64,000 nucleotides of DNA from assembly GCF_009296315.1 (NCBI RefSeq), contig NZ_WHLY01000002.1, positions 4,190,501 through 4,254,500 on the forward strand. Direction: 5' to 3'. Positions 1 through 64,000 of this stretch are shown piece by piece. Source of the stretch: Salmonirosea aquatica (lineage in GTDB: Bacteria > Bacteroidota > Bacteroidia > Cytophagales > Spirosomataceae). A program made the position numbers and the translations under genes. The notes below the pieces were generated by a model. The model made no database searches. It was given only the letters and a program-made list of their open reading frames with translations, and was not told the origin of the DNA. Position 1 is the stretch's first letter. Each line of letters starts with the position of its first letter.

Positions 1-1806
1 GCGTTTATTCAGCTGGAGCCTTTACCCGGCCTGCGCTTCAAAGGTACTCTGAGCGCCGACTTTTACTACAATCGCCGCAACAGCTGGACGGATGTCCGCA
101 ACTACCTGTTCCTGCAGAATCCTGGCAATCCCTATTCGGTGGGCGATGGTACCTCGAAGGGTACCTACGGCGAACGCCATACCCGCAACACCAACATCGT
201 CAAGGAGTTTAGTATCAACTACACCAAAGCCTTTGGCGACCACCATCTCGATCTGCTGGCCAACGCCATGGACCAGCGCTATGTGTATGAGTTCTTGCAG
301 GGCGGTGCCTCCCAGATCCAGTTTTCACAACCTCAATTTCGCAGTCTCACCAACATCCAGCCTTACACCAATGTCAGTTCCCTGCGCGATATCAACGCGC
401 TGCAGGGGTACCTGGGGCGCGTCAGCTATCACTACGCCAGCCGATACTATCTGGACGCTACACTGCGCCGGGACGGAGCATCGCGGTTTGCCCCCGGGTA
501 CAAATGGGGTACTTTCCCGGCCATTTCGGCGGCCTGGCGCATCAGCGCGGAGCCCTTCATGAAATCGGCTACCTTTATCGACGACCTGAAAATCCGGGGG
601 GGATGGGGTAAGCTGGGAAATCAGGAAACACGCTCATTTGCCTACCTGTCGCTCGTTTCCGATGCTCCGGATTATGCCTTGGGGTCGGGCAATGGCAATG
701 CCATAGGTACCCTGCTCAATGGGGTGTCGCTACCCGATTTCCCGGTGCAGAACCTGACGTGGGAGGTAAGCACCACCAGTAGCCTGGGAGTGGACGCTTC
801 GTTCTTTAACGGGAAGCTGACCGCCACTGTAGAGTATTACAACCGCCTCACGTCCGGCATTCTACAGTCAGCCAACCTGGCGGCCAGCGTGGGAAATCAG
901 AATCAGCCCATTCTGAACATTGCCTCGGTCCGCAACAGTGGGGTGGAGTTTCAACTGGGCTACAATGGTTCGATCGGGGACGATTTCCAGTACAACCTAT
1001 CCGGCAATCTGACCACGACTAAAAACGCGGTGGTATCGACGTTTCAAAATCAGCCCTTTGGTGGTGAATTCGGACGCATCGAAGTCGGTAAGCCCATCGG
1101 TTACCTGTGGGGGTACAAGGTGGGGGGTATTTTCCAGAATCAGTCCGAAATAGATACCTGGAAATCCCAATACTCCGACGCGACCAACAACAATAATTTT
1201 GCTCCGGGCGATATGTACTTTCAGGATGTGAAGGGCAACCCCACCGAGGCCGGACAATTGCCTTCGGATACGCCGGATGGCGTGGTCAACTCCAACGACC
1301 GAACCTTTCTGGGCAGTACGATTCCGGGTTATTACTACGGAGTAAATCTGGGTGGAAGCTACAAGGGGTTCGATCTGTCTATCTTTTTTCAGGGGGTGGG
1401 AGATGTGTACCGCTACAATTCCTGGCGGGCCGCGGGCGAGAGCATGAGCAGTACCGGCACGAATCAGTGGACCACGACCCTCGATCGCTGGACGCCCGAG
1501 AATCCGTCGACCACGATGCCGCGCGCGGTACGTTCCGACCCCGCCAACAACAACCGATTCTCGGACCGCTTTGTGGAAAGTGCGGCTTTCCTGCGCCTGA
1601 AAAACGTACAACTGGGCTATTCGATCCCTGCCTCGCTTACCAAATCACTGGGTTTTATCAATGGTCTGCGGGCTTACGTGGGGGCTACGAATCTGTTTGT
1701 CATTACACCTTGGACCGGCCCCGATCCCGAGGATATCGACCGGGGAGGCTCCGAACTTATTCCCCCCGTACGTTCTGTAACACTGGGTATCACCGCTTCT
1801 TTCTAA
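1..1806 (+). CDS. SusC/RagA-family TonB-dependent outer membrane transporter, C-terminal part
   Basis: The reading frame is open from the first base of the window, so this is the last 601 residues of a protein that starts upstream. It carries the alternating aromatic/polar strands of a TonB-dependent beta-barrel, family-typical stretches such as GYYYGVNLGGSYKGFDLS and FLRLKNVQLGYS, and ends in an aromatic residue (ITASF), as outer membrane barrels do. By family, it would import a large ligand, usually a glycan oligomer, across the outer membrane using TonB energy. The partner susD begins 9 bases after the stop. The plug domain and carboxypeptidase-like N-terminal domain lie outside the window, so the substrate cannot be judged. 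Confidence 0.95.
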   Translation, partial: AFIQLEPLPGLRFKGTLSADFYYNRRNSWTDVRNYLFLQNPGNPYSVGDGTSKGTYGERHTRNTNIVKEFSINYTKAFGDHHLDLLANAMDQRYVYEFLQGGASQIQFSQPQFRSLTNIQPYTNVSSLRDINALQGYLGRVSYHYASRYYLDATLRRDGASRFAPGYKWGTFPAISAAWRISAEPFMKSATFIDDLKIRGGWGKLGNQETRSFAYLSLVSDAPDYALGSGNGNAIGTLLNGVSLPDFPVQNLTWEVSTTSSLGVDASFFNGKLTATVEYYNRLTSGILQSANLAASVGNQNQPILNIASVRNSGVEFQLGYNGSIGDDFQYNLSGNLTTTKNAVVSTFQNQPFGGEFGRIEVGKPIGYLWGYKVGGIFQNQSEIDTWKSQYSDATNNNNFAPGDMYFQDVKGNPTEAGQLPSDTPDGVVNSNDRTFLGSTIPGYYYGVNLGGSYKGFDLSIFFQGVGDVYRYNSWRAAGESMSSTGTNQWTTTLDRWTPENPSTTMPRAVRSDPANNNRFSDRFVESAAFLRLKNVQLGYSIPASLTKSLGFINGLRAYVGATNLFVITPWTGPDPEDIDRGGSELIPPVRSVTLGITASF

Positions 1807-1815
1807 CTCGCTATC

Positions 1816-3318
1816 ATGAAAAAATATTCTGTAATTTCTCTGTTTGCCTTCGCTTTTACTATACTGATCTACGCCAGTTGTAACGAAAAGCGGTTGGATC
1901 TGCAACCGCTCTCACCCACCGAAGCCTCCTACTTCACCGAAGAATCGGACTTTAATAAAAGTGTGTTGGGGATTTACGCCAAATTGACGGATTTCTACTG
2001 GTTCAATGCGAACTCGCCGATCCATGGATTCTGGCAGCTTCCCGGCGACGACATCACGTCTACAGGTACTTACGCCTTCGAGATTTTTGGAACCCTGCAG
2101 CCATCCACCAGTCAGAACCAGGTATTTTATCGCACCGCCTATCAGTTGATCAACCGGGCCAACACGACGCTCCAGAAACTGGATGAGGAGAGCGGGATCA
2201 TTCAGACGCCCAACCTGAAAAACAGTTTTCGGGGTGAAGCGCTGTTCCTGCGCGGATATACCAATTTCCTGCTCTGGAATTATTACGGAACGGCCCCGTT
2301 GATTACCGAACGGATTCAGACACCCGATCAGACCACTCCACCCAGTTCCAAGGATACCGAGCTGATCGACCAGGCCATCAAAGACCTGACCGAAGCAGCC
2401 ACGCTGCTCCCCGCTGCCTGGGATGATATGAATCGCGGCCGGGTAACGAGCAATTCGGCCAATGGTATGCTGGGGAAGGCGCTGGTATTCCGGGGATCGG
2501 TCAAGAAAAATACGACGGATTACACCGCGGCCATCGCGGCCTTTAACAAAATAACGGGCGTGCGTCTGGTGGCCGATTTTAATGACAATTTCGACGCTAA
2601 AACCGAAAATAACGCTGAATCGCTGTTTGAGTTCCAGGCTTCACAGCCCGATAACGACAATGTCTGGCTGGCCAACGATTTCCAGCGCAATGGCGTGGGC
2701 TCGACCTCCGGATTTTGGGGATGGTACGAAGGTTCTTCGCAACTGGGCGGGCAACCCCGCTATACGGCTACGCAAAAGCTGGTTAACGCCTTCGAAGCGG
2801 GTGATCCGCGCATCGCCTCGACCCTTGACCCACAGACGCTCATTTTCTACAAATACTGGCACACGGGCGATCAGAAATCACAGTCAGGGGTAGCGTCGGT
2901 CAACAATGCCCGCATCCTGCGCTACTCCGATGTGCTTTTGCTGAAAGCCGAGGCCATCCTCGAATCGGGCGGTTCGACGGCCGAAGCGATCGGACTGATC
3001 AATCAGATCCGGACCCGGGCGCGTGAGATGGTACCTAACGGAACGGTACCGGCCAATTTCTCCACCACCGAAACCGACAAGGCCAAGATATTTGACTGGA
3101 TCATGGCTGAACGTTTTCGAGAACTGGCAGGTGAAGAAGGAGCCCGTTGGTTCGACCTGCGCCGCTGGCATTTGGGAGGCAAGATCAACCTGGCTACCTG
3201 GGACTGGAGCTCGGCCCGTAATGACGTTTCGTTCGATGTGAATAAGAATTTGTATTACCCCATCCCGGATATTGAAACCAACCTGAACCCCAATATTGTC
3301 CAAAACCCAGGGTACTGA
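1816..3318 (+). CDS. SusD/RagB-family nutrient-binding lipoprotein
   Basis: A 500-residue lipoprotein. The signal peptide ends in the lipobox YASC, with Cys22 the likely lipidated residue, followed by the usual SusD opening (LDLQPLSPTEASYFTEESDF). The middle has the TPR-like helices of the family (RGEALFLRGYTNFLLWNYYG), and the C terminus has the conserved block ERFRELAGEEGARWFDLRRW and the closing NPNIVQNPGY. SusD proteins sit on the cell surface as a lid on the SusC barrel and help capture ligand. The short gap to the upstream susC and the strong terminator downstream show that this is the last gene of that operon. Confidence 0.95.
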   Translation: MKKYSVISLFAFAFTILIYASCNEKRLDLQPLSPTEASYFTEESDFNKSVLGIYAKLTDFYWFNANSPIHGFWQLPGDDITSTGTYAFEIFGTLQPSTSQNQVFYRTAYQLINRANTTLQKLDEESGIIQTPNLKNSFRGEALFLRGYTNFLLWNYYGTAPLITERIQTPDQTTPPSSKDTELIDQAIKDLTEAATLLPAAWDDMNRGRVTSNSANGMLGKALVFRGSVKKNTTDYTAAIAAFNKITGVRLVADFNDNFDAKTENNAESLFEFQASQPDNDNVWLANDFQRNGVGSTSGFWGWYEGSSQLGGQPRYTATQKLVNAFEAGDPRIASTLDPQTLIFYKYWHTGDQKSQSGVASVNNARILRYSDVLLLKAEAILESGGSTAEAIGLINQIRTRAREMVPNGTVPANFSTTETDKAKIFDWIMAERFRELAGEEGARWFDLRRWHLGGKINLATWDWSSARNDVSFDVNKNLYYPIPDIETNLNPNIVQNPGY

Positions 3319-3370
3319 TTTTCCGCCAGCTACCCTAACGAGAGATTAGTTTCCATTAGGCCGATGTTCA

Positions 3371-3406
3371 AAGTAGACCGAAGACTTTCTTCGGTCTACT
3401 TTTTTT
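3371..3406 (+). terminator. rho-independent terminator of the susC-susD operon
   Basis: A perfect 14-base stem (3371-3384 with 3388-3401) closes a CTT loop and runs into a T tract ending at 3406. It lies 53 bases after the susD stop and ahead of the GntR gene, so it separates the two units. Confidence 0.93.
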
Positions 3407-3573
3407 GAAATAGCTTGTTGATGAATATGTTATGTGAAAAATGTCCAAGTTTTTGCACGAATCGTCTAAGTCAGTTACGCTCTGCTTCCCTACTTTCGTG
3501 TCACTATCCAGACCGTGTTTCAGGAAGCGGATTCAGTGACTGGCTAATAATTCCACGCAAAACCGCAAAAACG

Positions 3574-4608
3574 ATGATTGGACAAACGACAAACATACGG
3601 GCGGGCTTTTTACGCATCGACGAACGGGGAGGTACCCCTAAATTTCTACAGATTGCCAACGGCATCATATCCCAGATCGAAGCGGGGGTATTCAAGCCCG
3701 GCGATCGGTTGCCTTCCATCAACGAAGCCAGCACCGAACATTACATGGCCCGCGCCACGGTGGAAAAAGCGTATGGTACCCTGCTGAAGAGTGGACACAT
3801 CACCTCGTTGTACCGCCAGGGCTTTTTCATTGCCCAGGGCCGGGCCCTGAAAAGGGTTCTGTTCCTGACGGGTAAAATCAACGAGAGCAACCGGACCCTT
3901 TTCAATGCTGTCAGCGAGCAACTGGGAAAAGGCTATAAGGTAGATATTTATACGTACGAATATCAGCATAAGTACCTTCTGGACAGTTTGGAAAATCAGG
4001 CTGGCCACTACCATTATTTCGTCCTGATGGCCCACCATCTATTCGAGACGGACGAGCTGAGGAAAGTACTGAATAAAATCCCCACCGAGCGCCTCATCCT
4101 TCTGGATGACTCCAGCATAGTTTCTTCCATCAAATGTGCATCGGTGCGCTTTGGAGACAGTGACCAGTTCAGGCAGGTACTTGAACAGACCGCCAGCCTG
4201 TTTCGGAAGTACCCCGTTCTCAATTTTATCACCACAGACAACCAATATATCCCCGCCGAGTGGTACAATACGTTCTGGTCGTTTACGGAGAAATACGGCC
4301 TGAAAGGTCGCGTGATGGACGCGGTAGACGAAGTGCCTCTTCAGAAAGAATCGGCGTACCTGCTCTTTGATGACGAGGATCTGGTAAAAACTGTGCAGGA
4401 GGTAATTTCCAAGCGGTGGATGTTGGGGCAGCAGGTAGGCGTCGTGTCTTTCAACGATGCCAGTTTCAAGACCATCGTCGGCGGCGGTATTTCCGTCATA
4501 AAAACGGACGTATCCGCCATTGCCCGAAATCTGAGTGCTATCATCACCCGCAATCAGAAGCAAACCGTCCGCATTCCGATGCAATTCATACCCCGCGGTT
4601 CTTTATGA
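3574..4608 (+). CDS. GntR-family transcriptional regulator with a periplasmic-binding-like effector domain
   Basis: 344 residues. The N-terminal winged helix is GntR-like (PKFLQIANGIISQIEAG, then GDRLPSINEASTEHYMARATVEKAYGTL, roughly residues 20-85). The remainder, from about residue 95, resembles the LacI/sugar-binding fold used as a ligand sensor in Bacteroidota GntR regulators; it contains QQVGVVSFND and an IKTDVSAI block near the end. The frame stays open for 53 codons upstream, but the ATG at 3574 gives the normal N terminus and is preferred. Its stop overlaps the start of the next gene (ATGA), so the two are translationally coupled. Regulation of the flanking SusCD or FG-GAP genes is likely but inferred only from position. 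Confidence 0.85.
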   Translation: MIGQTTNIRAGFLRIDERGGTPKFLQIANGIISQIEAGVFKPGDRLPSINEASTEHYMARATVEKAYGTLLKSGHITSLYRQGFFIAQGRALKRVLFLTGKINESNRTLFNAVSEQLGKGYKVDIYTYEYQHKYLLDSLENQAGHYHYFVLMAHHLFETDELRKVLNKIPTERLILLDDSSIVSSIKCASVRFGDSDQFRQVLEQTASLFRKYPVLNFITTDNQYIPAEWYNTFWSFTEKYGLKGRVMDAVDEVPLQKESAYLLFDDEDLVKTVQEVISKRWMLGQQVGVVSFNDASFKTIVGGGISVIKTDVSAIARNLSAIITRNQKQTVRIPMQFIPRGSL

Positions 4609-7600
4609 AACCGACCCCACTCAACCAGCCTAAAACCATGCGACCACTGCTGCTGTTGATTCCCGTACTGGCCCTGGTGGTGTGGGCCCTTGTCCCGCAA
4701 CCTCCCGCGAAGCTGTTCCGTCAGCTTCCGTCCTCGCGCACGGGCATATCGTTCAATAACCGGATACAGGAATCCGACTCACTCAATGTATTGCGGTTCG
4801 AGTACCTCTATAATGGCGGGGGCGTAGGAATCGGCGACTTCAATAAGGATGGCTGGCAGGATGTATTCTTTACCGGCAATCAGGTTTCCTGTCGATTGTA
4901 CCTCAATCAGGGGCAACTGGCCGGAAAACCATTGACATTCAAGGATATCACGAAAGAAGCGGGGGTAGGTACCAACGCCTGGTGCACGGGCGTGACGGTA
5001 GTGGATATCAACCAGGATGGCTGGGACGATATATACGTCAGCGTGGCGGGCTTCGGCCCGGATACGACCCGGCGGCGCAATTTACTGTTTGTCAATCAGG
5101 CCAGCGGTGCCGGAAAGCCTGTAACCTTCCGCGAGCAGGCGCAGGTTTATGGACTGGACGATTGCGGATACAGTACCCAAACCGCTTTTTTTGACTACGA
5201 TCACGACGGCGACCTGGACGCCTACGTACTTACCAATGCCCTCGACCAGCACAATCGCAACGCCCTGCGCCCCAAGCATGTGAAGGGCGAAGCGGCCTCC
5301 AACGACCGCCTGTACCGGAACGAGGGGGTAGGCGCGGCGGGCCATCCGGTGTTTGCTAACGTCACCCGCGAAGCGGGCATTCTTACGGAAGGATACGGGC
5401 TGGGAATCGCCGTCAGCGATCTCAACGGCGACGGCTGGGAAGATATCTACTGTTCCAATGATTTCTTATCCAATGATTTGATCTGGGTCAATAACCGCAA
5501 CGGAACCTTTACGAATCGCGCCCCCGACTACCTTACCCACCAGACTCACAATGCCATGGGGGTCGATATCGCCGATATCGACAATGACCAATTGCCTGAT
5601 ATTATGGTAGTCGATATGTTGCCCGGCACCAACGAACGGCGAAAAATGATGCTGCCCGGCTATAACTACAATCGCTTTCAGATGGACCTAGCGATGGGGT
5701 ACCAGCCGCAGTTCATGCGCAATACCTTACAGCTGAACCGTGGGCAGAGCGGAGGGATGCAGGAAGGGGTACCCTCTAGGCCAAACTTTTCGGATATATC
5801 ACAACTGGCGGGTGTCGACAGAACGGACTGGAGTTGGGCTCCTCTTTTCGCCGATTTTGACAATGACGGGTACCGCGACCTACTGATCACCAACGGCTAC
5901 CGCCGCGATGTAACGAATCTGGATTTTACGGCCTATCTGGCCGATCTGCACGCGGGTGGCTTTGGTGAAGGTCAGAAGAAGAATGCGAAGGCCTACCAGC
6001 AGCTCCTGCAGCTTCCCGAAGTCAAACTAGCCAACTACTGCTACCGCAACCGGGGGGGCGAAGGTACCCTGGCCTTTGAGGACGTTTCTGAAAAGTGGGG
6101 CTTTGATGCGCCCAGCTTTTCCAACGGAGCGGCTTATGCCGATCTGGACAACGATGGCGATTTGGATATCGTGATTAATGCTATCGACGATGAGGCGTTC
6201 GTCTATGAGAATACCCTCAATCAAGAGAGCCAGAAAAAAGTACCCGAAAATAACACCTGGCTCCGGCTTACTCTCGACCGCAATTCGGCGCTGGGAACGA
6301 AAGTCAATCTTTACTATAATAGCAAAGTGCAAACGGCAGAATTGAACCCGACGCGGGGGTACGTATCGTCCGTAGAACCTTTTCTGCATTTCGGTTTGGG
6401 AAACGCAGCGAAGGTTGATTCCGTGGAAATCATCTGGAATAACGGACAATATCAAGTGCTGCGAAACATTCCCGCCAATCAGTTGCTGCATATTCCCTAT
6501 CGCCCGATGGGTATTTATAAACAGCCTCTGCCTACTACCCCGGCTTATTTTCAGGAAATTGATCCCCAATTATGGGGGCTGGACTATACACACACAGAAA
6601 CTGAGTTCAACGACTTTGCCCGCACGCCCCTGCTGCCCCATAAGCAGTCACAGAACGGCCCTCCCTTAGCCGTAGCGGACGTCGATGGCAACGGGCTGGA
6701 TGACCTGTTCATCGGGTCTGATTTCGAGCAGGAAAGCTACCTGTATCTACAGCAGGCCAATGGTCGGTTCTTCAAAACCAAGGTACCTAAGGAAGCCAAT
6801 CAGGAGGACACCGGAGCCTTGTTTTTTGATGCCGACCAGGACGGCGACTCCGATTTATATGTCGTCAGCGGGGGGAGCCACGCCGAGGGTACCTCTGCCG
6901 CCTATCAGGATCGACTATACCTGAATGATGGCGTTGGCAACTTCTCTCTGAGCAGGCAGTCTCTTCCCACTATCGATATTAGCGGATCGTGCGTAGTAGC
7001 GGGGGATTTTGACCAGGATGGTGACCTGGATTTATTCCGGGGCAGCCGCCTTATTCCGGGTCAATACCCCATGCCTGGGAAGAGCTTCCTGCTCGAAAAT
7101 AGGGGAGGGCGCTTCCTTGACGTCACGGATCAACTGGCGCCCAGCCTTCGGACTCTGGGGCTGGTTACGTCGGCCGCATGGGCTGATACGGATCGTGATG
7201 GCTGGCCGGACCTGGCTTTGTGCGGAGAGTGGATGCCCATAACCATTCTTTCCAATCAGGCAGGAAAGCAATTTTCTGTACATAAGGTACCGGGCTCAAG
7301 CGGCTGGTGGAATACTCTGACCGCCCGGGATTTTGATCAGGATGGTGATTTGGACCTCATGGCCGGTAACCTGGGATTGAACACCAAGTACAGAGCTTCG
7401 CCAGATGAACCCCTTGAAGTATATGCCGCTGATTTTGACAATAACGGGCGCATAGATCCCATCCTGACTGAGTTCAATGGCAATCGAAAGTGGATTCTGC
7501 CTACCCGCGATTTAATAACCTCCCAGATTCCGTCCATGAAGCGGCGATTCTCGGATTTCCAGTCCTTTGCAACGGCTACGTTTGAGGAGTCATTCACGGA

Positions 7601-8081
7601 AGAAGAAATCCAGTCGGCTTACCACCTGAGCTGTACCGAATTGAGAACCATGTACTTCGAGAATACAGGTACCACCTTCAAACCCCATCCGCTTCCTCAG
7701 GAGGCACAATTTGCTCCTGTGTATGGCATTTGGACCGAAGACTTCAACCATGACGGGTACCTTGATGCACTTCTGGTCGGAAATTCCTATGCTTCCGAAA
7801 CTGTCGGGGGTTGGCAGGATGCCTCTAAAGGTACCCTGCTGCTCGGAGCGGGAAAAGGGGCCTTCCGTTACAGTCCCAACCCGGGGATTCTGGCTGACAA
7901 AGAAGCCAAAGGGCTCGTTACCCTCCAGCGGACCGACGGAGTTACCTGGATTGTCATTGCCAATAATGGCAACCGACTGCAGATATTTCAGTGGAGCCAG
8001 AATAGGAAAGAAATAAACAGAAATTCCTTTCCAGCGCTCAGCGCCCGCTACCTTCCACCTTCTCGAAGCGTCGGCCGATAA
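4605..8081 (+). CDS. FG-GAP/VCBS repeat protein with ASPIC/UnbV domain (CRTAC1-like)
   Basis: About 1158 residues starting at the ATG that overlaps the previous stop; a second possible start (MRPLLLLIP, 4638) sits directly before the hydrophobic signal or anchor segment. The body is made of calcium-binding FG-GAP/VCBS blades of the form DxNxDGxxD (for example DFNKDGWQDVFFTG, DINQDGWDDIYVS, DLDNDGDLDIVINA), in two sets separated by an ASPIC/UnbV domain at about residues 550-635 (SVEPFLHFGLGNAAKVDSVEI). This architecture is common in Bacteroidota next to SusCD systems and is taken to be an exported or surface beta-propeller protein; its biochemical role is not established. The frame also runs back into the GntR gene, but nothing protein-like is encoded there. 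Confidence 0.9.
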   Translation: MKPTPLNQPKTMRPLLLLIPVLALVVWALVPQPPAKLFRQLPSSRTGISFNNRIQESDSLNVLRFEYLYNGGGVGIGDFNKDGWQDVFFTGNQVSCRLYLNQGQLAGKPLTFKDITKEAGVGTNAWCTGVTVVDINQDGWDDIYVSVAGFGPDTTRRRNLLFVNQASGAGKPVTFREQAQVYGLDDCGYSTQTAFFDYDHDGDLDAYVLTNALDQHNRNALRPKHVKGEAASNDRLYRNEGVGAAGHPVFANVTREAGILTEGYGLGIAVSDLNGDGWEDIYCSNDFLSNDLIWVNNRNGTFTNRAPDYLTHQTHNAMGVDIADIDNDQLPDIMVVDMLPGTNERRKMMLPGYNYNRFQMDLAMGYQPQFMRNTLQLNRGQSGGMQEGVPSRPNFSDISQLAGVDRTDWSWAPLFADFDNDGYRDLLITNGYRRDVTNLDFTAYLADLHAGGFGEGQKKNAKAYQQLLQLPEVKLANYCYRNRGGEGTLAFEDVSEKWGFDAPSFSNGAAYADLDNDGDLDIVINAIDDEAFVYENTLNQESQKKVPENNTWLRLTLDRNSALGTKVNLYYNSKVQTAELNPTRGYVSSVEPFLHFGLGNAAKVDSVEIIWNNGQYQVLRNIPANQLLHIPYRPMGIYKQPLPTTPAYFQEIDPQLWGLDYTHTETEFNDFARTPLLPHKQSQNGPPLAVADVDGNGLDDLFIGSDFEQESYLYLQQANGRFFKTKVPKEANQEDTGALFFDADQDGDSDLYVVSGGSHAEGTSAAYQDRLYLNDGVGNFSLSRQSLPTIDISGSCVVAGDFDQDGDLDLFRGSRLIPGQYPMPGKSFLLENRGGRFLDVTDQLAPSLRTLGLVTSAAWADTDRDGWPDLALCGEWMPITILSNQAGKQFSVHKVPGSSGWWNTLTARDFDQDGDLDLMAGNLGLNTKYRASPDEPLEVYAADFDNNGRIDPILTEFNGNRKWILPTRDLITSQIPSMKRRFSDFQSFATATFEESFTEEEIQSAYHLSCTELRTMYFENTGTTFKPHPLPQEAQFAPVYGIWTEDFNHDGYLDALLVGNSYASETVGGWQDASKGTLLLGAGKGAFRYSPNPGILADKEAKGLVTLQRTDGVTWIVIANNGNRLQIFQWSQNRKEINRNSFPALSARYLPPSRSVGR

Positions 8082-8322
8082 CGATGTCAGGTACCTTGTG
8101 AGCGTATATGCCTAAGACTGTAAACGGTATCATTAAAGCTATCGATAAGGTTCTGCTTTTTTATTTTTTCCAACTGAATTCCGACCAAGAAGGACGTGAA
8201 CAAGCTCCCGGATTCCTCTATTTGCTCCATAGTTCGTATTTTTGGGGTCTCCCGATCCGATCAATTCCTATAGCTCCCTACCAATCGTTCGGGTTATTTC
8301 ATCACTAACCTGTATCACTCCC
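8082..8322. other. intergenic region, no gene seen
   Basis: About 240 bases between the FG-GAP protein and the hydrolase. A 66-codon frame at 8108 has no family resemblance. No perfect promoter box or terminator hairpin was found. Confidence 0.5.
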
Positions 8323-9158
8323 TTGAAGCTACACATTATTGACACCGGATTTTTCAAACTTGATGGCGGAGCCATGTTTGGGGTCGTGCCCAAAGTATTA
8401 TGGAACAGGCACAATCCTGCCGACGACCAAAACCGCTGTACCTGGGCTATGCGCTGCCTGCTAATCGAGGAGAATGACCGGCTGATTCTGATAGATACCG
8501 GACTGGGCGATAAGCAGGATGAAAAATTCTTTGGACATTATGATCTGCATGGCGACGCTACGCTATTGAAATCGATTGGGAAAGCGGGATTCAAACCGGA
8601 GGATATTACGGATGTAGTGCTGACCCACCTGCATTTCGACCATGTAGGGGGGCCGTCGTAAACGGACCGAACGGACTGCGCCCGACTTTCCCCAATGCCA
8701 CCTACTGGTCCAATACCGAACACTGGCAGTGGGCGCTGAATCCTAATCCCCGCGAACGGGCATCGTTTCTGAAGGAGAATATCCTGCCTATTCAGGCTTC
8801 GGACCAACTCAACTATATTGAAGCCGGTTCTTCGCCTTTCCAGAACCTAAATTTCATCCATGTGAATGGCCATACCGAGCAAATGATGCTGCCTGTGATT
8901 GAGTACAACGGCAATCAGATCATCTACGCTGCCGACCTGATTCCTTCGTCGGCGCATGTGTCTCTGCCCTGGGTAATGGCCTATGATGTGCGACCTCTGC
9001 TGACGATGCAGGAAAAGGAGCAGGTGCTAAGCCGCGCAGTGGAAAAAAACTGTATTCTGCTTTTCGAGCACGACCCTGTCTACGAAGCCGCCGTTGTAGA
9101 AAAAACCGAAAAGGGGATAAGGATCAGAGAACGGGGACCAATGGCTGCCTTTCTGTAA
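8323..9158 (+). CDS. MBL-fold metallo-hydrolase, interrupted by a one-base frameshift
   Basis: A metallo-beta-lactamase-fold hydrolase of about 278 residues once the frame is repaired. The first part reads LKLHIIDTGFFKLDGG and reaches the zinc motif THLHFDHVGG (HxHxDH), where the frame breaks in a run of six G at 8647-8652. Adding one G restores the downstream frame (VVNGPNGLRPTFPNATYW), which carries later metal ligands in NGHTEQM, YAADLIP and LFEHDP. The best start is the TTG at 8323, because relatives begin at this MKLH-like sequence; the upstream ATG at 8242 adds unrelated residues. Family members hydrolyse lactones, thioesters or similar substrates; the substrate here is unknown. The break is probably a homopolymer error, although true inactivation cannot be excluded. 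Confidence 0.8.
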
Positions 9159-9214
9159 ACTATCGGAGAGGGTTAGCCGTTACTAAAACGCTGACTACCT
9201 ATCCAGAGTCGGCC

Positions 9215-9979
9215 ATGGCAGTTATGAAAATTGGACTTGTACTATCCGGAGGTGGCGCGCGGGGCGTATCGCACCTGGGTGCGGTGAAGGCGTTATATGA
9301 ACATGGCATTCGTCCCGATATTATTAGTGGTACCAGCGCGGGAGCCATTGCAGGGGGGCTGCTGGCCTATGGATATAGTCCGGATGAGATTCTGGAAATG
9401 ATCGTAAGCACCAATTTCGTTCGGTATATGCGGCCTACCTTTGCCGGCAGCGGGCTACTGCTGTTGGACCGGCTGGAAACTTTCTATCGAAAATACATAC
9501 CAGAAAATACCTTTGAGTCCCTCAAGGTACCTCTCATTGTTTCAGCTACCGATATTTATCTGGGCAAAACCATCTATTTCAGCGAAGGTGAACTGGCCCG
9601 TCCGGTGCTGGCGTCCAGTTGTCTGCCGGGTTTATTTGCCCCTATGCAGTTTGGAGGGCATTATCTGGTCGATGGCGGGGTACTCAGCAACATGCCCGTT
9701 GAGCCCCTCGAAGGCGTAGCTGATTATATTATTGGGGTACATTGTAATCCGTTCAAGCTGCAGCGTCCTCCCCAAAGTACCCGTGAAGTACTGGCACGCA
9801 GTCTTATTTTGGCGGTACACGCCAAAACAATGGAGCGATTCGAAAAATGCCAGCTATTGATTGAATCTCCACAACTGGGCGATTATTCCGTATACGATCT
9901 CCGAAAAGCCCGCGAGCTTTTCGTTCTGGGGTATCGTCATGCCCGTCAAGTACTCCGGCAGACTCCTTCCCTGGCCTGA
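9215..9979 (+). CDS. patatin-like phospholipase (RssA-type serine hydrolase)
   Basis: 254 residues with all patatin signatures: the oxyanion-hole GGGARG near the N terminus, the nucleophile elbow GTSAG with Ser at about residue 41, and the catalytic Asp in DGG at about residue 153. There is no signal peptide, so it should act in the cytoplasm or on the inner membrane face as an acyl hydrolase. Starts at 9215 or 9224 (MKIGLVLSGG) are both plausible. It follows the hydrolase gene by 56 bases on the same strand and may be co-transcribed with it. The physiological lipid substrate cannot be told from sequence. Confidence 0.9.
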   Translation: MAVMKIGLVLSGGGARGVSHLGAVKALYEHGIRPDIISGTSAGAIAGGLLAYGYSPDEILEMIVSTNFVRYMRPTFAGSGLLLLDRLETFYRKYIPENTFESLKVPLIVSATDIYLGKTIYFSEGELARPVLASSCLPGLFAPMQFGGHYLVDGGVLSNMPVEPLEGVADYIIGVHCNPFKLQRPPQSTREVLARSLILAVHAKTMERFEKCQLLIESPQLGDYSVYDLRKARELFVLGYRHARQVLRQTPSLA

Positions 9980-10252
9980 GGCTTCCGTATTCCATCTTCT
10001 AGAGTATAAAAAATAACGGCTCTTTTTAGGATTGCATGTTTCTAAGACAAGATACGCTGTAAGCATACTATTGCTTAACTAATTAGTGTCCTTTTAACTA
10101 TATGTATCTCAAAAGAATATACCGTCAGATAGCGGAAAAATGCATTATAATAATTTGTAACTAATATTTAAGTATTACAATCAGAATTATATTTCATCGA
10201 AGCGTCAGGTAAAATGTATAATGTTTGGCAAATTAAATTTAAACACGAAGAT
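9980..10252. other. A/T-rich intergenic region upstream of the SusC promoter
   Basis: About 270 bases, clearly richer in A/T than the genes around it. No open frame of note and no clear hairpin terminator after the patatin gene. It probably holds only upstream control sequence for the SusC promoter at its right end. Confidence 0.5.
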
Positions 10253-10282
10253 TTGAATTGTATTTTTGATTAATTACATTTG
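10253..10282 (+). promoter_or_regulatory. Bacteroidota-type promoter for the susC-susD operon
   Basis: A TTG at 10253-10255 lies 19 bases from a perfect -7 box TACATTTG at 10275-10282, matching the Bacteroidota consensus TTG-N19-TAnnTTTG. The susC start codon is 40 bases downstream. Confidence 0.8.
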
Positions 10283-10322
10283 CCAGAAGGATTACCATTT
10301 TTTAACCTAAACTAAATCGTAA

Positions 10323-13300
10323 ATGAGGAAAAATTTACTGTTGAGCCTCTTAGTGGTGTGCTCGACTTGGGTGTATTCCTATGCCCAGGACCGAAAAGTG
10401 ACCGGCAAGATCAGCTCTGCCGAAGACGGTAGCGCGCTTCCCGGAGTATCGGTGGTTGTGAAGGGTAGCAACACCGGTACGAACACCGATGCTGACGGCA
10501 ACTACTCCGTCAATGTACCCTCTTCCAATGCTACGCTGGTTTTTAGTTTCGTGGGTACCGTAACCCAGGAGATTGAGGTTGGCAACCGGTCGGTAGTCAA
10601 TGTGCAATTGGCATCTGACACCAAGAATCTGCAGGAAGTAGTGGTGACAGCCATCGGTATCCAGCGCGAGAAAAAGGGCCTCGGCTATGCCGTAACGGGC
10701 GTTGATGCCGATGCAATTGCCCAGCGCTCCGAGCCGGATCCCCTGCGTGCCCTGTCGGCCAAGATGCCCGGCGTGACCGTAACAGGGGGCGGCGGTGCTC
10801 CCGGCCAGGCTACCAAGATCAACATCCGGGGTTTCAACTCGCTGACTGGCTCGACTCAGCCCTTGTTCGTAGTAGACGGAATTCCGTTCGACAACTCGGT
10901 AAGTGCGGGCGGCGCGGGTAGCTTTGCTTCCAACACGGGCGCTTCCAACCGGGCGTACGACATTGATCCCAACAACATCGAGTCGGTGTCGGTACTTAAG
11001 GGAGCTGCAGCGGCCGCCCTGTATGGTTCGCGTGCGGTGAACGGGGTTATTCTGATCACGACCAAAGCGGGTAGTAAGAAGGCCCGCAAAGGACTAGAAG
11101 TTACCCTCAATTCGTCCTATAACCAGGAGCAGATTTCAAAACTCCCTGAATACCAGGATGTGTACATGCAGGGTTCGAACGGAAACTACAATGGTGGTTT
11201 TATTGGGAACTGGGGTTCCCCCTTCCCTTCGGAGGTCGATCGGGTCAATCAGGAAAATTTCGGTGGACGCCAGCGTTACACCAAGGATGTGAGCTTGTAC
11301 CGCTTCGGACCTGACAAAGGAAAGCCCTATCCCGCTGGCTTTGCGGAGAACCCACTGGCTCCCCGTCCTAATTTCTGCGTGGCCTTTCCCGATATGTGCG
11401 ACCAGTATGGCAACGGCCTTCCCTATGCCCTGGTACCCCATGATATCGTAGGCGGATTTTTCCAGGATGGCAAGTTGATCGAAAACGGTCTGAACATTAG
11501 CTCGACCGGCGACAAAACCAGCTTGAATGCTACACTCTCACGGATGACCAACGAAGGTATCGTTCCTTCACAGAAAGGTACCCGTACTTCGATTAGCTTC
11601 GGGGGTACGGCAGTACTGGCTAACAAGCTGAATGTAAGTGGTACCGTCAACTACGTGAATACCACAACGGATAACCCTCCCCTTGGTGCCGGCTTCTACA
11701 CCGATTACGGCGGATATGGCAACGAAGGATCAATCTTCGGACGTATTTTCTACCTGCCCCGTAACTTTGACCTGAACGGCCTTCCCTATGAATACCCCGC
11801 CTCGGGTGACAATCTGTTCTACCGTGCGCTTGACAATCCTTACTGGAGCCTTAAATACAACCGTTCGACCAGTAATGTAAACCGGGCTTATGGTAATATG
11901 ACACTGTCATACGACATCACAGATTGGTTGAATGTACTGGTAAAAGGAGGAATCAACACGTATACGGATGCCCGTGTACGCTCTCAGGCCAAGGGTGGTG
12001 TCTCTGCCCCTCTGGGATTTATCCGGAATGATAATCAGACTTTCACTGAGCAGGATTACAACGCCATTATCTCCATTAACAAGGATATCAGCGAATCAAT
12101 TTCCTTCCGCGCCATCATAGGAGGTAACGCCAACCAGCGGGCTCGTAACCGTCAGATAGTAACCGGAACGGATATCATATCCAAAGCCGTTACTAACGCC
12201 AGCGCTACGGCTACCCAAATTGTAAATCAGGATTCCCGCTCGTTACGTCGACTTTATGGTGTGTATGCCGACATGCAGTTTGGCTACAATAACATGGTGT
12301 TTGTCGGCTTGACCGGCCGTAAGGACTGGTCTTCGACCCTGCCCGTCGACAACCGCACCTATTTCTATCCTGCGGCTACGTTCTCCTTCATTCTGTCGGA
12401 AGCGCTGAAATTCCCGGCTGCGGTGGATAACCTGAAACTGCGTGCTGCGTATGGTAAAGTGGGTTCGGATACCGATCCCTACAACATCTTCAACGTGTAC
12501 CCTCTGGGAACTGCTTATAGAAACTACGCCGGTGCTGTCTTCTATAATGCTACGGCCAGCAATACCCTGAACAATGCCGAACTGCGGCCTGAGTTCAAGA
12601 CGGAGCTTGAAGCAGGTTTTGAAGCCCAGCTGTTCAACAACCGCGTAGGAATCGACGTAACCTGGTTTAATTCCGATGCCCGTGATCAGATTGTACAACA
12701 ACGCATTGCCTCGTCGTCTGGATATGACTACAAAGTGGTAAATGCCGGCTGGATCAACAACAAGGGCTGGGAAATTGGCCTTACTTTGGTTCCGGTGCGG
12801 TTAAGCAACGGTTTTGAGTGGAACAGTAATGTGGCCTTTACCCGCATCCGGTCTATCGTAAAAGATGCCGGTCCTCAGGGCGAGATCTTCCTGGGTGGTA
12901 CGGGTAGCTCCGCTTTGGGAACCATCCACCGCACGGGCGAACCATACGGTCAAATTTTCGGTACTAAGAATGCCCGTGATTCGGAAGGCAATCTTCTGAT
13001 CAACGAAACGCTGGGCTTGCCGTTCGGTATGGCTACTTCACAAATCATTGGCAACCCTAACGCCAACTTTACACTGGGCTGGACCAACACCTTCTCATTC
13101 AAAGGATTCACACTGACAGGTTTGCTGGATTGGCGGCAGGGCGGACAGATGTACTCAGCTACGGCGGCTTCGTTGCTGCTGCGGGGACAACTGGCCAACT
13201 CGACCGATCGTGAGGGACTGCGTGTGGTTCCGGGGGTGTACGGAGACCCTGGTACCTATGAGGCGATTCTGGGTGATGATGGCCAGCCAATCAAAAATAC

Positions 13301-13637
13301 GACGGGTATTACGGCCTTCGATTCGCACTTCTCAAGCGGATATGGTGCGTATGGTCAGGATGAAGTAAATGTGTACGACATTACCACGCTACGTCTGCGT
13401 GAGTTGTCACTGGGCTATTCAGTACCCAAAAGCCTGTTGAATAAAACACCTTTTGGAAGCGCCCGTATTACCATATCCGGTCGTAACCTGTGGTTCAGCA
13501 CGCCCAACATGCTGAAAGGGCTGAATTTCGATCCTGAAACATTGTCGTCCTTCCCTGATTCAAACATCCAGGGCTTCGATTTGGGAGCACAGCCCACAAC
13601 GCGCCGTTTGGGGGCCAACCTGGTGTTGACTTTCTAA
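10323..13637 (+). CDS. SusC/RagA-family TonB-dependent outer membrane transporter
   Basis: A complete 1104-residue protein. A signal peptide (about residues 1-22, ending in YAQ) is followed by a carboxypeptidase-regulatory-like beta-sandwich (about 25-105: KVTGKISSAEDGSALPGVSV), a TonB box region, the plug (LFVVDGIPFDNS, IESVSVLKGAAAAALYGSRA, VNGVILITTKAG) and a large barrel ending in aromatic LTF. These SusC signatures predict TonB-driven import of an oligomeric nutrient. It is the first gene of a three-gene operon with its own promoter and with a terminator after the third gene. No glycoside hydrolase, peptidase or regulator is linked to it, so the ligand is open; the SusD_like_2 type of its partner does not settle it. 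Confidence 0.96.
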   Translation: MRKNLLLSLLVVCSTWVYSYAQDRKVTGKISSAEDGSALPGVSVVVKGSNTGTNTDADGNYSVNVPSSNATLVFSFVGTVTQEIEVGNRSVVNVQLASDTKNLQEVVVTAIGIQREKKGLGYAVTGVDADAIAQRSEPDPLRALSAKMPGVTVTGGGGAPGQATKINIRGFNSLTGSTQPLFVVDGIPFDNSVSAGGAGSFASNTGASNRAYDIDPNNIESVSVLKGAAAAALYGSRAVNGVILITTKAGSKKARKGLEVTLNSSYNQEQISKLPEYQDVYMQGSNGNYNGGFIGNWGSPFPSEVDRVNQENFGGRQRYTKDVSLYRFGPDKGKPYPAGFAENPLAPRPNFCVAFPDMCDQYGNGLPYALVPHDIVGGFFQDGKLIENGLNISSTGDKTSLNATLSRMTNEGIVPSQKGTRTSISFGGTAVLANKLNVSGTVNYVNTTTDNPPLGAGFYTDYGGYGNEGSIFGRIFYLPRNFDLNGLPYEYPASGDNLFYRALDNPYWSLKYNRSTSNVNRAYGNMTLSYDITDWLNVLVKGGINTYTDARVRSQAKGGVSAPLGFIRNDNQTFTEQDYNAIISINKDISESISFRAIIGGNANQRARNRQIVTGTDIISKAVTNASATATQIVNQDSRSLRRLYGVYADMQFGYNNMVFVGLTGRKDWSSTLPVDNRTYFYPAATFSFILSEALKFPAAVDNLKLRAAYGKVGSDTDPYNIFNVYPLGTAYRNYAGAVFYNATASNTLNNAELRPEFKTELEAGFEAQLFNNRVGIDVTWFNSDARDQIVQQRIASSSGYDYKVVNAGWINNKGWEIGLTLVPVRLSNGFEWNSNVAFTRIRSIVKDAGPQGEIFLGGTGSSALGTIHRTGEPYGQIFGTKNARDSEGNLLINETLGLPFGMATSQIIGNPNANFTLGWTNTFSFKGFTLTGLLDWRQGGQMYSATAASLLLRGQLANSTDREGLRVVPGVYGDPGTYEAILGDDGQPIKNTTGITAFDSHFSSGYGAYGQDEVNVYDITTLRLRELSLGYSVPKSLLNKTPFGSARITISGRNLWFSTPNMLKGLNFDPETLSSFPDSNIQGFDLGAQPTTRRLGANLVLTF

Positions 13638-13679
13638 GAATAGGAGTTGTTAATCAATCAAATACGATATTCTAGAACT

Positions 13680-15383
13680 ATGAAATTTATCAAAAAAACT
13701 TATAAATGGCTCCTGACTCTGGGTTTGCTTGTTTCCATGGGAAGTTGCAGCCTATTCGATCTGGATATTAACAAAGACCCCAACAACCCCTCTTCGGCTG
13801 ATTTCGCGCTGTTGCTTCCCTCCGCTCAGTTGGGTGCGGTCGATTTCTTCCAGGGTCTGAATTATAGCGCCCTCGGATTCACGGGCTGGCTTTCCAGCAG
13901 CGATACCTACGATTTGAACTTCAACTCGTACAACGGTAGCTGGAACTCGTTCTATTCAGGTCCTATGAAGGATCTGGAAGAAATCATCGTGGCGGCTCAG
14001 GCTTCGGGCCAGAATCCGCACTACCTGGGTGTCGCCCAAACCATGAAGGCGTATTTTTTCAGTATCCTGGTAGATATGTTCGGAGAAGTGCCCTATTCCC
14101 AGGCTTTTGCCGGAGGCTACGCCGAAAGCAACATCAATCCCGCGTTTGATGATGATAAGGTGATTTATGAAGATCTCATCAAACTGTGTGACGATGCCGT
14201 AGCTAATTTTGCCAAAACGGCGCCTACCTCAGTAACCGGTGACCTTTTCTATAGCGGAAACATTACAAGATGGCGTAAACTGGCCAAGTCTGTGAAGCTG
14301 CGGTTGTTGATCAACTCACGTTTGGACCGCCCAACGGCTGCGGCCGAGATTAAGGCGATTCTGGACGGGGGCGATTACATTACGGCGGCAGCAGATGACT
14401 TCCAGTTCAAATACAACCGCCTGGCGGTACCTGATGGACGCCACCCCTGGTTTCAGTCGGCGTATGTGAACTCCGAGAGCGGCTTCACGTATTTCCTGCA
14501 CCAGCCGGTATTTGAGATGCTGCGCGACGACGATCCCCGTCTGCCTTTCTATTTCAAGCGGCAGACCAACTACGTGCTGAACCCCGAGGATCCTACGGAC
14601 CGCTCGACAATTCCCTGCTCACAGCTAGCCGGATGTACCTATGCCTATATGGCCTTGAACCCGAACGTGATCAAGCAGCTGTATACCGATAAGGGCAAAA
14701 CGTTTACGGCGGCTGACCGTCAGTACCTGGCAGGTTTCTTTGGTCGCGACCGGGGAGATGCTTCGGGGGTACCTAACGATGTGAATTACCGTCTTTCCCC
14801 AGGTACCTACCCCGCGGCTGGTGCTTATGACGGACCAACCGCCGGTAGAACAGGCGGAACCGGCGCAAACCGGGCGGGTGATGGAATCGTACCTTTCATC
14901 ACAAGCTGGATGACAAAGTACTATCAGATTGAAGCCATTCTGGCGCTTGGAATCGAGGGAGATGCCCGTACTTTGTTTGAAAAAGCCATTCGTGAGCAGA
15001 TTGCCAAAGTAGTAGCACTGGGTCTGGCGTCTGATGCCACTGCAGTAGCACCGACAGCCGCTTCCATCGACAGCTTCGTGAATCTTAACCTCAAACGCTA
15101 TGACGAAGCCCCCAATGCCACCCAAAAACTGAATGTAGCCCTTAGGCAGGCATTCTTCAGCAATCTGGGCAATGGTTTCGAAATCTACAATGCTTTCCGC
15201 CGTACGGGCCTGCCCAACAACCTGCAGGTACCCATTCAGCAGATTCGTAACTTCCCGTTGCGTTTGCCGCAGCCCGCTCAGGAAACTACCCTGAACCAGA
15301 ACGCACCGCAGACTCCGGTGGCATTTGACCGTCCCGAAGCAGCTCTTTTCTGGGATAAATTGAAGTTTAGCTATCCAAGATAA
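13680..15383 (+). CDS. SusD_like_2-family (SusD/RagB) outer membrane lipoprotein
   Basis: 567 residues from the ATG at 13680, which gives a proper lipoprotein signal (lipobox SMGSC, Cys23). An earlier in-frame start at 13647 only adds a non-signal tail. After the Cys comes the typical opening FDLDINKDPNNPSSADFALLLPSAQ, which marks the SusD_like_2 branch. Helical TPR-like segments such as YLGVAQTMKAYFFSILVDMFGEVPYSQAF follow, and the family ending (QIRNFPLRLPQPAQE, then LFWDKLKFSYPR) is intact. It should form the surface lid of the preceding SusC barrel. Confidence 0.94.
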   Translation: MKFIKKTYKWLLTLGLLVSMGSCSLFDLDINKDPNNPSSADFALLLPSAQLGAVDFFQGLNYSALGFTGWLSSSDTYDLNFNSYNGSWNSFYSGPMKDLEEIIVAAQASGQNPHYLGVAQTMKAYFFSILVDMFGEVPYSQAFAGGYAESNINPAFDDDKVIYEDLIKLCDDAVANFAKTAPTSVTGDLFYSGNITRWRKLAKSVKLRLLINSRLDRPTAAAEIKAILDGGDYITAAADDFQFKYNRLAVPDGRHPWFQSAYVNSESGFTYFLHQPVFEMLRDDDPRLPFYFKRQTNYVLNPEDPTDRSTIPCSQLAGCTYAYMALNPNVIKQLYTDKGKTFTAADRQYLAGFFGRDRGDASGVPNDVNYRLSPGTYPAAGAYDGPTAGRTGGTGANRAGDGIVPFITSWMTKYYQIEAILALGIEGDARTLFEKAIREQIAKVVALGLASDATAVAPTAASIDSFVNLNLKRYDEAPNATQKLNVALRQAFFSNLGNGFEIYNAFRRTGLPNNLQVPIQQIRNFPLRLPQPAQETTLNQNAPQTPVAFDRPEAALFWDKLKFSYPR

Positions 15384-15404
15384 TCCAACTAAGAATCGAT
15401 CACT

Positions 15405-16073
15405 ATGAAAAAAATATTTAGACTGACCTCTTCTTTTCTTGCGGTGGGCTTAGCCATTCTGATGTCCTGCGAGAATCCTGACCTGGACCCCAACGTGGAG
15501 TTCGAAGGTGCGGCAAGCGGCTTTGGTACCTTCCTCGTCAATGGTGTGGCACAGAAGGACCCTTTCAATCCCGACTTTGGCAGTACTTTGCGGGGAGGAC
15601 CGGACGCTCTGTCCATCAAGCCGGCTACCTTCGCCACCACCCCGGCCCAGGCTAAATTGTTCTGGGCATCCTTTGACAACAAGGTGACGGTGAACAAAAT
15701 TGAATTATACGTTCAGTTTACCGAGCCTTACATAGACAAGGATGGAAACCCCGCGGTGGCCAATCATGGTACCAAGCTCCTCACCACGCTGGACGCGGTA
15801 GCCGCCTACGAAGACAACAAGTTCACGGTTGATGCCAGCAAGGTGTACGATCTGTTCAAATCGGCTACCTTCAAATACGATGGAACCACCGCGGTGCCGG
15901 TATTTAGCGAGGCCAGAAAACGTACCGCTGCGGCACAGTTCATCGCTGGTGACAATCTGGTTGTTTCCTGGCATTTGGTGGCTGACAACGGCTTGGTCTA
16001 CAAAAGCTGGAGCCCCTCGGTATGTAACGAGAACCTGGCTACGAACTGCAGTATCACAGTGCAGGTACGCTAA
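15405..16073 (+). CDS. lipoprotein of unknown function, third gene of the SusCD operon
   Basis: 222 residues with a clear lipoprotein signal (ILMSC, Cys22). The mature part is predicted mostly beta and contains no motif I recognise; two cysteines near the C terminus (SVCNENLATNC) might form a disulphide. It begins 21 bases after susD and is followed directly by the operon terminator. Small lipoproteins in this position often act as accessory surface-binding proteins, but that is inferred only from context. Confidence 0.85.
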   Translation: MKKIFRLTSSFLAVGLAILMSCENPDLDPNVEFEGAASGFGTFLVNGVAQKDPFNPDFGSTLRGGPDALSIKPATFATTPAQAKLFWASFDNKVTVNKIELYVQFTEPYIDKDGNPAVANHGTKLLTTLDAVAAYEDNKFTVDASKVYDLFKSATFKYDGTTAVPVFSEARKRTAAAQFIAGDNLVVSWHLVADNGLVYKSWSPSVCNENLATNCSITVQVR

Positions 16074-16089
16074 TAGTCCTGAGTACTTT

Positions 16090-16131
16090 ATAACAGAAAA
16101 AGCGGGCCTTTGAGCCCGCTTTTTCTGTTAT
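16090..16131 (+). terminator. long hairpin terminator after the SusCD operon
   Basis: An 18-base perfect stem (16090-16107 with 16114-16131) with a 6-base loop. Poly-A and poly-T tracts lie inside the arms, so it can terminate in either direction. The right arm overlaps a perfect -7 box for the next gene. Confidence 0.92.
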
Positions 16132-16136
16132 ATTTG
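16129..16136 (+). promoter_or_regulatory. candidate -7 box (TATATTTG) inside the terminator arm
   Basis: Matches TAnnTTTG exactly and lies 37 bases before the monooxygenase start codon. The nearest TTG (16110-16112) is only 16 bases upstream, in the terminator loop, so the -33 element is weak. Confidence 0.45.
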
Positions 16137-16173
16137 GGTAGGTATATACAGGTGTTCAATTAAGAATTTACGC

Positions 16174-17457
16174 ATGCAGTGGAGTAGGTATATTGTTGCG
16201 ATTATCTGGGTGGCAGGGGTGCGGGGGTATGCCCAGCGTCCTGTCACTTACCAGACCGACGTAGCGCCCATTCTGCAAAGTAATTGCATCGAATGCCATC
16301 GCAAGGGAGGGATAGGGCCTTTTCCACTGACCACCTACGAAGAAGTCGCCAAGCGGGCCAAATTTATCGGCAAAGTCACCCAAAGTCGGTATATGCCCCC
16401 GTTTCGGGCAGACCGGAATTTTCAGCAGTATGCCAATGAACGGGGCTTGTCGGAGGAGGAAATCTCGACCATTCAGGCTTGGGTGACCCATGGATCGCCG
16501 GAAGGCAAGCGCAGTAGGAATAAGTCCGTTTCGATCGAGAACGATACTGTACAAGGTACCTCTGCGGCCGATTTTCTGGAATGGTCCATGACGAAGCCTT
16601 ATGAAATCATCGGAAATGAACGGGAGGATTTTCGCTACTTCAATATCCCCACTAATCTGGAAAAAGACGTTTACGTAAAAGCCATCGAGTTTAAGGTAGG
16701 TAATCGCAAGGTGTTGCACCACAGCCGCTTGATGACCGATACTACCCGTACCATGCGCGGCATCGACGGAATGCGGGAAGACGACCCGCGCGTGATAGAA
16801 TTTCAGAAAACACCCCTCGAAGAGGATTTTCTCTATGGCTGGGTACCCGGCAATGACCGTGTGAACTTTCCACCCGGTACGGCCAAGCGCATCCGTGCAG
16901 GTACCGACTTGTTGCTCAATATGCACTATGCACCTTCACCCATTGACGAGACAGACCAGTCGGGCGTTCGGTTCTATCTCACCGACTCGGCCCAGGTAGA
17001 GCGGGAGGTTCGAACTTTGACTTTGACCGAAAATGATATTACCAATCAGCCGTTTGTACTGCCCGCCGAGAGCAAACCTACCTTTTACATGAGTTATGGA
17101 CCTACCCAGCAGGCTATTTCTTTGATTTCGGTCATGCCCCACATGCATTTTCTGGGAAAAAAATTCCGGGCCTTTGCCATTACGCCAGGCGGAGAGCTGG
17201 TACCCTTTGTGAAAATAGAGGACTGGGATTACGCCTGGCAAATGACTTACCAGTTCAAGACCCTGCTGCATTTGCCCGCGGGATCGACCATCATCGCCGA
17301 AGCGACCTACGACAACACCTCCCAAAATCCGGAGAATCCTAGCCAGCCCGCGCGCGAAGTCACCTATGGCTGGAATTCGACCAATGAAATGATGAATCTG
17401 GTGCTGTACTATATCCCCTACAAAGAAGGGGACGAAACCAGGAGCCAGGAGCGCTAG
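16174..17457 (+). CDS. cytochrome c / copper type II monooxygenase-like fusion protein
   Basis: 427 residues with a short signal peptide (ending GYAQ). A small c-type cytochrome-like domain follows (about residues 25-115) with the haem motif CIECH (Cys38, Cys41, His42) and a possible axial Met in RYMPPF. The rest resembles the two-domain copper ascorbate-dependent monooxygenases (PHM/DBM type). Candidate ligands for both coppers are present: the HH pair at 182-183 and His251 in NMHY, then the HxH at 323/325 (PHMHFLG) and Met406 or 407 in NEMMN. Known family members hydroxylate aliphatic carbons using O2 and an electron donor; here the fused haem domain could deliver the electrons. The substrate is unknown. 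It is a lone gene between converging units. Confidence 0.8.
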   Translation: MQWSRYIVAIIWVAGVRGYAQRPVTYQTDVAPILQSNCIECHRKGGIGPFPLTTYEEVAKRAKFIGKVTQSRYMPPFRADRNFQQYANERGLSEEEISTIQAWVTHGSPEGKRSRNKSVSIENDTVQGTSAADFLEWSMTKPYEIIGNEREDFRYFNIPTNLEKDVYVKAIEFKVGNRKVLHHSRLMTDTTRTMRGIDGMREDDPRVIEFQKTPLEEDFLYGWVPGNDRVNFPPGTAKRIRAGTDLLLNMHYAPSPIDETDQSGVRFYLTDSAQVEREVRTLTLTENDITNQPFVLPAESKPTFYMSYGPTQQAISLISVMPHMHFLGKKFRAFAITPGGELVPFVKIEDWDYAWQMTYQFKTLLHLPAGSTIIAEATYDNTSQNPENPSQPAREVTYGWNSTNEMMNLVLYYIPYKEGDETRSQER

Positions 17458-17469
17458 GGTACCTTTCTC

Positions 17470-19878
17470 TCAGAAATAATGTTTCCAGTTGATCGAGGGG
17501 ATGATGGTTCCGAATACCGACAGGCGGTAGCTCACCAGCCGGGTGCCGGTTTGCCGAAAATAGATCGAATAGGGATTCTTACGGGCGTAGAGGTTATAAA
17601 AGGAAAAAGACCAAAGCGTATATTTCGGCTGATCGGGCTTTTGCCGGGTGTCCTTGGTGAAGGCGATGTCCATACGGTGGTATTCGGGGATGCGGTCGAG
17701 GTTGCGGCTGGAAAAATCCTGCACCACCACATCGTTGAGGCGGTAGGTACCATCGGGGTAGGTGATGGGCCGCCCGGTGGTGTACACGAAATTCGTGCCG
17801 AAGGTCCAGCCTTTGCGCCATTTCCACTGTACCGAAGCCGTGGCGCTATGGGGACGGTCCACGGTAGCCGGATACCAGTCGCCGCCGTTGATCCGATCGC
17901 GGGAAAAGGGGGTATTCACCCGTGCAAACGTCCGGCTGTAGGTGTAGGAAAGCAGGCCGGTAAGAATACCCTTCGTTTTTTGTATGCTTATTTCAAGGCC
18001 ATAGGCTTTTCCCTGCGCGGGTAGCAAGTCCGTTTCCAGATGCTGGTTTAGCAACAGGGTAGCCCCATTGCGGTACTCGACCAGATTCTGCAATTGTTTC
18101 TGATAGGCTTCCAGGGATACTTCTATTGCATTGTCGTTGAAATTTTTGAAATAACCCACCGCCAGCTGGGTAGCCACCTGCGGGGGGACAAAAGGATCGG
18201 CCAGTTTCCAGTAATCTACCGGCGAAATAGCCGTGGTGTTCGAGATCAGATGTAGGTACTGGCGACTGCGGGTATAGCTCATTTTCAACGAACTGGCTTT
18301 CCCCGTCGTGAGGCGCACCGACAGCCGTGGCTCGAAGCCCCCGAAACGCGCCAGTGCTTTGCCCTTGGTGAACAAAACCGTATCCAGCACAGATTCGGCG
18401 CTGCGGGGTACCTCAGGATCGTAGTGTAGAAACCGCCCTGGTCCCACATTTCTGAAAGCTACGTAGCGAATGCCCGCCCGCACCGATAGCCAGGGGGCAG
18501 GTACCCACTCGTCTGAAACATAGAGGGCGGCTTCCCGCGCCTGCTCGGGTGCGACCTGGATTTCGATGATATTCGATTCACCCACGGGCGCCAGATTGCC
18601 TGGCGATAAGTGGTACTGGGTCACGCTCACGCCACCTTCGAGCGTATGCGCCGGATTGGGCACCCACAGTAGTCGCGCCTGGGCGTCGTGTTGGCGGATG
18701 CCAGATCGGAAGGTGTATTCATTGGTAGGAGAAATGCCTTCCAGCTGGAAGGTGTAGTGGCTGAGGTGGCCCGCGAGTTCAAAAGACAAAGCCTGGTTTA
18801 GCCGCTTGTTCCAGCGGAGGGTAGCCGTGGTCGATTGCCAGCCGTAGAGTGTGTCTTCGGGGAATTTGAACGAATCGCTGCTCCGGTACACCGTGGCCGA
18901 TACGATGCTGTTGGTCGAAAGTTCGTACGAGAGCCGCCCGTTGACATCGTAAAAAAACGCCCGGTTCTGGTTGGTGGGTTCGGGAAAACGGCGGATCAGC
19001 AGGTTAGGGTAGGCAATACGCCCTCCGGCCGCAAAGGTCAATCGTTTATTGTGCGTAAGCGGACCGTCTACGGTGAAATTGCCCGTCATCAGGCCCAGGC
19101 CCGTGGAAAAACGGAGTCGTTCCTTATTGCCATCGCGGGTGGTCATAGCCAGCAGCGACGACAGGCGCCCACCGTAGGCAGCCGGAATATCACCTTTGTA
19201 GAGGTTCACATCCCGCACGGCGTCGGCATTGACACTGCTCAGAAAGCCCAGTAGGTGGGAGGTATTGAACAAGGGCGCGCCGTCGAGCAGCACCAGGTTC
19301 TGGTCGGTACGTCCGCCCCGGACGTTGAAACCCGCCGAACCCTCACCTACCGTGGTCACGCCGGGTTGCAGGGTAAGGGCTTTGATGATGTCCGTTTCGC
19401 CAAATACGACCGGAATGTTTTTGAGGGTTTTGATGTCCAGCGTGGCCACACCCATCTGGCTGGCCCGCACATTGGCGTCGGGCGCACGATCGCGCACGAC
19501 CAGTTCCTGCAATTGTCTGATTTCCGGGAGCAGGATCACGTCAAAGTCCGAAAGCGTTTCGCGGTAGGTGATGGGCAGGCTTTTGGAAAAATAACCTACC
19601 GATGAAAAACGCACAACCTGCTCACCCGCTTTCAGGGGCAGCGTATAGTGTCCTGCGTTATCGGTCAGCGTCGATGCCTTGGAAACAGGCGATACCACCG
19701 ACGCACCTACCACCGCGCGCCCCGTCGAATCGTCCAGTACCCGTCCGCGCAACGTCCATCCCTGACCCAATCCGCTTAGCGGAACGAGTAGGATTACACA
19801 CCAAAGTGCATTACAAAGGTACCTTCCCGCGGAGCAGGTTACATGCGCAAACCAGCGTTCAAACTGTCTATTGTCCAT
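17470..19878 (-). CDS. TonB-dependent receptor with carboxypeptidase-like N-terminal domain
   Basis: 802 residues from the ATG at 19878, chosen because longer versions run into the preceding gene. A signal segment (LLVPLSGLGQG) is followed by a CarboxypepD_reg-like sandwich (WTLRGRVLDDSTGRAVVGASV), a plug (GSAGFNVRGGRTDQNLVLLDG, VNLYKGDIPAAYGGRLSSLL) and a 22-strand-type barrel ending with aromatic NWKHYF. This is the TonB receptor class that typically pairs with DUF4249 lipoproteins, which is the case here: it is the last gene of the operon kelch, DUF4249, receptor. The ligand is unknown. Confidence 0.92.
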   Translation of the reverse strand: MDNRQFERWFAHVTCSAGRYLCNALWCVILLVPLSGLGQGWTLRGRVLDDSTGRAVVGASVVSPVSKASTLTDNAGHYTLPLKAGEQVVRFSSVGYFSKSLPITYRETLSDFDVILLPEIRQLQELVVRDRAPDANVRASQMGVATLDIKTLKNIPVVFGETDIIKALTLQPGVTTVGEGSAGFNVRGGRTDQNLVLLDGAPLFNTSHLLGFLSSVNADAVRDVNLYKGDIPAAYGGRLSSLLAMTTRDGNKERLRFSTGLGLMTGNFTVDGPLTHNKRLTFAAGGRIAYPNLLIRRFPEPTNQNRAFFYDVNGRLSYELSTNSIVSATVYRSSDSFKFPEDTLYGWQSTTATLRWNKRLNQALSFELAGHLSHYTFQLEGISPTNEYTFRSGIRQHDAQARLLWVPNPAHTLEGGVSVTQYHLSPGNLAPVGESNIIEIQVAPEQAREAALYVSDEWVPAPWLSVRAGIRYVAFRNVGPGRFLHYDPEVPRSAESVLDTVLFTKGKALARFGGFEPRLSVRLTTGKASSLKMSYTRSRQYLHLISNTTAISPVDYWKLADPFVPPQVATQLAVGYFKNFNDNAIEVSLEAYQKQLQNLVEYRNGATLLLNQHLETDLLPAQGKAYGLEISIQKTKGILTGLLSYTYSRTFARVNTPFSRDRINGGDWYPATVDRPHSATASVQWKWRKGWTFGTNFVYTTGRPITYPDGTYRLNDVVVQDFSSRNLDRIPEYHRMDIAFTKDTRQKPDQPKYTLWSFSFYNLYARKNPYSIYFRQTGTRLVSYRLSVFGTIIPSINWKHYF

Positions 19879-19891
19879 TGTCAACTGTCCA

Positions 19892-20935
19892 CTATTTAAG
19901 CCAGTTCTCGGGAGCCAGCAACTGCCCCTGACTGTATACCCGCTGGCAATTCCCATCCTTGACAAACTCAGTACCGTACTTGATCTCGATCCGACCGACG
20001 GTCAACGTGTCGCCGGGGATAATCATCCGGCGGGTGCTCACCGCGGAGGCGCCGAAGTACCCCAGGGCTAGCCGGGTCGGGTCGTTTTCGCTGTGGAGGT
20101 TTCCCTCGATGGAGGCTGGCAGGGGGTCGAACAGCGATCCTGTTCGCTTGCGCTGCTCCTCGAAGCGAACCCAGAACTGGTAGGCCTTCTGGCTGAGGGA
20201 ATACTGCCTGATTTCGATAAAATGCTGGCCGGGATAGTAGATGGGGGAGGCGTGCACGGGTCGGCGACTGATGGCCTTGCCATTGATCAGGGCATCGGAC
20301 TGTACGTCGGAGCCTGATCCGTAGATCGGATAAAAGCAGTACTGGCAGCATTTACCCGCGAATCCCCTGGGTTCACCCGTCGAGAAGCGCGGCACGTAGC
20401 CGTAGCCCGACCAGCGGTAGAAGTTGCCGGGCGTGTCGGGGTCCTGGGTGTCGAGCAGGACTTCGTATTGATCGGGATTAGAAAAATCGTCATTCGGGCG
20501 CGGGCGGTACTCGGCGTAGAGACGGTCGATGGGGGGTACCTCATGCAGGGGTTCAGGGTCGGAAACGTAGCGGGTCCCATCGGTCAGTTCTACGGTAAGC
20601 TGGTAGCTCTTGCCCACGGTACCTACGAAGGTTGGGTCGCGCTGCCAGTAAAAAAACGGCGTGATGGGGTCTTGCTGTAGCTGAACCGTACGTCCCCCGA
20701 CTTCGGTGATGCTTACGGCGGCCCCGTTGACGGGGATTTCCTGCTGTCCGTACAGCAGTGAATTATACACCCCCGTATAGGTCAATTTAATCGAATAGGG
20801 AGGAGCCTCGTTGGTAACCAGCCCCTCCACCACCAGCCGCGACTCCACCGAACGCGGCGGCAGCTGTACCTCTTCCACGCAGGAATTGAAGACAAGGCTC
20901 AGTAAAAGAAAAGAGAGACTATAAAAATATCTCAT
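19892..20935 (-). CDS. DUF4249 family outer-membrane lipoprotein
   Basis: About 347 residues from the ATG at 20935 (MRYFYSLSF; an alternative start three codons earlier is possible). The lipobox is VFNSC with Cys19, followed by the DUF4249 hallmark (SRLVVEGLVTNEAPPYSIKL) and a beta-rich body with repeated TYTG and GKSYQLTVEL-type strands. DUF4249 proteins are almost always encoded next to a TonB receptor and are thought to work with it at the surface, much as SusD does with SusC. The gap to the receptor gene is 13 bases. Confidence 0.88.
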   Translation of the reverse strand: MRYFYSLSFLLLSLVFNSCVEEVQLPPRSVESRLVVEGLVTNEAPPYSIKLTYTGVYNSLLYGQQEIPVNGAAVSITEVGGRTVQLQQDPITPFFYWQRDPTFVGTVGKSYQLTVELTDGTRYVSDPEPLHEVPPIDRLYAEYRPRPNDDFSNPDQYEVLLDTQDPDTPGNFYRWSGYGYVPRFSTGEPRGFAGKCCQYCFYPIYGSGSDVQSDALINGKAISRRPVHASPIYYPGQHFIEIRQYSLSQKAYQFWVRFEEQRKRTGSLFDPLPASIEGNLHSENDPTRLALGYFGASAVSTRRMIIPGDTLTVGRIEIKYGTEFVKDGNCQRVYSQGQLLAPENWLK

Positions 20936-20951
20936 AATCCACATCTCATAG

Positions 20952-22262
20952 CTAAGGAACGAATTTCCAAAAATCAGTACACCCTACCTGCTGTCGGGCC
21001 TGTGAGCCTTCGACGGTCCGGCTCTCATAACCCCAGCCCAGGTACGCCTCTTCCTGATCCGATAGGGCGATGAGCAACTGGTGACCCTGGCCGGGGTACT
21101 CCGAATGGTAACGCCAGGTGTTCAGCCCGGGATCGTATTCCCACAGGTCTCGGAGGCCCGTACCTTCGGCGCTCAAGCCCAGACCCGCGTAGCCCCTGCC
21201 GTGGGCTGAAAAGCTCGCGGCTTCGGTGCGTTCGCCCCCCGGCAAATCGGCTTTACGCTCCCATTGATCGCGCTGCGGGTAATAGGCGTACAAATGCGGG
21301 GCGGTACCGGGTACCTGATTCAGTACATACCCTACTTCATCGAGGGTGAAGGCCGTCAGGCTTCCGGTCTTTTCCGGAAAGGGTCGAACGGGCTTCTCTT
21401 CCCAACGGAAATTCATGGAGTACATGGTACCCAGGTCATGTTCCTTTATAATAAAAACCTCATCGATAGTGGTGAAGAACTTGACCGTGGCATCGACAGC
21501 TCCAAAACCGTGAAAAACCTGGGTAGTATTCCCGCCCAGCGAAAAGAAATTGCCGACCGACCAGAGATCGGGTAGGTAGGCTTTTTTGCCGGGGATTTTT
21601 TCATTGGTGATATAGCCAAAGCCGGTAAAAATCTGCTCGTTGGTGCCAAAATAGGCCAGCTGAAACGTGATGGCTCCGTGCCTAGGCAGCGGGTTGGTAG
21701 CTACCGTGCTTTCCCAACCCTGACTGTACCGCAGCAAATTCCAGTTGCTTTCGGTGGCGTACCGATACACAGCGATGCGGGATTGGAAAAAAGGTGAAAG
21801 CAGGGCCGCACCGGTATAGTCTCCTCCAAAAATCGGAGCATGGGGGAGTTTCGTCCAGGAACCGGACGACCGGGCGGTAAAGGCTCGGTTCACGGTAATT
21901 TCGTTATTCCGGGTATCCCGGTACGTGAGCTGAACCGTATATGGCTCTCCGGCTACGAGTTGGCTGGCCGAATAGGTACGCAGCTTAAAATTGGCTACCC
22001 CCACATTGGAACCCGTCTGGAGGGGTAGGCTATGCCCTGATTTATCGCGTAAGTCGACCCGAAAATCTTCGGTTTCTGTTTGGGGGATTTTTACCTCCAC
22101 CGTAGCTTCCGTGGCGCTGCCGGGCTGAAGCACCGAAACCAGGGCGTAGGGTACCGTGGTTTCTTCCGTTTCCGCCAAAGGAGGGTACGTTTCCTGGCAC
22201 GATGACATCCCCAGGGCCATGAGTACCAGCAGTCCGAAAAGAAAGGCAGGAAAGTTTTTCAT
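20952..22262 (-). CDS. kelch-like beta-propeller lipoprotein
   Basis: 436 residues with lipobox GMSSC (Cys22). Residues of about 30-150 look like an Ig-like or beta-sandwich domain. From about residue 155 there are kelch-type blades (SWTKLPHAPIFGGDYTGA, QIFTGFGYITNEK, RDQWERKADLPGGERTEAASFSAHGRGYAGLG, LRDLWEYDPGLNTWR), predicting a surface propeller. It is the first gene of the minus-strand operon with the DUF4249 protein and the TonB receptor, and is preceded by a long structured leader. Binding or scaffolding for the receptor is plausible, but I see no catalytic motif. Confidence 0.8.
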   Translation of the reverse strand: MKNFPAFLFGLLVLMALGMSSCQETYPPLAETEETTVPYALVSVLQPGSATEATVEVKIPQTETEDFRVDLRDKSGHSLPLQTGSNVGVANFKLRTYSASQLVAGEPYTVQLTYRDTRNNEITVNRAFTARSSGSWTKLPHAPIFGGDYTGAALLSPFFQSRIAVYRYATESNWNLLRYSQGWESTVATNPLPRHGAITFQLAYFGTNEQIFTGFGYITNEKIPGKKAYLPDLWSVGNFFSLGGNTTQVFHGFGAVDATVKFFTTIDEVFIIKEHDLGTMYSMNFRWEEKPVRPFPEKTGSLTAFTLDEVGYVLNQVPGTAPHLYAYYPQRDQWERKADLPGGERTEAASFSAHGRGYAGLGLSAEGTGLRDLWEYDPGLNTWRYHSEYPGQGHQLLIALSDQEEAYLGWGYESRTVEGSQARQQVGCTDFWKFVP

Positions 22263-22608
22263 CAGGTAAATGTAGGAAGGAACCTACAAATTCTCAACCT
22301 ACCCGTAATTTCTCAACCCTCTGGGTGGCCTTCCGGCTGAAATCCCAGGAGAGGAGGCAGCAGGGTACCCTGGCCTCTCCCCGGTGATTCCCAAACAGGT
22401 AAAATCCTGCATGGGGAACTCACCGGAGAGAACGTCAAAGTACAACGGAACAATTGGGTGTGTGTGTATAGTGTTCCAATCGTAGTTGTCTGCAATCAGG
22501 TGTGGAAGGAAGGCCAGGTACCTGTCTCCCGGCGACGGGAAAACGGGTAGTACTATTTTAGGAACGTTGAGCGGGGAATAACCGTGAACCTATTCCGGAT
22601 GCCTGTTG
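22263..22608 (-). other. long 5' leader of the kelch/DUF4249/TonB operon
   Basis: About 340 bases between the predicted transcription start and the first gene, without a convincing open frame. It contains a strong nested hairpin (22375-22430), the 12-base palindrome CAGGGTACCCTG at 22361-22372, and a GGAACA/TGTTCC inverted pair near 22445-22475. No known riboswitch class was recognised. Confidence 0.5.
22375..22430 (-). ncRNA. nested hairpin in the operon leader (candidate cis-regulatory RNA)
   Basis: On the minus strand CTCTCCGGTGA pairs with TCACCGGGGAGAG; inside it TTCCC pairs with GGGAA, and AGG with CCT around an A/T loop. This gives a nearly continuous three-tier stem with small internal loops. 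There is no T run behind it, so it is not a simple terminator. Confidence 0.5.
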
Positions 22609-22693
22609 CAAATATAAGTCTCCAGAGCCCAAAATCCTTTGCTCTTATGTTCCATCTTTTGCTCGTATGTTCCACTTTTTGCTTTTATGGGCC
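22609..22693 (-). promoter_or_regulatory. promoter with phased direct-repeat array (array 3) for the kelch/DUF4249/TonB operon
   Basis: A perfect minus-strand -7 box TATATTTG occupies 22609-22616. Twenty-one bases upstream of it begin three direct repeats at exact 20-base steps (22638, 22658, 22678). Read on the plus strand they are TTTGCTCTTATGTTCCA, TTTGCTCGTATGTTCCA and a weaker TTTGCTTTTATGGGCC. The motif is the same as in array 2 (35513-35603). No TTG -33 element is needed in such an arrangement, which points to an activator-driven promoter. Confidence 0.65.
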
Positions 22694-22819
22694 TAATTGT
22701 CCATGATTTTTTATTTTTCCGGACTTATCCCATTTTTCCGACAAGACTACCAGATCCCAAAAACAGGGCTGGTTTATCTAGAATTGAATTAGCCTTATTT
22801 TTGAATTATTTCAATTTTA

Positions 22820-24742
22820 TTACTGCTTATGGACACGCACGACAGCCTGCCGGCCCACCGCATCGCGGCAACGGATCAGGTAGGAGCCCGCTGGCCGGGA
22901 AGCCAGGTCGAAGGCTACCTCGTGGGTACCTTCAGTGAGGGGCAGGGCCCTCTGCTCCACGCTCCGCCCCGCCAGGTCCAGCACGTCGAACTGTGCGGTG
23001 CCGGCTACCTCAATCTGAACTTCCACCATTACCCGGCCCAGCGTCGGGTTGGGGTAGGCTTTCAGCGACAGTCCCAGCTTCGGTTCTTGCGATTCCAACT
23101 CGTAACCGATACGCGTTGGAATGGGCCTATTGCAGCCGCCTATGGTGGCCCCGAAGCGCAGGTAGGTAGGAATCAGGTACTGCGCCACGCATAGCTCCCG
23201 ACCACCCAGGCACATTTTCACCCCACCATAGCCGCAGCGCACGTCCTGCACATCCACGGTCACCGTTTGGCTGGCGGAACAGCCGCTGGAGTTGGTCGCC
23301 GTCACGGTGTAGGTCGTGGTCTCGGTGGGGCAGAGCTGCACACTGGCCCCTGTCAGATTGCCGGGCATCCAGGTGTATGTGAACGTACCCGTGCCCCCGC
23401 TGGCCGTGAGCGTGGTGCAGTTACTACCATAGCCCGTGGTGATGTTTGTATTGCCACTAATCAGGATACCCTGAATGGGGACGGGGGCAGCCCCCTGAAA
23501 CTCATAGGCGCCCATGTCGATGGTGCGCACCGTCCGCGGGTTGTTGGCCAGATCGGTGGCCGGGCCTTCGTAAGCTGCATCGTTGCCCGCGTCGATGGCG
23601 GGTGAGCAGGGGCGCAGCATGGTGCTGGTGGAGGATACGAACGGATTGACTGTGGTGGTCAGGTTGCTCGTTCCCGGGTAGTTGCCCATCGCAGCATCGA
23701 ACAGGCAGTAGCTGGCATTGACATTGACATTTGTATTCCTAGAATTCTGAGAAAATGCGTTACTACCGTTGTCCCAGAATATGCAGTTAGTCATTATGGC
23801 TAACGGGCCGCTTCCTGCTTTATAAATAGCATTGCCAGGCGCCAAAGCACCTGCCCGCTGCTGTCCTTGGAAAGAACAGTTTATCAAGGTAGGCGTAGCC
23901 TCTCCACCACCACCACCTTGGTCAATACGGATGGCGCTCCCCTGAAAGCCTGCCCGATTGCTCTGAAAGGCGCAGTTGATGAACTGGGGTTTGGTAGTAG
24001 TACCATACCCCCCAGATATATAAATAGCACCGCCGGCTCCGTATAGGGGAAATACCCCCGTGGAGTTATTACGAAAGGTGCAGTTTACAAATTGCGGACT
24101 GCTGTTGCCATCTACAAAGGAGGCGGCTCCGTTATTGCCAGCGTAATTGTCCCGGAAGAGGCAGTGGGCTATGTAAGGGCTGCAGGGGGTGTCGGCGCTG
24201 GGGCTTTGTAACCAGATCGTTCCCCCCCGCGTGAAACTTGTCGGCGTGTTGATACCGGTGAGGGTGAAGCCGTCCAGAATGGCCGACGACGACAGTGCCC
24301 CATTGTTGACGAATATAAAGTAGCTGTTATTCTCAAGCGTGCCGTCGTTGTCGATGTCGCCGCTCAGGATAGTGTTGTTTGTCTCGGGGTCAATGTTGCG
24401 GTCGGTCAGGTTCATCTGCCCGCTGGTGAAGCCACCGTAGATGGCCACGCCCTCTTTCAGGGCCATGGTGGCCTCGCGGTCGGTGGTGCTGGTCGTGGGC
24501 TTGTAGGTACCCTGGGCCACCCAGATCTGGTCGCCGGACTGGGCGGCGGCCAGGGCCGTCTGTAGGTACTTGTGGGCCGTGGCCCAGCTCAGGCCGTCGC
24601 CGTTGTTGTCGGGGCGGGCGGCATCTACATAGCGGGTAATGGCCAGGGCCGGCGTCATGAGAAACGACAGCACAAGCAGCAGTACTGCGGCGCGCGGCGC
24701 CATCAGATTGTTGAACCTGAAATAGGGTAAATGATTTTTCAT
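22820..24742 (-). CDS. secreted right-handed beta-helix protein with type IX sorting domain
   Basis: 640 residues from the ATG at 24742, which gives a normal signal peptide (FLMTPALA). The opening YVDAARPDNNGDGLSW and GDQIWVAQGTYKP is typical of Bacteroidota parallel beta-helix proteins. Several coils repeat the pattern PxFxNCxFxxN (about residues 180-370). A beta-sandwich segment with TASGGTGTFTYTW follows, then a cysteine module starting CGYGGVKMC, and the Por/T9SS type A tail (YPNPTLGRVMVEVQ to RVHKQ). It should be exported by the type IX system and anchored or released at the surface. The neighbouring hybrid regulator and repeat array probably control it. Confidence 0.88.
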   Translation of the reverse strand: MKNHLPYFRFNNLMAPRAAVLLLVLSFLMTPALAITRYVDAARPDNNGDGLSWATAHKYLQTALAAAQSGDQIWVAQGTYKPTTSTTDREATMALKEGVAIYGGFTSGQMNLTDRNIDPETNNTILSGDIDNDGTLENNSYFIFVNNGALSSSAILDGFTLTGINTPTSFTRGGTIWLQSPSADTPCSPYIAHCLFRDNYAGNNGAASFVDGNSSPQFVNCTFRNNSTGVFPLYGAGGAIYISGGYGTTTKPQFINCAFQSNRAGFQGSAIRIDQGGGGGEATPTLINCSFQGQQRAGALAPGNAIYKAGSGPLAIMTNCIFWDNGSNAFSQNSRNTNVNVNASYCLFDAAMGNYPGTSNLTTTVNPFVSSTSTMLRPCSPAIDAGNDAAYEGPATDLANNPRTVRTIDMGAYEFQGAAPVPIQGILISGNTNITTGYGSNCTTLTASGGTGTFTYTWMPGNLTGASVQLCPTETTTYTVTATNSSGCSASQTVTVDVQDVRCGYGGVKMCLGGRELCVAQYLIPTYLRFGATIGGCNRPIPTRIGYELESQEPKLGLSLKAYPNPTLGRVMVEVQIEVAGTAQFDVLDLAGRSVEQRALPLTEGTHEVAFDLASRPAGSYLIRCRDAVGRQAVVRVHKQ

Positions 24743-24796
24743 GATAGGAATGATTTTTAGAATGGGTAAAAAATACTTAAAAAAAATCACCGGTTT

Positions 24797-24937
24797 CTAT
24801 CGCCACAGGTCATCGGTGATGTCGCCCCAGGAAATGTCGAACCGGTCGCCGGTGATGTCCAGGTGATCGAACTGGCTGAAATCGAAAAGGCCAATGACGC
24901 TGACAAAGGCCGAGAGCGAGAGCAGTAATAGTTTCAT
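24797..24937 (-). CDS. small exported peptide candidate (46 aa) ahead of the beta-helix gene
   Basis: A 46-codon frame starting MKLLLLSLSAFVSVIGLF and continuing with an acidic, repetitive tail (DITGDRFDISWGDITDDLW). It begins about 66 bases after the predicted transcription start of the array 1 promoter, and the next gene starts 55 bases later, so it would be the first gene of that operon. The hydrophobic start looks like a signal or membrane segment. I do not recognise the family; real coding status needs support. Confidence 0.45.
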   Translation of the reverse strand: MKLLLLSLSAFVSVIGLFDFSQFDHLDITGDRFDISWGDITDDLWR

Positions 24938-25009
24938 GAGGTGAAGTGTTTGGTTGAAAAAATAGGGGCGGAAAAGGCCGCTGCCCTTTCGGTGGAAAAT
25001 GGTTACGCA

Positions 25010-25127
25010 CAAAACTACCTTCCGCTTCTCTTCTCGACTATCACTATTGTTGCAATCACTACCACTAGTGTTGCAAAACCAGAAAAATTGACGTGTACTA
25101 TTGTTGCAGACGTGTACTATTGTTGCA
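25010..25127 (-). promoter_or_regulatory. promoter with four phased direct repeats (array 1)
   Basis: A perfect minus-strand -7 box TAGTTTTG lies at 25010-25017. Upstream come four direct copies of ACTATTGTTGCA (plus-strand reading) at 25043, 25064 (ACTAGTGTTGCA), 25097 and 25116, with steps of 21, 33 and 19 bases. The last two lie in an exact 19-base tandem repeat. No TTG is found at the -33 position. The layout predicts an activator site, presumably for the AraC-type output domain of the adjacent hybrid regulator. Confidence 0.65.
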
Positions 25128-25230
25128 GCCAACCCCGCTCGGTGGCTGGAAACGGGGTTTTGGCGGTAAAGGGGGGAATGGAGAACGGTTAAAGGGGGAC
25201 ATCGCCTGGATTGTTGTCCTGCCTTGCCCC

Positions 25231-28020
25231 TTAACTCTTTTTTTTGCTGGCGACCCAGTCGGTGGGAGAAACCCCCATCTGGTCGCTGAAAGATTTGGAA
25301 AAGTAGGAGGGGCTCTCGAACCCGACCTGATAGGCCACTTCCGACACGCTGGCATCCGGCTGTTTCAGTAGTTCAGCGGCGCGGCGGATGCGGATGCTGC
25401 GGATAAATTCCGTGGTACTTTGGCCGGTGAGGGCTTTTAACTTCCGGTGCAGATTGGAGCGGCTGGTGTTCAGGGCATCGCAGAGATTCTCGATACCAAA
25501 CTGGCTGTCGCTCCCCAGTTCTTCCACGGTGCGGATCGCCTTCCGGAGGAATTTCTCATCGATCGATTCCACCACGGGGGAATCCTGGTTACGGGCCGTG
25601 GGGTCGGTCAACTGACGGCTGTATTTGCGGCGCATCAGGTCGCGCTGCCGAAGCATATTCTGCACCCGCAGTTCCAGTTCGGCGCGCACGAAAGGCTTCG
25701 TCAGGTAATCATCCGCCCCGAGTTCCAGCCCCGTGAGGCGGTCGTTGAGGGTGGCTTTGGCCGTGAGCATCACTACCGGGATGTGGCTGGTGCGGGGATC
25801 GGATTTGAGTTTTTTACAAAAACCAAAACCATCGAGTCGGGGCATCATCACGTCGCAGATGACCAGGTCCGGGATTTCCTCAAAAGCGCGTTCGAGGCCG
25901 TCCAGCCCGTCATGGCCTTCGATGATCCGGTAGTTTTTTCCAAAAATGCCGAGCATGTAGCTTCGCAGGTCGGGATTGTCTTCCACGATTAGTAGCAGTG
26001 GCGTATCGTCCGGCCGGGAACCCTGTTCAGGAAGAGTATCGCCGTGATTCGGAACATCAGCTTCCGGGGTAGCCAGGGCCAAGTTGGAGGCATTTTCCCC
26101 GGCGGTGTATTCGGCCCAGGTAGTGGCGTCGGTTGGGAGCCGCAACGTGAAGATACTACCCCGGCCCGGCTCGCTTTCGACCCGGATTTGTCCTTTGAGG
26201 GCTTTCACCAGTTCGTGAACCAGCGACAGGCCGATGCCCGCTCCCTCCGTGTTGTTTTGTCCCGTACTTTCTACCCGGTAAAAGCGGTCGAAGATATGCG
26301 ACAGCCGCTCCGCCTCGATCCCGATACCGTAGTCCCGCACCAGCAGCGTCAGGTCGGAGTTGGTGAAGGTCACGTCTACCGTTACCCGCCCGCCTTCGGG
26401 CGTAAACTTAAAGGCATTGGATAGCAGATTGGTGACGATCTTTTCCAGCTTATCGGGGTCGAAACGGGCCGTGTGGTTGCCAAAATTCTGCTGGTAATTG
26501 AAAATAATGGTTCGACTCTGCGCCAGTGACTCGAAAGACGCAAACAACTGCCGCAAAAAAACGGCCAGATCGGCCTCAACAATATCTGCTTTCAGATGTC
26601 CGGCTTCGAGCCGCGAGAGGTCGAGTAGCTGATCGATGAGCGACCTGAGCCTCCGTACACTGCGCTGCATGGCCGGGATGAGGGGGTTGGCAGGTTGCTC
26701 CTGCCGGAAGTCTTCCAGCGGCCCTACCAGCATGGTGAGCGGAGTACGGAATTCATGGGAGATGTTGGCGAAGAAATTGGTTTTAAGTGCATCCAGTTCT
26801 TTGAGTTGGGCGGCTTGCGCCTCCTGTAAGGTCGCTTTCTGCTGGGCCGTTTCGCGTTCCCGGCGGTAGTCGAGAATGATTTTTCCCAGAAACAGGCCGA
26901 AAACAAAAATTTCACTGAAAAACAACAGGTAAGCTACCCCAAATACCCAGTCTGCGTCGATTCCACCCACCGAACTCAGCACCAGAAAAAAGTAGCTACC
27001 TATCCCTAATAGAAAAGGGGCGGAGTAATACCAGTTGATCTTCAGTCTTTTGGCCAGGGCATAGATATACATCCCGAAGATAAAAATCTGGGCCAGCAAA
27101 ACGAGATATTGGCTGGCCAGTAACCATTTCCAGTTATAATCGACGGTAACGATGACCCCTAAAAGCAGTACTGCTACCAGAATCGCGTTCAGGCCGTGGC
27201 GTATCAGGCCCGGCAGCCGCTCAAACGGGAATAAGGCTTTTACCATCAATACATAACCAATGGGTGCCAGATGGTAGGACAGGAAATTCAATAGAGTAGC
27301 AAGGTCAGGATTATCCGTAAAGAGTTCACCCAGGTCGCTGCGAATTCCCCAAAAACCCAGTGAGCGAAGTACCAGCAGGAAGCTGTAAGCGCGGAATACC
27401 CTGTCTTTGACCGCGAAAATTGCCAGCAGCAATACGAAGAAAAGACGCAGTAGCACCATGCCGTTGGCAAATCCTGACGTGCTTGCATCGTCCAGTTCTA
27501 CCCGGCGAAGCGAACGGGCATCATGGATCACTATATCCGAGCGATGTCCCCGCTGACTCCTCACCCGCAGGTATACGGTTTTTTGCTGACCAGTCGCCAG
27601 TCCGAGTTCAAAGTACGGAATTGGGCCATCATAGGCTCGGTCGCTTTCTGGTACGAGTGTCCCCCCCCGCAACACCTGATACGTGCCGTCGGGACGAGGC
27701 AGATAACATTCTACCTGTTCAACAATGGAATTTCCCCATTCCAGATACCACGTATGGCGTTCCGGCGTATCATTCCGCAGGGTGAAGCGGTACCAGTGGG
27801 CGTTATCCGAAAATGGGAAGTGAAAAACACTCTTTCCAACGGGTTGGAAATCGTTATTCTGTACCTTGGCCAGCGATAAAGCTGCCGTGGAGTCCACGAA
27901 CTGCTTAACCTGATCGGAAATTACAAAGGGAGTACTTGTTTGAGCGTCGAGCGTGATGACTTGCGCAGCGAGGTTGAGCGCAAACAGCAGCGAGACAAAC
28001 AGTAAACCAATTTTTTTCAT
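25231..28020 (-). CDS. hybrid two-component regulator (7TMR-DISM sensor, histidine kinase, receiver, AraC)
   Basis: 929 residues in one chain: signal peptide (ends NLAAQ), extracellular 7TMR-DISM beta domain (about 25-165), seven hydrophobic helices (about 180-385), coiled segment, HisKA with phospho-His422 in FFANISHEFRTPLTML, HATPase with the N box EKIVTNLLSNAFKFTPEGG, receiver with phospho-Asp723 in ICDVMMPRLDG and the KPF lysine, and a C-terminal AraC DNA-binding domain (about 830-925, ending ESPSYFSKSFSDQMGVSPTDW). It would sense an extracellular or membrane signal and activate transcription directly. It lies just upstream of array 1 and the beta-helix gene, its likely target. A close paralogue is at 35645-38566. 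Confidence 0.94.
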   Translation of the reverse strand: MKKIGLLFVSLLFALNLAAQVITLDAQTSTPFVISDQVKQFVDSTAALSLAKVQNNDFQPVGKSVFHFPFSDNAHWYRFTLRNDTPERHTWYLEWGNSIVEQVECYLPRPDGTYQVLRGGTLVPESDRAYDGPIPYFELGLATGQQKTVYLRVRSQRGHRSDIVIHDARSLRRVELDDASTSGFANGMVLLRLFFVLLLAIFAVKDRVFRAYSFLLVLRSLGFWGIRSDLGELFTDNPDLATLLNFLSYHLAPIGYVLMVKALFPFERLPGLIRHGLNAILVAVLLLGVIVTVDYNWKWLLASQYLVLLAQIFIFGMYIYALAKRLKINWYYSAPFLLGIGSYFFLVLSSVGGIDADWVFGVAYLLFFSEIFVFGLFLGKIILDYRRERETAQQKATLQEAQAAQLKELDALKTNFFANISHEFRTPLTMLVGPLEDFRQEQPANPLIPAMQRSVRRLRSLIDQLLDLSRLEAGHLKADIVEADLAVFLRQLFASFESLAQSRTIIFNYQQNFGNHTARFDPDKLEKIVTNLLSNAFKFTPEGGRVTVDVTFTNSDLTLLVRDYGIGIEAERLSHIFDRFYRVESTGQNNTEGAGIGLSLVHELVKALKGQIRVESEPGRGSIFTLRLPTDATTWAEYTAGENASNLALATPEADVPNHGDTLPEQGSRPDDTPLLLIVEDNPDLRSYMLGIFGKNYRIIEGHDGLDGLERAFEEIPDLVICDVMMPRLDGFGFCKKLKSDPRTSHIPVVMLTAKATLNDRLTGLELGADDYLTKPFVRAELELRVQNMLRQRDLMRRKYSRQLTDPTARNQDSPVVESIDEKFLRKAIRTVEELGSDSQFGIENLCDALNTSRSNLHRKLKALTGQSTTEFIRSIRIRRAAELLKQPDASVSEVAYQVGFESPSYFSKSFSDQMGVSPTDWVASKKKS

Positions 28021-28260
28021 GAAATGGATTATAATAGGTCAGTCTTTTCTCATGGATTGCTTTTTAAATCAGTGAGCAAAAAGAGGGGAGCACTACTTGA
28101 AAGGGGGTACCATTAACTGTAGCGGATTTACAAAACTGCGAATTAATTTGATTAAAAGGAGCTGTTTAGATACAAAAGCGTGCAGAAATCAAGCCAGTAT
28201 TTTACAAAAGCCAGGTGGTCAAGCAACAAAAAATGGGCTTACTACTAATTGGATTTTACC
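28021..28260. other. intergenic region upstream of the first hybrid regulator
   Basis: About 240 A/T-rich bases between the terminator of the adhesin gene and the regulator start. It presumably holds the regulator's promoter; only an imperfect -7 box (CAGTTTTG on the minus strand near 28130) was found. No open frame of interest. Confidence 0.45.
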
Positions 28261-28299
28261 AAAAAAGCCGCCGACTGAATCGCAGTCGGCGGCTTTTTT
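28261..28299 (-). terminator. rho-independent terminator of the adhesin gene
   Basis: A GC-rich stem GCCGCCGACT / AGTCGGCGGC with a 7-base loop, flanked by A6 on the left and T7 on the right, so it is strong in both directions. It sits 27 bases past the adhesin stop on the minus strand. Confidence 0.92.
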
Positions 28300-28325
28300 T
28301 AGGAGTTCCAGGGATTAAAAAAAGA

Positions 28326-31300
28326 CTACTCTTTGTGGACGCGCACGACGGCCTGTCGCCCCTGCGCGTCGACGCAGCGGATCAGGTAGTTACCCGCCGG
28401 TTGCACCCCCAGCTCAAGGGGTACCTCGTTGAGCCCCTTGCTCAGCTGCTGCGCCTGCCGCTGTACGGCACGCCCCTGGGCGTTGACCAGCTCGAAGGTG
28501 GCCCTGCCCGAGCCCGGACTCTGCACCTGCACTGTCACATGGCCCGTGGTGGGGTTGGGGTAGGCACTCAGCGACAGGCTCAGCGTGGGCTCGGCCGGCT
28601 CGTCGGCGGCCTGCCGGGTGTTGCCCGCGCCGCAGGGCCCGATCGTGTAGCCGAAGCGCAGGTAGGTGGCCACCAGGTACTGGGCCACGCATACCTCGCG
28701 TCCGCCCTGGCACATCTTCACCCCGCCGTAGCCGCAGCGCACGTCGGTGACCGAGACGGTGATCTGCTTGCTGGTGGTGCAACCCGCCGCGTCGGTGGCC
28801 GTCACGGTGTAGCTCGTCGTCTGGGAGGGGCAGACCTGCACCGAGCCGCCCGTGGCCCCGGTGCTCCACGCCAGGGCGATCTGGCCCGTGCCGCCCGAAG
28901 CGGAGGCCGTCAGGGTGGTGCAGGAGCTGCCGTAGCCGTAGAGGACGGCCGTGTTGCCCGAGGTGGTCAGCGCGAGAGCGGCGGGCTGGGTGATGGTTAC
29001 GCCGGTGGTAGCGGTGCAGCCGTTGTTGTCGGTGACGGAAACGGAATAGGTGCCCGCCGCCAGGTTGGCGAAGGTGCCGTTGTCCTGGCTGTTCCCGCCG
29101 ATCGAGTAGGTGTAAGGGGCGGTGCCACCCGAGGCGCTCAGCGTGAAGCTGCCGTCGTTGCCGCCGAAGCATCTGACGCTGCTCTGGCTGGTGGTGGAGA
29201 GCGTGATTGTGGGGCAGGGGTTGATCGTCAGGCTGAGGGTTTCCGAGGCCGGGCCGGTGCAGCCGCCGACGGTGCAGGTGGCCGAGATCGAGTAGCTGCC
29301 CACAGCCATGAAGGTGTAGGTGCCATCGCCGTTGTCGGTGCCGCCGCTGGTGTTCCAATTGACCGTGCCGCTACAGCCCGTTGCCGAGACGGTGATGGGC
29401 TGGTTGGTGGTCGTGGTGGCGGGGCTGGCCGAGATCGTTGGGGCAGGCACCGCCTCGGGCTGGGTCAGGGTGACAGAGGTAGTTGCGGTGCATCCATTGT
29501 CATCGGTGAGGATGACAGTATAGGTACCCGCCGAGAGGCCACCGAAAGTACCGCCCGGCTGACTATCTCCGCCGATCGAGTAGGTATAGGGAGCCGTACC
29601 GCCGGTGCCGTTGACCGTGAAGCTGCCGTCGTTGCCGCCGAAACAATTGACATTATTTTGTGCGGTAGTCTGCAATCCCAGGGCTGCGTCGGGTTGGGCG
29701 ATGGTGACCGGCGTGTTGGCTGTGCATCCGTTATCATCGGTGACGGTGACCGTGTAGATTCCGGCCGCAAGTTCATCGAAAGTACCACCCGGCTGGCTGT
29801 CTCCACCGATTGAGTAGGTGTAGGGAGCTGTACCGCCCGATGCCGAAACGGTCAGGCTACCCGTGCTACCGCCAAAGCAGGCGACATCGGTCTGTGAGCC
29901 GGGCGTTAGGGTCAGTGGTGCGTCGGGCTGGGTGATAAGGACAATTGTGCTGGCTGAGCATTGGTTGGCATCGGTAACGATGACGTTGTATGAGCCGGCC
30001 GCCAGATCATCGAAGTTGCCGTCGGTGTTGCTGTCTGCGCCAATCGAGTAAGTGTAGGGGCCCGTGCCACCTGATGCTGTGAGGGTAACGCTGCCGGTGT
30101 TGGCTCCGAAGCATGAAACGTCAGTTTGGCTCTGGTTGGTCAGCGTAATGGTAGAGCAGCTATTGATGGTCAGGTTGAGCGTTTTGGACGATTCGCTGGT
30201 GCAGCCGTCCAGCGTGCATGTGGTCGAAATCGTGTAGCTGCCCGGATCGTTGAAAAGGTAAGTACCGTTTTCGTTTTCGGTGCCGCCCGTGGCGTTCCAG
30301 CTGAGGGTACCGGCGCAGCCATTGGCCGAGACGGTGATAGGCTGGTTGGTCGTCGTGGTGCCGGGATCGGCCGACAAAGTCGGGGCGGGCACAGCCTCGG
30401 GCTGGTCGACTTGGATCGATCCGCTGGTGGCCGTGCAGTTGTTGGCGTCGGTGACGCTAACCGTATAGCTGCCCGCGCTCAGGCCGTTGAAGCTGCCGGT
30501 GGCACTCTGCACGTTGCCAGGGTTGAGCGTGTAGGACGGTGTACCTGTCCCACCCGTGGCGGTCAGGGAAATAACCCCGTCGCCGCTCTGGAAGCAAGTC
30601 AGGTCGGTCACCATGGGCTGGCCCAGAGCCAGTGTGCAGTTGTTGACCGTCAGGTTGAGTGTCTCCGAAGCTTGGCTGGTGCAACCCTCCACCGTACATG
30701 TCGCTGAGATCGAGTAGGTACCTGGCTGACTGAAGGTATACTGGTTGCCGCTTGCCAGACCCGTGCCGCCGGTCGGTGACCAGGTGATAGTGCCGTTTTC
30801 GCAGCCATTGGCCGATATGGTGATGGACTGGTTGGTGGTCGTGGTTCCCGGATCGGCCGACAGGGTAGGGGCGTCAGGCACGGGGTTGACGGTGACCGTG
30901 GCGCTATTACTCTCGGTGTTAAAGGTAGCCGCACAGCCATTGGCATCCGTGACCGAGACGAGGGTGTAGGTCGTGGTGCTGGCCGGGCTGACGGCGAATT
31001 CTGTGCCGCTCAGGTAGTTGTTCAGCGTCATGTTGGTGCTGCCGTCGGAGTATACTACCGCGTAAGGCGGAGTACCGCCATCGAGGGTGATGCTCAGATT
31101 GGTACTTTCATTGGCGCAAAGGGTGGTAGTACCTTCAAAGCCAGCCGTAATGGCAGGGCAATCGCCGATGGTCAGACTGAGGATATTCGACCAGGAACTG
31201 ACGCATCCGTCTTGGGTGCAGGTAGCTCCAAGTTGGTAACTACCTGGCTGGCTGAGCGTATATTGATTGCCATCCGCTACGCCAGTTCCGCCCGTTATCA

Positions 31301-34300
31301 GCCAGTCGATAGTTCCACCTTCGCACCCACTCGCCGTGACGACGATTGGCTGATTGGTGGTCGTGTTAGCGGGGCTGGCCGAGATTGTCGGGGCCGAGGG
31401 GAGCGGCTTTATGGTCACGCTGGCACTGCCACTGGTCGTTCCGGTGCAGTTGGCGTTGCTAACGGCCGTGACGGTGTAGGTACCCGCCGTGGGACTGGTG
31501 ATGTAGTAGAAGTTATTGTCGATGTTGTCCACGGTGGTACTGTTTGAACCGTCGGAGTAGGTCAGCGAGTAGGGCGCGCCGCCCGTCAGGGTGATGATGA
31601 TGCTCGGTGCTGTGGCCCCGGTGCATGCTGTGCCGCCGCCGCTGACGGAGGCTGTGGGCCGTGGGTTGACCGTAACGGTAGCTGAGCTTCCGGCGGTGAC
31701 TGTGCAGCCGTTAGCGTCGGTGGCCGAAACTATTGTGTAGGTCGTGGTGCTGCCGGGGCTGACGTTGAAGGTGGTTCCGCTTGTGTAGTCATTCAGCGTG
31801 GTGTTGGTGCTGCCGTCGGAGTATACTACTGTGTAAGGTGCAGTACCGCCATTGAGGGTGATGCTCAGGTTGGTACTTTCTTCGGCGCAGAGGGTGGTGG
31901 TACCTTCAAAGCTGGCCGTGATGGTTGGGCAATCGCCGATCGTCAGGTTGAGTGTCTCCGAAGCTTGGCTAGTGCAGCCGTCCACCGTACATGTTGCTGA
32001 GATCGAGTAGTTACCCGGATCGTTGAAAAGGTAAGTACCGTTTTCGTTGTCGGTGCCACCGTTGGCGTTCCAGTTGAGGGTACCACTCTCGCAGCCGCTG
32101 GCCGTGACGGTGATGGGCTGGTTGGTCGTCGTGTTGCCTGGAGCGGCCGAGAGCGTCGGGGCTGTTGGGCGGGAAGTGATCGTTACCGTGGCTGAGCCGC
32201 TGGCCGTCCCGGTGCAGCTGGCGTTGCTGACGGCCGTGACGGTGTAGGTACCGGATGCCGGGTTTGTGATCTCGTAGGGGCTGGTGTTGATGTCATTGAC
32301 GGTGGTGGAATTGGTACCGTTGGAGTAGGTCAGCGAGTAGGGCGCGCCGCCGGTCAGGGCAATGGACACGCTGGGCGCGGTGGCCCCGGCGCAGGCCGTG
32401 CCGCCGCCGCTGACGGTAGCCATGGGTTGTGGATTGATCGTGACTATGGCGCTGCCGCTGGCCGTGCCGGCTCCATAAACGTTACTGACGGCCGTGACGG
32501 TGTAGGTGCCCGCCGCGGGATTGGTAATGGTGTAGGTGTCGCTGTTGATGTCGTTGACGGTGGTGGAGTTGGTGCCGTCGGAGTAGGTCAGCGAGTAGGG
32601 TGCGCCGCCGCTGAGTGCGATTTCCACGCTGGGCGCGGTGGCTCCTTCGCAGACCGTGCCACCGCCGCTGACGGTGGCCGTAGCCTGCTCGTAGTGGTTG
32701 AGGTTGCCATTCTGCTCCCCGACCAGCAGGTCCAGCAGCCCGTCGCCGTCCAGGTCGGTGAAGGTGGGGATTGATCCTGAGCCCACGTCGATGTTGTTGA
32801 ACTTATCGTTCACTAGGGTGAAGCTCGTCGAATTGGCCGCGTCCTGCTCGTAATGGTTGAGGTTGCCAGCGTTTTCCCCAACCAGCAGGTCCAGCCGCCC
32901 GTTGCCGTCCAGGTCGGTGAAGGTGGGGGTGGAAGCTCCCCCCACGTCTATGTCGTTGAAGCGCTCGTTCACCAGGGTGAAGCTCGTCGCATTGAGCGGG
33001 TCCTGCTCGTAGTGGCTGAGGGTGCCATTGGCTTCTCCGACCAGCAGGTCCAGCAGCCCGTCACCGTCCAGGTCGGTGACGGTTGGGGCGGAATTAAAGC
33101 CCACGTCGATGCTATTGAAGTTATCGGTCACCAGGGTGAAGCCCGTCGCATTGGGCGCGTCCTGCTCGTAGTGGTTGAGGTTGCCATCGAATTCTCCGAC
33201 CAGCAGGTCCAGCCGTCCGTCGCCGTCCAGGTCGGTGAAGGTGGCCTTGGAATTGCCACCCACGTCGATGCTGTTGAAGTTATCGGTCACCAGGGTGAAG
33301 CTCGTCGCATTGGGCGCGTCCTGCTCGTAGTGGCTGAGGCTGCCATCCTGCTCCCCGACCAGCATATCCAGCCGTCCGTCGCCGTCCAGGTCGGTGAAGG
33401 TGGGGGCGAACCTGTTGCCCACGGCGATGCTGTTAAAGTTCTCGGTCACCAGGGGGAAGTTAAGGATATTGTCCCGCGTGACGGCGAAGGCCGCCGGGGA
33501 CAGCGCCGTGCCGCCCGGCGTAGTCAGCCGCACCGGCCCGCCCGAAGCCGCCGCGGGCACAATGAACCGCACCTGCGTGGCCGACACGGGCGTGACCTTG
33601 CAGGGAATCCCCCGCAGCAGCGCGCTGGTGGTGTTGCTCAGGTTGGTGCCCATGATGGTCACCTCCGTACCCGAAGGCCCGCTGGCGGGTGAGAGAGAAG
33701 TGATGGTGGGGGGGGAGCCTGAATCGTGACGTTAGCGCTACCACCCGGCGGGGTACCTGCGAGTGTCGCCGCACAACCGCTGGCGTCGGTGACCGAGACC
33801 AGCCGGTAGGTTGTCGTAGCGTTAGGGCTGACGGGAATGTTGGCCCCGCTGGTATAGCCGGTTACGGGCGTATTGCTACCACCATTGGGTACATACGTCA
33901 CCGTGTAAGGAGCAGCTCCACCACCGAGGGCAACGGCCAGATTGGCCGTGCCGCCCGCCGGAATGGTGGCCGTACCGCTGAGGGCGGCGGAGTAGGGCAG
34001 GGCAGCGCCAAACTCGTAAGCTCCCAGGTCGATGTTGTTGAGTATTCGGACATTGCCCGCCAGATCGGTACAGGTGGCGTTGGCCGCGCTATTACCCGCG
34101 TCGATGGCAGGTGAGCCCGGACGCAGTTCGGTGCTGGTGGTGGAAATAAAGGGATTGACGGAGGTAGTCTGGTTATTTCCCCCGTCGATATAATTGTTTA
34201 CCGAGGGCTCGAATAGACTGTATGAAGCAGTAGAAGTGCCACCAATCAGGTTTTTGATCGTGCCACTTCCTCCATTATCAAAAAACACACAGTTTGTCAG

Positions 34301-35412
34301 GGGTACACTTCTTGCCCCAGTCATGCTGTAATTGGTTATAGCTCCTACGTTGGTAGTGGAGGATATGTTGGCTTGAAATGAACAGTTGGTAAAGGTAGGA
34401 CTGCTGACACCGCTTGTTCCACCATAGTTGAAAACGGCAGCTCCAAAACTGGTGGAAGTATTGCCCTGAAACGAACAATTGGTAAAGACCGGATCACTGG
34501 TTCCACTGGCCGCGTTGACTACATTGTAGACGGCCCCACCAAAGGTATTGGAGCCGGTAGTAGAGTTTTCCGTGAACCGACAGTTGGTTAGAACGGGGCT
34601 GCTGTTGCCCCCCATATTTGAACTGGCGTCGTTATACATAGCACCGCCACCGGAAGCAGATGTATTCGTGATGAAAGCACAGTTAGTCAGCGTGGGGCTA
34701 CTGGTACCAGTTCTGCCATTGTTGTATATGCCTCCGCCAAAGCTGGCTGAGTTGTTCTGAAAAGTACAGTTGACCAGCGTCGGACTACAGACATTTCCGG
34801 TGGTAGACGTATTGTACATGCCCCCGCCAATTTGCGCTGAATTGCCGACAAACCGGCAATTGACAACCTTTGGACTACTGTTTTCATTGTACATTCCCCC
34901 CCAGAAGCCGCGTTGCTGTTTCCATGCGTGATCGTGAAGCCATCCAGGATAGCTGCCGTCGTTAGGCTCGAGTTATTGTACACGACAGTACGGCTATTGC
35001 CCGTCGGGAGGCCGTCGTTGTCGATATCTCCGCTCAATAGGGTATTGTTCGTCGCAGGATCAGGGTTGCGGTCGTTTCGGTTGGCTTGCCCGCTGGTGAA
35101 GCCACCGTAAATGGCTACGCCCTCCTTCATCGAAAACGAAGCCCCATTTTGGGCAGGATTGGTCGTGGGCTTATAGGTACCCTGGGCTACCCAGATCTCA
35201 TCGCCCGCCTGGGCAACGGATATGGCCAGCTTCAGGTCTTTAAAGGCCGTGCCCCAGCTGAGGCCATCGCCGTTGTTGTCGGGCCGGGCATCATCGACGT
35301 AGCGGATAGTGGCGAAGGAAGGCGAAGCCAGTATGAGCAGGCTGATGACAAGCAGCATTGCTCTCAGGTAGGTGTAGGTTTTCCGGATCGGAAAAAGTAA
35401 ATCGTTTTTCAT
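28326..35412 (-). CDS. giant type IX-secreted adhesin (beta-helix, IPT/TIG, VCBS and SprB-like repeats), two frameshifts
   Basis: Reading from 35412, three consecutive frames join into one protein of about 2,362 residues if one base is added at each of two homopolymers (C7 at 34896-34902, G8 at 33708-33715). Order: signal peptide (ILASPSFA), beta-helix coils matching the 22820-24742 protein (YVDDARPDNNGDGLSW, then PxFTNCSFQ repeats), a Pro-rich link, an IPT/TIG domain (TSLSPASGPSGTEVTIMGTNL), five 53-residue VCBS units, a long run of Ig/PKD-like and SprB repeats, the CGYGGVKMC module and a Por tail (YPNPTTGHVTVQVQ to RVHKE). It resembles SprB-type surface adhesins. The joins lie inside recognisable domains, so sequencing error is likelier than decay. 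Confidence 0.82.
28970..30130 (-). repeat. SprB-type repeats in the adhesin
   Basis: Four or five protein repeats of about 70 residues with the core CFGGxxGS, then ASGGTAPYTYSIGG, then LAAGTYxVxVTDxNGCTA and TITQP. They correspond to the SprB repeat found in gliding and biofilm adhesins of Bacteroidota. The DNA of neighbouring copies is similar enough to invite recombination. Confidence 0.8.
32680..33460 (-). repeat. five tandem 159-base VCBS/FG-GAP-like units
   Basis: Each unit encodes 53 residues containing FTDLDGDGRLDLLVGE and NHYEQD, with a calcium-type DxDGDGxxD loop. The DNA copies are near identical over long stretches, suggesting recent duplication or gene conversion. Confidence 0.85.
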
Positions 35413-35483
35413 GTACTACTAGGTTTTCGGTAAGTCGAGATGAACAAATACACGAAAGCACCAACGCTCTCCTGATTGTGACA

Positions 35484-35603
35484 CAAACCTATTCAAACCT
35501 CCCCGTCGGATGTTAACTCCTATGTTACATCTTTTGCTCTTATGTTGCATCAGGACAATTTTCTTTTGCTCCTATGTTCCAAACGTTTTGCTCCTATGTT
35601 CCA
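35484..35603 (-). promoter_or_regulatory. promoter with four phased direct repeats (array 2) for the adhesin gene
   Basis: A perfect minus-strand -7 box TAGGTTTG at 35484-35491 is followed upstream, 21 bases away, by four direct repeats (plus-strand reading): TTAACTCCTATGTTACA at 35513, TTTGCTCTTATGTTGCA at 35533, TTTGCTCCTATGTTCCA at 35565 and again at 35587. Steps are 20, 32 and 22 bases, the same plan as array 1. The predicted transcript would start about 65 bases before the adhesin ATG. The likely activator is the neighbouring hybrid regulator. Confidence 0.7.
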
Positions 35604-35631
35604 GAATTTTAATAAGTGACTGAAAATGAGA

Positions 35632-35660
35632 GAGCCACTCAATTTCAGATTGAGTGGCTC
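35632..35660 (-). terminator. hairpin at the end of the second hybrid regulator gene
   Basis: Perfect 11-base stem GAGCCACTCAA / TTGAGTGGCTC with a 7-base loop, overlapping the stop codon. On the minus strand it is followed by TCTCATTTTC, a weak T tract, so termination efficiency is uncertain. Confidence 0.6.
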
Positions 35661-38566
35661 GTCAAAAAAGAGAAAGTTGGGGGATTGGGCTGGTAATTAG
35701 CTATGGCCCCCCACTCGGAGGGAGGAATACCCATCAATTCATGAAAAGATTTCGAGAAATAGGACAGGCTTTCGAAACCCGTCTGATAGGCTGCTTCCGA
35801 TACAGTATACCTACCCGTACTGAGCAGTTCGGCGGCGCGACGGAGCCGAAAATTGCGGATAAACTCCGTGCTGTTCTGGCCGGTGAGCGCTTTCAATTTA
35901 CGGTGCAGCTGGGTGCGGCTTACCTGCATGGTCTGGCAAAATTCCTCGATGCTGAAGCTGCTGTCGGCAAGGTGTTCATTCACCACCTCAATAGCCTTTT
36001 CCAGAAATTCGTCCCGGACTGGATAGTCCCGGAATGGATGGTCCCGGACTGGCTCGTCCCCAACTGGATATTTTTCGACTTGCTCCGTGTCTTTTACGGA
36101 AGTGTTTGTACTTGGTTCATTCATTTGCTGGCTATACTTCTGCCGCAGGAGTTCACGTTGCTTCAGCAGATTCTGAACCCGCACGCTGAGTTCCTGGCGG
36201 TCGAAGGGCTTGGTCAGGTAGTCATCAGCCCCTAATTTAAGTCCTTCGAGCCGATCGTCCAGAGTGGCTTTGGCTGTGAGCATAATGACCGGAATATGGC
36301 TGGTGCGAAAGTCGGCTTTGAGTGCTTTGCAAAAGCCGAAGCCGTCGAGCCGGGGCATCATCACATCACACACCACCAGGTCGGGAATGCGCTCATAGGC
36401 TTCTGAAAGACCTTTTTTTCCATCAGTTGCTTCTATGACCCGGTACTTTTTTTCGAAGATTGAGCGAATATAAGCCCGTAGGTCAGGATTGTCTTCAACC
36501 ACCAGCAACAGGGGCATGTCGTCATGATCGACCTCTTGGTCGGGCTCGGCCTCCTGCGAAAGAAAACTGTTTCCCGAAGGTACCCCGTCTCCTGGATTTT
36601 CGGGCAGACTGGGCTGTAAAACTACGTCATGCTCGCGAATGGGGTACCCTGCCCAGGTTTGGGGATCTATGGGCAGCCGTACTTTAAAGGTACTTCCTCG
36701 TTCTGGCTCGCTCTCCACCTCGATGTTTCCCCGTAGCACCCCAACCAACTCCTTGACCAGCGAGAGACCGATACCCGTTCCTTCCTGAACATATTCGTCC
36801 TGTGCCTCGACCTGATAAAATCGATCGAAAATATGGGGCAAGCGGGCTGCCGGGATTCCAATGCCAGAGTCACGCACGGTAAGGAGCAATTCTCGCGCAG
36901 AATAGTCGGCCATTACCTCGATCCGGCCATTGTCGGGCGTAAATTTGAAGGCATTGGACAGCAGATTGGTTACGATTTTCTCCAATTGATCGGGATCGAA
37001 AAGAGCTTCCTTTTCCTGCCTGTTCTGCTCGTAATGAAACAATATATTGCGGCTCTGGGCCAGGGATTCGAACGAGGCGAGTACAGGTCGGAGAAATTTT
37101 ACTAGGTCGGCCCTGACCAATGTGGGCTTGAGTTGTCCCGCTTCTATTTTCGAAAGGTCGAGGAGTTGGTTGATAAGGTCGTGCAGGCGGCGCACGTTGC
37201 GTTGCATAGCCGGAATCAGGCTTTCGGCAGGGTACTTGTTTTTGAAATCGGCCAGCGGCCCCACCAGCAGAGTCAGCGGGGTGCGAAATTCGTGCGAAAT
37301 GTTGGCAAAGAAATTGGTTTTCAGTGTATCCAGTTCTCTCAGCTTTTCGGTTTGGGCCTCGGTGAACTCTAGCTTCTGCTGCGCCATTGTTTTCACCCGC
37401 TCGTAGTTGCGAATGATTTTACCCAGAAACAGCCCGAAAACGAATATTTCACCAATGAAAAGGAGACTGGAAGTTTGGAACACCCAGGGCGCATTCAGGA
37501 TACCCAGCAGGCTCATCTGCCAGAAAAAATAGCTGATGAGTCCCATCAGGAAGGGAACCGAATAGTACCAGTCGATAGAGTACCTGCGGAACATCGAAAG
37601 GGCATAAAGCAGCAGCACTACTCCCTGAGAAAAAAGTACCAGCCAGGTACTGATCAGGAGCCAGTACCAGCGGTAGTCCAGGACAATGGCCACGCTCAAG
37701 GCAATCACCAGCAGTGTGATGCCATTCAACAGGTAACGGACATAGGGGGGGAAGCGACCGATGGGCAAAAGTGCCTTAATTGCAATCACATAGCTGATAG
37801 GTATAAGGTGAGGGGCAATAATATTGATAAGTGCGGCCGGGAAAGGAGCATTGGTAAGGAATTCTCCCAGGTCGCCTGTCAAACCCCAATAACTAAGCGA
37901 GTGAATAGCTAGCTTGGTAGAATACGCCCGGAAAACGTACTCCCGCACCCCGAAAATCGCCAATAAAACGATGTAAAAAAGCCGAAGGGCGACCAACCCG
38001 CTGATAAAGCCCGCCCGGCTCTCGCCTTTGGCCTGTTCCTGAAAAAACGATGAGCCCCGGTACAAAATCACTCGTACGCGTTGACCCCGCTGGGTTCTGG
38101 CGCGTAAGTAGATTGTTTTTTGCTCGCTATCCCCCAATTCAAAGGTAAAGTAGGGATTCGTGCCCAGGTACTTCCGCTGCTCTTTGGCTACGAATGCACC
38201 GCCTGATGTTTTGTGGTAGTTTCGGTCGGAACTATCCTCAGAAACGTAGAAATCGATCTGCTCCATGGGATTGTCATCCCAGCTGAGGTACCATTTTTCC
38301 TCGTCCGCCCCTACATTCTTCAGCGTAAGCCGGTACCAGTAGGTATGGTTTGAAAAAGGTATGCGGAAGTTGTTAGTTTCAACGGGACTAAAAGACTGCT
38401 TCTGTACTTCGGACAAGGTAAGAGCGGCGGTTGTGTCCACGAAAAAAGACATGTGCCGCGAGACTTGCCTGGAGTTGGCAAACGATGAATCCAGCCGTAA
38501 AACCTGACTCTGGGTCGGGAAATATAAAAAAAGTAGAAGGGTAGAAATGAGGTAATTCCTGGACAT
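35645..38566 (-). CDS. hybrid two-component regulator (7TMR-DISM sensor, histidine kinase, receiver, AraC), paralogue
   Basis: 973 residues with the same architecture as the 25231-28020 protein: signal peptide, 7TMR-DISM extracellular domain, seven membrane helices, HisKA with His425 in ISHEFRTPLTLL, HATPase (EKIVTNLLSNAFKFTPDNG), receiver with Asp734 in VCDVMMPRLDG, and C-terminal AraC helices (ESLSYFSKSFHELMGIPPSEW). A run of charged repeats (EPVRDHPFRDYPVRD) lies between receiver and AraC domain and is absent from the paralogue. It is transcribed toward array 2 and the adhesin gene. Its DNA-binding motif may be the 17-base repeat found in arrays 2 and 3. Confidence 0.94.
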   Translation of the reverse strand: MSRNYLISTLLLFLYFPTQSQVLRLDSSFANSRQVSRHMSFFVDTTAALTLSEVQKQSFSPVETNNFRIPFSNHTYWYRLTLKNVGADEEKWYLSWDDNPMEQIDFYVSEDSSDRNYHKTSGGAFVAKEQRKYLGTNPYFTFELGDSEQKTIYLRARTQRGQRVRVILYRGSSFFQEQAKGESRAGFISGLVALRLFYIVLLAIFGVREYVFRAYSTKLAIHSLSYWGLTGDLGEFLTNAPFPAALINIIAPHLIPISYVIAIKALLPIGRFPPYVRYLLNGITLLVIALSVAIVLDYRWYWLLISTWLVLFSQGVVLLLYALSMFRRYSIDWYYSVPFLMGLISYFFWQMSLLGILNAPWVFQTSSLLFIGEIFVFGLFLGKIIRNYERVKTMAQQKLEFTEAQTEKLRELDTLKTNFFANISHEFRTPLTLLVGPLADFKNKYPAESLIPAMQRNVRRLHDLINQLLDLSKIEAGQLKPTLVRADLVKFLRPVLASFESLAQSRNILFHYEQNRQEKEALFDPDQLEKIVTNLLSNAFKFTPDNGRIEVMADYSARELLLTVRDSGIGIPAARLPHIFDRFYQVEAQDEYVQEGTGIGLSLVKELVGVLRGNIEVESEPERGSTFKVRLPIDPQTWAGYPIREHDVVLQPSLPENPGDGVPSGNSFLSQEAEPDQEVDHDDMPLLLVVEDNPDLRAYIRSIFEKKYRVIEATDGKKGLSEAYERIPDLVVCDVMMPRLDGFGFCKALKADFRTSHIPVIMLTAKATLDDRLEGLKLGADDYLTKPFDRQELSVRVQNLLKQRELLRQKYSQQMNEPSTNTSVKDTEQVEKYPVGDEPVRDHPFRDYPVRDEFLEKAIEVVNEHLADSSFSIEEFCQTMQVSRTQLHRKLKALTGQNSTEFIRNFRLRRAAELLSTGRYTVSEAAYQTGFESLSYFSKSFHELMGIPPSEWGAIANYQPNPPTFSFLTSHSI

Positions 38567-38638
38567 ATGATGGCCTCCTTCGTTAAGTAAGTAGCGACTA
38601 TTAAACTATTCTGAGAAGGGGGACGGCATTTGCTGCTT

Positions 38639-38669
38639 CAAAGTTACAGGGATTATCCTACCACCGCAA
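38639..38669 (-). promoter_or_regulatory. promoter of the second hybrid regulator
   Basis: On the minus strand TTG (38667-38669) and a perfect TAACTTTG (38639-38646) are separated by 20 bases, fitting the Bacteroidota consensus. The start codon lies about 73 bases downstream. This is an ordinary constitutive-type layout, unlike the repeat-array promoters. Confidence 0.65.
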
Positions 38670-38734
38670 GAAAGGTACCACAATCAACCGACAGCACCGA
38701 AGCAGAGTTACTGATAGGAAAACTCGGCTCACCT

Positions 38735-40558
38735 CTAGTTTTGCATGACGGTTAGCTTTCGATAAAAGCCGTCGAAATTTTCCAGCAATTCTTCATGGGT
38801 ACCCCGTTCGATAATTTGACCCTGGTGCAATACCAGTATCTCATCAGCATGCTGAATGGTGCTAAGGCGGTGGGCGATTACGAGTACGGTACGGTTTTGC
38901 ATCAAATGGGTAAGGGCTTCCTGCACCAGTTTCTCCGACTCCGTGTCCAGGGCGGAGGTAGCTTCGTCGAGGATCAGGATCGGGGGGTTTTTCAGAATGG
39001 CGCGGGCAATGCTCAGGCGCTGGCGCTGGCCGCCCGAGAGTTTGGTACCCCGGTCGCCGATGATGGTCTGGTAGCCTTCGGGCTGCTCCATGATAAAGCC
39101 GTGGGCATTGGCAATGCGGGCGGCTGCCTCTACCTCTTCCGGCGTAACGTCGGCTCCGAAGGCGATGTTGTTGAAAATGGTGTCGTTGAACAGGATGGAT
39201 TCCTGCGTGACAATTCCCATCTGCGCCCGCAGGGAGGCCGGGATAAGTTTTCTCAGATCCTGGCCGTCGATCAGGATTTGTCCTTCGGTGGGATCATAAA
39301 ACCGGGGGACCAGGTCGGCCAGCGTGGACTTGCCGCCGCCCGAGGAACCTACCAAAGCGATGGTTTTTCCCTTTGGCATGGTGAAATTTATGTTTTTCAG
39401 CACGGGCAGGCCTTCCTCGTACGAGAAAGACACGTTTCGGACCTCGATCCGATCCCGGAATTCGGTAAGGGGTACCGCCCGGGGATCTTCGGGAATGGCA
39501 TTGACGGCATCCACCAGTTCTAGCACGCGCTCGCCCGAAGCGATGCCCCGCTGGGTGTTACTGAAGGCGTTGGATATTTCTTTGGCCGGCCGAAGTACCT
39601 GCGAAAATAAAATGATGTAGGAGATGAACTCCGAAGCAGAAAGCTCCGACTGATTAGACAATACGAGCGAACCCCCGTAGAGCAGGATGAGCGCCACCAC
39701 CGTGACCCCCATGAATTCGGAGAAAGGGCCGGCCATTTCGCGCTTGTAGGCCATGGACTTGATCGCCCGGCGGTAGGCGTCGTTCTCCTGTCCAAACCTA
39801 CCTTTAATAAACGGTTCCGCGTTAAAGCCCTTTACCACTCGCATACCCCCGAAGGCTTCGTCCATCAGGCTGATCAGTCCGCCCAGGCGCTGCTGACCCG
39901 TACGGGCATCCTTGCGCATCTGCTTGACGATGTAGCCGATAAACGCCCCCGATACCGGAAACACCAGGAAAGCGAACAGGGTAAGGCTGACTGAGATATT
40001 GAACAGCACCGCCAGGTACACGATAAGCGTGAAAATCTCTTTGAAAGCCGCCGAAAACGTGGTGGCGATAGAATTTTCTACCTCCTGCACGTCGGTCATG
40101 ACCCGCGAAATCAGATCGCCCTTGCGCTCGTTGGAGAAAAACCCCAGTTGTAGGCCGATGGTATTATCGAAGACGGCCTGGCGGAGTCGCGCGACCATGT
40201 TGACTTTGAAGCGCTCCAGAATCCGGGCCGACAGGTACCTGAAGACATCGGAAAGAAAGACCGAGGCGATGATAATGCCGCAGACGAACTGAAGCGCTCC
40301 CAGTTTGCCCCGGCTTTGCAAAAAGGTACCGAAGTAATAATTGAAAAGGCTACCCAGATAGTCGAGACTGAACGAGGGATCAGGCAGGCGTACCACCGTA
40401 GGGGTATCCACCTGATTGAACAGCAGATCGAGCAGCGGAATCAGCAGCGTGAAATTGAGTACCCCGAAGAGGCTCGCCAACAGGGAGGTGAAGAAAAAAG
40501 GAATAATGTACTGCTGTAGTGGACGCGCGTACGAAAGCAATCGCCAGTATATTTTCAT
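38735..40558 (-). CDS. MsbA-type ABC exporter (fused permease and ATPase)
   Basis: 607 residues: six transmembrane helices in the first 320 or so residues, then the nucleotide-binding domain with Walker A GSSGGGKS (Lys at about 410), signature LSGGQRQR, Walker B ILILDEATSALD and the switch His in VIAHRLST. It functions as a homodimeric exporter; lipid or lipid A flipping is the default for Bacteroidota MsbA homologues. The same architecture is used by lasso-peptide exporters (McjD type), but nothing specific supports that role apart from proximity to the RiPP-like precursor at 43086. A perfect minus-strand -7 box TACCTTTG (40563-40570) lies only four bases before the start codon, so the mRNA may be leaderless. 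Confidence 0.93.
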   Translation of the reverse strand: MKIYWRLLSYARPLQQYIIPFFFTSLLASLFGVLNFTLLIPLLDLLFNQVDTPTVVRLPDPSFSLDYLGSLFNYYFGTFLQSRGKLGALQFVCGIIIASVFLSDVFRYLSARILERFKVNMVARLRQAVFDNTIGLQLGFFSNERKGDLISRVMTDVQEVENSIATTFSAAFKEIFTLIVYLAVLFNISVSLTLFAFLVFPVSGAFIGYIVKQMRKDARTGQQRLGGLISLMDEAFGGMRVVKGFNAEPFIKGRFGQENDAYRRAIKSMAYKREMAGPFSEFMGVTVVALILLYGGSLVLSNQSELSASEFISYIILFSQVLRPAKEISNAFSNTQRGIASGERVLELVDAVNAIPEDPRAVPLTEFRDRIEVRNVSFSYEEGLPVLKNINFTMPKGKTIALVGSSGGGKSTLADLVPRFYDPTEGQILIDGQDLRKLIPASLRAQMGIVTQESILFNDTIFNNIAFGADVTPEEVEAAARIANAHGFIMEQPEGYQTIIGDRGTKLSGGQRQRLSIARAILKNPPILILDEATSALDTESEKLVQEALTHLMQNRTVLVIAHRLSTIQHADEILVLHQGQIIERGTHEELLENFDGFYRKLTVMQN

Positions 40559-40578
40559 GGCGCAAAGGTAGTTTTTTT

Positions 40579-40719
40579 AAGGCACAGAGTAGCAAAGGCA
40601 GAGAGGCGCTAAGTACCCGGGGTACCTTAGTAACACAGGGGTAGGTGGTAAGAGGAATAGAAGAATGAGGGCACAGAATCAGTAAACAATCCTCAAAAAA
40701 CTTTGTGCCTCTGTGCCTT
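40579..40719. repeat. inverted repeat pair flanking the exporter/DUF1080 intergenic region
   Basis: AAGGCACAGAG at 40579-40589 faces CTCTGTGCCTT at 40709-40719; AGCAAAGG and CCTTTGCT inside and beside them also match. Between them is a near-palindrome around CCCGGGGTACC. Its nature (old mobile-element remnant or dispersed repeat) is unclear. Confidence 0.5.
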
Positions 40720-40742
40720 TGCTCCTTATCTGATACTTTCCA

Positions 40743-41528
40743 CTAAAACGAAGTGTCCGCTTTTTCCAGATCCAGTTTTTTGATCCAGATATTCCGGTAA
40801 AGCACATCATGGCCTTCGGCTTGCAGTTTGAGGCCCCCGGGTGTATCGGTAATGCCCTTGCCGCCGTCGTTGCCTCCGTCGATCCCCGAGTTGGGACCTC
40901 CCCACACCTGGTTGATGGTCTGATTGTCGTGGACCTTCTTCCCATTAAAATACATGGTCAGCATCGCCTTTTCGGTACGTTTGCCATTTTGAAAGCGTGC
41001 CGCCCGGAACTCGATGTCGTAAGCATTCCACTTACCCACGCCGTTGTAGGCGTAGTAGGGCGAGGGGGTTTCGTTAATCACGGCCGCCAGGCCGTGGCTG
41101 GTCGTGTCGCCGTCGAGTACCTGAATCTCGTAGCGGTTCTGCAGGTATACCCCGCTATTGCCACCCGGTTTGGAAATATAGAATTCCACATGTACCCGGA
41201 AGTCGCGGAATTTCTCCTTCGTCACAATATCGGCCGAGCCGTATAATCCTCCGGCGGCGGTAGGGTCGTTGCTGTTCAGCACGGTACCCTGGCCGGTGGG
41301 ATCCTTCATGATCGTCCACTTGATGGGTGGCTTGGCGGCCAGACGGGGACCATCCCAGTAGGTCCACTTTTCATCGAGCATTTTACGTGAGCCGTCGAAA
41401 TAGACCTCCGCGCCCTTGATAGGCTTGGTACCTACCCCCGTCTGAGCGGTGGCAGGCAGTGAGGTGGAAAGTAAGAAGCCGGTCGCGGCCAGGGAAAAAG
41501 CCGCACGGGCCAGAGATTGGAGTTGCAT
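40743..41528 (-). CDS. secreted DUF1080 (3-keto-disaccharide hydrolase-like) protein
   Basis: 261 residues with a signal peptide (TSLPATAQ). The fold is the concanavalin-like DUF1080 domain: EVYFDGSRK, then DFRVHVEFYISKPGGNSGVYLQ, YEIQVLDG and the end block KLQAEGHDVLYRNIWIKKL. Several DUF1080 proteins act on 3-keto-glucosides or bind glycans in the periplasm. It stands alone, with about 180 bases of repeat-containing DNA behind it and a tiny gene upstream. Substrate unknown. Confidence 0.87.
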   Translation of the reverse strand: MQLQSLARAAFSLAATGFLLSTSLPATAQTGVGTKPIKGAEVYFDGSRKMLDEKWTYWDGPRLAAKPPIKWTIMKDPTGQGTVLNSNDPTAAGGLYGSADIVTKEKFRDFRVHVEFYISKPGGNSGVYLQNRYEIQVLDGDTTSHGLAAVINETPSPYYAYNGVGKWNAYDIEFRAARFQNGKRTEKAMLTMYFNGKKVHDNQTINQVWGGPNSGIDGGNDGGKGITDTPGGLKLQAEGHDVLYRNIWIKKLDLEKADTSF

Positions 41529-41646
41529 AGAGTCAGTAACAGTTTGAGAGATCTAGATCAGGAAAAGAGTAGGCGAGGGTAGGCAGCAAAAGCTACCGTG
41601 AAAGTAAAGACTCCCCTTGTGGCTACCTACTCATGCACAATTCGGG

Positions 41647-41811
41647 TCAGCTGTTTTCTTTCAGCATTCGGATGAAGGCTTCCTCGTAGGCTTTCAGGGC
41701 GGCCAGAAGTTCCTCTAGCTCTTTTCTTTGGGGGGTACCTGCCGGTGCTCCGTACAGCGCATCGGCGCGTTCGGAAGCCTGGGCATATTCGCTTTCGTTT
41801 GTGATTTCCAT
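41647..41811 (-). CDS. small acidic helical protein (54 aa), HigA N-terminus-like
   Basis: Starts MEITNESEYAQASERADALYG and ends AYEEAFIRMLKENS. The start and the spacing of helices resemble the N-terminal helical part of antitoxin/HTH proteins of the HigA type, but the DNA-binding region is missing, so it is either a short stand-alone family or a remnant. The neighbouring DNA holds no toxin partner. It is followed on the minus strand by the DUF1080 gene about 120 bases later. Confidence 0.6.
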   Translation of the reverse strand: MEITNESEYAQASERADALYGAPAGTPQRKELEELLAALKAYEEAFIRMLKENS

Positions 41812-42165
41812 GCAGCTAAATTTGACGCAACAACTTGCGGGAGTCGATTCTGTTGAATACCTGATTTAAAGTATTTATTTAATACTGTTGCTAAAGTAGC
41901 AGGCAAATATTTACATTTGTCAGGGCTTATGGCAATTATTTATTAATTTAAGAATAAAAACCAGTAGAGTCAGGGTCGCCCTTGCTTATCCCACCAAGAA
42001 GTATCTCCCCCCTATTAGAAAGCCAGGCCCATCGGACCTTTCCCGGAAGGTCGCAACAAGCCCGGGCCATAGATTGAGCTTTGCAATTCATTGGATATAT
42101 ACAAAAGAAAGTGAATTAATTTGTGCGTTCAGTAGTCCATTCACGTCCTTTTACCGTAAATCGTA
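41812..42165. other. A/T-rich intergenic region upstream of the LuxR gene
   Basis: About 350 bases between divergent genes with no convincing open frame. A small inverted repeat AGTATT/AATACT lies near 41870. It should carry the control regions of both flanking genes; only the LuxR-side -7 box at 42166 is clear. Confidence 0.45.
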
Positions 42166-42173
42166 TATCTTTG
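42166..42173 (+). promoter_or_regulatory. -7 box (TATCTTTG) of the LuxR-family regulator gene
   Basis: Perfect TAnnTTTG, 90 bases before the chosen start codon. No TTG is found 18-20 bases upstream, so expression may need an activator. Confidence 0.5.
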
Positions 42174-42262
42174 CCCGGGCAAATGGATTTGTCGGTACCA
42201 GGTTACTGCGGATGAATTTCTGAGCGTACCAGGTAGCGCGCACTGACTTGAATAAATTGCTT

Positions 42263-42928
42263 ATGGTCAACTTTGTACAGCCTCAACCCTCATCCCGGTT
42301 AGTATATTTATGTGGTCTATCAGCTTCGACGGAAAAGGAGTTTTGCCGCCACTTCAAAGAATCATTACACGAGTGGGAGTTACGGATATACAGTCTGGAA
42401 GATGGGATGAAACTTGCAATTCACCACAATCCTGCTTATATTTTCCTGTACACCGAAACGATTGACCATCTCACTCAGGTTTTTTCTGATATTGCTTTTT
42501 TGCGGAAGCACTTTCCACATATTAACCGCATTCTGGTATGTACCAACGAATTGTATTCGGAGCGCATGCTTGAGGAGGTCAGCATCGATGGGTTTCTGAT
42601 TCCTGAATCCAAAGGGCCGGAACTGATTTCGTGCGTCAATAACGTAAGCAAAGGATTGAGGTATGTGCACCCCCGCATTCGTCGGACCTATGTGGAAACG
42701 CCGCATCTGCCCGCCAGCATCACGGATCACGAGCGGAAAATCCTGAACTACATATCCAGAGGTATGCAGAACAAAGAGATCGCCGAAGAATTATTTATCA
42801 GCCCTCATACGGTAAAAAACCATAAATCAAAGCTTATGACGAAACTCGAATTGGCCAGGACCATTGATTTGTACAAATTTGCCATGCGGTACGCTACGCA
42901 GCCTACTGTGGAGGCTGTGACCACTTGA
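42263..42928 (+). CDS. LuxR-family regulator with degenerate receiver-like domain, CsgD-like position
   Basis: 221 residues from the ATG at 42263 (a TTG start at 42248 would add five). The first 140 or so residues have a receiver-like pattern (SRLVYLCGL, AYIFLYTE, RILVCTNE) but lack a clear phospho-acceptor Asp pair. The C terminus is a canonical LuxR/GerE helix-turn-helix (ITDHERKILNYISRGMQNKE, then ISPHTVKNHKSKLMTKLEL, about residues 153-210). E. coli CsgD, the curli master activator, has the same architecture, and this gene is immediately upstream of the RiPP-like precursor and the curlin genes on the same strand. Control of that locus is a strong inference from position, not proven. Confidence 0.85.
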   Translation: MVNFVQPQPSSRLVYLCGLSASTEKEFCRHFKESLHEWELRIYSLEDGMKLAIHHNPAYIFLYTETIDHLTQVFSDIAFLRKHFPHINRILVCTNELYSERMLEEVSIDGFLIPESKGPELISCVNNVSKGLRYVHPRIRRTYVETPHLPASITDHERKILNYISRGMQNKEIAEELFISPHTVKNHKSKLMTKLELARTIDLYKFAMRYATQPTVEAVTT

Positions 42929-42971
42929 TCAATAAGTACACTTTCCTATGGATTCTTAGCTTATTTCCTAT

Positions 42972-43001
42972 TTGATGCCTACCCTTTAATCAACACCTTT
43001 G
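42972..43001 (+). promoter_or_regulatory. candidate promoter of the RiPP-like precursor (and possibly the curlins)
   Basis: TTG at 42972-42974, 19 bases, then CACCTTTG at 42994-43001, one mismatch from TAnnTTTG. The precursor ATG is 84 bases downstream. Confidence 0.55.
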
Positions 43002-43085
43002 CGGAGTTGATTAATCTGTATTTACTAGTTTATTCACTCAAACCATCTATTTAAATCTTTTTTTCACTGTTTAATGAGAATTCTA

Positions 43086-43229
43086 ATGAACAACACAAAG
43101 AAAACGTACACAAAACCGACGTTGAGCGTCAAAGGAAAAGTGCAGAATTTAACGCTGGCCGCTGGCTCTTTCTCGGCTGACGTTCCCGGTGGTGCCACCA
43201 ACGGACCTTTCGGTGGTGGCGGTGGTTAA
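43086..43229 (+). CDS. lasso-peptide-like RiPP precursor (47 aa)
   Basis: The protein starts MNNTKKTYTKPTLSVKGK (an in-frame ATG at 43074 would add MRIL). Residues 8-24 match the lasso leader recognition pattern YxxPxLxxxGxxxxxTx at every defined position: Tyr8, Pro11, Leu13, Gly17, Thr23. With Thr at the penultimate leader position, the core would be AAGSFSAD followed by VPGGATNGPFGGGGG: 23 residues with Ala1 and Asp8 placed to form an eight-residue macrolactam ring. By family, the leader is bound by an RRE protein, cut off by a transglutaminase-like protease and cyclised by an asparagine-synthetase-like enzyme. A candidate cyclase is at 53356; no protease or RRE gene is in the window. The Gly-rich tail is unusual. 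Confidence 0.7.
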   Translation: MNNTKKTYTKPTLSVKGKVQNLTLAAGSFSADVPGGATNGPFGGGGG

Positions 43230-43241
43230 ATTGTAGGATTT

Positions 43242-43280
43242 TTAGTTAGGGATGAACATTCTTTGTTGATCCCTAACTAA
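43242..43280 (+). terminator. hairpin separating the precursor from the curlin genes
   Basis: Perfect 12-base stem TTAGTTAGGGAT / ATCCCTAACTAA with a 15-base loop, 12 bases after the precursor stop. The T tract behind it is weak, so partial read-through into the curlin genes is possible; it may act as an attenuator or a 3' end stabiliser. Confidence 0.65.
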
Positions 43281-43329
43281 TTAAATGTAAATACTTTATA
43301 ATCTTTATATCCAAACAATTCAATGTAGT

Positions 43330-44769
43330 ATGAAAAAAATTATCTTATCGCTTGGGATGCTGATCGCGGTCGCAACGGCTTCTTACGCACAAAACAACAC
43401 CGCTACCCTTAACCAGAACAATGGTGCCCGTAACACGGGTAACATGACCCAGAACGGGCAGAACAACCAGGCAAGGATCAACCAGAATGGCGTAGTGGTA
43501 ACCGACAACAAGGCGGTAATCATGCAGACTGGAAAATCCAATCAGGCATTGATCGACGAAGCGGGTAAATTGAACGACGTGATGATCACACAGAGCAACA
43601 CATCCGTTGCAAACCACGATGCGTCTGTGCAGATTATCAACAACGACAGTGAAAATAACTACGTACGCGTAACGCAATCGGGTAAGGGCATGCGGGCCGA
43701 TATCCAGATTCGGGGCGATGGTATGGCTAACGGTGGAAGCCCCGTCATTTTCAACCAATCGGGCGACACAAACCGCGCGCGTTTGTTGGAAACGGGTGGT
43801 AACGACAACGACTACAATGCCGTATCGCTGACCCAGTCGGGCAAGGATGGCCAGTCGTACACCAATCTGGTGGGCGACAACAACTCCATCACGATCAATC
43901 AAGCCGGTAATACCAACAACATCGGTAACTTCGCCGGGGGTGGCCCTGCTATTGGCTCTTCATTTACCCGGACACGGGTTCTGGCTGGACCAAACCAATC
44001 ATTGGCAGGTCCGAACTTCCTGGGTGCGGATGGCACTGCGGTCGGTATAGGAATCAACGCCGGTATCACTGTTGTGGGTGATATGAACACGATCAGTGTA
44101 ACGCAGGGTGCTGCTAGCCGTAACAACTTCGCGGGTATCCAGCTGAATGGTACACAAGCCGATGGAGCTAACCAGAACAAGGCTACCATCAATCAGGCCG
44201 ACAACGCCGAAGACAACCAAGCTTTGATTGTTGTAAACAGCAACCAGGATCGCAACGCGGCTACGATCAACCAAACTGGTTTTGCGCAGTTCAACCGGGC
44301 GGCCATTATCCAGAACGGATCGGACGACATCGCGACCATCAACCAGTCGGGTAAGTTCAACGTGGCCGTTACCCAGCAGCAGATTGGAACCAACACCGGC
44401 TCCAACGTAGCTACGATCAACCAGCCGGGTAATAACAACACGGCTTACACTTTCCAGGAAGGACAAATTGGTAGCCGGGTAACCATTACCCAGAATACCA
44501 ACGGTCATATTGCGGAAGTTTACCAGATCGGAAACGGAAACCACGATGCCACCATTACGCAGGAATCTGTGACGGGCGGTAGCCGCCTGATTCTCCAGCA
44601 GGAGGGTACGGCCAACAAGGCGTTCTTGACCCAAAAGGATATTCAGGGCTTGCCGACCGACGTGGAAATTCGCCAGACGGGTATGAACAATACCGTGAAC
44701 GGAATTGCTACGGGTGGCGTAACGCGCTTTATCCAGCAGAACGGTAACAACAACGTGATCAATCTGTAA
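43330..44769 (+). CDS. large curlin-repeat protein (CsgA-like functional amyloid subunit), 479 aa
   Basis: A signal peptide (ATASYAQ) is followed by more than twenty units of the curlin repeat, recognisable as NxAxIxQxGxxN (NQARINQNG, NKATINQADN, NVATINQPGNNN, HDATITQES). In E. coli CsgA five such repeats stack as beta-arches and form the extracellular curli fibre; this protein is about three times longer. It ends in a repeat (QQNGNNNVINL). Asn, Gln and Gly dominate and Lys/Arg are rare, unlike neighbouring genes. It should be exported through CsgG (50310) with CsgE and CsgF as helpers. The next curlin gene starts 56 bases later. Confidence 0.92.
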   Translation: MKKIILSLGMLIAVATASYAQNNTATLNQNNGARNTGNMTQNGQNNQARINQNGVVVTDNKAVIMQTGKSNQALIDEAGKLNDVMITQSNTSVANHDASVQIINNDSENNYVRVTQSGKGMRADIQIRGDGMANGGSPVIFNQSGDTNRARLLETGGNDNDYNAVSLTQSGKDGQSYTNLVGDNNSITINQAGNTNNIGNFAGGGPAIGSSFTRTRVLAGPNQSLAGPNFLGADGTAVGIGINAGITVVGDMNTISVTQGAASRNNFAGIQLNGTQADGANQNKATINQADNAEDNQALIVVNSNQDRNAATINQTGFAQFNRAAIIQNGSDDIATINQSGKFNVAVTQQQIGTNTGSNVATINQPGNNNTAYTFQEGQIGSRVTITQNTNGHIAEVYQIGNGNHDATITQESVTGGSRLILQQEGTANKAFLTQKDIQGLPTDVEIRQTGMNNTVNGIATGGVTRFIQQNGNNNVINL

Positions 44770-44825
44770 GCGGAGTTGCTCCAATCAAAATTTTTTCAAA
44801 ATTTTCATTCCTACCAGAATAACAT

Positions 44826-47800
44826 ATGAAACGAATACTTTTAATAGTAGGGATCGCTTTTGGCTGCACCTCCGTGTACGCGCAGAACTCGATCCAGCAA
44901 TCGGGCAATAATAACTTCTTTACCGCTGATCAGAACGATAAGACCAACCCTCTGACTGTATATCATGTCAAGCAGTTCCAGGGCTACAACGAGATCAAAA
45001 TCCGTCAGGGTTTCGACGTATTCTCGGCCGGCCAGCAGAACGTAGCCAACCTGAATCAGATTTCCATCGGAGTGACGCAGTTGAACATGCGCAACTACAT
45101 GGACGTATTCCAGGAAGGTGCTTCTAACCGGATCAATTCTGACCAGTATGGCCAGAACAACCGCCTCAAAGCTACGCAGACGGTATTCACCAACACCAGT
45201 ACGATCAATACTTCCCAGTCAGGCTGGAACAACGGTATCATAGTATTGCAGGATGGCGATCCTGCCGGTGGTACTGCGCAGTTCACCACCACCATTCAGC
45301 AGGGAGGAGCGATTCCCGGTAATGCTTATAATGGTGCTAACGGTAATGTTGGGCCACTGCCCAATACCAGCCGCAACACAGTGATGCTGAGCCAGCTCGG
45401 TGTGGGTAGGGGAACCGCCAACATCACGCAGTTGGGTTCATCGGGTTTAGCTACCGTTACGCAACGCGGCGGTGACATTGCTCAAAACCTGATGACCATT
45501 TACCAGACCAACAACGGTGGTGCTAACGTACAGCAGGCGGGTAACAACAACGTCATTACTGTAGCACAGCAGGGCTACCAGTATGCCAAAGTACGGCAGC
45601 AGAGCGCCAATCCAGCTAATCAAACGGAGCCGGTTAACAGCACAATCACGATTCTTCAGGGCGTAAACCAACTGGACGATACCCGCAACTCAGCCGATGT
45701 GAGCCAACTTACAGGTGATGGAAACCAGGCTACTGTAAACCAGAACACAAACGGCGCAGAGCGTAACTATGCTACCATCCGTCAAATCGGAACCCGCCTG
45801 GGCGGTACTCCCAGCACAGTGACGGTAAACCAATTGGGTAAGTCGAGCACGGTGGAAGTAGAGCAAATGGAGAATAGCTCGGGTAACACCGCTAACTTTA
45901 CCCAGGGTATCTCTGAATTGTTCCAGGGTAGCAACGCTAAACTGAACCAGGGTGGCAATGCCAATACCTACAACTCTGCTCAGTATGGTCGGAATAATAA
46001 CATCGGTGGTACGATCGGTGATATGTCATCGTTCGGTACTCAGAGAGGTATCAGCAACAATACGTCGCTGACCCAGAATGGTCGCAACAACCAGATAGCG
46101 CTCAATCAGGCTGGTACGACAAACCAGATCTTGGTTGATCAATTGAACGATCAAGCTTCCACGGAGGGCAACAAGGCTACGGCTACTCAGGGAACTGGTA
46201 CTTCGCAGAACATTATGCAAATCATCCAAAACGTTCCTGATGGAGACAATAACGTGGCCATCGTGAACCAAACGAAGGGTGACCTGAACCAGGCACTGGT
46301 TATTCAGTATGAGGATGATTACGCCTCCATTACCCAAAGTGGTACGGATGATCTGGGCGATCCAAGCACTGTAATTGTCAATCAGCAGACGGCTGGCAAT
46401 GCCAAAGCTACCGTAGTGCAAGCCGATGGTACCAAGGGTGGTGATGTAGTAATCGCACAGGCTGCTATCGGAAACGAAGCCACAGTATCGCAGAACGCCG
46501 GTCGTAGGAACCAGGCACAAGTTTCACAGGGCGACGACATGAACAAGGCGACTGTGACGCAGACGGGAACCCTGGATTTGGCCACACCTAGCATAGTTCT
46601 TGTAAATCAGCTTGGTAAAGCCGGCGAAGTTACCGTAACGCAATCGGCTAACGGAAGCACGACTCAGGTAGATCAGTACGGCGGTGACCGCAACAAGAGT
46701 ACAGTTACGCAGAACGGCACGCGCCGCGACTACGTACGTACCGAGCAGGGTGGTGACGACAACATGTCGACCGTAGGTCAAATGGGCGATAACAACATTG
46801 CCCGCGTATTGCAGGGTGGTGTGTTGGGTACCCTCGACCACGCCATGAACACGGCCTCGATTATGCAGGCAGGTACCGACAACGACGCTGTAACGGCTCA
46901 GGGCGGTATCGGAAATAATGCCTCGATCGACCAGAAGACGGGCCGCGACAACTTTGCCGTTACGGTACAGTATGGTACAACCAACATTGCTAAGACGACG
47001 CAGTCGTCACCCGGCAAGCTGAACAGCGCCACGGTATTGCAGTTGAAAACCAACAACAACCCTGGATTAAGCGGAGCGCTGGGGTCGACCAACGCCAACA
47101 CCGTAGCTGACAACATCAAGGCAGCCAGTGGCAACTATGGTAACGGTATTGACCAGGTGGAGGACAACAACGCTACGGTGAACCAGACGGCAGGTGAAAA
47201 CCAAGTGGCATTTGTACTGCAAACGGGTGACAACGAAACCCTGACGCTGAATCAAATGAACACAGATAACAATGCCTTTGTGCTGCAGGCCGGTGAATTT
47301 GATAAAGCAACGATTACTCAACGTGGATCATTCGGTATCGGCCTTGCTGCCCAGTACGGAACGGACGGTCAGAATGGTAATACTCTGATTGCCGATCAGT
47401 CAGGTTCGTACAACGCATTCGTGGCTGCTCAGGGGTACCACAACAACTCGATCACGATCGATCAGCAGGGCTCTGAGAACGGTTTGAACGGCAGTGGAGT
47501 ACTGACAGGTGGTATTATTGCCGCTCAATACGGTCAGCGTAACACCATCAACCTTACGCAGAACGCTAACATGAGCCTTATTGGGGTTGCCCAAGGTAAC
47601 ATCGCTCCGGCTGTTCCTTCGATCGACTTGGTTGATCTGCTGGGCTTCACGCAGGTGTTCGATAATACGGCTACTGTAAACCAGACGGGTCGTCAGAACA
47701 TTGCGCTGATCGGTCAGCAAGGTGACGGCACCGCGGGCCTTAAGTCAGAAGCTACGATTACGCAGGCAGGTCAAAACAACTTGGCAACGATTCTGCAAGT

Positions 47801-48308
47801 CAATGTAGGCCTGACCGACGTATTCTCACTGCCTAACAAAGCGGTTGCCACGCAGTCATCCACGGTGTCTGAGTCGCAGATCATCATCACACAGCAAGGC
47901 CGTCGTAACGATGCCGACGTTCAGCAGCTAGATGGTCGTAACCAATCCATCACGCTGACCCAGACGTTGGACGAGAACAAAGCTACCCTGAAGCAGTTGA
48001 CGGGTAACACCAACGTAATTATATTGAATCAGGGTACGGATCCCGGCCGCGTCGGTCACACGGCCACCATTACCCAGAGCGGCGAGGTGAACACGGCCCT
48101 GTTGGATCAGTCAGGATATGAGAACTCTCTGACGCTGACTCAGACGGGTAACCGCAATACGTTGCAAGGTCTGGGTGGTAATCCTACCGCACAGCAAGGT
48201 GGCCACAATAACATGGCTACGTTGTCACAAACGGGAGAAGATCACGTGATCAACTTCAACCAGTCGGGCATGAATAACATGTCAACGATCGTGCAAACGA
48301 ACCTCTAA
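44826..48308 (+). CDS. giant curlin-repeat protein (1160 aa)
   Basis: A signal peptide (CTSVYAQ) and then curlin repeats through the whole length, probably 45-50 (typical units NQATVNQNTNG, NIARVLQGG, NTATVNQTGRQNIALIGQQG, NMATLSQTGEDHV). No other domain is visible. At this size it is many times larger than CsgA and could form a whole fibre segment or a long solenoid in one chain. The final repeats (NHVINFNQSGMNN-like) stay regular to the C terminus, so it is not obviously truncated. It carries no GGTACC until 46430, while most of the window is rich in that motif. It lies between the 479-residue curlin and the two short ones. Confidence 0.92.
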   Translation: MKRILLIVGIAFGCTSVYAQNSIQQSGNNNFFTADQNDKTNPLTVYHVKQFQGYNEIKIRQGFDVFSAGQQNVANLNQISIGVTQLNMRNYMDVFQEGASNRINSDQYGQNNRLKATQTVFTNTSTINTSQSGWNNGIIVLQDGDPAGGTAQFTTTIQQGGAIPGNAYNGANGNVGPLPNTSRNTVMLSQLGVGRGTANITQLGSSGLATVTQRGGDIAQNLMTIYQTNNGGANVQQAGNNNVITVAQQGYQYAKVRQQSANPANQTEPVNSTITILQGVNQLDDTRNSADVSQLTGDGNQATVNQNTNGAERNYATIRQIGTRLGGTPSTVTVNQLGKSSTVEVEQMENSSGNTANFTQGISELFQGSNAKLNQGGNANTYNSAQYGRNNNIGGTIGDMSSFGTQRGISNNTSLTQNGRNNQIALNQAGTTNQILVDQLNDQASTEGNKATATQGTGTSQNIMQIIQNVPDGDNNVAIVNQTKGDLNQALVIQYEDDYASITQSGTDDLGDPSTVIVNQQTAGNAKATVVQADGTKGGDVVIAQAAIGNEATVSQNAGRRNQAQVSQGDDMNKATVTQTGTLDLATPSIVLVNQLGKAGEVTVTQSANGSTTQVDQYGGDRNKSTVTQNGTRRDYVRTEQGGDDNMSTVGQMGDNNIARVLQGGVLGTLDHAMNTASIMQAGTDNDAVTAQGGIGNNASIDQKTGRDNFAVTVQYGTTNIAKTTQSSPGKLNSATVLQLKTNNNPGLSGALGSTNANTVADNIKAASGNYGNGIDQVEDNNATVNQTAGENQVAFVLQTGDNETLTLNQMNTDNNAFVLQAGEFDKATITQRGSFGIGLAAQYGTDGQNGNTLIADQSGSYNAFVAAQGYHNNSITIDQQGSENGLNGSGVLTGGIIAAQYGQRNTINLTQNANMSLIGVAQGNIAPAVPSIDLVDLLGFTQVFDNTATVNQTGRQNIALIGQQGDGTAGLKSEATITQAGQNNLATILQVNVGLTDVFSLPNKAVATQSSTVSESQIIITQQGRRNDADVQQLDGRNQSITLTQTLDENKATLKQLTGNTNVIILNQGTDPGRVGHTATITQSGEVNTALLDQSGYENSLTLTQTGNRNTLQGLGGNPTAQQGGHNNMATLSQTGEDHVINFNQSGMNNMSTIVQTNL

Positions 48309-48313
48309 GGAAG

Positions 48314-48343
48314 TTGGATAAATCCACATTCTTAGTACCTTTG
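48314..48343 (+). promoter_or_regulatory. promoter for the small curlin and csgEFG genes
   Basis: TTG at 48314-48316, a 19-base spacer and a perfect TACCTTTG at 48336-48343. It begins six bases after the giant curlin stop, so the export genes can be expressed separately from the fibre genes. Confidence 0.8.
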
Positions 48344-48362
48344 CAGATCATGTAAAAGCGGC

Positions 48363-48396
48363 ATGGAGACTGTCCCCGGAAGGGGATGGTCTCCAT
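48363..48396 (+). other. hairpin in the 5' leader of the small curlin/csgEFG transcript
   Basis: ATGGAGAC and GTCTCCAT form the outer stem, TCCCC and GGGGA the inner stem around GGAA, with symmetrical TG mismatches between. It lies about 15 bases after the predicted transcription start and 37 bases before the next gene. It lacks a T run, so it is more likely an mRNA-stabilising or regulatory structure than a terminator. Confidence 0.55.
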
Positions 48397-48432
48397 ACTT
48401 GCTTACATCAATCCTTAATCTATTCAGCCCTT

Positions 48433-48798
48433 ATGAAAAATATACTAATACTACTTGGTTTGGTGGGTTCCGCCACAGTTGCGTCCGCTCAAACTGCCGA
48501 AAAACCTTCTCAGTTAGTGCAGAAGGGAGAAAAAAACGTCATCAACATGAATCTCAAGAGCACGGAAGGCGATTCGCTATCCAACCATACCCGCATCATC
48601 ACGCAGACAGGTACCAACCAAATCCACATCGAAGGCAATACGACCCCCGATTCGCTCCGTACCCTCATGGAAAACGTAGCGATCGAACAGGCCGGCCAGA
48701 AAAATAAGGTATCTATACAGAGCCAGGGCGGCAAAGGCAATACCGTACAAATCAGTCAGTCCGGCTCAGGCAATTCCATCAGCATCAAACAAAACTAA
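48433..48798 (+). CDS. small curlin-like protein (121 aa)
   Basis: A signal peptide (TVASAQ) followed by a charged stretch and curlin-like units in the second half (NKVSIQSQGGKGNTVQISQS, GNSISIKQN). It is close in size to E. coli CsgA and CsgB. The irregular spacer LKSTEGDSLSNHTRI suggests a nucleator or capping role rather than bulk fibre, but that is inference. The next gene starts 7 bases after the stop. Confidence 0.8.
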   Translation: MKNILILLGLVGSATVASAQTAEKPSQLVQKGEKNVINMNLKSTEGDSLSNHTRIITQTGTNQIHIEGNTTPDSLRTLMENVAIEQAGQKNKVSIQSQGGKGNTVQISQSGSGNSISIKQN

Positions 48799-48805
48799 TC
48801 CACCC

Positions 48806-49285
48806 ATGAAGAAATTACTGGCATTTGCAGGAACGGTACTGCTGCTCAACAGTGCGGCGCATGCCCAGCAACTCAGCGGCTCTTCGGAACTCACACTGCT
48901 CAACCAATCGGGGCTATCTATCAAACAAGTACTGGCTTCTGCCTCGTCGGTAAGTCTGGACGAATTGACTTCCTACCAGCGAGGTAATGCCAACCAGCAA
49001 ACCATCAATCCACAGCAGGGTGAGAATCAAATCCAGATGATTCAGGATGGGTCGTTCAACACCATGGATGTACAATTATTGGGCGAACGGAATAATTTTC
49101 AATTTGTTCAGCAGGGTAATCGCAACGTTCTGGAGCTGCGCAACGTACAGGCCAATGACAATACCCTGCAGATCATACAGCGTGGTAACAATAACCAACT
49201 CATAGACCAAGGCTCGGGCTTACTGAGCCGACCCATCCGAATCGAGCAGAGCGGAGGCATGAAAGTATTTATCAATGGACAATAA
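48806..49285 (+). CDS. CsgB-like small curlin protein (159 aa)
   Basis: A signal peptide (NSAAHAQ) and a non-repetitive segment (about residues 25-70) are followed by four or five curlin units (NQIQMIQDGSFNTMDVQLLG, NNFQFVQQGNRN, NTLQIIQRGNNN). The last unit ends differently (PIRIEQSGGMKVFINGQ), reminiscent of the divergent last repeat by which CsgB anchors fibres to the cell. Its stop overlaps the csgE start by 11 bases, indicating translational coupling to the export machinery. Confidence 0.82.
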   Translation: MKKLLAFAGTVLLLNSAAHAQQLSGSSELTLLNQSGLSIKQVLASASSVSLDELTSYQRGNANQQTINPQQGENQIQMIQDGSFNTMDVQLLGERNNFQFVQQGNRNVLELRNVQANDNTLQIIQRGNNNQLIDQGSGLLSRPIRIEQSGGMKVFINGQ

Positions 49286-49802
49286 AGAAAGGTGCAAACG
49301 ATTCCTTGGGTTAATACTGACCGTAACAGGAATGTTTGTGAGTAGTATGAGTGTGGGACAGGCAGTGGAGGAAGACTACGACGAAAGAACCTTTGTACCC
49401 CTAGAGCAAAATATCTCGCTCGAATCCCTATCCAACGTATTACTACTGGACGACACTCGTACTAAAAATGGTCGTGATTTTTACGAGTTTTTTTATCAGC
49501 AGTGGCTTTCTGTCCAGACGGACACTACCGTAATTTCCCCTACGGCTTTCTCCGACATTGGAGAAGAACTGAATGTTGCGGTGGACGAGCAACCCGCTCC
49601 GGGTGGTATTGGCACTTCCACAGTTGTGTCCATTTCGGTCAACGACGTTATGATTTACCAGCAATTTCTTCAACCTCGCCAGGGTGTGATTGAACTTATG
49701 GCGGAGGATGCCATTGGGGCCTTAACGCAGTATATTCAAAACTATCAGGAATTTCAAAAACAATTGGGCAGCGACGACCAAATGGGTAGCGGTATATACT
49801 AA
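49275..49802 (+). CDS. csgE: curli assembly factor CsgE
   Basis: 175 residues with an N-terminal signal segment. The core matches CsgE: the block TKNGRDFYEFFYQQW, then a strand region and VVSISVNDVMIYQQFLQPR, the most recognisable part. CsgE is the periplasmic adaptor that caps the CsgG pore as a nonamer and guides curlin subunits into it. The N-terminal extension before residue 45 and the acidic linker are longer than in E. coli. It starts inside the preceding curlin gene and is followed 29 bases later by csgF. Confidence 0.9.
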   Translation: MDNKERCKRFLGLILTVTGMFVSSMSVGQAVEEDYDERTFVPLEQNISLESLSNVLLLDDTRTKNGRDFYEFFYQQWLSVQTDTTVISPTAFSDIGEELNVAVDEQPAPGGIGTSTVVSISVNDVMIYQQFLQPRQGVIELMAEDAIGALTQYIQNYQEFQKQLGSDDQMGSGIY

Positions 49803-49831
49803 CTAGCTAATGGTCATTAAAAAACAATTCT

Positions 49832-50260
49832 ATGAAAAAGTTACTACTCCTCACACTTATTGCTTTAGGCGGAACCCTCAGTGTACAAGCGCAGACCTTG
49901 ATATACCGGGCGCAAAACCCAGCTTTTGGCGGGTACTACTTCAATGCCCAATGGCTGCAGGCTTCGGCCCAGTTCCAGGATAAAAGCAAGGATCCCACGG
50001 CTCCGTTAACCGGCCAGACGGGCAGTGGTTTCAACAATAGCAATTCGTTGGATGATTTCTCTTCCTCGTTGAGCCGCCAGTTGCTCAGCCGCATTACTAC
50101 GCAGTTGTTGAATGCCCAGTTCGGAGAAGACTCTTTACAGGAGGGTACCTTTCAGTTTGGCGACCTGCGGGTAGACATTACTAATGCCGCCGATGGTGTA
50201 AACATCCGCATTGTGGATGGCCAGGGAGGCGAAACCACCGTCACCGTCCCTTACTTCTGA
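49832..50260 (+). CDS. csgF: curli assembly factor CsgF
   Basis: 142 residues. After the signal peptide (SVQAQ) comes the CsgF signature YRAQNPAFGGYYFNAQWL, matching the E. coli FRNPNFGG region whose N terminus inserts into the CsgG channel. The rest (SSLSRQLLSRITTQLL, then FGDLRVDITNAADGVNIRIVD, TVTVPYF) follows the family to the end. CsgF forms the outer constriction of the secretion pore and couples it to surface nucleation. The csgG start lies 49 bases downstream. Confidence 0.92.
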   Translation: MKKLLLLTLIALGGTLSVQAQTLIYRAQNPAFGGYYFNAQWLQASAQFQDKSKDPTAPLTGQTGSGFNNSNSLDDFSSSLSRQLLSRITTQLLNAQFGEDSLQEGTFQFGDLRVDITNAADGVNIRIVDGQGGETTVTVPYF

Positions 50261-50309
50261 AAAATTCCCCGGAATCCTCCTTTATCATCCATTCGTGTTT
50301 TATCAGAGT

Positions 50310-51755
50310 ATGCAATTGAAAAAATACCTCCTCAAGCTATGCTTGATGGCCGTCGCCATTGTGCTGAACGGTTGTGCAGCCTATTTTCATCAGCCCACTA
50401 AACCCCGATCAGCCCGGTTGGGCGAAGAAACATCCATATCGGAAGAATTACGTTCGTTACCAGCGCCCAAAGAAGCGATTACGACCGCGGTTTATAAGTT
50501 TCGGGATCAGACTGGACAATATAAGCCTTCGGAAACTTCGAACTTTTCTACCGCAGTGACGCAGGGAGCAACAAATATCCTGCTCAAAGCCATGGAGGAC
50601 AGTAAGTGGTTTGTCAATATCGAACGGGAGAACGTGAGTAACCTTCTGAACGAACGGAAGATAATCCGGTCGAGCGTAGCCCAGTACAGTAATAACAATA
50701 CCAATGAACTTCTACCCCCACTGTTGTATGCCGGGATGATCCTGGAGGGAGGCATTATTTCTTATGATGCCAATATCATTACAGGAGGTGGGGGACTACG
50801 CTATTTCGGTGCGGGAGGGTCAACCGAATATCGGCAGGACCGGGTGACGGTGTACCTTCGAGCCATTGCGACCCGCTCGGGTAAAATCCTGAAAACGGTA
50901 TACTCTTCCAAAACCATTCTTTCCCAATCGGTGAATGCCAGTTTGTACAGGGTAGTGCGCTTCAAGCGCATTCTTGAAGCTGAAACGGGCTTCACCACGA
51001 CGGAACCCAACCAAATGGCGGTAACGGAAGCCATCGAAAAGGCAGTACAGGCACTGATATTGGAAGGAATTAAAGACGGTCTATGGGAGGCGGATGAAAA
51101 ATTTGCCGAGCAAACTAAACAACAGTTGGCCGACTACGAAGAAGAAAAGCAACTCATGGCCAACACGGATGTGTACGGTAACAGCGATCATTTTGAACGC
51201 CCCCGAATTAGTGTATCCCCCTATGCATCCACGCTACGTTTGCGGGGTGACTATGAGGTACCCACCTGGAAACCGGGATATGGCCTGAATGTAACGGTGG
51301 GCTTAACACCCAAATGGGGCGTACAAGCCAATGGATTTGTCAGCTCGTTTTCTACTTCAACGGCTGACCGATCTTTCGTGATGGACCGGAACTGGCGCAA
51401 TGCTGATTTATCCTTGGTATATCAAAGTTTACCCTTCGAGCGTTATTCTCCTTTCGGGAGTTTTGGGGGCGGAATCTCCCAGACAGCCAGTGGTTCGGGC
51501 TTTTCCAGTGATCTCAAAACTTTTTCCTATCTGAAAGGAGGAATTGGCATCGAAGCCCTGCTTACCAAGAATATCGGTTTACGGGCGATGGCTGACTACT
51601 ACTGGATGACAAACGATATGGTGGATGGCATAGCCAACGGACGGCTCAATGATTCGTTCCTCAGGTTTTCGGCCGGCGTTTCCTTTTATATAGGTAAAGG
51701 TTCCAAAAAGCGCGCTATTGTAGCCACGGAGCCTGTCCCCGCCACCAACAATTAA
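50310..51755 (+). CDS. csgG: curli secretion channel CsgG with extra C-terminal barrel-like domain
   Basis: 481 residues from the ATG at 50310; the frame is open further upstream but only this start gives the lipoprotein signal (VLNGC, Cys22). Residues of about 23-290 are CsgG: EAITTAVYKFRDQTGQYKPS, then NILLKAMEDSKWFVNIERENVSNLLNERKIIRSS, and GGIISYDANI near the pore loop. E. coli CsgG ends near residue 277, but here about 190 residues follow with paired strands typical of an outer membrane protein A-like barrel (GLTPKWGVQANGFVSSF, FRFSAGVSFYIG-type ending). The nonameric channel exports curlins; the added domain could wrap or anchor it. It is the last csg-named gene in the row. Confidence 0.92.
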   Translation: MQLKKYLLKLCLMAVAIVLNGCAAYFHQPTKPRSARLGEETSISEELRSLPAPKEAITTAVYKFRDQTGQYKPSETSNFSTAVTQGATNILLKAMEDSKWFVNIERENVSNLLNERKIIRSSVAQYSNNNTNELLPPLLYAGMILEGGIISYDANIITGGGGLRYFGAGGSTEYRQDRVTVYLRAIATRSGKILKTVYSSKTILSQSVNASLYRVVRFKRILEAETGFTTTEPNQMAVTEAIEKAVQALILEGIKDGLWEADEKFAEQTKQQLADYEEEKQLMANTDVYGNSDHFERPRISVSPYASTLRLRGDYEVPTWKPGYGLNVTVGLTPKWGVQANGFVSSFSTSTADRSFVMDRNWRNADLSLVYQSLPFERYSPFGSFGGGISQTASGSGFSSDLKTFSYLKGGIGIEALLTKNIGLRAMADYYWMTNDMVDGIANGRLNDSFLRFSAGVSFYIGKGSKKRAIVATEPVPATNN

Positions 51756-51819
51756 TCAGGCAATTCCCTCTATTCCAGATCTGAATATTATACAACATAC
51801 ATTAATCTACTCGCATACG

Positions 51820-53343
51820 ATGAATTTCAAGGTAAGCCATGTGGCGTTGGTGCTGATTGCGGCACTGTGTATTGGGTTGGCATCTTGCACGGAGGATTTA
51901 TTTGTCACCCCTAAGGTGTACGGGCGGATCACGGGTAAGATCGTTGATAATGCTACGAAAAAACCACTTAGTGATGTACTCATCAAGCTGAATCCTTCCG
52001 GCAGAAGCTTCCAGACCGACACGTCGGGCAACTTTGCTTTTGACAGCCTGGTGGTGGGGAAGTATACGATTAGTACTGAAAAGAAGGGGCTCTACAACGA
52101 GTATGTCACGGTAGAGGTGACAGAAGACCAAAATCCGGTGGTGACGATTTATATGTCCGAGGACCTGAAATCGAACCGTCCCCCCACCAAACCCACCAAT
52201 CCTATTCCTGCCGTGGGAGGTGCGGTAGCGGGGATTAACAACGTGCTCCTGAGCTGGACCGCTTCCGACCCTGACCGGGATACTCTGACCTACGACGTGT
52301 ATCTGTTTAAAAGCGGAGGCTCACCCACTACACCCTACATCACGAATTTTACGAATGATTCGCTGATTGTCAATAATCTGGAATACGATAAAACCTATTA
52401 CTGGCAAGTAGTGGCAAAGGATGGGCGAGAATCTGTATTCAGTGAAGTATGGACGTTTACAACCCCTAAATTCCCTTCCCTATCCTACGTGTTTACGCGA
52501 TCTACGGGCGGCAATTATCAGATATATGCCGCAAATGACGATAACACAATTGTGAAACTGACCTCGGAGGGAAGTAACTGGCGGCCCATAGTAAGTCCTA
52601 ACCGTGAGCAGATCGCATTTATCTCCAATCGATCGACAAGCTTGCATATTTATGTGATCAATCTGGATGGAACAGGGCTGAGAAAGATAACCACGGTCCC
52701 TATCGCCGGTCTTATGGCACTGGATTTGTCATTCAGCTGGGCTAATAATGGGTCACGGATTATTTATCCGAGCAATAACAAACTATATTCGATTGCCACT
52801 GATGGTACGGGCCTGACCGAAATAGCACGTGCGGCAAATGGCAGACAGTATGCGGGTTGCAACTGGAATGACGCTACCAAAACGGTAGTAGCTCGTACTA
52901 CCGGTGAAACAGTATACGACAATGAATTGGAGCTAATCTATTCGAGTGGTTTCAAAGAAACAATTCTTACCAGTTCCCGACGCGTTGGTAATCCGGTACT
53001 ATCCATCGATGGGGGTGAAGTTCTTTTCTCCATGGACATTAATGAGTTCCGCAACGAGGCGGGGCGTCAAATCGATGCGAGAATCTTTGAGCTTTACCTG
53101 AATGACAAGTCGCTGCACGATCTGTCCGCTTCTGCCACAGGGGGTAGTAATGGCCTGCAAAAGCCAGCGGGTAGTAATGATCTGGATCCCCGTTATTCCC
53201 CTAACGGCCAAAACATAATCTTTACCAATGTCCTCAATGACGACGCATCGGTTCCTAGCTTATATGTTACTGAATTGAATAATGGGCGGGAGCGTAACAA
53301 AATTGTTACCAATGCCGAAATGGGCTACTGGCGTCAGCAATAA
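51820..53343 (+). CDS. lipoprotein with carboxypeptidase-like, fibronectin III-like and TolB-type propeller domains
   Basis: 507 residues with lipobox GLASC (Cys23). Domains in order: a CarboxypepD_reg-like sandwich (about 30-110: YGRITGKIVDNATKKPLSDVLIKL), a fibronectin III-like domain (about 120-215: LSWTASDPDRDTLTYDVYLF, ending TYYWQVVAKDG), and PD40/TolB-like propeller blades (GSNWRPIVSPNREQIAFISNR, LDPRYSPNGQNIIFTN). It follows csgG by 64 bases and precedes the asparagine-synthetase-like gene by 12. A surface tether or receptor for the curli fibre is a reasonable guess, but the family has no assigned function I know of. Confidence 0.8.
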   Translation: MNFKVSHVALVLIAALCIGLASCTEDLFVTPKVYGRITGKIVDNATKKPLSDVLIKLNPSGRSFQTDTSGNFAFDSLVVGKYTISTEKKGLYNEYVTVEVTEDQNPVVTIYMSEDLKSNRPPTKPTNPIPAVGGAVAGINNVLLSWTASDPDRDTLTYDVYLFKSGGSPTTPYITNFTNDSLIVNNLEYDKTYYWQVVAKDGRESVFSEVWTFTTPKFPSLSYVFTRSTGGNYQIYAANDDNTIVKLTSEGSNWRPIVSPNREQIAFISNRSTSLHIYVINLDGTGLRKITTVPIAGLMALDLSFSWANNGSRIIYPSNNKLYSIATDGTGLTEIARAANGRQYAGCNWNDATKTVVARTTGETVYDNELELIYSSGFKETILTSSRRVGNPVLSIDGGEVLFSMDINEFRNEAGRQIDARIFELYLNDKSLHDLSASATGGSNGLQKPAGSNDLDPRYSPNGQNIIFTNVLNDDASVPSLYVTELNNGRERNKIVTNAEMGYWRQQ

Positions 53344-53355
53344 TATTTCATAAAA

Positions 53356-55317
53356 ATGAGCGGTATTGTAGGACTAATCCGGTGGGACGGTGAAAAACCG
53401 GCCCCCGGATTGATCCGGCAGATGGCCGAACGGATCGAACACCGCGGCCCCGATGGTTCAGAATTTCTTATTCAGGGAACTGCCGCATTGGGGTACCTGC
53501 ATTTAAAAGTCACTCCCGAATCTTTTTACGAAGCCCAACCCCTGACCGACGATGCGGGCCTGGTGCTGGTGGCCGATGCCCGCATCGATAACCGGACCGA
53601 ACTACTTTTAACTTTAGGGCTCGGGGCACCGTCTGAATATGATCCTATACCGGATAGTCGGCTGATTCTGGCCGCTTACCAAAAGTGGGGAGAAGCCTGC
53701 CTGGATTTTTTGATCGGGGATTTTGCTTTCGTTATTTGGGATTCTGCTACCCAACAAATCTTCTGTGGACGTGACCATTCAGGAGTGCGTCCATTTTATT
53801 ACCATTACCTTCCTGGCCAGTACTTCGTTTTCGCTTCTGAAATCAAAGCATTATGGGCATTCGATGCGATTCCTAAGGAACTCGATGAAAGTCGCGTGGC
53901 CAATTACCTCTGCCATTGGGGACAGCATAACATCTACCAGCACAATACCTTCTTTAAGGAAATAAACAGTTTGCCGCCAGCCCATTGCCTGGTGGCCGAT
54001 CAGCAGCAGCTCAGGGAGCGTATGTATTGGAAGGTAGATCCCAAAAGCTACCAATACCAGAGTGAAGAGGAATTTCTGGCGGCTTTTAAAGTTACTTTTC
54101 TGGAAGCTGTACGGTGCCGTATCAGAACGCCTTATGCGGTGAGTTCCTTCCTGAGTGGCGGGCTGGATTCTTCCTCAGTGGCGGCTGTGGCAGCCACCCT
54201 TCTCCAGCAGGAGGAATGTACCTTAGCCACGTATTACATGGATACCGAGCTGGCGGAAACCTCCGAAAAAGAATACGTACTTCCTTTTCTGGAAAGGTAC
54301 CCTGTACGACATACTGATACCCTCGGTGAACAGGATTACTATGGGAATCTGGCCAAGATAGCCCGGATGACCGATATGCCGGAGATGTTTTCGCTGACAT
54401 ACAATAACTTCGACCCCCTCCTGAAGGATGTGAACCGAGCCGAAAGCCGGGTTTTGTTGACGGGTAGCGATGGAGATACTGTCGTAGGATATGGTACCGA
54501 GTACATTTATGAAGCTATTAAGGTGGGGAATTGGAAACTGGCTGCGGAACGCATAACGCAGGCCCACGACCCCCGTGATTACCAAAAAGTATTCGGCAGT
54601 AAAGAAGGAAAAACGGTGTACTACCGACGAATGATTGCCCTGCTGCTGGGAATATTACCGACGATGTTCGACCGGACAAAAGCGGGATGGGAGTTTTTCA
54701 AAGGCGCTGTTTTTCATCTGAAAATTCCACCACTTTTTCTGACGAAGGTATTTCTGGAAAAATTTTCACGTAAGGTAGGTACCCCCGAACCCTACTCAGT
54801 AGATCCTACCTTACCTGGCAAGTGCGTTCCTTTTATGAAAGAGGGTAAAGCTTTGCACCCAACCACTAATTTGCTGATCAACCGGGGCATGCTGTACCAG
54901 ATGATGAGTGAGGTAAGTGAATATTATGACATCATCGGGGCGCATCATCAGGTACAGATCGTGCATCCTTTTTTTGACAAACGCCTCATTGAATTGTGCA
55001 TGTTCATCCCATCGAAGCTTAAATTTTACGAAGGTTATGGCCGGGGACCTCTGCGCGAAGCAATGCGTGATTTTCTGCCACAGAAAATTCTGCGCCGGAA
55101 GGGCAAAATTGATTTTACGCCCTTCATGGATAAACAGCTGGCCGATCAGCAGCCCGAGCCAGATTCCGTGATTGAAGCTCACCGATCGTTGCTAGAAGGA
55201 TTTGTTGTGGACAATCCGAATTCTGGTATACCTACTGCTCCAGCTCCGGCCAAATATTCCCGCCTGCACCATCGGATTTTGTATTTTCTCCACTGGCGCA
55301 AGGCCCAGGGAATTTAA
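53356..55317 (+). CDS. asparagine-synthetase-like protein without glutaminase Cys (candidate lasso cyclase)
   Basis: 653 residues. The N-terminal domain (1 to about 220) is an AsnB-type Ntn hydrolase (EHRGPDGSEF, LVLVADARIDNRTELL), but residue 2 is Ser instead of the nucleophilic Cys that every glutamine-using AsnB needs. The second domain has the ATP pyrophosphatase loop SGGLDSSS at 267-274 and the family block HPFFDKRLIELCMFIPSKLK. It would still adenylate an Asp or Glu side chain but not take ammonia from glutamine, the situation in lasso cyclases (McjC type). It starts 12 bases after the previous stop, so it belongs to the curli operon. A free-ammonia asparagine synthetase or other peptide-modifying role is also possible. 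Confidence 0.8.
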   Translation: MSGIVGLIRWDGEKPAPGLIRQMAERIEHRGPDGSEFLIQGTAALGYLHLKVTPESFYEAQPLTDDAGLVLVADARIDNRTELLLTLGLGAPSEYDPIPDSRLILAAYQKWGEACLDFLIGDFAFVIWDSATQQIFCGRDHSGVRPFYYHYLPGQYFVFASEIKALWAFDAIPKELDESRVANYLCHWGQHNIYQHNTFFKEINSLPPAHCLVADQQQLRERMYWKVDPKSYQYQSEEEFLAAFKVTFLEAVRCRIRTPYAVSSFLSGGLDSSSVAAVAATLLQQEECTLATYYMDTELAETSEKEYVLPFLERYPVRHTDTLGEQDYYGNLAKIARMTDMPEMFSLTYNNFDPLLKDVNRAESRVLLTGSDGDTVVGYGTEYIYEAIKVGNWKLAAERITQAHDPRDYQKVFGSKEGKTVYYRRMIALLLGILPTMFDRTKAGWEFFKGAVFHLKIPPLFLTKVFLEKFSRKVGTPEPYSVDPTLPGKCVPFMKEGKALHPTTNLLINRGMLYQMMSEVSEYYDIIGAHHQVQIVHPFFDKRLIELCMFIPSKLKFYEGYGRGPLREAMRDFLPQKILRRKGKIDFTPFMDKQLADQQPEPDSVIEAHRSLLEGFVVDNPNSGIPTAPAPAKYSRLHHRILYFLHWRKAQGI

Positions 55318-55444
55318 TCAAAGCTTGGCTTATTCCTGAAATTTCGGCAACTTTATATCCGAATAATGCTACCCTTATCCTCAATCAGGGTTGACCAAGT
55401 AAACCTAGTTGCCAGCTCTTCATCGTTCATCAGCCCTTGATTCA

Positions 55445-56733
55445 ATGGAACAGTATGCTAAAATCCTGACGATCGCGATGCCCATCTTCCTGCTTACCGT
55501 GCTAGGGGAGAAATTGTACGGCTGGCTCCGGTTTCGGCATCACTTCAAGAACATGGACATGATTTCGAGTCTCAGTTCGGGCTTTACTAACAGCCTGAAA
55601 GATGCGCTGGGGTTGGGGATTTCCATCATTACCTACGCCTGGATGGTGGAGCATTGGGCTATGTTTGAAATAAAAAGCACCTTCTGGGTGTGGCTTATCG
55701 CTTTCATTGCGCTGGATTTTGCCGGGTACCTGGGACATCTGCTCAACCACAAAATCAATGTGCTCTGGAACCGTCACCTTATTCATCACAGTAGTGAAGA
55801 ATTCAACCTGGCTTGCGCGCTGCGCCAAAGTATCTCCGGGATTGTCAATTTATTCACCATTTTTCTGATCCCCGCCGCCATCGTGGGGGTACCTGCGGTG
55901 GTCATTGCGGTGCTGGCTCCCATTCACTTGTTTGCGCAGTTCTGGTACCATACGGTGTATATTGGTCGGATGGGTTTCTGGGAAAAATTTCTGGTCACGC
56001 CCTCGCACCACCGCGTTCACCACGCCATCAATCCGATTTACCTCGACAAAAACCACGGTCAGATTCTCATCATTTGGGACAAACTGTTTGGTACCTTTCA
56101 GGAAGAACTGCCCGAGGTACCCCCGTGTACGGCATCACCCGCCCGGTCAGTACCTGGAATCCCATCAAAATCAACTGGGGGCATCTGTGGCTATTGTTGC
56201 AGGATGCTTGGCGTACCCATAACTGGTATGATAAGGCCCGGATTTGGTTCATGCCGACAGGTTGGCGACCCGCCGATGTGGTGGAGGGGTACCCTGTCAG
56301 AAAGATCGAGGATGTCTACGACTTTGAAAAATATGCCCCTGCTGCTTCGCCCTGGCTCATTGCCTGGACCTGGACGCAATTTGCCTTTACCTTCTTTTTG
56401 ATATTCATGCTGTTCAGCAATCTGACGCAAATCGGAATTCCCAACGCCATATTCTGCGGAGGATTTATTTTTCTGGGCATTTACGCCTACACCGAACTCA
56501 TGGACCGCAACCCCAACGCCTGGCTGTGGGAAACGGCAAAAAACGGGCTTGGGCTGGGAATATTATTCTATTTAGGTGACTGGTTCGGGGTACCTTCGGC
56601 GGGGAATTGGATGAGTTACGTCGTTGGTACCTATTTTGTTATCGCTACACTCGTAACTCTTGGCTTTACTATTCTGGATATAAAAAAGAAACCCGCTCCG
56701 GAACGGAAGCGGGTCATGGAGTATGCTCAATAA
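55445..56733 (+). CDS. sterol desaturase / fatty acid hydroxylase family protein, interrupted by a frameshift
   Basis: About 429 residues after repair. The ATG at 55445 gives MEQYAKILTIAMPIF and membrane helices follow. The histidine clusters of the di-iron family are intact: HLLNHKINVLWNRHLIHHSSEE, then SHHRVHHAINPIYLDKNHG. The frame breaks in C5 at 56120-56124; with one more C it continues VYGITRPVSTWNPIKINWGHL to a C terminus with four further hydrophobic segments. These enzymes hydroxylate or desaturate lipids with O2. It follows the cyclase-like gene by 127 bases, without a terminator I can see. The break is probably a sequencing or assembly error. Confidence 0.82.
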
Positions 56734-56785
56734 AATAAGCCGATAATCGGTGGGGAATTTTTATTTGATTAACTCCTGAATTTAC

Positions 56786-57754
56786 TCACCGAATACTCGA
56801 GGCATACCGTACTTCGTAGCGATTGAGCCAGTCGAGTAGGCGGTTGACATCGGGCATGTGGAATAGTTCGCTGCCGGGATTCATCGTAGCGGCCGTGCCA
56901 CAGGCTACTCCCATGCGCACTGCTTCGCGGATGGATTTGCCCTGCGATAAAGTCCAGACCATGCCCGCCACCATGCTGTCGCCTGCACCTACGGTACTTT
57001 TCTTGGATACGGGCGGGGCCGGAATGTGTTCCACGTAATCGGACGTAACGAGCATGGCGCCCATCGCGCCCATAGAAATCACCACGATTTCACAATTATC
57101 CCGGATAATCAGGGCACGGGCAGCTTCGTCGAGTTCGTCCATTTCCAAACGGTCGGCACCAATCAGTTCTTTCAACTCAGTGACGTTGGGTTTCAAGAGG
57201 TACACCCCCGCTTGCGAAGCCAGGCGAAGGGATTCGCCCGAGGTATCGGCGATGAATTTGGCCCCCTGCCGCTTGGCAAGGTTGGCAATTTGCCGGTAAA
57301 AATCGGTAGGTACCCCCGGCGGCAGACTACCACTGGCAATAATAAACGAAGGGGTAGGATCAATTTCTTCCAGAGTGTCGATGATGGCCTCAATTTCGGT
57401 GGGCATCAGTTCGGTACCTGGCATCCCGAATCGGTACTGCAGTCCAGTCGTGGTCTCAACGATGTTGAGGTTTTCTCGGGTCCATTCTTTAGTCTCCACC
57501 ACCCGGATATTCACCTGTTCGGCTTTGACAAGCTTTTGCAGTCGCTGACCGGTGGGGCCGCCGGAAGTAAAAACTGCAATAGGCTCGCCGCCCAGCCGGT
57601 GTATCGCCTTAGCTACATTGATACCGCCGCCACCTGCTTCAAACTGGGGTTTTTCGCAACGAAGCTTGTTGTCAGGCACCAACCGTTCCACGGTAGTGCT
57701 CTTGTCCACTGCCGGATTCACAGTGAGCGTTACAATGGGTTTTTTAATAGCCAT
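56786..57754 (-). CDS. PfkB-family kinase, 1-phosphofructokinase/6-phosphofructokinase-2-like
   Basis: 322 residues, cytoplasmic. The N terminus (VTLTVNPAVDKS) and the GGGGINVAKA glycine motif mark the 1-phosphofructokinase/PfkB branch. The C-terminal signature GAGDSMVAGM contains the catalytic Asp at about residue 259. It should phosphorylate fructose 1- or 6-phosphate or a tagatose phosphate, feeding glycolysis. A minus-strand -7 box TACTTTTG lies at 57783-57790, so it has its own promoter although it follows the glycan operon on the same strand. Confidence 0.9.
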   Translation of the reverse strand: MAIKKPIVTLTVNPAVDKSTTVERLVPDNKLRCEKPQFEAGGGGINVAKAIHRLGGEPIAVFTSGGPTGQRLQKLVKAEQVNIRVVETKEWTRENLNIVETTTGLQYRFGMPGTELMPTEIEAIIDTLEEIDPTPSFIIASGSLPPGVPTDFYRQIANLAKRQGAKFIADTSGESLRLASQAGVYLLKPNVTELKELIGADRLEMDELDEAARALIIRDNCEIVVISMGAMGAMLVTSDYVEHIPAPPVSKKSTVGAGDSMVAGMVWTLSQGKSIREAVRMGVACGTAATMNPGSELFHMPDVNRLLDWLNRYEVRYASSIR

Positions 57755-57826
57755 GAGGGTTAAATCAGAGTTGAGTTCAGAACCAAAAGTAGTGAAAAAT
57801 GCTTTCTACTGCTTTTGTAATCTACC

Positions 57827-59194
57827 TTACTTTGTGCCCGGAGTTTGGAAGTCCAGTTTCTTAAGGCCCATTTGTACTTCCGGCACACTCATGAACAGAT
57901 TCCAGAGCAGACCCGTCCGATAGTTCTCGATCATGACAATAATAGGTCCCTGGTCAATGGCCAGGTGCGATTTGGCGTACCAGTTCTGAGATTCGTTGAA
58001 AGCATCCACAAAGCCATATTCGCTCCAGATTTTATCGCCTAGATCGTCGTAAAAGTGCCGTACGGCCTTCATGGACTGTTGCGGGGTGTAGGGAAAAGAA
58101 GAAAGTGCGGCGGTAGGGGTGATGGTACCGAAATCGTTGGTGGGGGAGTGCGCATTGTAGCCATTATAGGTATCGCTGGCCGTCAGGCCCCAGCAATCTT
58201 CGCCGTAGCCCTTGAATTTTTTGGGATTATCCACGCAGTAGCGGTAGTTGATCAGCGAGTGGTTGACGTTTTGCTCCCAGTAATCGGCGTAACGGTCCTT
58301 CAACCCCTTTGGATTTAGCCCCACAAACGAATAATGAGCGAAAAATAACGGCCCGCCATAATCGAATCCCAGCGGTAAAATCAGGTCGTAAAATTCCTTT
58401 CCATTCTTAAAATGGTTGCTCATGGCCCAACCTTTGTGGTAGGGCGCGGCAGAAATCCCATAGCGAGGTGAGGAAGCTGCCAGCACGTAGGTGATCAAGG
58501 CTTCGTTATAGCCCCGCAGCTCGAAGTCCATGCTCCAGCCATTGTTGGGACTCCAATGCCAGTACAGCACATTCTGTCCGTCGCGCGTATGCCAATCCCA
58601 TTCCACGTCGTTCCACAACCAGTTGATGCGGTTTCGGAGTTGTCGTTCCGTTTCAGTGTCGCCGTTGAAATACTGCCGGGCACAGAGCAATCCCTGAAAC
58701 AGAAAGGACGTTTCGACCAGATCGCCCCCATCGTCTTTACGGCTGAACGGAATAGTCTTGCCCGTGGCACCGTTGAGCCAATGCGGAAAAACTCCGTGAT
58801 AATGGTCGGCTTTGGCCAGGAATTTGACCATTTTTAACAGTCGCTCGGCTACCGAATCGCGGGGCTGCCATTTCCGCTCAGCAGCAACAATCATAGCCAT
58901 GACCCCAAATCCGGTGCCTCCGGTGGTGACGACTTCATTTCCATAGTCGTAGGCCTCGTTGCTTCGTTCGCGCGCCATACCGCTCACTGGGTGGCCGAAT
59001 TCCCAGAAATAGCGGAAAGTCTGTTTCTGTACTAATTCTAATAAGGCAGTATCGGATAGGTTTTTGGGACGGTCGGCGGGGTTAAAAGTAGGGGACGTAA
59101 CAGATACGTTTTTTTTCTTTTGGGCCAGGCCAGGAATACAGGCCAGCATAAACAGGCCGAGGAATATAGGTAGAGTCAGAGCGGATCGTTTCAT
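57827..59194 (-). CDS. secreted glycoamylase-fold/GH144-like glycoside hydrolase
   Basis: 455 residues with a signal peptide (PGLAQ). The whole mature part is the (alpha/alpha)6 glycoamylase-type domain: FRYFWEFGHPVSGMARERS, GGTGFGVMAM, HGVFPHWLNG, DGGDLVETSFLFQGLLCARQYF, ITPTAALSSFPYTPQQSM. Family relatives include GH144 endo-beta-1,2-glucanases of Bacteroidota, so cleavage of beta-1,2-glucan is the leading guess. Acidic residues in the GGDLVETSF and EWDWHT regions are candidate catalytic ones, not assigned here. It follows a paralogue (59245-60990) and shares the operon with SusD, SusC and a LamG protein. Confidence 0.85.
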   Translation of the reverse strand: MKRSALTLPIFLGLFMLACIPGLAQKKKNVSVTSPTFNPADRPKNLSDTALLELVQKQTFRYFWEFGHPVSGMARERSNEAYDYGNEVVTTGGTGFGVMAMIVAAERKWQPRDSVAERLLKMVKFLAKADHYHGVFPHWLNGATGKTIPFSRKDDGGDLVETSFLFQGLLCARQYFNGDTETERQLRNRINWLWNDVEWDWHTRDGQNVLYWHWSPNNGWSMDFELRGYNEALITYVLAASSPRYGISAAPYHKGWAMSNHFKNGKEFYDLILPLGFDYGGPLFFAHYSFVGLNPKGLKDRYADYWEQNVNHSLINYRYCVDNPKKFKGYGEDCWGLTASDTYNGYNAHSPTNDFGTITPTAALSSFPYTPQQSMKAVRHFYDDLGDKIWSEYGFVDAFNESQNWYAKSHLAIDQGPIIVMIENYRTGLLWNLFMSVPEVQMGLKKLDFQTPGTK

Positions 59195-59244
59195 GGGCGG
59201 TTATATTATCCTGTCGGACACAGGCTGTGATTTTAGATAAGTTG

Positions 59245-60990
59245 TTACTGTAAACCCAACTTGCTGAGTCCCGATTTTACTTCGGGACAGCTCATTAACA
59301 AATCCCACACCAGGCCTGAGCGTTGGTTTTCAATCATGAGGATAATCGGTCCCTGATCGATGGCCAGGTAGGACGTAGCAAACCAAGGTTGATCGAGCGA
59401 AAAGGCGTCGTGAAAACCATATTCTCCCCAGATTTTATCGCCCAGGACATAGTAGTAGAATTTAAGCGCCTCCATGGATTCGTCGGGTGTATAGGGAAAA
59501 GACGCCAGAGCCGCGGTGGGCGCGATGACACCTCGATCGTTGGTAGGCGAACTGGCCGTATAGCCATCGGGGATATCGCTTGCGGTTAAGCCCCAGCAGC
59601 GTCCGCTATATCCGTAAAAATGCTTGGGGTTCTCTTTACAATAGCGGTAGTTAATGAGTGTATGATTACGATTTTGAGTGAAATAATCGGTGTAGCCATC
59701 TTTGAGTTGGCGGGGATTTAGGCCCAGAAACGAGTAGTGCGCCAGGAAAAGTGGCCCGCCGTAGTCGGGACCAAGCGGTAGCGTGATGCCCTGGTAGGTG
59801 TTGCCGTTGCGGAAGCCACCGTTTCGGGTCCAACCTTCGTCGTACACGACTTTGGGAATCGTGTGGGTAGGCGAGGCAGCCGCGAGGACGTAGGTAATCA
59901 GGCTCTCATTCCAGCCCGAAATTTTCTGATTTATTTCCCAGCCATAGTCCGGGCTCCAGTGCCAATACAGTACGTTTTGACCGTTTTGCCGGAACCAATC
60001 CCACTCCACTGCTTTCCAGAGGGCGTTTATGTCATCACGTAGTGCCTTTTCGGCGGGGTCATTTCCATTAAAATACTGCCGGGCCGCCAGCAGGCCCTGC
60101 ATCAGGAAAGACGTTTCTACCAGGTCGGCCCCGTTATCCTTCGGACTAAAAGGTACTACCTCACCCGTAGAACCATGGAGCCAGTGCGGGAATGCTCCGT
60201 GGAAGCGCTGGGCTTTGGTACCTAGAAAATTCACAATTTTCTGGATTCTTTCCAGGCCCTGACTGCGGGTGATGAAATTCCGGTGCACGGCCACAGGTAT
60301 TGCCATGATACCAAACCCGCTGCCCCCCGAGGTGACCACATCGCCGGAGGTGTTCCGCTCCCGCGCCAGGCCACTGACCGGATGGCCGAATTCCCAAAAG
60401 TAGCCGAAGGTTTTGCGCTGTACCAGCGTGAGCAGCGAATCATCGGAAATGGTGGGGAATTTGGCCGTGGAATCCAGTCCTGTACGTAACTTGACGGTAA
60501 TAGGCACTTGAAAGGTACCCCCAGCTGTGGACTTCAGATCGGGCGAAATTAGTAACGTATAGCGTTCCAGAGCTACCAGGGGCGATTCTGGCTGGACGGT
60601 CAGATCGGTGGCGTTACTCTGGTACACAACTTTCAGCGGAATGCTGCTGCCCGAACTGTGGCTCAACTGAATTCCTTTAGGGACCGATGCGGGATCTATT
60701 TTGGCTGAGAAAGAAAGGTCGATTACCGGATTAAGATTGAAGTTGTCATAGTTAAAGCCCTGATTGGTGCCGTTGACTTTGAGGGAATTTAGGCTAAACA
60801 CAGTGGGCTTGGGCGGCGTAGGATCTTCTTTTTTGCAGCCAGCAACCAACATGATGCAAGTAGCCCAACAGCCAATTTGCCAAAATGCGGCCTTTATCCG
60901 GTTAATATTCAAAATCGAAGTAAAGTTAACTGGTTTGAGAAGTACACGGAGAGTCCCGCTTTCCTCTATTTTCAGGAAAGGTACCCCCAT
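59245..60990 (-). CDS. GH144-like glycoside hydrolase with N-terminal Ig-like domain (lipoprotein)
   Basis: Up to 581 residues. A lipobox-like LVAGC (Cys52 in the longest form) suggests a lipoprotein whose true start is later than the ATG at 60990, though no ATG gives a standard signal; this start is uncertain. After it comes a bacterial Ig-like domain (about 60-165, PVIDLSFSAKIDPASVPKGI), then the glycoamylase-fold domain (YFWEFGHPVSGLARERN, GGSGFGIMAI, HGAFPHWLHG, NGADLVETSFLMQGLLAARQYF). It is a diverged paralogue of the next gene and lies between it and the LamG gene. Surface or periplasmic depolymerisation of the imported glycan is likely. Confidence 0.83.
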   Translation of the reverse strand: MGVPFLKIEESGTLRVLLKPVNFTSILNINRIKAAFWQIGCWATCIMLVAGCKKEDPTPPKPTVFSLNSLKVNGTNQGFNYDNFNLNPVIDLSFSAKIDPASVPKGIQLSHSSGSSIPLKVVYQSNATDLTVQPESPLVALERYTLLISPDLKSTAGGTFQVPITVKLRTGLDSTAKFPTISDDSLLTLVQRKTFGYFWEFGHPVSGLARERNTSGDVVTSGGSGFGIMAIPVAVHRNFITRSQGLERIQKIVNFLGTKAQRFHGAFPHWLHGSTGEVVPFSPKDNGADLVETSFLMQGLLAARQYFNGNDPAEKALRDDINALWKAVEWDWFRQNGQNVLYWHWSPDYGWEINQKISGWNESLITYVLAAASPTHTIPKVVYDEGWTRNGGFRNGNTYQGITLPLGPDYGGPLFLAHYSFLGLNPRQLKDGYTDYFTQNRNHTLINYRYCKENPKHFYGYSGRCWGLTASDIPDGYTASSPTNDRGVIAPTAALASFPYTPDESMEALKFYYYVLGDKIWGEYGFHDAFSLDQPWFATSYLAIDQGPIILMIENQRSGLVWDLLMSCPEVKSGLSKLGLQ

Positions 60991-61030
60991 TGGCTAGAAA
61001 AGAGGGGAGAGAAGGAATCCCTCCCTCCCC

Positions 61031-61867
61031 CTACTTTTTCTGCGTGTATAGTTCCTTAATCTCCGAATCGGAAAGAGCCTTGGTATAAATACGGAACTGA
61101 TCCAGCCCGCCAGTGTAATGCAGCATCCAGCTGTCGGCGGGCGCTTTGATACCGATATGCTGCTGGAAACCACCAATGACAAACTTGGATGGGTTGTTGA
61201 ATTTGAGAGCTCCCAGCGGTGCCCCGTCCTTTTTGCGCTCCGTAACAGTAGCATCCAGCGGAAGTTTGGTACCATCGCGGTACGCGGCAAACTTCGACGT
61301 AGCCGCATCGTATGTGAAAGCCACGTGAATCCACTTATTATAGGCGTCGGGCCAGCGGTTCAGGCCGTTGGCGTTGGTACCATTACCCGTAAATTCAATC
61401 CAGTTGCCCGCAAAATTGAATTTGACGAGCATGGAGTCATTTTTGGCGGGCCCATCGATGAGCATGAAAGTATTGCCCCAAAAATCGTCGGTATTGGGTA
61501 GCATGAACACGGCTTGGGCACCGCCGTCCCGGCTCTCGGCTTTCATCCAGAAAGCGATGGTGAAGCTCTCCATGGTAGCTACTTTACCCGCCGTGGCGTA
61601 CTCGATTTGCCCAGTTGTAGAGCCTTTGTAAGCTTTGCCTTTTACCCCGTCGATATAGGAGATACCGGTCGCGGTGCCCCGGCTACCCCATACGCTGTCG
61701 GTAGGGGTACCTTCAAAAGCCCATAGCCGTTGTAGGGGGCCATTAAAGGCTGGATCGTCGTCAGAGACTAACACCAGCTCGGGCCGTACCATTTTCTGAC
61801 AGGAAAAGACCGTTGCGATCATTCCGAGGAAGAAGAGCCCCTTTAGAATTGATTTGCTATTTTTCAT
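61031..61867 (-). CDS. LamG-domain surface lipoprotein
   Basis: 278 residues with lipobox TVFSC (Cys23). The mature part is a LamG/concanavalin-like lectin fold: ESFTIAFWMKAE, NKWIHVAFTYDAATSKFAAYRDG, GGLDQFRIYTKALSDSEIKELY. In the place of a surface glycan-binding protein (SGBP), it follows susD by 18 bases and precedes the two hydrolase genes. It would capture glycan at the cell surface. Confidence 0.88.
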   Translation of the reverse strand: MKNSKSILKGLFFLGMIATVFSCQKMVRPELVLVSDDDPAFNGPLQRLWAFEGTPTDSVWGSRGTATGISYIDGVKGKAYKGSTTGQIEYATAGKVATMESFTIAFWMKAESRDGGAQAVFMLPNTDDFWGNTFMLIDGPAKNDSMLVKFNFAGNWIEFTGNGTNANGLNRWPDAYNKWIHVAFTYDAATSKFAAYRDGTKLPLDATVTERKKDGAPLGALKFNNPSKFVIGGFQQHIGIKAPADSWMLHYTGGLDQFRIYTKALSDSEIKELYTQKK

Positions 61868-61885
61868 AGGTATATTTTAGAAGAT

Positions 61886-63376
61886 TTAATATTCAGGATT
61901 TTGGACCAACACGCCTTTCGATTTATCAATCTCAGGCTGCGGAATGGGAAGGTACCGGTTCCGGGACTGGTAACCGCTGGATTTTAGGGTCTCCTCGGCA
62001 ATGCCCCAGCGTACCAGGTCAAAGAAACGCTCATTTTCCATCCCTAATTCCACACGCCGCTCATGACGGATCGCTTCCCGAAGTTCAGCCTGGTTTTTAG
62101 TGGTTATGGCAGGAAGTACGGCCGCATTACCGGCCCGGGCACGCGCACGTATCATTTCAAGCCAGCCCAGAGCATCCGTGGTGTTTTGCTCACCACCCAA
62201 CTCATTGGCAGCTTCGGCCGCCCATAACAGCACATCGGCGTAGCGTATCACCCGAAGGTTGACCCATTCTCCGAAACGGCTACCCTTGGCAGCACGTAGG
62301 GTAGGATTGGTATACGTTTTTTTGTTCCAATATGGGCGAGGAACGCTGACCGTAGCGGGAGGTACCAGTTCGTTGTAGGGGGTATTTGCCTGGCCGGAGT
62401 ACAGCAGTGTGGCGTCTTTCCGGGGGTCACCTTTTTCAAAAGCATCGGCTAATTCTTGCGTGGGCGTGTTCCAGCCCCAACCCAAATCCCAGGCTCCCGA
62501 ACCGCGTACGCCCTGCATTTGGGAATACTGGATACCCAGACCCGTTTGCGAAATGTCGTAATAAGCCTGTACCTCAAAGATGGACTCTGCGTTATTTTCG
62601 CCTGTTTCCCTAAAAATGCCGCTATAATCGCTAACCAAACTGTACTTGCCCAGTCCAATGACCTGCTTGGCCGCCGCCAGGGCACTGGCCCAGTTACCTC
62701 GCCACATGTAGCTCTTAGCATGCAACGCCAGAGCAGCGCCTTTGGTGAGCCGTCCGATATACTGGGCGTCCCAGGAAACAGGTAGTGTAGCCGCCGCTTC
62801 CTGGAGGTCGGCATCAATCAACGTAAAAATGGCTGTTGTCGGCGATTTAGGAATGTTAGCTTGTCCAGCGTCGTTGATTTTGAAATCAATTTTAGGCACT
62901 TCCCCGTAGGTCCGCACGAGGTTGAAATAAGCATACGCCCGCATGAACTTGGCCTCGCCTTTGTTAATCAGCGTGGCTTCATCAGTAGCACCCACGGAGT
63001 CGATGTCAGCGATAACCGCGTTGGCGGCGTTGATCAGGGCGTAATGGTCGCTCCAATAGCTGTTCATCAGCCACTCATCTTTGACATACTGAAATTGATC
63101 GTATATTTTTTCCTGCGCCACTCCATCCGTCGTGGAACTACCTTTTACGGCGTCATCGGAGCGGAAGTTATGGATGGCCAGGTAGGGCATGGCCGATACC
63201 CCGAAACTGCGCATTTTGGCATATACGCCAAATACCTGGCTGTCGAACGAGCCGGCAGGTATATCCTTCTCGGTATAGCGTCCCAGCGGTTCGCGATCCA
63301 GGAAATCCTTGCAGCCCGACAGGATCAGCAGACCCATAACGGCCGTAACGACCAACGGTTTTTTGAAAAATTTCAT
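61886..63376 (-). CDS. SusD/RagB-family lipoprotein of the glycan-utilisation operon
   Basis: 496 residues with lipobox LILSGC (Cys22) and the SusD start FLDREPLGRYTEKDIPAGSFDSQVFGVYAKM. The central helices (KFMRAYAYFNLVRTYGEVP) and the C-terminal blocks (RHERRVELGMENERFFDLVRW, RNRYLPIPQPEID, LVQNPEY) are complete. It pairs with the SusC gene to its right (131-base gap) and stands ahead of the LamG and GH144-like genes, so it defines the ligand-capture part of this glycan locus. Confidence 0.95.
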   Translation of the reverse strand: MKFFKKPLVVTAVMGLLILSGCKDFLDREPLGRYTEKDIPAGSFDSQVFGVYAKMRSFGVSAMPYLAIHNFRSDDAVKGSSTTDGVAQEKIYDQFQYVKDEWLMNSYWSDHYALINAANAVIADIDSVGATDEATLINKGEAKFMRAYAYFNLVRTYGEVPKIDFKINDAGQANIPKSPTTAIFTLIDADLQEAAATLPVSWDAQYIGRLTKGAALALHAKSYMWRGNWASALAAAKQVIGLGKYSLVSDYSGIFRETGENNAESIFEVQAYYDISQTGLGIQYSQMQGVRGSGAWDLGWGWNTPTQELADAFEKGDPRKDATLLYSGQANTPYNELVPPATVSVPRPYWNKKTYTNPTLRAAKGSRFGEWVNLRVIRYADVLLWAAEAANELGGEQNTTDALGWLEMIRARARAGNAAVLPAITTKNQAELREAIRHERRVELGMENERFFDLVRWGIAEETLKSSGYQSRNRYLPIPQPEIDKSKGVLVQNPEY

Positions 63377-63507
63377 GAGTTTATGTGTTTAATGTTTTTG
63401 AGTTTTTAGATAGGGTCAAAGCGACAGCGGCACAAAGTGGGTGTTTCTTTCGTCAAGGTATTTAGTCACTCAGTTGTTTTTATTTTATGCCTCTGCCGCT
63501 TCTCTCC

Positions 63508-64000
63508 TTAGAAATTTAGATTCAAACCAAACGTATAGATCGCGGGTAGGGGGTAGGTGCCGTTGTCCACGCCGAACGAAATAGCACTACCTCCTATTTC
63601 GGGTGTATAGCCTGTGCTGTTGGTAAAGGTGTGGAGGTTCTGGGCATTGACGAATAGCCTCAAGGACTTAATTTTGAGTCTTTCCAGCGCCTCTTTCTTA
63701 AAATTATACCCTAACTGCACGTTCCGAATGCGGAAGTAGCTGCCATCCTCGATCCAGTACGAAGAAATGAGATAGTTGTTGGAGCGGCCAGTGTTCAGGA
63801 TCGGCTCCCAGTTGGAGGTACCCGGACCATTCCAACGGTCGAGGCGGGCAGTCTGGTAGTTGAACTGGGCAAAGGTACCCCGGTTCCATTGACGGAAAAT
63901 CTCGTTGCCAAATACTCCCTGTCCACCAATTGCCAAATCGAAGCCCTTATACGTAGCCGAAAAGTTCAGGCCGTAGGTGAAGTCGGGCGTAGGGTTGCCA
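63508..64000 (-). CDS. SusC/RagA-family TonB-dependent transporter, C-terminal part
   Basis: The last 163 residues of a SusC that continues beyond the right edge. They include GNPTPDFTYGLNFSATYKGF, the family block DGSYFRIRNVQLGYNF and the terminal strand ending FGLNLNF. It is upstream of susD on the minus strand and therefore the first visible gene of the operon; the promoter and any regulator lie outside the window. Confidence 0.93.
   Translation of the reverse strand, partial: GNPTPDFTYGLNFSATYKGFDLAIGGQGVFGNEIFRQWNRGTFAQFNYQTARLDRWNGPGTSNWEPILNTGRSNNYLISSYWIEDGSYFRIRNVQLGYNFKKEALERLKIKSLRLFVNAQNLHTFTNSTGYTPEIGGSAISFGVDNGTYPLPAIYTFGLNLNF

What the first reader, a model, noticed from the sequence alone, without database searches (positions are those of the whole stretch)
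43086..43229. Short gene with a complete lasso-peptide leader motif next to curlin genes
Seen: a 47-codon gene matches YxxPxLxxxGxxxxxTx at every fixed position and puts a ring-capable Asp at core position 8 after Ala1. It has a candidate promoter and its own hairpin. Known: this motif is what RRE (B1) proteins bind in lasso pathways, and the ring joins residue 1 to Asp/Glu at 7-9. Inference: it encodes a RiPP, possibly a lasso peptide with a very Gly-rich tail.
Basis: partly seen in the sequence, partly recalled or inferred. Interest (0 to 1): 0.85.

Follow-up and report, generated by a model that had tools for sequence, protein, structure and literature searches.

The report
Lasso-peptide genes built into curli operon
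A tiny gene at the head of a bacterial amyloid-fibre (curli) operon looks like a real lasso-peptide precursor, and its likely ring-closing enzyme sits at the other end of the same operon, so these bacteria seem to make a knotted peptide together with their sticky surface fibres.

Summary
The 47-codon ORF is real and matches the lasso leader motif at every fixed position, with Asp at core position 8. The motif alone is weak evidence (0.09 expected by chance per window). Two closely related genera encode the same peptide at the same place (77-78% identical, pN much lower than pS). It scores 455 bits against the lasso cyclase model and 240 against asparagine synthetase; the genome's own AsnB shows the reverse. 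The order A - curlins - csgE/F/G - lipoprotein - C is conserved in the window's genome, Persicitalea and Arundinibacter; among 222 family genomes this A and this C occur in exactly these three. Five related genera have the curli operon without A or C. The RRE (B1), the protease (B2), a kinase and a nucleotidyltransferase form one locus 3.4 Mb away. Best reading: a lasso-pathway RiPP co-produced with curli, matured by a split pathway. Threading, export and function are not shown. Side finding: most other lasso-type precursors in this family sit beside type IX-secreted protein genes (28 of 34 upstream neighbours, at most 1 of 83 background genes).

The parts
42248..42928 (+). LuxR/GerE-type response regulator just upstream of A; probable regulator of the operon
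   Evidence: PF00196 E 5.3e-17; same place in Persicitalea and Arundinibacter, about 49% identity
42942..42971 (+). tandem TTTCCTAT-N14-TTTCCTAT, possible regulator site
   Evidence: exact here; same boxes and spacing in Arundinibacter, degenerate in Persicitalea
42972..43001 (+). candidate Bacteroidota-type promoter TTGA-N18-CACCTTTG
   Evidence: TTGA-N18-TAATATTG at the matching place in Persicitalea; consensus match only
43086..43229 (+). A: lasso-type RiPP precursor; leader codons 43086-43157, core codons 43158-43226 (AAGSFSADVPGGATNGPFGGGGG), predicted ring Ala1-Asp8
   Evidence: motif, orthologs, purifying selection, subthreshold NCBIfam lasso hits
43242..43280 (+). stem-loop between A and the first curlin gene, probable partial terminator or 3' stabiliser
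   Evidence: z -4.3 here; -4.0 and -4.3 at the same position in the two relatives with unrelated sequence
43330..44769 (+). curlin repeat protein 1 (secreted amyloid subunit)
   Evidence: PF07012 E 1.9e-20
44826..48308 (+). curlin repeat protein 2
   Evidence: PF07012 E 5.1e-40
48433..48798 (+). small curlin-like protein
   Evidence: PF07012 19.8 bits, just below cut-off 20.7
48806..49285 (+). secreted protein of the curli operon
   Evidence: no Pfam hit; syntenic in relatives
49275..49802 (+). csgE
   Evidence: PF10627 E 2.2e-14
49832..50260 (+). csgF
   Evidence: PF10614 E 4.8e-37
50310..51755 (+). csgG, curli secretion channel
   Evidence: PF03783 E 4e-61
51820..53343 (+). carboxypeptidase-regulatory/PD40 protein with a lipoprotein-like N-terminus; usual last gene of the operon in the family
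   Evidence: PF13620, PF07676; follows csgG in all 12 genera found
53356..55317 (+). C: lasso-type isopeptide-forming cyclase (AsnB-like; residue 2 is Ser, not the glutaminase Cys)
   Evidence: NF033535 454.9 bits vs asn_synth 240; tree; PF00733; synthetase fold

Best explanation
The ORF encodes the precursor (A) of a lasso-pathway RiPP that has been built into a curli operon. A is the first gene behind the operon's likely promoter, and its dedicated cyclase (C) is the last. When curli is made, A is translated. A single RRE protein (B1) and its transglutaminase-like protease (B2), encoded 3.4 Mb away, bind the Tyr/Pro/Leu leader and cut after Leu24. C then adenylates Asp8 of the core and closes an Ala1-Asp8 macrolactam, probably threaded. 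The HprK-like kinase beside B1/B2 may phosphorylate the invariant Ser4. The product is probably released with the amyloid fibres and acts in or on the curli matrix, as a matrix-bound signal, antimicrobial or modulator of the fibre. Shown by sequence: A and its conservation, C, B1/B2/K/N, synteny, paired distribution. Inferred: cleavage, cyclisation, ring size, phosphorylation. Unknown: threading, export route and biological role.
For: Motif and Asp8. Core and leader under purifying selection. C is a lasso-type cyclase by profile, by tree (curli-linked Cs form one clade, 100/100, grouped with the Cs of canonical lasso clusters G200/G192, apart from the MCGI AsnBs) and has the AsnB/beta-lactam synthetase fold. 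B1 resembles TbiB1, E 5.7e-13, and TfuB1. B2 passes NF033537, 79 vs 33 bits, with Cys and His conserved. The A...C arrangement is syntenic in three genera. A-class and C-class occur in the same 3 of 222 genomes (1/C(222,3) = 5.6e-7). Five other genera have the operon without A or C. Family-wide, A-type peptides and B2 co-occur: 100 both, 2 A only, 14 B2 only, 106 neither, p about 1e-44.
Against: C and B1 score below the NCBIfam cut-offs (455 vs 525; 67 vs 80), as do the precursor models, although a C from a complete canonical cluster also falls below (452). No dedicated exporter or isopeptidase lies in the operon; the nearby ABC exporter is housekeeping. B1/B2 are not linked to A. The genome has two further A-type precursors and a second C, so A-C pairing rests on synteny only. 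The Gly-rich tail offers few bulky plug residues. Only three genomes carry the arrangement. No expression or mass data exist.
Confidence: 0.72

Rival explanations
1. A is a RiPP of the B1/B2/K/N type that stays linear (like the linear polyphosphorylated peptides, LPPs): the leader is removed and serines are phosphorylated or otherwise modified, while C does something else, such as amidation or asparagine synthesis.
For: The trans hub is exactly B1-B2-HprK-like-NTP_transf_5 with no cyclase, the enzyme set described for LPPs (PMC13381572). Gly3-Ser4 of the core is invariant in all 20 family precursors.
Against: A lasso-type cyclase is syntenic with A in all three genomes and its close orthologs are found in no other family genome. 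The LPP leader has a different extended motif. Thr(-2) and the ring Asp are conserved.
Confidence: 0.12
2. A and C were carried into the operon by chance or as a hitchhiking cassette: a free lasso peptide such as a bacteriocin that merely borrows the curli promoter and has no function in the matrix.
For: The same genomes carry other A-C loci unrelated to curli, and five genera run the operon without A/C.
Against: A and C flank the operon rather than forming one block and have kept these positions while the curlins diverged to 33-45% identity. Lasso-type precursors in this family generally sit beside secreted-protein genes.
Confidence: 0.3
3. The ORF is not translated or not a precursor; the motif is a chance match in the curli 5' leader.
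For: The motif alone is expected 0.09 times per window; precursor models hit only below cut-off.
Against: Synonymous changes are near saturation while protein changes are few in three genera; the cyclase pairing and B2 co-occurrence.
Confidence: 0.03

Closest known systems
Phosphorylated lasso clusters with A, B1, B2, C, K and N: bsf of Bradymonas sediminis (PMC10368454) and paeninodin (described in PMC8498205)
   Same: YxxPxL leader, discrete RRE (B1), B2 protease, AsnB-like C, HprK-type kinase and nucleotidyltransferase; bsf has a ring to Asp8 and Ser3 phosphorylation
   Different: Here A and C flank a curli operon; B1, B2, K and N lie 3.4 Mb away and must serve several precursors; no ABC exporter D in the operon; Thr(-2) rather than Ile
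Canonical lasso clusters of the same family (e.g. G200/L172, G192/L177, G220/L171)
   Same: Homologous A, B1, B2, K and C; C of G200/G192 groups with the curli-linked C; the G200 core LDAGSDTADV is close to LAAGSFSADV
   Different: One cluster; neighbours are type IX-secreted proteins or other genes, not curlins
Curli operons (type VIII secretion) of Bacteroidota, surveyed in PMC3521004
   Same: Curlin repeat proteins, csgE, csgF, csgG
   Different: That survey has no hit for asparagine synthetase; csgC and csgD are reported missing in most Bacteroidota; A and C are additions seen in three genera only
Linear polyphosphorylated peptides (LPPs) of Bacillota (PMC13381572)
   Same: RRE, protease, kinase and nucleotidyltransferase with a [Y/W]xxP leader
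   Different: LPP clusters lack a cyclase; here a lasso-type cyclase is paired with A

Membership tests
Lasso peptide pathway (RRE-dependent) | Precursor leader YxxPxL...G...Thr(-2) | tested here: met
   every fixed position; curated models hit below cut-off
Lasso peptide pathway (RRE-dependent) | Asp/Glu at core position 7-9 | tested here: met
   Asp8, invariant in the three orthologs
Lasso peptide pathway (RRE-dependent) | AsnB-like cyclase C paired with A | tested here: met
   53356-55317; NF033535 454.9 vs AsnB 240 bits, though under the 525 cut-off; tree; synteny
Lasso peptide pathway (RRE-dependent) | B1 RRE protein in the genome | tested here: met
   PF05402 over cut-off; TbiB1 homology E 5.7e-13
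Lasso peptide pathway (RRE-dependent) | B2 transglutaminase-like protease | tested here: met
   NF033537 79.3 bits, cut-off 33; Cys and His conserved
Lasso peptide pathway (RRE-dependent) | A, B and C in one gene cluster | tested here: not met
   A and C share the operon; B1/B2 are 3.4 Mb away, also unlinked in both relatives. Usual, not strictly defining
Lasso peptide pathway (RRE-dependent) | Threaded lariat product | not testable with these tools
   needs MS/MS, ion mobility or NMR
Linear polyphosphorylated peptides | no macrolactam cyclase with the precursor | tested here: not met
   C pairs with A
Curli (type VIII secretion) operon | curlin repeats with csgE, csgF and csgG | tested here: met
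Asparagine synthetase B (for C) | catalytic Cys at residue 2 and best score to AsnB model | tested here: not met
   MSGIV, not MCGI; scores favour lasso cyclase; the own AsnB shows the reverse, 471 vs 285 bits

The most novel reading that the evidence does not exclude
In Spirosomataceae, lasso-type RiPPs are partners of secreted surface proteins: precursor genes are placed beside curlins or type IX-secreted proteins (often near a PorU2-like sortase), and one shared maturation hub serves several such precursors. The peptides would then work on the cell surface or in the matrix, as ligands, anchors or assembly modulators of their partner, a role not described for lasso peptides in the papers searched.
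Probability: 0.35. Interest if true: 0.9.

Novelty: new variant of a known kind. Interest (0 to 1): 0.72.

Why it matters
The literature searched here treats lasso peptides mainly as antimicrobials or binders made from compact clusters. A precursor-cyclase pair fixed at the two ends of an amyloid operon would tie a lasso-type RiPP to the biofilm matrix, and would show a split pathway in which one leader-recognition and protease module serves precursors placed in different operons. Both points are directly testable by deletion, mass spectrometry and fibre-binding assays in non-pathogenic environmental bacteria. The arrangement is also easily overlooked, because the precursor is small and C reads as asparagine synthase.

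Tried and rejected
The motif alone as proof: rejected (0.09 expected per window). The ABC exporter at 38735-40558 as a lasso exporter D: rejected, since orthologs occur in 18 of 24 relatives including other families. C as an ordinary AsnB: rejected. GTDB-wide scan with C patterns: only Persicitalea and Arundinibacter, but it used two short patterns, so distant cases may be missed. Order-wide sample of 390 genomes with the A-class model: only the own genome; the sample is thin. Papers linking lasso peptides with curli or with type IX secretion: none relevant found; the library lacks most subscription journals. PDB search with the peptide: no hit.

Full report
What was claimed. A 47-codon ORF beside curlin genes carries a full lasso-leader motif and a ring-capable Asp8. 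The sequence shows exactly that at 43086-43229. The motif alone is weak: once in the window, 0.09 expected, and curated precursor models hit only below cut-off.

Is the gene real? In all three, a LuxR-type regulator precedes the peptide and a curlin gene follows it. Synonymous differences are near saturation (pS 0.74-0.80) and amino-acid differences few (pN 0.09-0.18) over leader and core. The core stretch SADVPGGAT is invariant. A strong stem-loop lies between A and curlin 1 in each genome with unrelated sequence. A candidate promoter and a tandem TTTCCTAT repeat precede A.

The missed enzyme. A genome-wide search for Asn_synthase domains found four genes, one of them inside the window at the end of the curli operon, 53356-55317. 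It scores 454.9 bits to the lasso cyclase model NF033535 and 240 to asparagine synthetase; the genome's own AsnB scores 285 and 471. The curated cyclase cut-off (525) is not reached, but a C from a complete lasso cluster in the family (G200) also scores 452. Residue 2 is Ser instead of the glutaminase Cys. In a maximum-likelihood tree the three curli-linked Cs form one clade (100/100) grouped with the Cs of the G200 and G192 lasso clusters (81/61, modest), apart from MCGI-type AsnBs. AlphaFold gives the AsnB/beta-lactam synthetase fold (pLDDT 72).

Pairing. The order A - curlin 1 - curlin 2 - two small secreted proteins - csgE - csgF - csgG - CarboxypepD_reg/PD40 protein - C is the same in all three genomes. 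Among 222 family genomes, the A class occurs in three and close C orthologs in the same three. The CarboxypepD_reg gene follows csgG in every genus where it was found, and five of those operons read in full have neither A nor C. So A and C look like additions to an older operon. One further genome, G023, has a more distant C and an A-like ORF tail-to-tail with the end of its curli operon.

B proteins in trans. The genome holds one PqqD-type B1 and one B2, adjacent, 3.4 Mb from the window, followed by an HprK-like protein and an NTP_transf_5 nucleotidyltransferase. B1 resembles TbiB1 and TfuB1, solved lasso RREs; B2 passes its curated cut-off. The same B1-B2-K-N unit without A or C is found in both relatives. 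The gene set matches the bsf cluster, where the kinase phosphorylates Ser3 and Gly1 closes on Asp8 (PMC10368454). Gly3-Ser4 is invariant in 20 family precursors, so Ser4 phosphorylation is a reasonable guess. The own genome has three A-type precursors and two lasso-type Cs, so the hub must serve more than one A.

Family-wide support. A-type peptides were found in 102 of 222 genomes and B2 in 114; 100 have both, and the two A-only genomes are incomplete or fragmented assemblies (Fisher p about 1e-44). Shared ancestry inflates this number, but it agrees with the A peptides being substrates of the B1/B2 machinery.

A wider pattern, not part of the finding. Of 34 same-strand upstream neighbours of lasso-type precursors, 28 carry the type IX sorting domain TIGR04183, as do 9 of 23 downstream neighbours. 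In 83 other ORFs of the same loci the model does not appear among families with two or more members, so at most one has it (p about 5e-20 with one). Several C loci also carry a PorU2-like sortase (NF052324 925 bits; loci L038, L045, L049, L052, L171, L177 and L179). The curli case fits as a variant in which the secreted partner is an amyloid. Related genera are counted more than once, so the effect size is not exact.

Mechanism and uncertainty. Identity as a lasso-pathway RiPP is well supported by sequence. Cleavage, ring closure and phosphorylation are inferred from the enzyme set. Threading, export and purpose are not shown; no exporter is in the operon, and the nearby ABC transporter is housekeeping. 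Rivals kept are a linear LPP-like product (PMC13381572) and a free peptide that only borrows the curli promoter.

Novelty. A, B1, B2, C, K and N are known kinds, and curli operons are known. The fixed A...C bracket around a curli operon with B1/B2 in trans was not found in the literature searched (open-access library only).

Noticed in passing
L038 9588-12490, L046, L051, L055, L073, L077, L080, L085, L086 and others: Lasso-type precursor genes across the family sit directly beside type IX-secreted (TIGR04183) proteins: 28/34 upstream and 9/23 downstream neighbours, at most 1/83 background. Some partners are ice-binding-like proteins (NF045625).
   Followed up: partly
L038 6281-9586, L171 16062-19322, L177 2118-5333, L052, L179: A PorU2-like C25 sortase and a ~230-aa putative lipoprotein recur next to lasso-type C genes.
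   Followed up: partly
L002 8234-11008; L174 7007-9799; L175 6459-10356; L178 8174-10935: Stand-alone B1-B2-HprK-like-NTP_transf_5 locus without precursor or cyclase, apparently serving precursors in trans.
   Followed up: partly
L039 about 6600-7550 (G000:C2:1341314): A third A-type precursor in the own genome beside a type IX cargo protein 95% identical over 206 residues to the one at L038, with no C within several kb: a duplicated cargo-precursor pair.
   Followed up: partly
L170 10688-14457: In G023 a more distant lasso-type C and an A-like ORF lie tail-to-tail with the end of a curli operon: a possible second case of curli-lasso linkage.
   Followed up: partly
L046, L047, L050, L051, L053, L054, L056, L058-L060: Orphan precursors with the near-constant core K-T-G-S-x-S/T-D-F-G-S/G-N occur without C nearby, several per genome; they predict a 7-residue ring or an uncyclised product.
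   Followed up: no
window 42942-42971: Tandem TTTCCTAT repeat with 22-bp period upstream of the operon, conserved in Arundinibacter; possible LuxR-type regulator site.
   Followed up: partly
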